From Pseudomonadales bacterium (GTDB lineage: Bacteria; Pseudomonadota; Gammaproteobacteria; Pseudomonadales; Azotimanducaceae): 35,410 nucleotides of DNA. Made by a program: the position numbers and the translations under genes. Positions 1 to 35,410 of this stretch are shown here, piece after piece (position 1 is the stretch's first letter; the number at the start of each line of letters is the position of its first letter). The stretch spans positions 62,163 to 97,572 of the forward strand of contig JAFMIA010000004.1 in NCBI GenBank assembly GCA_017854255.1, read 5' to 3'. The notes beneath the pieces are model-generated. The model had not been told where the DNA came from. It did not search any database and was given only the letters and a program-made list of their open reading frames with translations.

Positions 1-247
1 AGGATTTGGTGGCCAGCCTTGGCCCTCACCAGGGCGTTTAAACAAGGCCTTAGCGTCGCTTTAGTGCTGGTTATTCAACAGGTCGAATGATGGGTTGCTT
101 GCGGGTGAGGCAGGGTTGGGCGACCGGTTAAGCCGCCCAGCGTTGCCTTGAAAGTCTTCGTCGATCGAAAATGCTTGGGCCAAAGTCGTACATTCAGGGC
201 CCCTTCGGTTAGAATACGCGCGAGCAAAAAAGAAGGTGAAAAGTGGG

Positions 248-727
248 ATGGCTGATTACGATGAGATTTTGATCGGGTTGAGAAAGATCACGCGCGCCAT
301 CGACTTACATTCTAAAAAGCTTTTGAAAGCGTCAGGGTTAACCACCTCTCAATTGCTGGTGATGCAAGCGATCGTGAATCTGGATATGCCGTCGCCGAGT
401 GCCATCGCACGGGAAGTGATGCTGTCCCAGGCTACCATTTCTTCATTGCTCGATCGTTTAGAGCGCAATCAGTTGATCCGCCGGGTCAAAGGGAACCGGG
501 ATCGCCGGCAGACCCTTATTGAGCTCACAACGCTTGGCTGCGAGAAACTCGAGAACTCGCCATCGCCCTTGCAAGCTGATTTTATTGATAACTACCGCGC
601 TTTGCCCGAGTGGCAGCGTCATATGTTGATTGCGTCGGTGCAGATGGTGGCGGGTATGATGAATGCAGAGACCCTAGATGCGGCGCCGATCTTAACCAGT
701 GGTGAGGTCAATATCGGATCAGTGTAA
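248..727 (+). CDS. MarR-family transcriptional regulator
   Basis: This is a small winged-helix DNA-binding protein of about 159 residues, expected to act as a cytoplasmic dimer. The middle of the protein shows the MarR pattern: a recognition helix in a segment reading SQATISSLLDRLE, followed by a wing with the basic NRDRRQ turn and then LTTLG, with flanking helices for dimerisation. A GTG at 236 is also in frame, but the ATG at 248 has a good ribosome site (AAGGTG at 233-238, nine bases upstream), so I prefer 248. Its last codons overlap the end of the leftward gene at 719-1039 by nine bases. The family usually binds small aromatic or fatty ligands and represses a neighbouring gene. The target here is unknown, since no obviously co-regulated partner sits beside it. 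The 235 bases before it hold no gene I can recognise. Confidence 0.9.
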   Translation: MADYDEILIGLRKITRAIDLHSKKLLKASGLTTSQLLVMQAIVNLDMPSPSAIAREVMLSQATISSLLDRLERNQLIRRVKGNRDRRQTLIELTTLGCEKLENSPSPLQADFIDNYRALPEWQRHMLIASVQMVAGMMNAETLDAAPILTSGEVNIGSV

Positions 728-1039
728 TGGGCGTTGCTTCACAATTGTGAACGGCAAATAAGCCATCACCAGAACGCCATCAAAACTCCCCAATAAACAT
801 TCGTCAGCAGCTAGCGGCATCCAATCCTGGATCATGGCGGCGGGTTGCCGAGGGTTGCGGCGTTGCTCGTTCGGGATCGATTCAACGCTGAGTTTCACAC
901 GCCGCTGCAGGTTCAATGAGAACCCTCCCCAGTAATAATATTGTAGCTGTCCCGAGCGCATCATAACGCCAACGGTGCCGGTGTCACCCTGGCTCAAAGT
1001 AACGAGGCGTTGGTTGATTCTGATCTTGATACTGTACAT
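719..1039 (-). CDS. Small SOS-regulated hypothetical protein
   Basis: This 106-residue protein belongs to no family I recognise. It is mixed polar and hydrophobic, with a Tyr/Trp-rich stretch (QYYYWGGF) near residue 35 and an Arg/Pro-rich centre, and it has no signal peptide or membrane segment. Its ATG (1037-1039) lies inside a near-consensus LexA box at 1030-1049. A -10 hexamer TATACT (1051 to 1046 on the minus strand) ends six bases before the A of the ATG. There is no Shine-Dalgarno sequence upstream, so the mRNA may be leaderless. LexA bound here would block both the -10 and the start. The gene converges on the MarR gene and overlaps it by nine bases. SOS control suggests a role in DNA damage, for example a division inhibitor, but the sequence does not look like SulA or DinI. 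The promoter evidence is strong and the function unknown. Confidence 0.6.
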   Translation of the reverse strand: MYSIKIRINQRLVTLSQGDTGTVGVMMRSGQLQYYYWGGFSLNLQRRVKLSVESIPNEQRRNPRQPAAMIQDWMPLAADECLLGSFDGVLVMAYLPFTIVKQRPLH

Positions 1040-1049
1040 TTATACAGTA
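1030..1049 (-). promoter_or_regulatory. LexA (SOS) box
   Basis: TACTGTACATTTATACAGTA contains CTGT-N8-ACAG and has perfect TACTG/CAGTA ends, very close to the gammaproteobacterial LexA consensus. It covers the start codon of the leftward gene and most of that gene's -10 element. The rightward tRNA promoter lies only about 20 bases away and is probably not covered. Confidence 0.85.
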
Positions 1050-1067
1050 TAAACCATTTCAGGAGTG

Positions 1068-1097
1068 CTGGCATGGATGCACCAGATTGCCTATACT
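1068..1097 (+). promoter_or_regulatory. Probable sigma-70 promoter of tRNA-Arg
   Basis: A -35-like CTGGCA (1068-1073) and a -10 TATACT (1092-1097) are separated by 18 bases. The -10 is followed at once by GCGCG, a GC-rich discriminator of the kind that places stable-RNA promoters under stringent control. Transcription would begin near 1104, about 27 bases before the mature tRNA. Confidence 0.5.
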
Positions 1098-1130
1098 GCG
1101 CGTCTTGTTTTTGCATTCGCAAGCAAGAGT

Positions 1131-1207
1131 CCGCTCGTAGCTCAGCTGGATAGAGCACCAGGCTTCGAACCTGGGTGTCGGGAGTTCGAATCTCTCCGGG
1201 CGGGCCA
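1131..1207 (+). tRNA. tRNA-Arg (anticodon TCG)
   Basis: A full cloverleaf of 77 bases can be folded by hand: acceptor CCGCTCG/CGGGCGG, D stem GCTC/GAGC, anticodon stem CCAGG/CCTGG around loop CTTCGAA (anticodon 1165-1167), five-base variable loop, and T stem GGGAG/CTCTC around TTCGAAT. The discriminator is G and CCA is encoded. The D loop has the A20 expected for arginine identity. It reads CGA codons. The first pair is C1-G72 rather than the usual G1-C72, and all seven acceptor positions pair, including one T-G wobble. Confidence 0.95.
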
Positions 1208-1575
1208 TCTTTTTCAAGATGGATCAACAAAATCAATATCTTACAGCTTCCATTCTTGGCCATCGCTGTTGTCGTTTGCACCGCTTGCACGCGCTTTTTT
1301 TGATCAGGGCTCGATGGAAAAGTGCGGTTGCATTTAGCGAAGCAAGCCTAAAACAACCTGACTGGGGTTGGCCCCAATTAGAATGAGTATGAATCCTCGG
1401 CGAATCGAAAGGCGAGTTGGTGCTTCGATGTGCTCTCGGTCAATGCGCTTAGGCGTGGCCACAACCGTTAGCCGCGTGGCAGATGGCCTGGCCGATGTAA
1501 AGGCGGCTGTTTTAGAGACTTGAATCGAGCTCGCCCTGTCGGGCGAGCGCGGTCTTGCTGGGTCTCTTGCTGGGT
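1208..1575. other. Gene-free stretch after the tRNA
   Basis: I see no credible coding frame here. It begins with a short hairpin (CCATCTT/AAGATGG, 1205-1222) that overlaps the tRNA CCA end, and has a T7 run at about 1294-1300 without a clear stem. On the P450 side it holds a perfect 8-bp hairpin, listed separately. Confidence 0.5.
1529..1548 (-). terminator. Hairpin downstream of P450 (possible terminator)
   Basis: GCTCGCCC and GGGCGAGC form a perfect 8-bp stem with a TGTC loop, 27 bases past the P450 stop codon. No U-run follows on the minus strand, so it may be an mRNA 3'-end stabiliser or a Rho-assisted stop rather than a classic terminator. Confidence 0.4.
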
Positions 1576-2823
1576 CTAGGGCGACTTCAATTGGAAATCG
1601 ATTTGAAGCGACGTGAGCGCTCGCAACAGACAATGTGGCTGATAGCTGAAGTCGTTCGCGCCGGGCGTAAATTGTGCGCTATCGACTCGATCGATGAAGG
1701 TCTTAAAGCCCCACCAGAGTTCTCGCCTTGCGAGCGGCGCCCCCAGGCAGTGATGGATTCCGGAGCCAAAGGCGAGGTGCGCTCCAGGCTTGTCACGGTC
1801 TAGGCGCAGGTCTGCTGGGCAGCTAAATTGGCCTTCGCAACGATTGGCCGCGCCATAGCGCACGCCAACCAAAGCGCCCTCTGGGATCGCAACACTATTG
1901 AGTTCGGTTGCGCTCGTCGTGCGCCGTAACAACATTTGTACGGGCGACTCCAATCGCAGCACTTCCTCGATAAACGCGCGCAGGTGGGTCTCGGTATCGT
2001 GTTTGAGTTGCTCCCAAACCGATGGGTTCTCGATCAATAGCTTGATGCCAGCAGATAGCGCATTCGTTGTGGTTTCACTGCCGCCAACAAACGTATCCGC
2101 CATCATCTCCGCATGCAGTTCCTCATCGGTTAATGTCCGACCCCATTCTGGTATTTCCTTGTTCACAAGATCCGATAAGAGGGTGTCATCGGGTGTGATC
2201 CGCAAACGTTCAAAAATCGGTTGAAAATAGTGTTGCGCCTCGATTTCCATCAGAACGCATTCAATTTCTTCTTCCTCGGTCAGCATCATGCTGATGCGTT
2301 TGAAGAAGGCATCCGTCCAGGCTTTTATTCGCCAAAGATCAGCCTCATCCGCGCCCATTTGTTTTACGATAATGGTCAGGGGCAGTGGGATCGACATCGC
2401 TTGAACCCAGTCGCACTGACCGACCCCTGCAATTTTTTCAAACAGGGATTCTGCGGTCTGTTGTACAAAGCCATCCATCGCGTGAATCTTTGCCGGTCTA
2501 AATGCCTCGTTAAAGAGTGCCCGCATTTGTTTGTGATTGGGGTCATCCCGGCCGATCAAAGTGGCGGTGGGAAGCCAACCCTTGGTTTTAAATAATTCAT
2601 TAACCCGTGCCTGACGCTCGGTTTGCCGATCTTGAGCGTGTCGGGTCTTACCGCTAAAAAGGATCGGATTTTGCAGCACATGTCGCACATCTTCAAATCG
2701 AGAGACATGAAAAATCCCTGTGCTGGGATCCTGGTAGACGGGCGCGTCTTGTCGCAAATGCTGATAGGCCTCAAAGGGTTGGTCTTGGAGCGCTTTTGAG
2801 AAGAAATTAACGGGGTTTGTCAC
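1576..2823 (-). CDS. Cytochrome P450
   Basis: This is a soluble bacterial class-I-type P450 of about 415 residues, predicted to insert one oxygen atom into a hydrophobic substrate using electrons from a ferredoxin. From the GTG start, the I-helix oxygen-activation motif GGSETTT falls near residues 247-253, the K-helix ExxR at 287-290 (EVLR) and the haem loop FGSGIHHCLG with the ligand Cys at about 359. I chose GTG at 2823 because AAAGAGA lies just upstream and the residues before it look non-coding. The gene is last in a leftward cluster after a VOC protein and a Rieske ferredoxin, 149 bases downstream of the latter. No dedicated ferredoxin reductase is present in the window, and the substrate cannot be read from the sequence. 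Confidence 0.95.
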   Translation of the reverse strand: MTNPVNFFSKALQDQPFEAYQHLRQDAPVYQDPSTGIFHVSRFEDVRHVLQNPILFSGKTRHAQDRQTERQARVNELFKTKGWLPTATLIGRDDPNHKQMRALFNEAFRPAKIHAMDGFVQQTAESLFEKIAGVGQCDWVQAMSIPLPLTIIVKQMGADEADLWRIKAWTDAFFKRISMMLTEEEEIECVLMEIEAQHYFQPIFERLRITPDDTLLSDLVNKEIPEWGRTLTDEELHAEMMADTFVGGSETTTNALSAGIKLLIENPSVWEQLKHDTETHLRAFIEEVLRLESPVQMLLRRTTSATELNSVAIPEGALVGVRYGAANRCEGQFSCPADLRLDRDKPGAHLAFGSGIHHCLGAPLARRELWWGFKTFIDRVDSAQFTPGANDFSYQPHCLLRALTSLQIDFQLKSP

Positions 2824-2889
2824 GAGATCTCTTTTAAATGAAAGGCTAAGCGCCAAAATAGCGTTTCCCACGCGCGGTCGCAACCGTTA

Positions 2890-2904
2890 GCCGATCTAAT
2901 CGGC
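2890..2904 (-). other. Intercistronic hairpin between Rieske and P450 genes
   Basis: GCCGAT-CTA-ATCGGC forms a perfect 6-bp stem. It is followed at 2905-2938 by further GC-rich inverted repeats (GCCG/CGGC around TCGAGG). These lie in the 149-base gap between Rieske and P450 genes and could set relative expression by mRNA processing or attenuation. Confidence 0.4.
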
Positions 2905-2972
2905 AGGGCGTGAAAGCGCTGCCGTCGAGGCGGCGCGTCAGGTAACGACACCTTTGATTCGAACCACCGTAG

Positions 2973-3296
2973 TTATAGGCTTTCGTCTGCTTGCAGCAGG
3001 ATCGTGAGTTCGCCGGTGCTGCGCTCTGTTGGATAGGTTTTTAGGGGTTGCTGCGTTGGGCCGCTCAGGCACTGGCCTGTGGTGACATCGAATCGCGCCC
3101 CATGCAGGGGACAGATAATATGTTGGCCTCGAAGTTTTCCCTTCGATAATAAGACCCGCCCGTGGCTGCAGAGGTTGTCGGTTACGAAGTATTGACCCGC
3201 AACCCGGCTGATCAAAAGGTGAAGGCCCTCATGCTCTATGGCGCGGAGTTCACCGTCCTGAAGGTCTTCGCTGAAAACGATGCGTTGATCGCTCAT
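2973..3296 (-). CDS. Rieske-type [2Fe-2S] ferredoxin
   Basis: This 107-residue single-domain protein has the Rieske cluster ligands C43-x-H45 (CSHG) and C62-x2-H65 (CPLHG), with 16 residues between the pairs, as in biphenyl-dioxygenase-type ferredoxins. It should carry single electrons in the cytoplasm. Its ATG overlaps the stop of the upstream VOC gene (ATGA), and no clear ribosome site is seen, so translation is probably coupled. Rieske ferredoxins normally feed ring-hydroxylating dioxygenases, and none is present here. The nearest oxygenase is the P450 directly downstream, so it may serve that enzyme. The NirD-like small-subunit family is an alternative but lacks support from neighbours. 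Confidence 0.9.
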   Translation of the reverse strand: MSDQRIVFSEDLQDGELRAIEHEGLHLLISRVAGQYFVTDNLCSHGRVLLSKGKLRGQHIICPLHGARFDVTTGQCLSGPTQQPLKTYPTERSTGELTILLQADESL

Positions 3297-3823
3297 GCGT
3301 ATCGGAGAGGCGCGTCACCTTGCCAGTCCTCTGCGGCTGTCGCAATTTCGCTGAACCGCCGTTCCGCTAGTGGTGTTTTTGTCACGATCTCGAGCATGCA
3401 ACCCAGCAGGGGCCTCGCGTCCACGTAGGCAAAGTCGGTGCTGCGGGTTCGCCCCGCATTGATCGTTTCATAGCCCAGGCCATTGAGATCAGCGAGATCT
3501 TGATCAAAGTTTTCTGTCCAGATCCCGATATGGTGAAAGCCTTGGCCACTGCCAGCGGGAACACTCATGCGATAGGCGCTTTGCTCGGTAATGGGTTGAA
3601 TGAGTTCTATTTGCAGGGGGCCCGCTTGAGCGATGCCAATCCGCATTGCAAGCTCGCTCGGCGCGCCGAGATACGTGACTGAGTCAAAGGCGCCAGGGGC
3701 ATAATCCGTGATAAAAAAAGGGCCCACCCCAAGCTGTTTAACCCAAGCGTTACAGGCAGCTTCGAGGTCATCAACAACCCAAGCATTCTGGAATGCGGCA
3801 CTTTGCAGACGGAGCTTTCTCAA
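3293..3823 (-). CDS. VOC-superfamily (glyoxalase/dioxygenase fold) protein
   Basis: This protein of about 176 residues has two beta-alpha-beta-beta-beta half-repeats typical of the vicinal oxygen chelate fold. Likely metal-binding positions are a Glu in LQIELIQP near residue 75, the His pair in GFHHIGIW near residue 97, and a Glu in CMLEIV near residue 145. Such proteins act as epimerases, glyoxalases, lyases or extradiol dioxygenases, and I cannot tell which. The start is uncertain: the listed TTG at 3823 has no convincing ribosome site. It heads the VOC, Rieske, P450 cluster, which suggests a catabolic step acting with the oxygenase. Confidence 0.85.
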   Translation of the reverse strand: MRKLRLQSAAFQNAWVVDDLEAACNAWVKQLGVGPFFITDYAPGAFDSVTYLGAPSELAMRIGIAQAGPLQIELIQPITEQSAYRMSVPAGSGQGFHHIGIWTENFDQDLADLNGLGYETINAGRTRSTDFAYVDARPLLGCMLEIVTKTPLAERRFSEIATAAEDWQGDAPLRYA

Positions 3824-3901
3824 ATGTTTCAGACCTATGCGTTAGATGGCTCTGAGTTTATCAGCAAATGCGGATGACTTGCCGAAGTTGCTGTTTGGAC
3901 T

Positions 3902-3930
3902 TTGGCGGACCCTGTACTTTGGACTATAAC
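3902..3930 (+). promoter_or_regulatory. Predicted sigma-70 promoter
   Basis: A -35 TTGGCG (3902-3907), a 17-base spacer and a -10 TATAAC (3925-3930) give a good match. Transcription would start near 3937 and run toward the kinase, leaving about 400 untranslated bases. Confidence 0.5.
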
Positions 3931-3936
3931 CAAAAT

Positions 3937-4083
3937 CGAACTATCCTTTACAGAGGCGTGGCGCAGGCTGAGACTGAATCTTCGTAACAGGGCTTAGTGT
4001 CCCATTACGATCTTTGAGGTCTCCCAAGGGCAAAAAGTGCGCCCCTCCCTCTTGCACGGCCCTTGGGCGACCTCGCTTTCTTT
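3937..4083 (+). ncRNA. Candidate small RNA or structured leader
   Basis: Downstream of the promoter two stable stems can be drawn. The first pairs TCGTAA with TTACGA and GGG with CCC (3982-4010). The second is long: GAGGT/ACCTC, then a perfect 9-bp CCCAAGGGC/GCCCTTGGG, then GTGC/GCAC (4016-4074), followed by the T-rich GCTTTCTTTATCC. This looks like a transcript of about 145 bases ending in a weak intrinsic terminator, or an attenuator in the kinase leader. I do not recognise it as 6S, RNase P, tmRNA or a known riboswitch. Confidence 0.4.
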
Positions 4084-4186
4084 ATCCGAAACGCTCACGC
4101 TATCTGAAACGCGCTCACGTAACCTTCTGGCGCGTGCTTTGTGGCCGACAGGTGCGCAGATCGCCTTGGTCGTTTCGTGAATACGG

Positions 4187-4224
4187 GTCTGCGGGAAGGC
4201 GCGACCGCCTGACGCCGACCAGAC
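4187..4224 (+). other. Hairpin in the kinase leader
   Basis: GTCTG (4187-4191) pairs with CAGAC (4220-4224), enclosing AGGCG/CGCCT around a CGAC loop (4197-4210). An alternative helix, TGGTCG (4167-4172) with CGACCA (4216-4221), competes for the same 3' bases, so two exclusive folds are possible. Confidence 0.3.
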
Positions 4225-4344
4225 GGGTCAATGAAAGGTTGTTTTGCAAGACGGCAAGCGTTAAAACGACGTAAAGCGCTGTGGCAAGCTGGATGTTTGG
4301 GCCTGCCTAAGGTGGTCAATAAGTTATTCAAGGGATCCTTAATC

Positions 4345-5301
4345 GTGCCAAAGTTTAGTGACGTTAATGAGTCCGATAATCTAAAGGTTGATCTCAAGGA
4401 TACGGATCGACCGCTTGCTGAAACCTTGAACCCTAATTTTAGGTACGCACTTTTTTCTCCCATCGCAAAAGGTGGGAAATCATTGATCCAATCTTGCTCA
4501 GATTTGTATCTGTCCCGTCGAATTTGTTACAAGAGTCTTCGTCGTGAGTTTGCGGAGGATCCTGTTGAGCAAAAAAGGCTGCTTCGTGAAGCCCGGGTAA
4601 CCGCGATCCTGCAGCATCCGAATATCGTGCCGACCTACGATCTGGGTCGCGACACCCGTGGTCACTACTACTTCACGATGAAACTAGTCCATGGCTATAC
4701 CTTGCGTGAGGTGCTCGACTACCGCGAGCGCTATGATCTGACCCAATTGGTTGACGTGATTGAGCAGGTGGCCCAGGCTTTGTCCTATGCGCATACCAAA
4801 GGCGTCATCCATCGTGATGTCAAACCTGAAAATATTCTTGTTGGGCCTTTTGGTGAGGTTGTTCTCTTGGACTGGGGACTTGCCAAAGTTTGGGATACGC
4901 CCGAACCAAGCGCGTCACCGGATGCCTCTGAGCCTGAATCTGAAGCGCTGCCGCTGACCATGACCCGGCATGGCAAAGTACAAGGCACCATCAGCTATAT
5001 GTCCCCAGAACAGCTGACCAACGAGACCGAAATCGACAGCCGTGCCGACATCTATAGCCTGGGCGCCGTGCTCTATGAGGTCTTAACGGGGCAAAATGCG
5101 GCCGTTGGTGAAACCATGGATGAACTCGCTCGGAGTGTTCGGTATGACACGCCGGGTTTGCCATCCCAAGTTGCACGCTTGAAAATCCCCAAGTTATTGG
5201 AAGATTTGACGATGCGCTGTTTGAAAAAAGAGCCATCCGAACGATTGGCCAATATGGAAGAAATGATTCGGTTGTTATCGCAGAACTGGCAGCTCAGTTA
5301 A
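4345..5301 (+). CDS. Hanks-type Ser/Thr protein kinase
   Basis: This is a cytoplasmic kinase of about 318 residues, with no membrane segment or sensor domain. From the GTG start, the ATP-anchoring Lys is near residue 63 (CYKSL), the helix-C Glu near 82, the HRDVKPEN catalytic loop places Asp at 158, and the metal-binding motif is DWG (Asp 176) instead of DFG. It is followed by an activation segment ending SPEQ in place of APE. The glycine loop is poor (AKGGKSLIQS), with only one Gly pair. GTG at 4345 has AAGGGA nine bases upstream, while the ATG at 4231 has no ribosome site. The gene ends tail to tail with a PP2C phosphatase, sharing two bases of the stop codons. The pair probably opposes each other on common substrates. 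A long structured leader precedes it. Confidence 0.92.
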   Translation: MPKFSDVNESDNLKVDLKDTDRPLAETLNPNFRYALFSPIAKGGKSLIQSCSDLYLSRRICYKSLRREFAEDPVEQKRLLREARVTAILQHPNIVPTYDLGRDTRGHYYFTMKLVHGYTLREVLDYRERYDLTQLVDVIEQVAQALSYAHTKGVIHRDVKPENILVGPFGEVVLLDWGLAKVWDTPEPSASPDASEPESEALPLTMTRHGKVQGTISYMSPEQLTNETEIDSRADIYSLGAVLYEVLTGQNAAVGETMDELARSVRYDTPGLPSQVARLKIPKLLEDLTMRCLKKEPSERLANMEEMIRLLSQNWQLS

Positions 5302-6029
5302 TGGGGCGCAATCTGCGCCAGCACAACCGTTACATTATCGGCGCCGCCCGCTTTTAGGGCGCTATCGATGAGCGCATTGGCCGCCAGGTCCAGGTTGCTA
5401 GAGTGCGCACTTAAAATCGCTTCGATTGACGCGTCTTGCACTAATCCAGTCAAGCCATCGGTACTCAATACAATGATATGGTTTGGACGGAGTTGCACTG
5501 AACCACAGACGGGTTCAAAAACCTGATTGCCGCCCAGACTCTTGGTGAGAATATGGTCATCACCATCGGCAGGGGGTAAGTCGGCGTCGAGTTTACTTTC
5601 TCGTAGTGTATGGTCCCGGGACAATTGCACCAGGCCGTCTTCGGCATCAAAGATATAGACCCTAGAATCGCCGGCCCAACCGTACAGCAATTGGTGATCA
5701 TCTGTTATTTGTCCGCAAACGAGTGTCGTGCGCATGCCGTTGACTTCAGCGTTATCCTTTTGATGTTGGATCAAAGCGTGATTACATTGTTTGATCAACT
5801 GAAAAAGGTCTTCTATGCTCGAAGGCGGCTCGGTCTCCACGGCCGCTTCAAAAAACCCCGTGGTGAGTTCGGCGCACAATTTGCCAGACTGGTGGCCGCC
5901 CAAGCCATCTGCAACGGCAATGAAGCCAGCACTTGGATTGGTATAAGACGCGTCCTGGTTCTCTGAACGGGTCAGCCCCTGATGGGTGCGCGCTGAGACG
6001 GTTAAGGCGCTTTTGAGGTGTGTTGTCAT
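5298..6029 (-). CDS. PP2C-family Ser/Thr protein phosphatase
   Basis: This 243-residue single-domain metal-dependent phosphatase has the PP2C motifs in order: ENQD (Asp 26), VADGLGGH (Asp 41), a central RTTL and AGDSRVY, LSTDG near 190 and GGADNVT (Asp 231, Asn 232). These residues hold the two catalytic Mn/Mg ions. It lacks extra sensor or membrane domains, like the PppA/Stp type. Stp-like proteins reverse phosphorylation by a partner Hanks kinase, which here is the convergent neighbour. It lies 88 bases downstream of the amidohydrolase on the same strand and may be co-transcribed with it. The ribosome site is weak. Confidence 0.95.
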   Translation of the reverse strand: MTTHLKSALTVSARTHQGLTRSENQDASYTNPSAGFIAVADGLGGHQSGKLCAELTTGFFEAAVETEPPSSIEDLFQLIKQCNHALIQHQKDNAEVNGMRTTLVCGQITDDHQLLYGWAGDSRVYIFDAEDGLVQLSRDHTLRESKLDADLPPADGDDHILTKSLGGNQVFEPVCGSVQLRPNHIIVLSTDGLTGLVQDASIEAILSAHSSNLDLAANALIDSALKAGGADNVTVVLAQIAPH

Positions 6030-6117
6030 GATAGAACCATCGGCAAAAGGACAACAATGAGGGGCTCATGGCCTCGATAACCCTGAACGATTAGCGCATC
6101 TTGCGGCATTCTTTGCC

Positions 6118-7818
6118 TCAGGCTGCTGCAGACTTCCCGCGAATTAATTTTCCAGGTAAGGCGCCAGTTGCTTTGCCTAACCGGTAGGTCACGGCGCCGG
6201 CAACCATGGTCAGCTCGAGGCCCTCTGCTTTTTGAAGGAAGCGTTTCCCGCCGGCGGGCAGGTCATGAACGATGTGGGGCGTTAACAGCTTTAACTGGTC
6301 CAAGTCGATCACGTTGATATCGGCTTTCATGCCGACTTCAATGCGGCCTCTATCTGTCAGAGAATATAACTCGGCGGGTTGCTCAGTCAGCATTCGAATG
6401 CCCTGGCTGAGCTCTATTTGAGCCTGTTGCTTAACCCATTTTGTGATGAGGTATAGGTTAGCACTGGCATCACAGATTGATCCGACGTGGGCGCCACCGT
6501 CGCCTAAAGCGGCAACGGTGTGGGGGTGCTTGAGTAATTCTGGAATACCGCCTGCATAATTTGCGGCCGGGATATAAATTAAGTTGGTGCCAACATTGCC
6601 CAGGAGATAGTCATATAACCAAGATTGGGGGTCTTCCCCCGCCGCGTCGGCTTGGGCTTGCACCGAATCGCTGGGCTGCGGTAGGTATTCGATCGGGTCC
6701 ACCATGGGGTACATCTTGTCGTATTTGGTATTGAAAATTTTGACAAATATATGCGGATTTTCATTGTCCTCTTCAAGAATCCTCGCCTTGGTCACGGGGT
6801 CTTGCAGGCGTGCAATTTTTTCCTCAACGGGAAGGTGGTCCAAGGCCGCGTAGCTGGGCCTTCTATAAAATGGGTTCATCGAGGAGGGCATTCCCATCAT
6901 CATGCCAACGGGGCGAGATAAAACTTGACCTCGGATGTCCAAACCTCGGGTTTGAGCCGCTTCAACCATGGCCAATTGTTCACGCCAGAGTTCGGGCTGG
7001 TTGTCTAATTGCAACAGCGTAAAGGTGCCCTTGGCGCCAGTTGCTTTGCAGGTGTCTTCTAAAATGCTGAACTCATCTTGGGGGTCATCCCAGTCAGAGA
7101 TGAGCTGAAAAACATGACCTGCATCTCCTTCGAGCATTTGACCCAGTGCTTTGAGCTCTCGAGTCGCAGCCTTAAACGTTGGGATCAGTGATCCATCGCT
7201 GCTGCGATGTACCAAGGTGCGACTGGTGGAGAAGCCCACGGCGCCGGCTTTCATGCCTTCAGACAAAAGAGCTTGCATGGCTTGAATATCGGCGTCTGTT
7301 GCGGGTTCTCGGTTAACAGCACGTTCACCCATAACAAATACGCGTAACGGGCCGTGGGGATACAGCGCGGCAATGTCGATATCACGCGGCCTCTTATCCA
7401 AGCTATCGAGATACTCAGGAAAACTCTCCCAATCCCAGGGCAGGCCTTCATTCATCGCCGTTTCCGGTATTTCTTCCACGCCCTCCATCAAATGAATCAA
7501 CACCTCATGGTCTGCTTTTTTGCAAGGCGCAAACCCAACACCGCAGTTCCCCATGACAACGGTGGTCGTGCCCAGGTTGGCTGATGGCGCCATGTGCTGA
7601 TCCCAAGTGGCTTGGCCATCATAGTGGGTGTGGACATCAATAAAGCCCGGCGTCACAATTTTTCCATTGGCATCCACCACTTCGGTGGCGGTGGCATCGG
7701 TTAGCGTGCCGACCGCTGCGATCAACCCGTCTTTGATACCGATGTCGGCAAACTGGGGTTCGGCCCCGGTGCCATCAAAAACTTGGCCGTTTTTAATCAG
7801 CGTATCAAAGGTGGTCAT
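6118..7818 (-). CDS. Amidohydrolase, N-acyl-D-amino-acid deacylase type
   Basis: This is a zinc-dependent TIM-barrel amidohydrolase of about 566 residues. It shows the HxH metal motif in DVHTHYDGQ (His 63, His 65), the bridging Cys in GNCGVGFAPC (Cys 92) characteristic of the D-aminoacylase subgroup, and the late DGGAHVG segment that normally carries the catalytic Asp. The N- and C-terminal beta-sandwich pieces of the fold flank the barrel. The ATG at 7818 is preceded by AAGAGA and fits the family's MTxFDxLI start. An upstream in-frame start would add 27 unlikely residues. Members remove acyl groups from D-amino acids, but this longer branch is often annotated only as amidohydrolase, so substrate is open. 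No racemase or D-amino-acid transporter is adjacent. Confidence 0.92.
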   Translation of the reverse strand: MTTFDTLIKNGQVFDGTGAEPQFADIGIKDGLIAAVGTLTDATATEVVDANGKIVTPGFIDVHTHYDGQATWDQHMAPSANLGTTTVVMGNCGVGFAPCKKADHEVLIHLMEGVEEIPETAMNEGLPWDWESFPEYLDSLDKRPRDIDIAALYPHGPLRVFVMGERAVNREPATDADIQAMQALLSEGMKAGAVGFSTSRTLVHRSSDGSLIPTFKAATRELKALGQMLEGDAGHVFQLISDWDDPQDEFSILEDTCKATGAKGTFTLLQLDNQPELWREQLAMVEAAQTRGLDIRGQVLSRPVGMMMGMPSSMNPFYRRPSYAALDHLPVEEKIARLQDPVTKARILEEDNENPHIFVKIFNTKYDKMYPMVDPIEYLPQPSDSVQAQADAAGEDPQSWLYDYLLGNVGTNLIYIPAANYAGGIPELLKHPHTVAALGDGGAHVGSICDASANLYLITKWVKQQAQIELSQGIRMLTEQPAELYSLTDRGRIEVGMKADINVIDLDQLKLLTPHIVHDLPAGGKRFLQKAEGLELTMVAGAVTYRLGKATGALPGKLIRGKSAAA

Positions 7819-8129
7819 GGGCATCTCTTTTTGGTTTGGGACGGGTTGAATGTAGCGGTTAATGATGCAGAAATCTAGCAGTGCAGAGCGGATTGGCACT
7901 GCTGCATGGCCTTGGTGTTAGCGGGATCTTGAACGTGTGCTGCTGAGCGTCTTAGAAGCCTTTAAGGGTTAAATGGCCTTCCAGCGCCATGACTTGATCC
8001 CGGCTTTTGAATGAAGGGTGGTGAATAGGGGTAGTGCCGCGCGCTTTGCTCGAATATTGATTCCGTATCCAGGGCCCGCCCACGTAATGCAGCCGTTTGA
8101 ATTAGGTGCGCGGCGTTACCGGCGCTGAC
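7819..8129. other. Intergenic region upstream of amidohydrolase
   Basis: This 311-base gap has no credible gene. Its notable element is an inverted repeat AGCAGTGC/GCACTGCT with an 11-base loop at 7877-7903, about 60-85 bases before the amidohydrolase start, which could be an operator or an RNA hairpin. No clear intrinsic terminator for the sulfotransferase gene is visible. Confidence 0.4.
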
Positions 8130-10142
8130 TCAGCCGGATGGACTGAATGTTGGATAGTCAGTCAGGATTTCGTCGCCAATGGCCGTCTTTAAGGGCTCAA
8201 GCCAAGGCTCAAAATTCATCCAAGCCTCCAAACCTGACTGATAAATTGGCTGCCTCACTTGTTCAGAGCTCGGTGTGCGAACACTGCGTTCGGTTTGGTG
8301 GAAATTGAGACAAGCCGGGTCAAACTCTAACGCGCAAAAATCCAGAATGCGTCTGACTTCTTGCTCGAGGTTGAACACAACGGCCTCATGATGAACCGTT
8401 AGGATTTTTCCCGGTAGCACCTCGTGCCAGTGGTTCATTAGGCGCATATAGTCTTGGTAGTAGCGCCCGATATCGGTGAGGCTGTAACTGAACTCTTGAC
8501 CGCTGGCAAAGAGTTGTTTGAAGCCGCTAAAGCAGCACGCTATCGGATGCCGACGGGCATCGATAATCTTGGCGTTGGGTAAAATGAGCTGAATGAGTCC
8601 GATATGGCGGAAATTATTGGGCATCTTGTCGATGAAAAAAGGGGCATCCCCGCGGTGGATTTGAGTGTCCGCTAAGTATTTTTGACCCATGGCCGCGAGT
8701 TCACTGTCTGAAATCGTGGTCAGGCAGGCTGGGTATTGGGGCGCGTCTTGGATGCGTCGACGGCCATCGAGTTCAAAGGCAAAGGCGGCAATGTTAGGAA
8801 GCTCCTGAGTGCCATCAACTAAAGGGTGAGAGGCAAGGATTTGCTCGAGTAACGTTGAGCCCGCGCGGGGTAGACCTAAAATAAAAATGGGATCAGGTGC
8901 GGGGCAGCCACTGCCCGAGCGCTGCTTGAACAAGGTTTCGGAGCAAACACTGGTTTGCAGGGAAAGTCTTTTGCTGAGCAGTTCGCTATCGAAGCCAATT
9001 TGGCCTTGCTTTACGGTATTGCCTTGCTGATAAAAGCCAAACGCTCGTTCAAAGTCTTTAGCGTCTTCAAAGTGTTTCCCCAGCGCAAAATTGAGATGAA
9101 CATGATCAACGGGTGACAAGTTCGGTTCGGCAACCGAGGCCAGCATCGTCTCGACCTCAAGGTCTGTGAATCGATAGGTCTTGAGATTAGCAAGGCTCCA
9201 AAAGGCATCCCCAAATCCTGGCTTGTTTTCGTAGGCTGCGCGATAGGCTTTGATAGCCTGCTCTGTTTGATCGATGGTTTTAAGCGCGTGGGCCTTGAGC
9301 AGATGAACCAGAGCGGGATCCGGGACCTTGGGGATTACCTGATCGTAGATCGCGATGGCCTCATCAAATCGGCCGATGGCGACACATTGATTGGCATAAG
9401 CGGTTTGATGACGTACATTGTCGGGCGCTTTTTCGATCAGCTGTTCAGCTTGCGCAAACGAGGCGGCGTATTTCTGACGCTTGTACAACACGCCCATATA
9501 GTCAAAACGCGCGAGATCGTTGTCGGGCTCAAAACGAACGGCATTCTCCAATAGCACTTCCGCATCATCTAATACTTCGGTTTGCACGCCGATGTAGGCC
9601 AAAAGGCGCATGCCTTCTACCTGCTTTGGATGCCTTAATAAGAATTGGCGGCAGAGTTGTTCCGCTTGGGCAAGGCGGCCTTCATTAATCCAATCGCGAA
9701 CTTGCAAGAGGGCTTTAGGCAAGCCTTCAAGGTTCCGCGTCTGCGTTAGGGCTTCGTCATAGATAACGGGATGATACGTTGTGCTGGTCATCTCAATTAG
9801 AGCCCGCCAGCTGCCAAGCAGCGCATCATTTAGCGTCACGGCAGTTCGAAACGACGACAGGGCTTTGTCCGGCTCGTTTAGAGCCTTAAAGGTGTAGCCT
9901 ATTTCTTGATAGCCGCGGGCAAAACGTGGAAACCGCGTTAGGAGCGTTTCGAGCTCGCCTTGAGCATCTGATAATCGCGCCAAATAACGTAGGCAGACGC
10001 AATAGTAATAGTGGGTTTCACGATCTTGCGGAGTGAGCTGAAGTTGTTGGAAAAGAAGTCGCTCAGCGCCGGAGATGTCTCCAGCGGCGAGCTGTTTCTT
10101 GGCTGTTTGAGTAGCCTCAGGAATCGCATCGGTTTGGCGCAT
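8130..10142 (-). CDS. TPR-repeat sulfotransferase family protein
   Basis: This is a two-part cytoplasmic protein of 670 residues. Residues 1 to about 370 are tetratricopeptide repeats (recurrent A-x-x-L/F-x-x-A helices). Residues from about 415 onward form a sulfotransferase domain. The PAPS 5'-phosphosulfate loop is GLPRAGST at 423-430, and the 3'-phosphate site is in the segment DARRHPIACCFSGFKQ. The family would move sulfate from PAPS to an alcohol or protein Tyr, but targets in bacteria are unknown. It lies 61 bases downstream of the TonB receptor on the same strand, an arrangement common in marine and sphingomonad genomes. No Shine-Dalgarno site precedes its ATG, and the leader contains an inverted repeat (10155-10180), so translation may be coupled or structure-controlled. 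Confidence 0.92.
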   Translation of the reverse strand: MRQTDAIPEATQTAKKQLAAGDISGAERLLFQQLQLTPQDRETHYYYCVCLRYLARLSDAQGELETLLTRFPRFARGYQEIGYTFKALNEPDKALSSFRTAVTLNDALLGSWRALIEMTSTTYHPVIYDEALTQTRNLEGLPKALLQVRDWINEGRLAQAEQLCRQFLLRHPKQVEGMRLLAYIGVQTEVLDDAEVLLENAVRFEPDNDLARFDYMGVLYKRQKYAASFAQAEQLIEKAPDNVRHQTAYANQCVAIGRFDEAIAIYDQVIPKVPDPALVHLLKAHALKTIDQTEQAIKAYRAAYENKPGFGDAFWSLANLKTYRFTDLEVETMLASVAEPNLSPVDHVHLNFALGKHFEDAKDFERAFGFYQQGNTVKQGQIGFDSELLSKRLSLQTSVCSETLFKQRSGSGCPAPDPIFILGLPRAGSTLLEQILASHPLVDGTQELPNIAAFAFELDGRRRIQDAPQYPACLTTISDSELAAMGQKYLADTQIHRGDAPFFIDKMPNNFRHIGLIQLILPNAKIIDARRHPIACCFSGFKQLFASGQEFSYSLTDIGRYYQDYMRLMNHWHEVLPGKILTVHHEAVVFNLEQEVRRILDFCALEFDPACLNFHQTERSVRTPSSEQVRQPIYQSGLEAWMNFEPWLEPLKTAIGDEILTDYPTFSPSG

Positions 10143-10154
10143 GGTTAGGTTTTC

Positions 10155-10180
10155 AGAATCAGCAAAGGTGCCGTGATTCT
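10155..10180 (-). other. Inverted repeat in receptor-sulfotransferase spacer
   Basis: AGAATCA/TGATTCT form a 7-bp stem with a 12-base loop, and ATGGT (10141-10145) with ACCAT (10181-10185) can extend it across a bulge. No U-run follows. It lies 13 bases before the sulfotransferase ATG and could end part of the receptor transcripts or mask translation. Confidence 0.35.
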
Positions 10181-10203
10181 ACCATGCGCCAGACCCATCA
10201 AGC

Positions 10204-12891
10204 TTAGTTGACGTCGTAAGAGACTCGCAGGCCGATCGTTCTAGGCCGGTTCGTCGTCACACGTTCAATAAAGTCTTGACGATTGATGTGCAGCTGCGCA
10301 CGTTCATCGGTCAAGTTACTGACGAAAAGCTCAACACCCCAGCCATCGCTGTAGTTTTCGACACCAATTGAGGCATCAACAATGCCATAACTATCTTGCA
10401 TCGTGTTGGGTTCATCGGCCGTGTCGACAATCGAGTTCAACGCTTCACCAGCATGCTTGTAACCAAGTTGCCAGTGCGCACCAAGGTCGTTACCTGCATC
10501 CCACTCGTAGCGCGCACGCATGCTCAGTTGGGTTTCAGGCGTGAGTGGCAACATAGATCCTGCATCGGCAACAACAATATCGAAGGCCGGATCAACGAAG
10601 ACGAGCTCAGTATCGTTGAAGGATGCTGCCGCGTAGAGTGTCAATTGATCGCTGACGGCCCAGACGAGATCGCCTTCAATCCCCATAATCTCGGCATCGC
10701 CGCCATTATCAACGATCGTCAGGATCGAGATATTCTGTGAGTCAAACTGTGATACTTGAATATCCTTCCAATCGATTTTGTAGATAGAGCCGTTGAAGCG
10801 AAGCGCGCCGTCTGCCAGCGTCGTTTTCCAACCCAGCTCCATATTCTCTAACGAATCTGAATCGAAGACATAGGGCAGACAATAGCCTGGGAAGCCGCTG
10901 GCATTACTATTAATGGCAACTTCATTCCCACAATTGGTCCCATCATCCCGAATGTTCTGATCCGCTGCATTGTATTGACCACCTTTTTGAGCCGCAGCTC
11001 GGTTGAAACCCGGCGGACGATAGCCCTCAGACCAAGTCGCAAAAATTAAGGTGTCAGAATTCTCAGGCTGCCAAGATGCGGTAAAACGCATGATGGTGTC
11101 GGTGACATTCAGGGGCTGAAGCTCAGCAAAGTTGGTCTGATAGTCTCGGCCACCGGTCAGCGCGGGCCGGATATCGTTCGTGGGGTCGTTGTCATCAACA
11201 AAGAGGGGCCGATTGCCATAGCGCCAAGCACCATAGCCCGTAAAGCCATAATCAAGGTCATAGTATCGAGCGCCAACGGCGACCGAGAGCGAGTCGGTAA
11301 CATCTAAGGTGATTTCACCAAAAATGGCCGTTTGTTCTTCGGTTCGCGTATTGTCATTTCGAAATTGAGTGGAATCCGTCAGCAGTCCACGTGCATTCGC
11401 TTCGGAGTTATCGAAGGTGCCGCTTGTGCGAATATCGATGGGCGAAAATCCAGCATCCATTGGGGCTTGGTAGTTGAAATCACCGACGTGCAGGATTTCA
11501 AAGTCTTCAAAGAAGACGCCGCCCTGCATGTTCAGACGACCATCCCAATTGGTTGCAATCCGAAGCTCATGCGTCCAACGGGTATTTTCGTTTTCAATCC
11601 GTGCCGCATTGGCTGGTGTACCGCATTCGATTACGCCAGCATCGCCGCCAATGGTTGGATCAAAGGTGTAAAAGGTGCTGGGGTCGTAGTCGGTGTTGTA
11701 ACCCGTGCCGAGACCATTGTAGTAGCCGCCTACGAGGTATTCACACTGATAGCCGGAGATGAATGCCCCAATATTAGTGTAGCCGGTGTAATCGATATTG
11801 GCGGTGACATCACGATCTAAGAACGCGCCGGTATACACAAGGTCTAAGTTGCCAACACTGCCTTCTAAGGTCCAAGCTGTTTGACTGAATTGATCATCTA
11901 AGAAATCATCGCTGAACCGTGACACTTCAAGGTCGCCGATCGATGGATCGTAATCAAAAACACCCTCAGTTGAGAGGCTTTGCGCGGTGTGCTGAACCAT
12001 CAAGCTCCAATCATCGTTGATCAGATACTTGATGCCAAGGCGAACACCCGCATAGTGAGCATCGTTAAAGTCGTCTTCAACGAGACCGGCATTATTCGCA
12101 ATCGTCTTATGAACAGGGACGGTGAGGCCGTCAGCGCCGACAACATCGCCATTGGCAAAGACTGTACCAGCCGCGTAAGTCACGCTGTCGCCAGGAAAGG
12201 TCGGGTTAATAGAATTGTCGGCTTGGAAAGTACCTGCCACGTTATCGATATAGCCGCCTTGACGATCGTTGTAGAGCGCAACGCGTGCAGCAAGCTTGCC
12301 GGCGATAATCGGGAAGTTCAGCATGAGCTCGGCCGAGTTGCTGTCCTCGCCTTCGGCGGTTGATGACCAACTGCCGTTAAAGCTGGCATCGAACTCGTCG
12401 ATAACGGGCTTGTTGGTAATGAGACGAACGGTTCCTGCCATTGAGCTTGCACCGTACAAGGTGCCCTGTGGTCCAGGAAGGACCTCAATGCGTTCCATAT
12501 CGCTGATATAAACATCGAGGTTTCGACCGCCTGCAGTGACCGGCTGCTCATCTAAGTACAATGCAACGTTTGGCGCAGAACCTTGCGATTCGGCAACGGT
12601 TATGTTGATGGCGTCGACCGCTGCACCCCGGATATAGATTTCGTTTTGGCCTGGCCCACGTCCACCCGCGTTAACATTGGGGAGGTATTTCACATAGTCC
12701 GAGAACTCTTGGATGTTTTGGTTTTCGAGCTCTCGCGAACCAATCGCTTGAATCGCGACGGGCGCATCCTGGAGGGGAACGGCTCTTTTGGTGGCGGTTA
12801 CCACAATTTCTTCGATTTCTGAGCTGGCCTGCTGGCTGGTCGCAGCGAGGGCGGCAAGAATGGCAATGTTCAGCTTTTTCTTTTGAAACAT
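10204..12891 (-). CDS. TonB-dependent outer-membrane receptor
   Basis: This 895-residue outer-membrane protein starts with a basic/hydrophobic signal peptide ending near ASS (residue 24) and a TonB-box-like EEIVVTATKR right after it. A plug domain follows (DAPVAIQAI, YLPNVNAGGRG, GPQGTLYGASSMAGTVRLIT), then a 22-strand barrel with the TonB C-terminal pattern GWGVELFVSNLTD and a final strand LRVSYDVN. It would import a large or scarce hydrophobic ligand with energy from TonB-ExbBD. The plug's IRGAA and the lack of siderophore-type neighbours suggest the carbon-substrate clade common in marine oligotrophs, not iron, but this is inference. ATG at 12891 has AAGAGA upstream. A TATACT promoter element and a perfect palindrome lie farther upstream. 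Confidence 0.96.
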   Translation of the reverse strand: MFQKKKLNIAILAALAATSQQASSEIEEIVVTATKRAVPLQDAPVAIQAIGSRELENQNIQEFSDYVKYLPNVNAGGRGPGQNEIYIRGAAVDAINITVAESQGSAPNVALYLDEQPVTAGGRNLDVYISDMERIEVLPGPQGTLYGASSMAGTVRLITNKPVIDEFDASFNGSWSSTAEGEDSNSAELMLNFPIIAGKLAARVALYNDRQGGYIDNVAGTFQADNSINPTFPGDSVTYAAGTVFANGDVVGADGLTVPVHKTIANNAGLVEDDFNDAHYAGVRLGIKYLINDDWSLMVQHTAQSLSTEGVFDYDPSIGDLEVSRFSDDFLDDQFSQTAWTLEGSVGNLDLVYTGAFLDRDVTANIDYTGYTNIGAFISGYQCEYLVGGYYNGLGTGYNTDYDPSTFYTFDPTIGGDAGVIECGTPANAARIENENTRWTHELRIATNWDGRLNMQGGVFFEDFEILHVGDFNYQAPMDAGFSPIDIRTSGTFDNSEANARGLLTDSTQFRNDNTRTEEQTAIFGEITLDVTDSLSVAVGARYYDLDYGFTGYGAWRYGNRPLFVDDNDPTNDIRPALTGGRDYQTNFAELQPLNVTDTIMRFTASWQPENSDTLIFATWSEGYRPPGFNRAAAQKGGQYNAADQNIRDDGTNCGNEVAINSNASGFPGYCLPYVFDSDSLENMELGWKTTLADGALRFNGSIYKIDWKDIQVSQFDSQNISILTIVDNGGDAEIMGIEGDLVWAVSDQLTLYAAASFNDTELVFVDPAFDIVVADAGSMLPLTPETQLSMRARYEWDAGNDLGAHWQLGYKHAGEALNSIVDTADEPNTMQDSYGIVDASIGVENYSDGWGVELFVSNLTDERAQLHINRQDFIERVTTNRPRTIGLRVSYDVN

Positions 12892-12919
12892 ACTGAGATC
12901 TCTTATTTAGGAAGCCAAA

Positions 12920-12925
12920 AGTATA
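12920..12925 (-). promoter_or_regulatory. Predicted -10 element of TonB receptor
   Basis: TATACT on the minus strand would start transcription near 12913, giving a short leader of about 22 bases that still contains the AAGAGA ribosome site. No good -35 is found at 16-18 bases, which fits a promoter that needs an activator. Confidence 0.35.
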
Positions 12926-13013
12926 GTCCAAATTAGAGCGCAATGCACTTTAGGGTGGTTTGAACAAGTTTTTATAAATTAAGTGTTTGAATTTATTGAA
13001 CTTATAATAAATA

Positions 13014-13039
13014 AATATCATTCGTACACGAATGATATT
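13014..13039. promoter_or_regulatory. Perfect 26-bp palindrome, likely operator
   Basis: AATATCATTCGT and ACGAATGATATT are exact inverted copies separated by AC. It sits about 100-126 bases upstream of the predicted receptor transcription start, in AT-rich DNA. The size and symmetry fit a dimeric regulator of the TetR, GntR or LysR-like kind. The protein is unknown. Confidence 0.6.
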
Positions 13040-13401
13040 AGGGATAAAAAACGGAAAGTACTCGACGCGTGCTGCTCGTCATCTAGCGGCTTGGCTTTGA
13101 ATTTAGGTTTCGGGCGATGCGGATCCGGCCTGGGCCATGCGCCAGGCACTGATTTGTGAGAAGCGTGGTTTAGAGGGGCATTGTTTTTGGGTGCCTTGTT
13201 GATGGGCCGTTTAAACAGGCGAGTGTTAGCGGGGGCGCCCGCGACAAGGGCGCCGAAACCGCCGGCACGGAATCCTGAACAATCAAAAGAAAGGGTTTGA
13301 CGGATCGATGATCATCAATGGGCCTCCAAAACAGATCAATGACCCTGTCAATCGTGGGCGGGCCAGGCGGCAGACGCGCACCGGTTTTAAAAAGAGTCCG
13401 G

Positions 13402-15045
13402 TTAAGCGTGCCCCGACGCCTTAGGTTCGTCTGAGGCGGCGTCATCCTCCGCCGCTCGAATGAGTCGAAGTTCTCGCGTTAATCCGAGGAGTAGGCTCAC
13501 AACCATTAGCATAATAATCATTGTGAAGGGAAAAGCGCTGGCCAGCGATAAGGCTTGTACTGATGACAAGCCCCCGCCAAGCAGTAGGGCAATGCCGATC
13601 ATACCCAGCGCGACGCACCAAAAGACTCTTTGAAACAACGGGGTCTTGATTTTGCCACCAGCCGCCATGGTATCGACGACGAGCGATCCCGAGTCCATTG
13701 AGGTGACAAAGAAAATAATCACCAAAAAGAGCCCTAAAATTGAGGTCACAAGGGCATAAGGAAATTGCTCAAGGAATATGAATAGGGTCAGCTCAGGCTG
13801 AAAATTACGGACGCTTTCCGCAACCGCCAACACATTTTCATCGAAATATTGAACAATGGCGGTGTGCCCAAATATGGTCATCCAAAGCATAAAGATCAGT
13901 GACGGGGCGAGCAGGGCGCCGAAAACAAATTCTCGGACGGTTCTACCAGAGGAGATCCGAGCGATAAACATGCCGACGAAGGGTGAAAATGCGATCCACC
14001 AAGACCAATAAAAAGTCGTCCAATCGTGCATGTAATAAAAATCGTCTCGGCCCGACCAGCTGCTGAGCGCTGGCAGGTACTCGATATAACTCATCGAGTA
14101 ACGAACAAAAAAGCCAAGGGTCTCAAGAACGGGGGTCATGCTGAGCACAAATCCGCCGAGCAGCACCGCTAAGATCATGTTGAGTTCGCTCAATCGTTTG
14201 ATACCGCCATCAAGTCCGCGCACGACCGAAATCAGTGCCAGGGCGGTGATGACCGCAACGATTAAGATATTGGTGTAGTTACCGGTTGGGAGATCAAACA
14301 AGTAGTTCAGGCCACCGGCGGCTTGTTCGGCGCCATAACCCAAGGAGGTTGCAAGGCCAAAGAGGGTCGCAAAGATCGCCAGAATATCGACGATATGGCC
14401 GGGCCAGCCCCAAATGCGCTCCCCAAACAACGGATATAACGCTGACCGGATTAAGAGCGGTAACCCTTTGTTATAACAAAAGAAGGATAAGGATAAACCG
14501 ACGACGACATAGACGGCCCAAGGGTGGAATGCCCAATGGTAAATGGTCGCGGCCATAGCGAGATCACGAGTGGCCTGCGCATCCAAATTGGTCAAACCCA
14601 GTGGCGGGGTGATGGCGTGATTCATGGGCTCTAAGACGCCATAAAACATGATGCCAATACCAATGCCTGCGGCGAACAGCATCGACACCCAGCTGAGCAG
14701 GTGATACTCAGCAACCGCTGTTTGACCACCGATCCTGATTCGGCCGAGAGGCGATAGCGCAAGCGCGACGCAAAATATTAAGAAGCCGTTCATGCTGTAC
14801 ATGAAGAACCAATCAAGTTCCTTGGTCAGATAAAAACGCAGCGCGCTGAAATGTTCTGCAGCTTGTTCCGGCATTAATAAGGTGACTAACACAAATAAGG
14901 CGATGGTTACGCTGCTGATGAGGAAAACTGGGTTGTGAATATCCAGTCCTAGGCCCTGGAGGTTGTCTTGCCCAACCTCGTAATCGGAGGTGTACAAGTC
15001 ATCGGGTGTTGATTCGTCGGCCGGTTCGATATGATTTGAAGACAA
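13402..15045 (-). CDS. BCCT-family betaine/carnitine/choline-type transporter
   Basis: This 547-residue inner-membrane protein has about 12 hydrophobic helices after a polar N-terminal tail of some 40 residues. Family hallmarks are a glycine-rich helix (FAAGIGIGIMFYG) followed by EPMNH, and the Trp-containing segment WAFHPWAVYVVVGLSLSF. BCCT proteins import quaternary or sulfonium compounds such as betaine, carnitine, choline or DMSP with Na+ or H+. Which one cannot be decided here. The start codon appears to be TTG at 15045 with only a weak AAGAGA upstream, and an in-frame stop lies just before it. The next gene on its strand is 340 bases upstream, so it is probably its own unit. Confidence 0.95.
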   Translation of the reverse strand: MSSNHIEPADESTPDDLYTSDYEVGQDNLQGLGLDIHNPVFLISSVTIALFVLVTLLMPEQAAEHFSALRFYLTKELDWFFMYSMNGFLIFCVALALSPLGRIRIGGQTAVAEYHLLSWVSMLFAAGIGIGIMFYGVLEPMNHAITPPLGLTNLDAQATRDLAMAATIYHWAFHPWAVYVVVGLSLSFFCYNKGLPLLIRSALYPLFGERIWGWPGHIVDILAIFATLFGLATSLGYGAEQAAGGLNYLFDLPTGNYTNILIVAVITALALISVVRGLDGGIKRLSELNMILAVLLGGFVLSMTPVLETLGFFVRYSMSYIEYLPALSSWSGRDDFYYMHDWTTFYWSWWIAFSPFVGMFIARISSGRTVREFVFGALLAPSLIFMLWMTIFGHTAIVQYFDENVLAVAESVRNFQPELTLFIFLEQFPYALVTSILGLFLVIIFFVTSMDSGSLVVDTMAAGGKIKTPLFQRVFWCVALGMIGIALLLGGGLSSVQALSLASAFPFTMIIMLMVVSLLLGLTRELRLIRAAEDDAASDEPKASGHA

Positions 15046-15385
15046 AGGAGTTTTCTCTTATGCGGTCAGGCAACGGTAGCATGAGTGATCTTGGGTGTCA
15101 CGGCGGCCGAGGGTTTCGGCAGGATTCAACCTGGTTTTGCGCCTTGATCTGAGAAGCCAAGCACGCGCTCGGCAAGGGGCTTGGGGCGATCAGCCTTGCG
15201 AAACTACTTTGATATCGAAACACAATATCTGAATCACGCGGCTTTGAGGCTTTGTTCGAGGCAACCAACCCTAGTCCGTCGAGCATCGGCGCGCCTATTT
15301 AGCATGGGATGGCCAGGGGTCAGCATGCGGGCCGCTTTATCCATATCCTCAGTTGCGACCGAACAATAAGCGCCTTCCCAGCCGC
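15046..15385. other. Intergenic region upstream of BCCT gene
   Basis: The 340-base gap between the BCCT and HCCA isomerase genes, both leftward, has no credible gene. A small inverted repeat GATAT/ATATC lies near 15210-15230. I see no clear promoter or terminator. Confidence 0.35.
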
Positions 15386-15988
15386 TTAGGCCTGTGCCGC
15401 GATGTACGCTTCGAATGCCTCAAGTTTGTCCTTGCCGAAAAACATCTCAGCGCCCGCAAAAAAACTTGGCGAACCGAAATTACCGCGAGCCACCGAGTCT
15501 TCTGTGTTGGCGATCAGGCGCGCCTTGACTTCAGGCTGCTGGATCCCAGTGAAGATTTCATCAGCGGGCAGACCGCTCTCGATCAGGGCCGCGTGAAACG
15601 TGTCAGGGTCATCCAGCTTTTTGGGCGCGCTCCACATATGGTGGTAAACCTCATTGAGATACCGTTCAAAGTAATCCGTGCTCTGGGCAAAAACAGCGCC
15701 GCGCATGAGCATCAGCGTGTTCACTGGAAAGTGGGGGTTCTGTTGAAAGCTGGTGATACTGTGTGCTTCTAAGAATCGCTGTGTTTCGCGCTGTGCATAG
15801 TCGGGTTTATTGAGAATGCCTCGCATGGATTCTGCTGGCGACACGTTGTTAGTTGCTTTGAAAACGCCGCCGAGCAGCACCGGCTGATAGGTTATTTTTT
15901 GCCCAAGGCGGATCTCGATTTCGGGAATCACAAGGTGGCTAAGGTAGGCGTTCGGGCTGCCAAAATCAAAATGAAATTCTAGGTCCAT
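15386..15988 (-). CDS. 2-hydroxychromene-2-carboxylate isomerase-like (DsbA/GST-kappa fold)
   Basis: This protein of about 200 residues has the thioredoxin-fold start EFHFDFGSPNAYL, where the Ser of GSPN is the position that activates glutathione in HCCA isomerase. The C-terminal part has NFGSPSFF, the cis-Pro element, and the metal-free FFGKDKLE segment. The canonical enzyme performs a GSH-dependent isomerisation in naphthalene degradation, but many homologues have unknown substrates. I prefer ATG at 15988; an in-frame TTG at 16000 would add MDTD-like residues. It is leftward and divergent from the enoyl-CoA hydratase gene at 16145. No other ring-cleavage genes are present, so the role is probably general thiol-dependent isomerisation. 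Confidence 0.88.
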   Translation of the reverse strand: MDLEFHFDFGSPNAYLSHLVIPEIEIRLGQKITYQPVLLGGVFKATNNVSPAESMRGILNKPDYAQRETQRFLEAHSITSFQQNPHFPVNTLMLMRGAVFAQSTDYFERYLNEVYHHMWSAPKKLDDPDTFHAALIESGLPADEIFTGIQQPEVKARLIANTEDSVARGNFGSPSFFAGAEMFFGKDKLEAFEAYIAAQA

Positions 15989-16144
15989 ATCCGTGTCCAA
16001 TTAGTGCGGCGTCTAGCAGAAGCGATTTAACGTCTCGCTGGGTTAACGCGAGTATGCTAGGGTTTTTAAGTCCCTGCAATCCGTGGGTCTTGCTCAAAAG
16101 ATGCAATTGGCCTACGCGGGATAAGAAATTATTGGAGAGAGGCT

Positions 16145-17011
16145 ATGGAACCATCCATGACGCAAGATACTGAGGCTTTAATCAATGGCGGGACGGACAT
16201 TGCAACTGGAACCAACGAGTTGCGCTGCGTCCTCGTCTCGGGTGTTGCGGTCGTCACACTCAACAAACCCGAAAAGAAAAATGCCTTAGGCGATATTCTG
16301 ACACCCGCGCTGCGGGCGCTGCTGCCGATCCTAGAGGCGGATGATCGGGTTCGCTGCATTCTGCTGACCGGCGCTGGTAATGCGTTTTGCGCCGGGGGGG
16401 ATGTTTCAGAGATGGGTGGCGCGGCAAAAACGGTTGAAAGCGACCGAGTTGCGGCGTTAACGGAAAAGCAAATGACCCTCACCCACCGCCTGTATCATTT
16501 GAAAAAAATCACGATAGCGGCGTTGCCCGGCGCAGCGGCCGGGGCGGGACTATCAATTGCGCTGGCCTGCGATTTAAGGGTCGCCGCCAGTGGCGCCTTT
16601 ATCACCACAGCCTTTCGAAATATTGGATTGTCGGGCGACTATGGTGCGAGTTGGTTTCTGACGCGATTGGTTGGTCTAGGCCATGCAAAATCACTGTTTT
16701 ATAACGCGGACCGAATGGATGCCGCAACGTGTCAAAGACTGGGCATTTTCAATGAAGTGTTCCCGAGTGAAACCTTTCGCGCTGATAGCCTTGCGTTTGC
16801 TCAGCGCATCGCTGATGGCCCTGTGCAGGCTTTAACGTTGATGAAAGTGAATTTGCAGACTGGGCTCGAGCAGGACTTGGCGTCGAGCTTGGCGCTGGAA
16901 GCCAAGCACTTGATTGCGTGCTCAGCAACCGATGAATCTCGAGAGGCAATTCAAGCGTTTATGCAGAAGCGGCCGCCGGTTTTTCAGGCGGCTACCGAGA
17001 ACAAGGGTTAG
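16145..17011 (+). CDS. Enoyl-CoA hydratase/isomerase family protein
   Basis: This 288-residue crotonase-fold protein has an extra N-terminal tail of about 25 residues. The oxyanion-hole segments are FCAGGDVSEMGG (first) and PGAAAGAGLSIA (second). The two Glu residues of true hydratases (GCEL and QPE in the rat enzyme) are not found: the first aligns with Leu and the second region reads TAFRNIGLSGDYG. It may therefore be an isomerase, thioesterase or other crotonase member using the Asp of GDYG. GGAGAG lies eight to nine bases before the ATG. It is the first gene of a rightward set and is followed by the epoxide-hydrolase-like gene after 124 bases. Confidence 0.92.
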   Translation: MEPSMTQDTEALINGGTDIATGTNELRCVLVSGVAVVTLNKPEKKNALGDILTPALRALLPILEADDRVRCILLTGAGNAFCAGGDVSEMGGAAKTVESDRVAALTEKQMTLTHRLYHLKKITIAALPGAAAGAGLSIALACDLRVAASGAFITTAFRNIGLSGDYGASWFLTRLVGLGHAKSLFYNADRMDAATCQRLGIFNEVFPSETFRADSLAFAQRIADGPVQALTLMKVNLQTGLEQDLASSLALEAKHLIACSATDESREAIQAFMQKRPPVFQAATENKG

Positions 17012-17135
17012 CGGCAGCCCCGTTTGGCGGACCATCGGCGCCCTTGCCCTTGCGCCCTTAATAATGATGAGTGCAAGATGCTGAGCGCGGTCTCGCGATG
17101 AGTCATTAAAGCAGCGAAGAAGCTTGGAGGCGAAA

Positions 17136-17507
17136 ATGAACGATAACGTCGCGATTGTAAGGGCATTTATGCAGGCGTGGGAGCGGCTGGACCCCGTTGA
17201 ACTGGCGTCTTATTTTCATGAGGCAGGGTGCTATCACAATATCCCTGCTAAGCCTGTGACCGGTCGAGCTGCGGTTCAGCAATTTATTACCGGATTTATC
17301 AAGACTTGGACGCAAACGGATTGGGAGATTTTGACGCTTATTGGAGACGGTGATGTTGTAGTCTGCGAGCGAATTGATCGCACTCAGACCCAAAACGGGG
17401 ACGTTGACCTGCCGTGCTGCGGGGTTTTTCTGATGGAAGACGGCAAAATAAAGCTTTGGCGAGACTATTTCGATATGGGAACTTATGTCTCCGCGATGTC
17501 AGGTTAA
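17136..17507 (+). CDS. Limonene-1,2-epoxide hydrolase-like protein (NTF2 fold)
   Basis: This 123-residue protein has the small cone-shaped NTF2/SnoaL fold. It aligns with limonene-1,2-epoxide hydrolase and keeps all five catalytic positions: Tyr 33 and Asn 35 (CYHNIP), Arg 79 and Asp 81 (CERID), and Asp 110 (WRDYFD). In the known enzyme Asp-Arg-Asp with Tyr and Asn orient water for direct attack on an epoxide. The start is the ATG at 17136 with GGAGG five bases upstream; a TTG at 17124 lies inside the ribosome site. Neighbours are a crotonase homologue and a glutaredoxin. The full catalytic set makes epoxide hydrolysis likely, but the natural substrate is unknown. Confidence 0.85.
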   Translation: MNDNVAIVRAFMQAWERLDPVELASYFHEAGCYHNIPAKPVTGRAAVQQFITGFIKTWTQTDWEILTLIGDGDVVVCERIDRTQTQNGDVDLPCCGVFLMEDGKIKLWRDYFDMGTYVSAMSG

Positions 17508-17765
17508 CGGTGCGCGTTGCAAAGTCTCGATAGGCGCTGAATGAGAGCACCTGCTCGGTAAGGGTGGACAGACATCGATTTGTCTTCAAAGCTGGGTCAT
17601 CCTACTAAGCTGATTAATGGCTGCTATGGGCAACTAAGGGTTAGCAGAAACATTTTAAAAGCCTGACATTCGGCATGGGTTCGTCTCAGTTTTCAGTGCA
17701 TAATGGCGGCCGCGCCGCGTCCAAATTCAATCCTGGCCGGATCGCTATCACTGGAAATCATCGCA

Positions 17766-18140
17766 ATGAAGACTTTGTTTCGTATCCTGCGCTGGCCACT
17801 CGGTCAAATTGTAATCTTGCTCGACTGGATCACAAGGCCATCGATGCCAGTCCACTCCGGACCGCGTCAGGCCGAACTGAATCAAATGACCGCTTCGTTA
17901 AAACTGTATCAATTTGCGCAATGTCCTTTCTGCGTCAAAACCCGGCGCACAATCCGGCGGCTGGGTTTGAACATCGAGTTGCGCGATGCGCGAGGGGATG
18001 CGCAGTGGCGGAGCGAATTGATCCAGCAGGGCGGGCGTCATCAAGTGCCGTGTCTGCGGTTGCTTCAGGATGATGGGTCAAGTCGATGGCTCTATGAATC
18101 CAAGGAGATTATCCGTTACCTCGAGCGCCACTACAGTTAA
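17766..18140 (+). CDS. Membrane-anchored glutaredoxin-like protein
   Basis: This protein of about 124 residues starts with a basic/hydrophobic helix (residues 4-22, including WPLGQIVILLDWI) that could anchor it in the inner membrane. A glutaredoxin/GST-N domain follows with the dithiol site C53-P-F-C56 and the cis-Pro motif HQVPCL near residue 97. It ends with a helix KEIIRYLERHY typical of the glutathione-binding fold. It would reduce disulfides or mixed glutathione disulfides. I prefer ATG at 17766 over one at 17703 because the intervening residues look non-coding. It is 36 bases before truA on the same strand and may be co-transcribed. The side of the membrane the domain faces is not certain. 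Confidence 0.85.
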   Translation: MKTLFRILRWPLGQIVILLDWITRPSMPVHSGPRQAELNQMTASLKLYQFAQCPFCVKTRRTIRRLGLNIELRDARGDAQWRSELIQQGGRHQVPCLRLLQDDGSSRWLYESKEIIRYLERHYS

Positions 18141-18176
18141 AACCAGCAACAAGGCGCGCTCAAACTAGGCTAAAAA

Positions 18177-18992
18177 ATGGCAGAGCAGCATTATCGAGTC
18201 GTCATTGCCTACAAGGGCCGAGATTACTTTGGCTGGCAGTATCTTGGCGATGCGGGTGAAAAACCTACCGTCCAATTTGAGATCCTGAAAGCACTTCGAA
18301 AAATCAGTAAATATGAGACCTGCCAGGTCGCCGGCGCAAGCCGGACCGATGCGGGGGTGCATGCCTTGGGCCAAGTGGCCAAATTGACGACGCCTTTGCA
18401 GATTGCGCCAGACAAACTTCAAACAGGCATGAACTCGCTATTACCGCGGGATATTCGAATGGTAGCCTGCGCCCGTTGTGCTCCTGGTTTTAACCCTAAC
18501 CGCGAGGCACTCAGTAAAACATACCGTTACTATTTTACGATCGATGTGCTGTGCGCGCCTTTGCTTGGCGACCTGGTCGCCCATGTGCCGTTAGCAACGT
18601 CCAACAGTGGGGTTGGAGCCTGCGGGATTCAAAGTATGGAAGCGGCTTGTGATGTGTTCGTCGGCGAGCACAACTTTTCAAGCTTCTCGGTTCGCGATGT
18701 CAGTGGTAGATCGCCAATCCGCACCGTTGCGAGCCTTGAGCTATTCAAAACACCCGAGGCTGGGTTCGGTGAGGGGGTCTATTGCTTTGAAATCAAAGGC
18801 AATGGATTTTTAAAGTATATGGTGCGTTACATCGTTGGCAGTTTATTTGAAGTGGGTCGGCAGAATATTGGTGCGGCAGCCATTCAAGCAGCCCTTGCCC
18901 AGCCGCAGCCAGAAAAACTGAGCGCGAAAGCGAAAGCGAAGGGACTGCATTTGATTAAAATTGACTACGAAGGGCTTGCGCTGCAGCGGTAA
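18177..18992 (+). CDS. truA: tRNA pseudouridine synthase A-like (TruA family)
   Basis: This 271-residue protein matches the length and order of TruA. The catalytic Asp is D58 in ASRTDAGVHALGQ, followed by the KTYRYYF strand and the FLKYMVRYIVGSLFEVG helix near residues 213-229. TruA makes pseudouridine at positions 38-40 in the anticodon arm of several tRNAs. The usual FHARFSA segment is replaced by FNPNREALSK, so this is a divergent branch. The usual gammaproteobacterial neighbours (usg/asd, trpF) are absent, so it may be a second copy. It follows the glutaredoxin gene by 36 bases. Confidence 0.88.
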   Translation: MAEQHYRVVIAYKGRDYFGWQYLGDAGEKPTVQFEILKALRKISKYETCQVAGASRTDAGVHALGQVAKLTTPLQIAPDKLQTGMNSLLPRDIRMVACARCAPGFNPNREALSKTYRYYFTIDVLCAPLLGDLVAHVPLATSNSGVGACGIQSMEAACDVFVGEHNFSSFSVRDVSGRSPIRTVASLELFKTPEAGFGEGVYCFEIKGNGFLKYMVRYIVGSLFEVGRQNIGAAAIQAALAQPQPEKLSAKAKAKGLHLIKIDYEGLALQR

Positions 18993-19024
18993 AGGACGCA
19001 AGGGCCCGCTTTTTATTTATTTTC
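18985..19024 (+). terminator. Probable intrinsic terminator after truA
   Basis: AGCGG (18985-18989) pairs with CCGCT (19006-19010) at the end of the truA frame, followed by TTTTTATTTATTTT. The stem is short, but the T-rich tract lies in the 38-base gap between convergent genes and could serve truA. Confidence 0.4.
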
Positions 19025-19030
19025 AACAAC

Positions 19031-19825
19031 TTAGCGGCCAATAAAATTCGCTTGGCGTTTTTCTAAGAACGCATGCAGGCCTTCTTGTCCATCGGGGGTC
19101 ATCGCACAATCGGCAATGGCGCGGGTTTCAAGTTCCATCTGAGTTTCTAAACCATTATTAAAGCTGTCGTTCAATAGCGCTTTCACCGCACCGAAAGCCA
19201 AGGTCGGGCCATGCCTAAACGTTTTTAAGAGCTGTTGAACCGTTTGGTCAAGGGTCTCAGCGGGCACCGCTTGGTTGATGACGCCCCAGTCCGCCGCTTC
19301 TTGGGCGGTTAGAATGCGATTTGTCAGCATGAGTTCCCGAGCCCGTCGATCCCCAATCCGCCTTGGTAAAAAATAAGTAGAGCTACCATCCGGCGACAGT
19401 CCGCCATTGGTATAGGCCATGGTGAACTTGGCCGTGTCTGCTGCGATGCTAATATCTGCGGCAATGGCAAGGCTAAACCCTGCGCCTGCCGCAGTACCTT
19501 GGATGGCTGCGATGACCGGGGCTTTTAGCCGCGTGAGCCGGCTGATCGCCAGGTGTAAATCACCCGCCATTTCTCGAATTAACGCCCCGACTTGTTTGCC
19601 TGCTGCCGCAAACTCGCTAATGTCGCCGCCAGCGCAAAACAGTTTGCCTTCGGCATTAATTAAGACGGCGCGCAGACCTTGATGTTCTTCGCATTCAATG
19701 GCGGCAAGGTTGAGCTCTCGTGCCATGACCGGGTTCATGGCATTGGCGGCGTCTGGCCGTGACAGGGTGATCGTTGCGACGGATTCAATGATCGTAAATT
19801 TGATGGTGGTGTAGCTTTGGGTCAT
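19031..19825 (-). CDS. Enoyl-CoA hydratase/isomerase (PaaG-like)
   Basis: This crotonase-fold protein of about 264 residues has oxyanion-hole segments FCAGGDISEFAAAG and GTAAGAGFSLAIAAD, and the motif GGLSPDGSSTYFLPRRIG, where the Asp is the catalytic acid of PaaG-type delta3,delta2-enoyl-CoA isomerases. The Glu of classic hydratases at the first position is absent. Isomerase or ring-1,2-epoxyphenylacetyl-CoA-isomerase-like activity is therefore more likely than hydration. The start is unclear: ATG at 19825 fits the family, while upstream GTG 19828 and TTG 19855 are possible. It sits alone, convergent with truA and divergent from the CYP153-like gene. Confidence 0.92.
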   Translation of the reverse strand: MTQSYTTIKFTIIESVATITLSRPDAANAMNPVMARELNLAAIECEEHQGLRAVLINAEGKLFCAGGDISEFAAAGKQVGALIREMAGDLHLAISRLTRLKAPVIAAIQGTAAGAGFSLAIAADISIAADTAKFTMAYTNGGLSPDGSSTYFLPRRIGDRRARELMLTNRILTAQEAADWGVINQAVPAETLDQTVQQLLKTFRHGPTLAFGAVKALLNDSFNNGLETQMELETRAIADCAMTPDGQEGLHAFLEKRQANFIGR

Positions 19826-19960
19826 CACAGTTTCGCTTTGGGTTACTTTTCTCAACGATACAACAGATTCTGAAACTTCTCGAGTCGTGCCGCCGAGCGC
19901 TGATGTTGATTTTGAGTCAGAAAGTGTAGACTTCTTGGCAAGACCAAAAGGAAAAAAGTG

Positions 19961-21202
19961 ATGAGCGAAGCCTTGAAAACGCCGTTAAGACCTGACCCAG
20001 AAACGGCCGCGTTGAATGAATTGGATCTGATGCTGCCGGACCTGTTTCATGATGATTATCATGTCAAAGTGTTTGAACGGCTGCGCGCAGAAGACCCAAT
20101 CTATCGCCAGGAAGTTGAAGAGATTGGCACTGTTTGGAACGTCACGAAGTATCAAGACATTATGGCGGTTGATACGGACCACGAGCGTTTCTCATCAGAA
20201 GGCTCGATCGTGGTCACGGATCAAGAAGAAGATTTTCCGCTGCCGATGTTTATCGCAATGGACCCGCCAAAGCATGATCGGCAACGTCGAGAGGTTAACG
20301 GCGCGGTTGCTCCGAGAAACCTTGCGGTCATGGAAGGCACCATTCGCGGTCGCGTTCAGAAAATCTTAGACGATTTACCGGTTGGAGAAGCTTTCAATTG
20401 GGTCGATTTGGTGTCGATCGAATTAACAACGCAAATGCTTGCGACGCTGTTCGATTTTCCGTTTGAAGATCGGCGGAAGTTAACCCGGTGGAGTGATGTT
20501 GCAACTGCAGATGAGGCCTCCGGTATTGTCGACAGTGAAGAGCAACGTCGTGAGGAGCTAGGCGAATGCTTGGCTTATTTCACCGAGCTTTGGAATCAGC
20601 GGGTCAATCAACCGCCTGCTGGGGATTTGGTCTCAATGCTTGCGCACGGTGAGTCCACAAAAAACATGGGGCCAATGGAATATCTTGGCAACTTGATTTT
20701 GTTGATTGTGGGTGGCAACGACACGACGCGTAATTCGATCTCAGGGGGCGTTCGGTTTTTAAATCAGTTTCCAGACGAATACCAAAAACTCATGGCGAAC
20801 CCGGGCCTGATTCCGAATATGGTGCCCGAAATTATTCGCTTCCAAACACCACTGGCCTACATGCGGCGCACCACAACCCAGGATGTGCAGTTGGGCGATA
20901 AGTTGATCCCAGAAGGGGATCGCGTGTTGATGTGGTATATCTCTGGAAATCGCGACAGCCAAGTGATTGATCAGGCCGACCGCTTTTGGATTGATCGGCC
21001 GAAAGCGCGTCAACAGCTGAGCTTTGGGTTTGGCATTCATCGCTGCATGGGTAATCGCTTAGCAGAGATGCAGCTTCGAGTGCTCTGGGAAGAAATCGTG
21101 AGCCGTTTTGAGCGGGTAGAAGTCGTTGGGGATCCCACCTATGTGAATTCCAACTTTGTTAGGGGTTATTCTGATTTGCCGGTTATCGTGCACCGAAAGT
21201 AA
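19961..21202 (+). CDS. Cytochrome P450, CYP153-like
   Basis: This soluble P450 of 413 residues looks close to the CYP153 group, known for terminal hydroxylation of alkanes, fatty acids and some terpenes such as limonene. Diagnostic stretches are PMFIAMDPPKHD near residue 95-106, the I-helix LIVGGNDTTRNS (Asp 254, Thr 255), ExxR at 290-293 (EIIR), MRRT near 301, and the haem loop SFGFGIHRCMGNRLAE with Cys 362. ATG at 19961 has AAAGG nine bases upstream. CYP153 genes often sit beside their own ferredoxin and reductase, and neither is here. It heads a rightward set with an FAD oxidoreductase (80 bases on) and a GST. The subfamily call is from motif memory, not a search. Confidence 0.9.
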   Translation: MSEALKTPLRPDPETAALNELDLMLPDLFHDDYHVKVFERLRAEDPIYRQEVEEIGTVWNVTKYQDIMAVDTDHERFSSEGSIVVTDQEEDFPLPMFIAMDPPKHDRQRREVNGAVAPRNLAVMEGTIRGRVQKILDDLPVGEAFNWVDLVSIELTTQMLATLFDFPFEDRRKLTRWSDVATADEASGIVDSEEQRREELGECLAYFTELWNQRVNQPPAGDLVSMLAHGESTKNMGPMEYLGNLILLIVGGNDTTRNSISGGVRFLNQFPDEYQKLMANPGLIPNMVPEIIRFQTPLAYMRRTTTQDVQLGDKLIPEGDRVLMWYISGNRDSQVIDQADRFWIDRPKARQQLSFGFGIHRCMGNRLAEMQLRVLWEEIVSRFERVEVVGDPTYVNSNFVRGYSDLPVIVHRK

Positions 21203-21282
21203 CACGAAGGTTTGCTTTGGTGCTCAAGGTAATCGGCTGTTGCGTGCGGGGCGACTCAAAGCGTTAAAGGCGGCAGGTGGCG

Positions 21283-22650
21283 ATGACACACAACGGTAGT
21301 TATTGGTTCGATAGTCTTGAGGCGCCCTATGCGCAGGCCGCGCCAATGCCGCTGCCCGCAGCGGTCGACGTCGCAATCATTGGCGGCGGCTATACCGGTC
21401 TTTGGACGGCGCATTATTTGAATGAGTTGAACCCGTCATTGAAGATTGCGGTGCTTGAGGCAGAAACCTTTGGTTTTGGCGCCAGCGGCCGCAATGGTGG
21501 TTGGTGTATGGGGACGGCGCATGGGGTTGATGCGCTCCTAGCACAGCCTGAAAGCCGAGGCGCGGGGCTGACCCTGGCGCGCGCCATGCAGGCCACAGTT
21601 GATGAAATTGGGCAGGTCGCCAAAAGCCTCGGCATTGATTGCCATTTCAAGAAAGGTGGCAACTTAACCGTTGCGACCCAGGCCTTTCAGGTGCCGCAGT
21701 TACAAGCAGAGCTTGAGCACCTTCGGGAACTTGGTTTTTCAGAAGATGATTATGTTTGGTTGCCGGCAGGCGAGGCTCAGCAGCGGGTCCAAATGCAGCA
21801 CAACTATGGCGCGCTGTTTACCCCACACTGCGCGGCAATTCACCCCGCCCGGCTGGTTCGCGGCCTGGCGGCATCCCTCGCGGCTCGGGGCGTTGATTGC
21901 GTGGCATTGACTCGGGTGCGTGAAATCAAGCCGGGTCTCGTGAGGACGGATCGCGGGGAGGTCCGCGCAAAAACCATTTTACGGGCGACCGAAGGTTATA
22001 CCGGAACACTTAAAGGTCAGCAGCGTCGCGTGCTGCCGATTTACTCGATGATGGTCGCAACCGAGCCCCTGCCGAGCGCGGTTTGGCAGCAGATTGGACT
22101 TTCTAATCGAGAGACCTTTGGGGATCCTCGGCGTGTCGTGATCTACGGGCAGCGAACGCAAGATAATCGTTTGGCGTTTGGTGGTCGCGCCGGTTATTTC
22201 TATGGGTCAAAAATCAAACAGACGATCGCGCTGAAGGATCCTGGTCCGCAGGCAGTGGCGGCGACGCTGCGTCAACTGTTCCCGATTCTCAACGACTATC
22301 AAATAACCCATGGCTGGGGCGGGCCATTGGGCGTGAATCGGCATTGGCGACCTTGCGTGTCCTTTGATGCTAAAACGGGTATTGGTGCGGCCGGGGGGTA
22401 TGTTGGCGAAGGGGTTGCAGCGTCTAATTTGGCCGCTCGAATGCTTTCTGATTTGGTGCTTAATCGAGCCACCGAGATCACGCAATTGCCCTGGGTTAAT
22501 GATCATGCGCGAGGTTGGGAGATTGAGCCTTTTCGATATATCGGCGCTAAGACGTTGCAGTATTGTGCAGAGCGAGCCGATGCTGACGAGGCCCGTCTTG
22601 GCAAACCCGCAGGGCTTTGGGCGTCCCTGTTTGATGCCGTTGTTGATTAA
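21283..22650 (+). CDS. FAD-dependent oxidoreductase (DAO / amine oxidase-like)
   Basis: This flavoprotein of about 455 residues has an N-terminal Rossmann dinucleotide motif VAIIGGGYTGLWTA (Gly 34-39), the second FAD segment GFGASGRNGGWC, and the C-terminal FAD loop GIGAAGGYVGEGVAASN. This places it in the DAO family near gamma-glutamylputrescine oxidase and small-amine oxidases. It would oxidise a C-N bond of an amine or N-methyl compound, passing electrons to oxygen. ATG at 21283 is preferred, with AGG seven bases upstream; a GTG at 21277 is also in frame. It lies between a CYP153-like P450 and a GST, with 80- and 83-base gaps. No polyamine gene is nearby, so the substrate is unknown. Confidence 0.9.
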   Translation: MTHNGSYWFDSLEAPYAQAAPMPLPAAVDVAIIGGGYTGLWTAHYLNELNPSLKIAVLEAETFGFGASGRNGGWCMGTAHGVDALLAQPESRGAGLTLARAMQATVDEIGQVAKSLGIDCHFKKGGNLTVATQAFQVPQLQAELEHLRELGFSEDDYVWLPAGEAQQRVQMQHNYGALFTPHCAAIHPARLVRGLAASLAARGVDCVALTRVREIKPGLVRTDRGEVRAKTILRATEGYTGTLKGQQRRVLPIYSMMVATEPLPSAVWQQIGLSNRETFGDPRRVVIYGQRTQDNRLAFGGRAGYFYGSKIKQTIALKDPGPQAVAATLRQLFPILNDYQITHGWGGPLGVNRHWRPCVSFDAKTGIGAAGGYVGEGVAASNLAARMLSDLVLNRATEITQLPWVNDHARGWEIEPFRYIGAKTLQYCAERADADEARLGKPAGLWASLFDAVVD

Positions 22651-22733
22651 CGCAGCGGCAAGGGCGGTTGATCGCATCAGCAGTCAGGATCGCATCAGGA
22701 CGAATAAAAAGCTCATAAACAGGAGAGTAGCGT

Positions 22734-23471
22734 ATGTTAGATCTACATTATTGGCCAACGCCAAATGGCAAGAAAGTCACCATTCAGCTCGAAGAGTGTG
22801 GGCTCGACTACCAAGTGATTCCCTGCAATATCGGTCAAGGGGATCAATTCACGGACGATTTTTTGGCGATTAATCCCAATAACCGCATGCCGACCCTAGT
22901 CGATCACGCGCCGGAGGATGGTCAAGGCCCGCTTAGTGTTTTCGAGTCTGGCGCAATGATGCTCTATCTCGCAGAAAAAACGGGGCAGTTTATGCCGAAA
23001 GATCCCCGTGGCAAGTTTGCCGTTGTGCAGTGGGTGATGTGGCAAATGGCCAATCAAGGCCCTAAAACGGGCGAATGTGGGCACTTCAGGCGCTTAGGTG
23101 ACAGCGAGGGCGATCAAAGTTATGCCATCACGCGGTTTACGGATGAGGTGAACCGGTTCTACGGCGTTTTGAATAACCAATTGTATCGCCAGCCCTATCT
23201 TTGCGGCGATGACTACACGATCGCGGACATGATTTGTTATCCCTGGTGCGTCAATTGGGCGGGCCAAGGTCAAGACATAAACGACTTTAAATATTTTAAA
23301 CGCTGGTTCGAGGCGCTTTCAGAGCGCCCCGGGGTGCAGCGTGGCATGGCGGTTGGGGAGACGCTTCGAAATGACCCGGCCGCACTGTCAAATGACGAGC
23401 GCGCGGCGCTCAAGGCGATGCTTTATAACCAGCGCGCACGCCCTGCTCCGGAAACGGGCGGTTTGCTGTAG
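22734..23471 (+). CDS. Glutathione S-transferase, YfcG/YghU-type
   Basis: This 245-residue GST has an N-terminal thioredoxin-like domain starting LDLHYWPTPNGKKVTI, where the TPNG loop (Asn 11) is the glutathione-activating element of the nu/Ure2p-like class. NNRMPTLVD carries the cis-Pro, and FESGAMMLYLAEKTG the gamma-glutamyl contact. The all-helical C-terminal domain includes GDDYTIADMICYPW, the standard folding capping box. Such enzymes mainly reduce disulfides or conjugate electrophiles. It is the last gene of the P450-FAD-GST set and ends seven bases from the stop of the convergent enoyl-CoA hydratase. Confidence 0.93.
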   Translation: MLDLHYWPTPNGKKVTIQLEECGLDYQVIPCNIGQGDQFTDDFLAINPNNRMPTLVDHAPEDGQGPLSVFESGAMMLYLAEKTGQFMPKDPRGKFAVVQWVMWQMANQGPKTGECGHFRRLGDSEGDQSYAITRFTDEVNRFYGVLNNQLYRQPYLCGDDYTIADMICYPWCVNWAGQGQDINDFKYFKRWFEALSERPGVQRGMAVGETLRNDPAALSNDERAALKAMLYNQRARPAPETGGLL

Positions 23472-23478
23472 GGCCGGC

Positions 23479-24333
23479 CTACTCGAAGGTCTGCTCGGTC
23501 CACCAGGGAAAGTACTCGGGCATGTCGCTTGAGACTTTTCCTGGAAACACCGGGGGTCGTTTTTCAAGGAAAGATTCTACACCTTCGATCGCATCGGCGG
23601 ATTTACCGCGATGATAGATGCCGCGCGAATCAATTTTATGCGCTTGCATGGGATGGTCTGCTCCCAACATCTTCCACATCATGTGCCGGATCAAAGCGAC
23701 AGAGACCGGTGACGTTGACTCCGCGAATTCGTGCGCGAGATCAACGGCTGCGGGCAGCAAGTCTGCAGGCTTGTGGACACTTCTGACCAAGCCGCCGTGC
23801 AAAGCTTCCTCAGCATTGAAGACCCGGCCGGAAAAGGTCCATTCCAGAGCTTGTTGGATCCCGACGATCTTAGGCAGGAACCAGCTGGAGCAGGCTTCTG
23901 GCACGACCGCGCGCTTCGAAAATACGAAACCGTAGCGAGCGTTTTCAGAGGCAAGCCGGACATCCATTGCACATTGCATGGTGGCGCCAACACCGACAGC
24001 GGGACCGTTACACGCTGAAATGATCGGTTTTAGGGATTCGAAAATCCGCAAGGTGAGAACCCCACCACCATCTCGCTTTAAGCCGCCATCCCGGCCCGGG
24101 GCATCATTGTTAAAGGTGTTACCCCCACCTGAGAGGTCAGCGCCGGCGCAGAAGCCGCGCCCGGCGCCTGTAAAGATAATCGCTCTGACATCATCATCGG
24201 CATCCGCTGCATCAAGGGCTTGAATGATTTCAGCTTGCATTAAGGCGGTATAGGCGTTGAGTTTATCTGGGCGATTGAGCGTGATTGTCAAAACCGGACC
24301 ATTTTTTTCATAGAGAATCTGTTCAAAATCCAT
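23479..24333 (-). CDS. Enoyl-CoA hydratase
   Basis: This crotonase-fold protein of 284 residues starts MDFEQILYEKNG at an ATG (24333) with AGGAAA upstream. Oxyanion-hole parts are GRGFCAGADLSGGG and GPAVGVGATMQCAMD. A Glu is present in VVPEACSSWFLP, equivalent to the second catalytic position of many hydratase/isomerase members. A flexible Gly/Asn-rich loop (SGGGNTFNNDAPGRDGG) follows the first motif. It may act in beta-oxidation or in detoxifying unsaturated acyl-CoAs. It is the final gene of a six-gene leftward operon, eight bases after the TTC38-like gene. Confidence 0.93.
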   Translation of the reverse strand: MDFEQILYEKNGPVLTITLNRPDKLNAYTALMQAEIIQALDAADADDDVRAIIFTGAGRGFCAGADLSGGGNTFNNDAPGRDGGLKRDGGGVLTLRIFESLKPIISACNGPAVGVGATMQCAMDVRLASENARYGFVFSKRAVVPEACSSWFLPKIVGIQQALEWTFSGRVFNAEEALHGGLVRSVHKPADLLPAAVDLAHEFAESTSPVSVALIRHMMWKMLGADHPMQAHKIDSRGIYHRGKSADAIEGVESFLEKRPPVFPGKVSSDMPEYFPWWTEQTFE

Positions 24334-24341
24334 GTTATTTC

Positions 24342-25547
24342 CTAGCTGTAGTGGTGAATGAAGTCTGTAAAAAGCGCGCGCTGGGCATGCGAGCCGCCAA
24401 TTTGCTGCAGTTCTGGCGCAAGTTCCATAAGCTGATCCACGCCGCGTTCCGCGGATCCCTGGGCAAGGTCTACAAGGGCCTTGGCCGTCTCCAAACCGAC
24501 AGCGTGACAAATTCTACCCTGCTCTTGCGGCAGTTGCGCCCAGCGTTGGAGATTGCTCAGGGCCGCGTCGATGACGGCCTGATCGCCATTTTTGACGGCG
24601 ACCATAACGTAGTGCAGCGCAATGAAGACAAGTTCTTGGTCCTCGGCGCGATGATAATAGGGCCTGAGCATCTCCCATCGGTTACCGAGATCCAGACCCT
24701 TCATTTCCAATCGCCAGAGTAGGCTTGCGGCATTGCAGACATCGAGATAAAAGTCGTCCTTCAAGCAGTCGACAAGGGCTTCATCAAAAAGCGTTAAGGC
24801 TTGCTCGGCTTGACCAAAATCGATCAACATCAACGCTTTATGCCAGATCAAATGATTCGAAAAGTTGTTCGTCTGAGCCCAGCTTGGGAGGCAATCATCG
24901 ATCCAGCCAATGCCTGCCTTAAAGTCACCTTGCATCTGATGCACATGCGCAACGGCGTGGGCTGCCCACATATCCAGGGGCTCGGCTGCGACCGCCGCCT
25001 GGCCGCAAGCAAGTGCTTGGTCATAGATACCACACTCCTCGAATCCAAAGGCCTGCATGCCAACAATAAAACTGCGCCAAGGATGGTCTTGCGGCCAGTG
25101 GGGTAGGCTGTTCTGAATAGCGCCGAGCATGGCGTGCGCGTCGCCACGATAAAAGTGTAGATGGTTGGCGGCTTTGAGCGCGATCAGGTCCGTCGGATCT
25201 GCCGCTAAGATCTCGCCTAATATAGCGCTGGTCTTGTTGGTGTCATTGCGCTGCCAAGCCTTTAAGGCGGCGACGTGTGCTTGCTCGCGAGCATTGCCCG
25301 CCGTCTGCTCGGCGGCTTGCAGGCTTTGCTCAAGCGGTTGCGAAAACCGCGGATCGCTGGCCATTTTTAATTGGTATCCTCGAAACAAATGCCCCAGAGC
25401 GAAGGTGGGATCATTGGCTTGGATGCCTTCCAGGGTCGACAGGGTCTGCGTGCTGTATCGAAGATATTGATCAATCACGCCGTCAAAGGCGGTAAGTGTT
25501 GCAGGGTCATGGCTGGAGCAGGGCATGAGTTGATTAATGATGGCCAT
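24342..25547 (-). CDS. TTC38-like tetratricopeptide-repeat protein
   Basis: This 401-residue, largely helical protein has repeated TPR-type helix pairs and no signal peptide. The segment DMWAAHAVAHVHQMQGD near residue 190-206 and WHKALMLIDFG near 235 match the conserved core of the TTC38 family, known from animals and many proteobacteria but biochemically undefined. It would act as a cytoplasmic protein scaffold. Its ATG at 25547 lies inside the end of the DUF924 gene (14-base overlap), implying coupled translation, and the hydratase gene follows eight bases later. DUF924 proteins are also TPR-like, so the two may form a pair. Function unknown. Confidence 0.85.
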   Translation of the reverse strand: MAIINQLMPCSSHDPATLTAFDGVIDQYLRYSTQTLSTLEGIQANDPTFALGHLFRGYQLKMASDPRFSQPLEQSLQAAEQTAGNAREQAHVAALKAWQRNDTNKTSAILGEILAADPTDLIALKAANHLHFYRGDAHAMLGAIQNSLPHWPQDHPWRSFIVGMQAFGFEECGIYDQALACGQAAVAAEPLDMWAAHAVAHVHQMQGDFKAGIGWIDDCLPSWAQTNNFSNHLIWHKALMLIDFGQAEQALTLFDEALVDCLKDDFYLDVCNAASLLWRLEMKGLDLGNRWEMLRPYYHRAEDQELVFIALHYVMVAVKNGDQAVIDAALSNLQRWAQLPQEQGRICHAVGLETAKALVDLAQGSAERGVDQLMELAPELQQIGGSHAQRALFTDFIHHYS

Positions 25548-26169
25548 GTGATTGTCCGTAACGTTGAGGTTGCTGTTTTAAATACTCGGTTTCTTGCGGG
25601 CTGTTGGCTCGGTTAAGGATGTCATTTCGGTGCGGGAAGCGCCCAAATCGTTCAATGATTAAAGCGTGCGCTTGAAAGGACTTCAAGAAGCCTTGAAATA
25701 AGGGCAACCAGCAGGACGGAACTTGCTGGGTTAGGGCTTCGAGCTTTGAAATGCCGATGTGTTGCGCTGATCGATTCTCTGAATGATGGTAGGGATGGAG
25801 CGTAAAAAGTTGTTCGACGGGATGAAGGTCAACCACCGTCTTTGCATCATCCAACTGGCGGCTAAAAGTTAAAGCGAGGGGATCGAAGGCGAAGGCCTTG
25901 GGCGTGCCGCGGTACAGGTGCCTTGAAAATTGATCAAGCAGTATGATCCGAGCCAGAATCTCACGATCAGTGAGGCCGCCCCCAATTTCTTTAGCCGCTG
26001 CTGAGGCATGCATTGCTTTAAACTGCGCGGCAATGAGTCGATCCAGGGCTGCGCCACCTCGATACCAGCGCTGCTTAGCGCGTTGGATTGATTCAGGCTG
26101 ATGAACGGCATCGTCGAACCAAAAACGAAGGATGGCCTCGCTATCAATCGATTTCGTAGCCAACCTCAC
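25534..26169 (-). CDS. DUF924 family protein
   Basis: This helical protein of about 211 residues has the DUF924 signatures: AILRFWFDD at the start, ARIILLDQFSRHLYRG in the middle, HPYHHSEN after it and IIERFGRFPHRN near the end. The fold is known to be TPR-like, and the biochemical role is undefined. The start lies within the end of the transporter gene. GTG at 26169 is the most sensible, with AGGAC just upstream, while an in-frame TTG at 26184 is possible. It overlaps the transporter gene by about 26 bases and the TTC38-like gene by 14, so all three are almost certainly one transcript. Confidence 0.88.
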   Translation of the reverse strand: MRLATKSIDSEAILRFWFDDAVHQPESIQRAKQRWYRGGAALDRLIAAQFKAMHASAAAKEIGGGLTDREILARIILLDQFSRHLYRGTPKAFAFDPLALTFSRQLDDAKTVVDLHPVEQLFTLHPYHHSENRSAQHIGISKLEALTQQVPSCWLPLFQGFLKSFQAHALIIERFGRFPHRNDILNRANSPQETEYLKQQPQRYGQSHGHH

Positions 26170-26905
26170 CGTCCTGTAGACCAAGATAGGGCCTTAAGTA
26201 ATGCACGCAAATGTAGAGCGGAATGGTATCGAGTAGGGCAACCGTGAGTTTGAACAAATAGTTCCCTGCCATCAGGCTGAATAACGTCGCCAGGGTCATT
26301 GCCCCAGCCAGGAACTGTGCGCCAAAGGTGACGGCGACGACCATGAAGGAGTCGACGCCTTGGCTAATCACCGTGCTGCCATTATTGCGTAACCAAAGGT
26401 GCTTGCCTTTCGTTAAGTTCTTCCAAAAATGGAATAGGAATACATCGCAATACTGCGCGGCAAAATAAGCGAGCATTGATGCGAGTACGGCGCCTGACGT
26501 GGTGGCATAGAGCAGGCTAAAAAGCTCAATTTGGCCGGTCACACTGTCGCCATTGGGCAGCCCAACCGGTTCTGCGAGCATGAGCGTTTGCCAGGGTGCT
26601 TGGATCTCGGCTGCCGGTAGCGCATTGCCTAACCACATGAAGCCCAAAATAAAAAAGTTTAGGCAGAGCCCAAAGGTCACTAAAAAATTCGCGCGACGCC
26701 TGCCATAAAGCTCGCTCACCAAGTCGGTACATAAAAAAGTGATGGGATAGGGTAGAACGCCAACCGCCAGCGTCCAGGGTCCAAGTTCTATAAACCGGGT
26801 AATGCCAAGCAGATTGAGCATGGTCATGGCGCATAAAAATATGCCAGATAAAATGAGAAAGACCCGTTCTCGTCGAATGAGTAGGGTGGTCTTCGATGGC
26901 TGCAT
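26144..26905 (-). CDS. Vut_1/YhhQ family transporter (queuosine precursor type)
   Basis: This inner-membrane protein of 253 residues has about six hydrophobic helices. The conserved segment TFLCTDLVSELYGRRRA near residues 55-71 is the hallmark of YhhQ-like proteins, which take up the deazapurines preQ0/preQ1 used to make queuosine. A second helix pair carries AAQYCDVFLFHFWK and NNGSTVISQGVDS, also typical. ATG at 26905 has a strong AAGGAGGT site; upstream in-frame codons look spurious. It sits 31 bases after an SDR gene and two genes after a PTPS-fold gene, whose relatives QueD make the queuosine precursor. This hints at a pterin or deazapurine theme. Confidence 0.9.
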   Translation of the reverse strand: MQPSKTTLLIRRERVFLILSGIFLCAMTMLNLLGITRFIELGPWTLAVGVLPYPITFLCTDLVSELYGRRRANFLVTFGLCLNFFILGFMWLGNALPAAEIQAPWQTLMLAEPVGLPNGDSVTGQIELFSLLYATTSGAVLASMLAYFAAQYCDVFLFHFWKNLTKGKHLWLRNNGSTVISQGVDSFMVVAVTFGAQFLAGAMTLATLFSLMAGNYLFKLTVALLDTIPLYICVHYLRPYLGLQDGEVGYEID

Positions 26906-26936
26906 ACTGACGACCTCCTTAAAGGCACGCGGTTTA

Positions 26937-27638
26937 CTAGGATTCGATTTGACCCAAATTGCCGTGAAGGACCGCGCCATTAATGATTGGGTTCTCTGCT
27001 GAGAAAAATAATAAGTCTGCAATTTCTGTCGGTTCAATCAGTCGACCGAAGGCGCTGCCGCCCGCGATACTGTCTAAAATGTCAGGGTCCTGGCCAACAT
27101 GGGCTCGAAGCATTTCAGTATCGGTAAAACCTGGGCAAATGCAGGCCGTGTGAATTTTAAGGCCGGCAAGGTCTTGGCAGGTCGCGCGCATCATGCCAAG
27201 CATGGCATGCTTGCTGGTGACATAGGTGAACGAATTGGCGACCGCTTTCTCGGACAAGGTTGAGCCAACATATAAGATGGCGCTACCGGCAGACATTACG
27301 GGCAGAAACAGTCGATTGAGCCGTTGTGGGGCGGTGACATTGAGCGCCAAAATATCGGCCAAGGCCTCGCCGCTGGTTTCTTGTAGGGACCCAGAGGCAA
27401 GCTTGGCCGCATTGTGGATTAGTATTAATTTGTCATGAGGCGCTATTTGGGGCAGCACCTTGGCGGTGATTACGGCTTCAAAATCGGCACTCGATAGATC
27501 AATGGTGATGTCTGTAATGCCGGATGTCGCGGCCGCAGATCGCGATAGGTTGAAGACCTGATAGCCTGCAGCTAGGAATTTGAGCGCGGTCGCGTGGCCG
27601 ATTCCCTTGCTCGCGCCAGTAATAACAACGGTATTCAC
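26937..27638 (-). CDS. Short-chain dehydrogenase/reductase
   Basis: This 233-residue SDR has the NAD(P) motif TGASKGIG (residues 7-14), an atypical NAAK in place of NNAG near residue 76, catalytic Ser 126 and YVTSK (Tyr 139, Lys 143). Arg 34 after the second strand suggests NADPH. Start is GTG at 27638, overlapping the upstream PTPS-fold gene as GTGA with GGAGGG just before it, so translation is tightly coupled. In animals, PTPS products are reduced by sepiapterin reductase, also an SDR, so this enzyme may reduce a pterin made by its neighbour. That is inference from coupling. Confidence 0.92.
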   Translation of the reverse strand: MNTVVITGASKGIGHATALKFLAAGYQVFNLSRSAAATSGITDITIDLSSADFEAVITAKVLPQIAPHDKLILIHNAAKLASGSLQETSGEALADILALNVTAPQRLNRLFLPVMSAGSAILYVGSTLSEKAVANSFTYVTSKHAMLGMMRATCQDLAGLKIHTACICPGFTDTEMLRAHVGQDPDILDSIAGGSAFGRLIEPTEIADLLFFSAENPIINGAVLHGNLGQIES

Positions 27639-28132
27639 TTAGCCCTCCATTGCGCGCACCCATCCTGTCCCGGGCTGGATGACACTTTAACGGTAATCTC
27701 GGTTACACCATGCACCATAATTTCTGGCAGTTGAAGAATCTTTTCTAAGAAGTAATGGGAGAACTCTTCAACCGTTGTGTTGGCAACGGGGAGCACTAAA
27801 ACATCTCTCGGCAGAAAAGGAATGCGCTCGCCATTGAACACCGCGATCGTGTAACCCGCATCTTCGGTGATCATAAGAAACGGGGAATGTGCCGGCAGCA
27901 GCATTTTTTCATCAATTTCATCACACAAAGCGCGCATCGTTTTTTTGATGATGGCGTAGTCAAACATCAGTCCGGTGTCGTCAACGGGCGCGGTCACTGA
28001 GCAGGCGAGTTGAAAGTTATGGCCGTGGAGGTCTTCCCGATCGGTTGCGCTAAAAATCGTAAAATGTGCAGCGGAAAAATTCATTGCTTGCTTTGCCACG
28101 TCAATCCGCGCAAGTCTTGCTGGTCTAGCCAT
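27635..28132 (-). CDS. PTPS/QueD-fold protein with altered active site
   Basis: This 165-residue protein has the 6-pyruvoyl-tetrahydropterin synthase fold. The three zinc His are present: H23 (SAAHF) and H36, H38 (LHGHNF). The usual catalytic Cys four residues before HGH is Arg 32, with Glu 33 next to it, giving REDLHGH as in Plasmodium-like PTPS-III enzymes. The LDH Asp-His pair reads I-D-E (74-75), so the catalytic His is replaced, and the pterin-anchoring Glu of VKET reads VKVS (residue 150). An extra segment, GERIPFLPRDVLVLP (101-115), is not in E. coli QueD. ATG at 28132 has AAGAGG seven bases upstream. It heads a six-gene operon. Ordinary QueD or PTPS activity is unlikely. Confidence 0.88.
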   Translation of the reverse strand: MARPARLARIDVAKQAMNFSAAHFTIFSATDREDLHGHNFQLACSVTAPVDDTGLMFDYAIIKKTMRALCDEIDEKMLLPAHSPFLMITEDAGYTIAVFNGERIPFLPRDVLVLPVANTTVEEFSHYFLEKILQLPEIMVHGVTEITVKVSSSPGQDGCAQWRAK

Positions 28133-28250
28133 GTTCATGCCTCTTATTCGTGCAGGGAGTGTATCAAGGTCCCACCGAGGGCGCGACCGCTCTGGTCAAT
28201 ACAAAGGCTTTCTGAGACACTCAAGTCAGATCAAAAATTTTGGAGAAATC

Positions 28251-29030
28251 ATGCCACGACTCAGCCAACTCAGCCGTTCAATCGAAGGAAAAGTGGCGAT
28301 TATTACGGGTGCCGGGAGTGGCATGGGGCGTGCGACAGCGCACCTGTTTGCAGATGAAGGCGCGCAGGTTGCTCTCATCGATGTCAATGAGGCGGGTTTG
28401 CTCTCAGTGCAAGATGAACTGAGCCAGGCGGGGTATGTGAGCCGGGCGTGGGTGCTTGATTTGTTGGATCGAGATGCAATTCAGACGGTTGTGGCGGACA
28501 TAGCGTCCCACTTTGGCGGGATTGATATTTTAATCAATAATGCGGGAATCTCGATTCCTGCGCCCTTAGATTCAGATCATTATATTGAGGCGTGGGATAA
28601 GGTTGTTGGGGTATTGCTGACGGCGCAAACGTTGATGGTTCGGGCCGCGCTGCCGCATCTTCGTGCGTCGAATGAGGGCCGGATCGTGAACATCGCATCG
28701 ACCGAAGGGCTCGGTGCAACCAAATATGGTAGCCCGTACACCGCGGCGAAAACGGGCGTTATAGGATTAACCCGGTCCATGGCGATTGAATTTGGGCGTG
28801 AAGGGATTACGGTCAATTGTGTTTGTCCTGGACCGATCAATACGGGTATGACCCAAGGGATCAATGAGGAGCATAAAGTTATTTTTGCCAAACGGCGGAC
28901 CGCTATCGGTCGTTATGGTGAGCCTGAAGAAGTGGCCCATGCCACCCTAAGCCTCGTGCTGCCTGCGATGCGCTATGTCACGGGCGTTGTGCTACCCGCG
29001 GATGGCGGCTTGACCATCAAGAATGCCTGA
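28251..29030 (+). CDS. Short-chain dehydrogenase/reductase
   Basis: This is a classic 259-residue SDR with TGAGSGMG (19-26), Asp 44 at the end of strand two (favouring NAD), NNAG at 96-99, Ser 150, and YTAAK (Tyr 163, Lys 167). It ends with the family's C-terminal substrate strand and GGLTI. ATG at 28251 has TGGAG just upstream. It is divergent from the PTPS operon and convergent with atuA across an 88-base gap. Pseudomonas atu clusters contain two SDRs (AtuB, AtuG), so a role in terpene alcohol or hydroxyacyl-CoA oxidation is possible. A 3-oxoacyl reductase role is an equal alternative. Confidence 0.92.
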   Translation: MPRLSQLSRSIEGKVAIITGAGSGMGRATAHLFADEGAQVALIDVNEAGLLSVQDELSQAGYVSRAWVLDLLDRDAIQTVVADIASHFGGIDILINNAGISIPAPLDSDHYIEAWDKVVGVLLTAQTLMVRAALPHLRASNEGRIVNIASTEGLGATKYGSPYTAAKTGVIGLTRSMAIEFGREGITVNCVCPGPINTGMTQGINEEHKVIFAKRRTAIGRYGEPEEVAHATLSLVLPAMRYVTGVVLPADGGLTIKNA

Positions 29031-29118
29031 GCCCGGTATCAGGACCCGGATCGGTTTGCCCGCAAGGGTTGTGTTTAGCGTTGACTCTCCGATGCGCTAT
29101 CAGCCAGTTCCGCCGGGT

Positions 29119-30885
29119 TTAAGTCAGAAGTTGCTCGGGCACCTCGATGTGTTTCATTCGAAGATATTCCCCAAAGGATTTCGCTTGGCCATCAATCCGA
29201 TTATTCGATGACACGCCATCTTTTAAAATGCCTTTGATGTAAAAGTTGAGGGACCTCAGGTTCGGTAGCTCGTAGCGTTCTATATTGTATTGCGCAACAT
29301 CGGGACACAATTGCTTCAAGCGCTCAACGGTTAGGTATTCGTGCAGAAACGCGAAGCTCTCGTCGGTTTTGGCCCAGACCCCACAGTTTGCGCAGCCGCC
29401 TTTATCGCCCGACCGAGTGCCAAACAGGCGACCAAAGACGGTGGTTGTTTTGGGTCCACCTGGCACCGGCGATCGCCGAGCGGGGGGTTGCTGGTAGGAT
29501 TGCTCTGGCAGGCCAAGACGCTGGGTGGGCAGCACTTCGATGGTTTTACCGTCGATATGGAGAAATTCCGTGACCTTTTGGCTATCAATCAGCGCAGGCC
29601 AATAGACAATGGTCGCCGCGCCGCCACCCATACTGTTACCGCGCCCGGTATTACCCGGAACGGTCGCTAAGGCGAGCTCAGTGATTTTGGCTTGGAACAG
29701 CCGACCGACCTTTTTGGGATCCGATGACAGGCAGGTAATGCGCAAAGCCGCATGGGCTTCTTCGTTGCTGCTGGGGTTTTCCTTATCCGATCGAATCAAT
29801 TGCACCTCAACGTCATCAAACTGATCTCGACCGCCCAAGTTGTGAAAGATTTGGTCCAGATAGAGCTCGGCTTTTTTCTCGATGTCCAGGCCCGTCAGGA
29901 GAATTTCAACGCCATTTCTGAATTGTCCTTTGGTGTTGATGCAGACCTTGTGGGTCGGTGGCGGGCTGCTGCCGCGGCAACCCGATACCCGGACGCGGTG
30001 TGGACCGATATCTTCAATTTTTAACGTATCAAAGTGCGCGATCACATCCGGGTTGTAATAGGCCGGCGTTGAGATTTCATACAGGAGCTGGGCGGTGATG
30101 GTGCCCGATGAGATGAGGCCGCCTGTGTTGTCATGCTTGGTGATAACGAAACTGCCGTCGGATGCGATTTCGGCTATGGGATAACCGACATTACGGAAAC
30201 TCGGCACTTCTTCAATGAACGAATAATTGCCGCCGCAGCATTGGGCGCCGCATTCGATGATATGTCCGGCGGTTAGCGCGCCCGCCAGGGCATCGTAGTC
30301 ATTGCGTTGCCAGTTGAATTTCCACGCAGCCGGACCAATTACGACGGCCGCGTCGGTCACGCGCGGGCAAATAACAATATCGGCGCCGAGATCTAAGGCT
30401 TCTTTAATCGACCAAGCGCCAAAATACGTGTTGGCGGTGACCACGTCGTGACCACACTCACTGAGTGGTTTGCCCTGATCGATATTGATAAAGGCTTCGC
30501 CGCCAGCTTGCAGTGCAGCAAGGTTGGGCATCAGGTCATCGCCATCAATATAGGCGACCTTTGCCTTCAGGCCTTGGGCTTTGAGTACTTTTTCAACCTC
30601 CTCGGTCAATCCAGCGGGATTAAGGCCGCCCGCATTGGTCACAATTTTAATGCCGCGATCGAGACACGCCGCGACCACTTCTTCAAACTGTTTCAAAAAG
30701 GTGCCGACGTAACCCAGGTGCGCGCCCCGTTGCTCGCGTTGATCGTAGAGAATCTTCATGGTCAGCTCGGCTAAATAGTCGCCGGTCAAGACATCAATTG
30801 GACCCCCTTCAACCATCTCAATCGCTGCTTTTAACCGATCGCCATAAAAGCCGCTGCAGTTACCAATTCTGATGATGTCGCTCAT
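29119..30885 (-). CDS. atuA: AtuA-like acyclic terpene utilisation protein (DUF1446)
   Basis: This 588-residue cytoplasmic protein matches AtuA in length and pattern: IGNCSGFYGDR at the start, LTGDYLAELTM, TNAGGLNP, YIDGDD, the Cys-rich IECGAQCCGGNY near residue 210 and RSGDKGGCANCGVW near 500. AtuA is needed for growth on citronellol and geraniol in Pseudomonas, but its reaction is not firmly established. It is the last gene of the carboxylase operon, 44 bases after the hydratase, with GGAG upstream of its ATG. Its presence distinguishes the cluster from a plain leucine (Liu) operon, although AtuA homologues occur elsewhere. Confidence 0.88.
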   Translation of the reverse strand: MSDIIRIGNCSGFYGDRLKAAIEMVEGGPIDVLTGDYLAELTMKILYDQREQRGAHLGYVGTFLKQFEEVVAACLDRGIKIVTNAGGLNPAGLTEEVEKVLKAQGLKAKVAYIDGDDLMPNLAALQAGGEAFINIDQGKPLSECGHDVVTANTYFGAWSIKEALDLGADIVICPRVTDAAVVIGPAAWKFNWQRNDYDALAGALTAGHIIECGAQCCGGNYSFIEEVPSFRNVGYPIAEIASDGSFVITKHDNTGGLISSGTITAQLLYEISTPAYYNPDVIAHFDTLKIEDIGPHRVRVSGCRGSSPPPTHKVCINTKGQFRNGVEILLTGLDIEKKAELYLDQIFHNLGGRDQFDDVEVQLIRSDKENPSSNEEAHAALRITCLSSDPKKVGRLFQAKITELALATVPGNTGRGNSMGGGAATIVYWPALIDSQKVTEFLHIDGKTIEVLPTQRLGLPEQSYQQPPARRSPVPGGPKTTTVFGRLFGTRSGDKGGCANCGVWAKTDESFAFLHEYLTVERLKQLCPDVAQYNIERYELPNLRSLNFYIKGILKDGVSSNNRIDGQAKSFGEYLRMKHIEVPEQLLT

Positions 30886-30929
30886 AGGATGCTCCGATGC
30901 TGTGCTGTGATCTGGGTGGCGGGCTCAGG

Positions 30930-31706
30930 TTAAGGTTGTTTGATCCAGTTGGGGCTGCGTTTTTCTCGAAAGGCGGCCATGCCCTCGGCGCCTTCATCAG
31001 ATTGGAACATGCTGACGCTCCAGCGCTGGGTTTGTGCAAAGGCTTCATCTCGATCCCAGGCGCTTACCGCCCGAACCAAACGCTTACATTCTTTGACCGC
31101 TATAGGACCGCCCAGGTTAATCATCCCGACTTCTTCCTCGACGGCTTTAACCAGATCTTCTTTGGGCACTGCGCGATGCGCAAGACCCATGGATACGGCA
31201 TCACGTCCGCTAAAGCGTTCGCCCGTTAAAAACAGTTTCATGCCATGATGGGGCCCCAATTTTGGGAGACAAACCACGCTGATCACAGCGGGAATGACCC
31301 CGATTCGGACCTCGGAAAAACTGCATTGAATGTCATCGACGACAACAACAATGTCCGCCGCCCCGATGAGGCCAAGGCCGCCTGCAAAGGCGGCGCCGTT
31401 TACGGCTGCGATCACCGGTTTCGGACTCTCTTGAATCGCAATGAGAACGTCCGCATAGGGCACAGACGCCTCACCAGAAATGGTGGCCCCTGGTGGGCTT
31501 TTCAGGTCGGCGCCGGCGCAAAATGCCGTGCCTGATCCGGTGATTACAATGCAGCGCACAGCATCATCGGCATTCGCAGCTTGGAGGTGGTGATATAACT
31601 CATTGACCAACGCCGCAGACAGCGCATTGCGGTTCTCGGGTCGGTTCAGGGTGATCCAAGCCGCCCCTTGCCGCGTCTCGAGACGGGTTGCAGTTTGAGG
31701 GTTCAT
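30930..31706 (-). CDS. Methylglutaconyl/isohexenylglutaconyl-CoA hydratase-like
   Basis: This 258-residue crotonase-fold protein has oxyanion-hole motifs FCAGADLKSPPG and NGAAFAGGLGLIGAAD and the segment FSEVRIGVIPAVISVVCLP. The EVRxGxxPAVIS pattern is typical of the AUH/LiuC/AtuE branch, and its Glu is the hydratase acid. It would hydrate the product of the carboxylase encoded just upstream, giving an HMG-CoA-like intermediate. ATG overlaps the stop of the biotin-carboxylase gene (ATGA) with AGGAG upstream. Whether it is AtuE (geranyl route) or LiuC (leucine route) depends on the carboxylase's substrate. Confidence 0.92.
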   Translation of the reverse strand: MNPQTATRLETRQGAAWITLNRPENRNALSAALVNELYHHLQAANADDAVRCIVITGSGTAFCAGADLKSPPGATISGEASVPYADVLIAIQESPKPVIAAVNGAAFAGGLGLIGAADIVVVVDDIQCSFSEVRIGVIPAVISVVCLPKLGPHHGMKLFLTGERFSGRDAVSMGLAHRAVPKEDLVKAVEEEVGMINLGGPIAVKECKRLVRAVSAWDRDEAFAQTQRWSVSMFQSDEGAEGMAAFREKRSPNWIKQP

Positions 31707-33697
31707 GACGCGTCTCCTGTCGCATCAGGGTCCTTCATTTCAATCAGCAGTTCCCCATTGGCGACTTGGTCGCCTTCGATGACTTTGACACTGGCAATCT
31801 CGCCATCGCGGGGCGCGAGGATTTGATGTTCCATTTTCATGGCTTCTAAAATGAGGAGGGTGTCGCCTTTTGAAACCTTTGCATTGTCCGCCGTCTTGAC
31901 CGCCAAGACTTTGCCAGGCATGGGTGCGGTGAGGCCGCCGCTGAGACCGTCGGTATCTTTTCTTGGAAATCGTGGCTTTCGCTCTAGGGTAATGTCGCCA
32001 TTTGGACCATGGACCAGTAACTCGTCGCCGCTCGCATTGACCTGAAAGCGTAATCTCTGGGCGCCAATGCGGCAATCAACGACCCCCTCGCCAGCTTGAT
32101 ATACCTGGCAGTGGCAGGGCTCACCATTAATGCTGAAACGCAAGGTTTGATCTCGCTCAGTCCGGTATTCAAGATCGAGCTCAACGCCTTGGTACTTGAA
32201 CGAAACCCGTTGTGGCGGCAGGTGCGAATTGCGCCAGCCTCTGGGAATGCCTTTTAGAACCTTTGCCTGCCGCTGGCGTTGACCACGTAATTCGATGGCT
32301 GCGGCAATGGCTGCGTGCTGTAAATGCTCGTTGGCAACGATGGTCTCCCGTGCGGGATTTATGCGCTCGATGAAGTCCGTTGTGGTGTCACCGTCTAGAA
32401 AGGCTTGGGTTCTAAGGGTTGCGACCAAAAAATCTCGATTGGTGGTTAACCCCTGAATGCGGGTCGTTTCCAATACCCGGGCTAGACGGGATATCGCTTC
32501 GGCGCGCGTTTTGGCGTGAACAATGACTTTCGCGATCATCGGGTCAAATTGCGTTCCAATAATGCTGCCCGTTTCAATGCCTGAATCAAATCGCGCTTTG
32601 GCAACGGTTGAGGGTTGCCAAGCTTTGATGGTGCCCGGAGCCGGGAGAAAGTCTCGGGTAGGATTCTCAGCGTAAATTCGGGCTTCGATCGCATGGCCAG
32701 AAATTCGGAGATCCTTCTGCTCGAATTCAAGGGCATGGCCCTCAGCAACTCGGATTTGTTCCCGGACAAGATCCAGGCCCGTGATTTCCTCAGTGATGGG
32801 ATGTTCCACTTGTAGCCGCGTATTGACCTCCAGAAAGAAAAACTCGTCACCCGAGAGTAAGAATTCAACTGTGCCGGCAGAGTAATAACCAATGGCTTTC
32901 GCAGCGGCAACCGCGGCATCGCCCATGGCTGCCCGAATGGCTTCTGTTACCGCTGGGGAGGGGGCTTCCTCGATTATTTTTTGATGACGTCTTTGAATGG
33001 AACATTCTCGCTCAAAGCAATGTACAACGTGGCCTAATTGGTCTCCAAGAACCTGGATTTCAACGTGCCGAGAGGTGCTCAGCCATCGTTCCAAGAAAAC
33101 GGTATCATCGCCGAACGCAGAGCCAGCCTCGCGTTGTGCGGAGGCGACTGCCGCTTCAAGGGCCTCTGGCGTTTCAACCACGCGCATTCCGCGCCCACCG
33201 CCGCCGGCAGATGCTTTAACCAGCACAGGATAACCAATGCGTTCGCCAGCAGCCGCTAAGTCTTCAGTGCCCGTCAGGGCAATCGCCGGCAGGGTTGGCA
33301 CACCGGCTGCTTGCATGAGTGCTTTTGCTGAGAGTTTGTCGCCCATCTGATCGATGGCAGTGGTTGATGGCCCGATAAAAATCATGCCGGCGGATTGAAC
33401 GGCTTGGGCGAAGCCCGTATTTTCGGAGAGAAAGCCATAGCCTGGGTGCAGGGCATCAGCGCCGCTCACTCGGCAGGCTTCGAGGACCTGCTCGGTGTCG
33501 AGGTAGGTTTCAGCTGGGGTGGTCCCTGTTAAGGCGATGGCGGTGTCGGCCTCCAGCACAAACGGGGCAAAGGCGTCCGTTTCAGAATAGATCGCAACGG
33601 TTGCAATGCCCATATCCTTCGCCGTTCGAATAATGCGGCGGGCAATTTCACCCCGATTCGCGATCAGAATTTTTCGTATTGGGGTTACATTCGCCAT
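31703..33697 (-). CDS. Acyl-CoA carboxylase alpha subunit (biotin carboxylase + BCCP)
   Basis: This 664-residue protein has a biotin carboxylase domain at about 8-455 and a C-terminal biotin carrier domain. It starts KILIANRGEIARRI, has the HPGYGFLSEN and ATP-grasp GGGGRGMR loops, and FLEVNTRLQVEH in the active site. The biotin-attachment motif EAMKM is near the end, with the biotinyl Lys at about 621. It carboxylates its own biotin using ATP and bicarbonate for the partner carboxyltransferase. It matches AtuF/LiuD in size and domain order. The ATG (33697) has AGGAG eight bases upstream and lies within the end of the carboxyltransferase gene, so the two subunits are translated together. Confidence 0.95.
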   Translation of the reverse strand: MANVTPIRKILIANRGEIARRIIRTAKDMGIATVAIYSETDAFAPFVLEADTAIALTGTTPAETYLDTEQVLEACRVSGADALHPGYGFLSENTGFAQAVQSAGMIFIGPSTTAIDQMGDKLSAKALMQAAGVPTLPAIALTGTEDLAAAGERIGYPVLVKASAGGGGRGMRVVETPEALEAAVASAQREAGSAFGDDTVFLERWLSTSRHVEIQVLGDQLGHVVHCFERECSIQRRHQKIIEEAPSPAVTEAIRAAMGDAAVAAAKAIGYYSAGTVEFLLSGDEFFFLEVNTRLQVEHPITEEITGLDLVREQIRVAEGHALEFEQKDLRISGHAIEARIYAENPTRDFLPAPGTIKAWQPSTVAKARFDSGIETGSIIGTQFDPMIAKVIVHAKTRAEAISRLARVLETTRIQGLTTNRDFLVATLRTQAFLDGDTTTDFIERINPARETIVANEHLQHAAIAAAIELRGQRQRQAKVLKGIPRGWRNSHLPPQRVSFKYQGVELDLEYRTERDQTLRFSINGEPCHCQVYQAGEGVVDCRIGAQRLRFQVNASGDELLVHGPNGDITLERKPRFPRKDTDGLSGGLTAPMPGKVLAVKTADNAKVSKGDTLLILEAMKMEHQILAPRDGEIASVKVIEGDQVANGELLIEMKDPDATGDAS

Positions 33698-35316
33698 GTG
33701 CCGAACTCCTTAGTGCCGTGGATCGTATTGTTATGGCAGGTCGATAGGGTGATGCCGATCACATCTCGGGTGTCGCGTGGATCAATCATGCCGTCGTCTG
33801 TCACCCGGGAGGTCGCGTAGAGCCCTTTTGAGCGTTCTTCCGCCCAGTATTCCGCGACTTCGGCGCGGGCGGCGTCCGCTTCTTCATCGAACGCAATCCC
33901 ACGTCGTTCCGAAGAGGCGCGACCAATGATGCTCATGACACCCGCCATTTGCTTAGGCCCCATTACGGCGATCTTGGCGCTAGGCCAAATAAAGGTGAAC
34001 CGCGTGCCAAAGGCGCGACCACTCATGCCATAGTTCCCGGCGCCGTAGGACGCGCCGACGATAATGCTGATGTGAGGCACCGTTGAATTTGAGACGGCGT
34101 TGATCATTTTCGAGCCGTTCTTGGTAATTCCCCCCTGTTCGAATTCCGTGCCGACAATATAGCCGGTAATGTTGTGCAGAAAGACAAGAGGCGTATGGAT
34201 CTGGTTACACAGTTGAATAAACTGCGCGGCCTTTTCGGCGGATTCCGAAAACAAAGCGCCGTTGTTCCCTAAGATGCCAACCGGATAGCCGTGAATTCTG
34301 CTCCAGCCACAAACGAGGGTGGGTCCATACAACGGTTTGAACTCTTCGAATTCTGAGCCATCGGTGATCCGGTTGATGACTTCTCGAATATCGAAAGGGG
34401 TTTTGAGATCCTTCGACACTAAACCGAGCAAATCTTCTGGATCCTGGATCGGCGGCGGCGCGTCCGGCGCGGGGTTCGGGCCTAACTTCTGCCAGTTGAG
34501 GTGCGCCACAACCTCTCGGCAGATTCGAATGCCGTCCTGCTCATCATCGGCCAAATAGTCGCCAAGACCGGAGATCGTCGTGTGCATGTCGGCGCCGCCG
34601 AGACTCTCTTCATCGGCATCTTCGCCGGTCGCCATCTTAACCAGGGGTGGCCCGCCGAGGAAAACCTTTGATTGTTTTTTGATGAGGATATTGTAGTCGC
34701 TCATGCCAGGTTGGTAGGCGCCGCCCGCGGTTGATGCGCCAAAGACGACTGAGATGGTGGGTATTCGGAGTTTCGATAGTTCACTGATTTCGTAAAACAA
34801 TCGACCCGATTCTGCAAAGTGATCGATACCGCGCCGGATGGCCGCCTCAGGGTCCTCGCCCGAATCACCCCTTAAGTCCGCCCCCGCAGATTCAACCAGT
34901 TGAATGTAGGGCAGACGATTTTCCCGTGCAATTTCGAGTCCCCGCATCAATTTTTTCTGATTAAAGTCGTTGAACGCGCCGGCCCGAACGGATGGATCAT
35001 GACCTAGGATTAGACACTCTATGCCAGAGACCACGCCGATGCCTACGATGAAGCCAGAGCCGACCGAAACGTTGGAACGCCAACCGGCGAGCGGGCTGAT
35101 TTCTAGGAAGGGGGCATCTTCGTCCAGGACCAACGCGATTCGCTCGCGCACGGGTTGCTTGTTACGGGAACTCAAGCGATTCATTGCCTCGGCGCCCCCA
35201 CCGGCTTCGACCTCCGCATGAAGGTCCTCTAGTTGGGCAAGCATTGCCATCATGTCTTGGCTGTTTTTTTGAAACTGCTCCGATCGGCGGTCAACTTTTG
35301 TCTCTAAAGCGGCCAT
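33685..35316 (-). CDS. Acyl-CoA carboxylase beta subunit (carboxyltransferase)
   Basis: This 543-residue protein has the two-domain crotonase-like carboxyltransferase fold. Conserved parts are RERIALVLD near residue 55, the FNQKKLMRG helix, GASTAGGAYQPGMSDY near 180, FLGGPPLVKMATGE near 210, and the second-domain GASYGAGNYGMSGRAF with FIWPSAKIAVMGP near 430-450. It transfers CO2 from biotin to the gamma carbon of a branched enoyl-CoA. The PGMSDY version, from memory, resembles the geranyl-CoA (AtuC) more than the methylcrotonyl (LiuB) form, but this is not decisive. ATG has AAAAGGAG upstream. It is the first complete gene of the operon, which continues beyond the right edge. Confidence 0.94.
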   Translation of the reverse strand: MAALETKVDRRSEQFQKNSQDMMAMLAQLEDLHAEVEAGGGAEAMNRLSSRNKQPVRERIALVLDEDAPFLEISPLAGWRSNVSVGSGFIVGIGVVSGIECLILGHDPSVRAGAFNDFNQKKLMRGLEIARENRLPYIQLVESAGADLRGDSGEDPEAAIRRGIDHFAESGRLFYEISELSKLRIPTISVVFGASTAGGAYQPGMSDYNILIKKQSKVFLGGPPLVKMATGEDADEESLGGADMHTTISGLGDYLADDEQDGIRICREVVAHLNWQKLGPNPAPDAPPPIQDPEDLLGLVSKDLKTPFDIREVINRITDGSEFEEFKPLYGPTLVCGWSRIHGYPVGILGNNGALFSESAEKAAQFIQLCNQIHTPLVFLHNITGYIVGTEFEQGGITKNGSKMINAVSNSTVPHISIIVGASYGAGNYGMSGRAFGTRFTFIWPSAKIAVMGPKQMAGVMSIIGRASSERRGIAFDEEADAARAEVAEYWAEERSKGLYATSRVTDDGMIDPRDTRDVIGITLSTCHNNTIHGTKEFGTWRM

Positions 35317-35327
35317 TGTTTCTCCTT

Positions 35328-35410
35328 TTACTTTTTAGGTCTGCGGCCAGGGTCAGATTCGCTGAGCTTTGGTGCATGCCAGATGTGGAACGCGCGCAGA
35401 TTTGCTGTCT
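35328..35410 (-). CDS. Possible 3' end of upstream gene (partial)
   Basis: An open frame of 26 codons enters from the right edge and stops with TAA at 35328-35330, 11 bases before the carboxyltransferase ATG. It overlaps the start of that gene's ribosome site, as expected within an operon. The residues (…FHIWHAPKLSE…) are too few to identify. An acyl-CoA dehydrogenase would be expected here in an atu or liu operon, but this is a guess. Another frame stops near 35350, so even the reading frame is uncertain. Confidence 0.3.
   Translation of the reverse strand, partial: TANLRAFHIWHAPKLSESDPGRRPKK

Follow-up and report, generated by a model that had tools for sequence, protein, structure and literature searches.

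T-fold enzymes are regarded as sharing a substrate handle, a Glu (or Gln) that anchors the pterin or purine ring. What might such an enzyme do once this handle has been replaced? The question is raised by a gene in the window, by which we mean the whole 35,410-nucleotide stretch of a Pseudomonadales genome that was analysed. The gene encodes an anchor-less, long-insert, PTPS-III-like member of COG0720, and we refer to its protein as PTPS*. Its ORF spans positions 27635..28138 on the minus strand and specifies 167 residues from an ATG start; the preliminary description had given 28132 as the upper coordinate, which is the second in-frame ATG.

Residue changes in PTPS* and their conservation

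PTPS* belongs to COG0720 by its match to the Pfam PTPS family (PF01242; 52.5 bits, cut-off 22.4) and by its three-His zinc site, and it scores 49.1 bits against the QueD equivalog TIGR03367, below the cut-off of 89.25. The ORF is real and under purifying selection, with dN/dS against relatives of 0.03-0.10 in the three of seven pairs for which it can be computed, the other four being saturated at synonymous sites.

Most of the residue changes first read from the letters of the gene were confirmed by alignment. The zinc ligands are intact: His25 (codon 28064..28066) is invariant among close homologues and falls in the zinc column of the subfamily alignment, and H38 and H40 lie within E35-D36-L37-H38-G39-H40 (28019..28036), a stretch that carries the PTPS-III motif ExxHGH. 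R34 occupies the Cys position of QueD, completing the REDLHGH motif, and D76-E77 (27908..27913), seen earlier as IDE in place of LDH, stand where the catalytic Asp-His is expected. The anchor Glu is lost, as had been claimed, but the residue in its place is Ser154 (27677..27679) and not Val; when the anchor loops are aligned, VSSSPGQ of PTPS* lies against VSESPSQ of Plasmodium PTPS, with Ser154 at the Glu. All of these codons are on the minus strand. An alignment with both a Cys and a Glu conserved at the pocket had been named as the observation that would speak against a different substrate or reaction; the Cys is absent, but the PTPS-III Glu, E35, is present and invariant.

A scan of GTDB species genomes returned 54 loci, of which 34 (L002-L035) are nearly full-length matches at 47% identity or more. 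Among 29 aligned homologues, with identities as low as 47%, nine residues never vary (H25, R34, E35, H38, H40, D76, E77, S154, and Q158), and the changes are therefore not attributable to chance. In a broader alignment of 152 rows, the anchor is Glu in all 62 rows outside PTPS*, comprising QueD, CE-hybrid, CExxHGH long-insert, KE/DE, Plasmodium, and a few unclassed sequences. The 90 PTPS* rows (71 at <85% identity) have Ser in 85, Asn in two, Thr in two, and Ala in one, a tally that counts the window twice and is partly circular because the rows were chosen by R-E together with a non-Glu anchor. When rows are ranked by the PTPS* profile, those at 150 bits or more (30 in one set, and 24 besides the window in another) all lack the anchor Glu, and the next rows, at 134 bits or less, have it. 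Above 150 bits, all the gammaproteobacterial relatives examined have Ser, Thr, Asn, or Ala at the anchor, Glu at the PTPS-III position, and unchanged zinc ligands. The Asp-Glu pair is itself changed in 17 of the 90 PTPS* rows, in outer gammaproteobacterial families, so that E35 and the zinc site make up the constant core. Of 370 genomes drawn from the class, 25, the window's included, encode a PTPS*-type protein that scores at least 148 bits. Mobile or viral spread was considered and rejected, as a pattern-based scan of IMG/VR confirmed no relative of PTPS* and the PLSDB plasmids gave no match. Judged from these sequences, PTPS* is a real, conserved, and unusual subfamily of COG0720.

The solved structures nearest to PTPS* are those of Plasmodium PTPS, the prototype of PTPS-III (PDB 1y13, 2a0s, 3lx3, 3m0n, 3lze), at 73 bits with the single sequence and 109 bits with a profile; the next other protein reaches 25 and 28 bits, respectively. 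An AlphaFold2 model of PTPS* (predicted monomer, pLDDT 92.8) superposes on Plasmodium PTPS over its whole length (162-163 columns, rmsd 1.4-1.5 A, TM 0.89-0.92), compared with a TM of only 0.48-0.56, by query length, for QueD and animal PTPS. The GERIPFLPRD segment (residues 103-112; 27803..27832, minus strand) had been taken for a private insertion and a sign of new chemistry. It is not a private one, and its reading as a sign of new chemistry is unsupported, since the full-length match assigns the segment to a long-insert clade; Plasmodium PTPS has the same segment (..SFPKRD..), and R111 and D112 are invariant in close homologues. A tree built by a quick search, with SH-aLRT support only, five trait columns dropped, and the insert columns kept, unites PTPS*, Plasmodium PTPS, the CExxHGH group, and a KExLHGH/Asp-Glu group, in which the anchor Glu is retained, in this long-insert clade (SH-aLRT 99). 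The exact PTPS* branch is without support in the same tree, L101 lies at its edge, and long branches were flagged, that of Plasmodium among them. The kinship with PTPS-III that was suspected at the outset is thus upheld by sequence profile, fold, and tree, and the alignments and the predicted model would be best explained if PTPS*, a T-fold enzyme with zinc, had arisen from an ancestor of the PTPS-III-like kind.

How PTPS* compares with the known types of COG0720 can be stated residue by residue. With Plasmodium PTPS it has in common the fold, the long insert, R-E-x-L-HGH, the Glu in place of Cys, and the Gln after the anchor loop, whereas Asp-His and the anchor Glu of the Plasmodium enzyme have become Asp-Glu and Ser154. 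PTPS* therefore has the ExxHGH of PTPS-III, with E35 invariant in the 29 homologues, but neither its Asp-His pair nor its anchor Glu, and in the host family, unlike Plasmodium PTPS, it is not tied to folate synthesis. With QueD/PTPS-I (TIGR03367) it shares the COG0720 T-fold and the three-His zinc site, but it is about 45 residues longer than the aligned QueD rows, has no Cys, Asp-His, or anchor Glu, and reads RxxxHGH where QueD has CxxxHGH, R34 being invariant in the 29 aligned proteins. The CExxHGH relatives (L189-L194) belong to the same long-insert clade as PTPS* but keep both the Cys and the anchor Glu. A flavoprotein gene lies beside one of them (L193) and a dihydropteroate-synthase-like gene beside another (L190), a context that we take to be possibly one of tetrahydromethanopterin synthesis.

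PTPS-IV, like PTPS* a member of COG0720, bears an FGPAQ signature according to PMC5445326. This signature is absent from all 152 aligned rows, and the identification of PTPS* with PTPS-IV was rejected on that ground; in the four examples found, FGPAQ precedes LHGA, where the second zinc His is Ala. One FGPAQ-xLHGA ORF of this type lies on the minus strand of L187 (G207), in the region of an overlap between FolE2 and PTPS genes described below, and similar ORFs occur in L088, L089, and L090. The COG0720 literature (PMC5041015, PMC5445326, PMC2229834, PMC7546909, PMC13259868) names PTPS-I to PTPS-VI, and in PMC5041015 PTPS-V is a named type whose function is unclear. PTPS* may coincide with PTPS-V. 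In the open literature searched, a scope that excludes the 2012 COG0720 paper, we recognised no description of an ExxHGH PTPS that both lacks the anchor and is paired with an SDR.

Partner SDR and gene neighbourhood

The stop of PTPS* overlaps the gene for a partner SDR of 233 residues (26937..27638, minus strand), whose TGASKGIG, Ser-Tyr-x3-Lys, and NLSR stretches we read as the usual SDR catalytic motifs. Wherever the PTPS ORF was called among the close loci (34 of 34, counting the window), the next same-strand gene encodes an SDR of the same family, and genes for a VUT/YhhQ transporter, a DUF924 protein, a TPR-like protein, and a crotonase lie downstream in many of these loci. In the window, the ORF of the VUT/COG1738 (YhhQ-type) transporter (26144..27037, minus strand; TIGR00697, 114 bits, cut-off 51) overlaps the SDR, and the true start of this gene is probably further in; the transporter is of the queuosine-precursor type. 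The DUF924 gene (25534..26184) and the TPR-like gene (24342..25547; PF13428 at 20.5 bits, below the cut-off of 23.5) are on the minus strand too, and both are conserved followers mostly in closer relatives. On the plus strand, a divergent FabG-like SDR (28131..29030) is often found upstream of PTPS* in relatives. The window also holds, at 29119-35316 on the minus strand, a row of AtuA, crotonase, biotin carboxylase, and carboxyltransferase genes that resembles a cluster for utilisation of acyclic terpenes or branched acyl-CoA.

Among 30 further loci from the family and order (L095-L124, of which L098, L108, L123, and L124 repeat contigs of the first set), the partner SDR is present in 27 and absent in three (present in 23 of 26 without the repeats). 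The VUT gene lies near PTPS* and the SDR in 22 of the 30 (19 of 26 without the repeats), in several rearranged orders. At L122, in genome G083, DUF924 directly follows PTPS* with no partner SDR or VUT gene, and G083 is among the few genomes of the family with a canonical QueD. Loci from other families number 24, 18 of them with flanks of up to 6 kb and six with flanks of 1.5 kb only; nine have the partner SDR and two have VUT.

The 18 wide-flank loci, from other gammaproteobacterial families, include a methyltransferase cluster in ten cases (one member tested: PF02636) and a TGx3R SDR, pteridine-reductase-like, in seven. Three of the seven scored 354, 367, and 286.9 bits in a pteridine reductase test with a cut-off of 288, and the other four were assigned by motif. 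One of these 18 loci has a FolE or FolE2 gene, and the 66 close and further loci have none; at L169, in the small genome G475, PTPS* and FolE are about 3 kb apart (914-1432, minus strand, and 4664-5200, plus strand). The gene of a relative that retains the anchor, with KERLHGH, WDE, and DESRGQ (L187, G207), shares an overlap with that of FolE2 (312 bits, cut-off 215). The overlap was seen neither at L188 nor at L195, the other loci of this anchor-retaining group (hence one of three), and it occurs in no PTPS* locus. In G349, an anchor-retaining relative forms a gene run together with FolB and an SDR. Taken together, the gene contexts of PTPS* and its kin lean towards pterins.

Which reaction might the partner SDR catalyse? 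Pteridine reductases (PruA, FolM, PTR1) are recognised by the Arg in TGx3RxG, a rule that we take from PMC13259868, and all 23 aligned partners have Gly there. The partner SDR matched no specific family (best NCBIfam 94 bits, cut-off 270), and among the 60 of 74 PDB matches listed for its profile none is named sepiapterin reductase or pteridine reductase. From the Gly in place of the pteridine-reductase Arg, we infer by analogy a carbonyl-reducing, sepiapterin-reductase-like role. The arrangement recalls the BH4 route of PTPS-II and sepiapterin reductase described in PMC5041015, in that a PTPS-like gene adjoins an SDR gene and in the mode of working that we propose. PTPS* differs in its lack of the PTPS-II motif CxxxxxHGH, and the sequence of its partner does not mark the latter as a sepiapterin reductase.

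Queuosine and folate synthesis in genomes with PTPS*

One alternative is that PTPS* is a cryptic QueD, supplying 6-carboxytetrahydropterin for QueE and QueC despite the lost Cys, His, and anchor Glu, perhaps with a second role as well. QueE (331 bits, cut-off 300), QueC, and TGT are all encoded in the window genome (98.4% complete), where PTPS* is the single PF01242 protein. Of 91 genomes of the family examined, 80 have a PTPS*-type match (20 read letter by letter, namely the window's, L095-L110, and L122-L124, and the rest called by score and length) and 71 have a strong QueC match. PTPS* is the sole PF01242 protein in 60 of these 71; three have another QueD-like protein, and eight have none, where incompleteness would predict about four (Poisson p 0.05). 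The two-domain QueD-like protein of other families was not found in the host family of PTPS*, its weak matches falling at PTPS* coordinates, and a canonical QueD elsewhere in the window genome was rejected on this ground and on the single PF01242 protein. It follows that either a non-canonical QueD exists in these genomes or the step is made in some unrecognised way, and the queuosine-precursor type of the neighbouring transporter adds to the case for PTPS*. Against it stand the score with the QueD equivalog (49 bits, where the cut-off is 89) and the distribution of the two genes: a strong QueC match occurs in 63 of 80 genomes with PTPS* and in eight of 11 without (Fisher p = 0.70), so that the presence of PTPS* does not track QueC. 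In 17 family genomes PTPS* is kept without a strong QueC match, among them the single-contig genomes G044, G077, and G079, and also G029, which carries a short QueC fragment. PTPS* moreover occurs alongside a canonical QueD in six genomes of other families (G092, G099, G100, G111, G127, G139). On these grounds, we consider a cryptic QueD unlikely.

Other arrangements of queuosine genes came to light along the way. In the window genome, the QueC gene overlaps that of QueE (G000 C131, L059:1456-2794). A two-domain PTPS-like protein of 280-345 residues (L125-L132), with a degenerate N-domain and a C-domain that carries CQRxxHGH and AFEG, is of a type that constitutes the only PF01242 match in many QueC-positive genomes of the order and may be their QueD. 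Single ORFs with several tandem PTPS domains adjoin QueC at L086:1117-2232 (G009) and L085:1111-3048 (G137).

Alternatively, PTPS* may be a PTPS-III that makes 6-hydroxymethyl-7,8-dihydropterin, bypassing or supplementing FolB. It has ExxHGH and matches Plasmodium PTPS, whose Glu38 gives this activity, over its full length. As reported in PMC2229834, the wild-type Plasmodium enzyme yields 6-hydroxymethyldihydropterin together with the conventional PTPS product, the Glu in FRETLH being needed for the former; the Glu-to-Cys variant yields the conventional product only, and the Leu variant nothing. Two outer genomes, G148 and G166 (partial FolK match), have FolK and PTPS* with no FolB match, and they may use PTPS* as a FolB bypass. 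In addition, nine of the tested family genomes contain FolK as well as PTPS*, and in five of them (G015, G020, G021, G054, G065) the two are 3.4-5 kb apart. PTPS* lacks, however, the anchor Glu and Asp-His of the Plasmodium enzyme, and FolB was found in 24 of the 32 PTPS*-bearing family genomes tested for it. Among these is the window genome, where a search for folB elsewhere had been recommended and where FolB (adjoining an ORF read by eye as tsaD), FolK, and two FolE are present. The eight family genomes with no FolB match also have no FolK match, compared with a missing FolK in one of 12 FolB-positive family genomes; with both genes missing, folate synthesis seems to have been lost in these eight while PTPS* stays. 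Replacement of FolB within an otherwise complete folate pathway, as expected of PTPS-III, would fit G148 and G166 only. A FolB bypass as the general role of PTPS* is weakened by the missing FolK matches in these eight family genomes, and we regard it as distinctly unlikely. The early suspicion that PTPS* differs both from an ordinary FolB bypass and from an ordinary QueD is therefore supported, given FolB and FolK in the window genome and the retention of PTPS* where neither is found.

The folate-negative genomes were drawn from a chosen set (FolB tested in 80 genomes and FolK in 40, the choice favouring QueC-negative and single-contig genomes), and gene absences were read from assemblies 85-100% complete. 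Within this set, seven of the eight FolB-negative PTPS* family genomes are also missing a strong QueC match. The PTPS*-SDR pair is intact in all seven FolB/FolK-negative genomes that were fetched, the eighth, G063, being outside the fetched set, and VUT lies near PTPS* in six of the seven; the seventh locus, L098, ends at a contig edge. FolB and QueC are associated with a Fisher p of 0.0004, uncorrected for relatedness or genome choice. FolB, FolK, and QueC are missing together in G022, G031, G044, G066, G077, G079, and G082, which represent five genera, and this pattern suggests that the two syntheses, of folate and of queuosine, were lost jointly. Both FolB and FolK are present in G046 and G081, closed genomes that contain no PTPS at all.

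A putative pterin branch and its substrate

The linkage to the SDR, the retention of PTPS* in genomes where FolB, FolK, and QueC were not found, and the presence of FolE2 in the one such genome searched for it point to a different reading, in which PTPS* and its dedicated SDR would form a tetrahydrobiopterin-like pterin branch apart from folate and queuosine. We place the chances of this reading at just under even. The genome in question is the closed genome G077, which has no FolB, FolK, strong QueC, or PF00351 match. In the 31% of its chromosome that was read, FolE2 was found (320 bits, cut-off 215) and no FolE lies beside aroC; neither a further PF01242 protein nor a PF02152 protein was found in G077. 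PTPS* would thus be the only known consumer of dihydroneopterin triphosphate there, which is suggestive, for one genome that was partly read. Together with the FolE2 overlap at L187 (one of three loci) and FolE some 3 kb away at L169, this finding indicates that the substrate of PTPS* may still be dihydroneopterin triphosphate and that its product and pathway differ.

In the scheme that we infer, substrate, general base, product, SDR reaction, and transporter cargo are all putative assignments. FolE or FolE2 would convert GTP to 7,8-dihydroneopterin triphosphate, on which PTPS* would act by means of zinc and Glu35 as general base, with Glu77 or a water molecule replacing the Asp-His relay. The pterin would be held by Glu124 and the backbone, with Ser154 in the anchor's stead; Glu124 is conserved in the PTPS* alignment and, by the rat numbering, is presumably a pterin-site residue. 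The altered relay and anchor might change the product split of PTPS* or its binding mode, and the product would be a pterin whose side chain bears a keto or aldehyde group. The partner SDR could then reduce the side-chain carbonyl, as in the PTPS/sepiapterin reductase route, to give a small reduced pterin, and this pterin, or else 7-deazaguanines, may be the cargo of the VUT transporter.

Several observations count against a separate pterin branch. The partner SDR has no sepiapterin or pteridine reductase by name among the 60 listed PDB matches, is absent from three of 30 relatives, and occurs in nine of 24 other-family loci. The FolE2 overlap is restricted to one of three loci in the anchor-retaining group, and FolE or FolE2 is near PTPS* in one of 18 and none of 66 loci. 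Aromatic amino acid hydroxylase (PF00351) was rejected as the client of the PTPS* product, as it was found in 38 of 146 relatives and in none of ten genomes of the window's genus, the window's own included; no pterin-using enzyme was identified in the window genome. Finally, FolK without FolB in G148 and G166 fits a role in folate synthesis. As a separate observation, a second FolE of the window genome (L058, G000 C15) overlaps a lipocalin-like gene, followed by a sigma-factor-like gene (both read by eye), and perhaps supplies pterin for a response to stress or light.

With the anchor Glu gone, the substrate might also be something other than a pterin, which would count against the branch as well. 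A 7-deazapurine or lumazine-type ring, for example, might arrive via the VUT transporter, the change from Glu to Ser then reflecting a ring with no 2-amino group. Replacement of the anchor by Ser (Thr, Asn, or Ala) is indeed the constant difference from the other aligned subfamilies, and VUT is near PTPS* in six of the seven fetched folate-negative genomes, the seventh being the one at a contig edge. FolE2 in G077, the FolE2-overlapping relative (one of three loci), the pteridine reductase near outer PTPS* members, and the conservation of Glu124 argue in the other direction, and we hold a non-pterin substrate to be improbable. The idea that PTPS* has no catalytic activity and serves the SDR as a partner that binds pterin or zinc, which could account for the replaced Cys, His, and anchor and for the 17 of 90 rows (outer families) without Asp-Glu, is very hard to credit in view of purifying selection and of zinc ligands and Glu35 unchanged in all rows examined above 150 bits.

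The reading that we prefer is a pterin branch of its own. PTPS* and the SDR may represent an unrecognised third pterin pathway of marine Gammaproteobacteria, one that employs a T-fold enzyme without the anchor Glu, persists after the abandonment of folate and queuosine synthesis, and might also close the QueD step in QueC-positive relatives; as a whole, this proposal seems to us tentative and somewhat short of an even chance. PTPS* is a conserved, selected clade in which the anchor has been replaced throughout the rows examined and the zinc site and PTPS-III Glu have been retained, and it serves as a warning against annotating QueD or PTPS by family name. The survival of the PTPS*-SDR pair where FolB, FolK, and QueC were not found offers a clean genetic handle on a possible new reduced pterin in these mostly uncultured marine bacteria.
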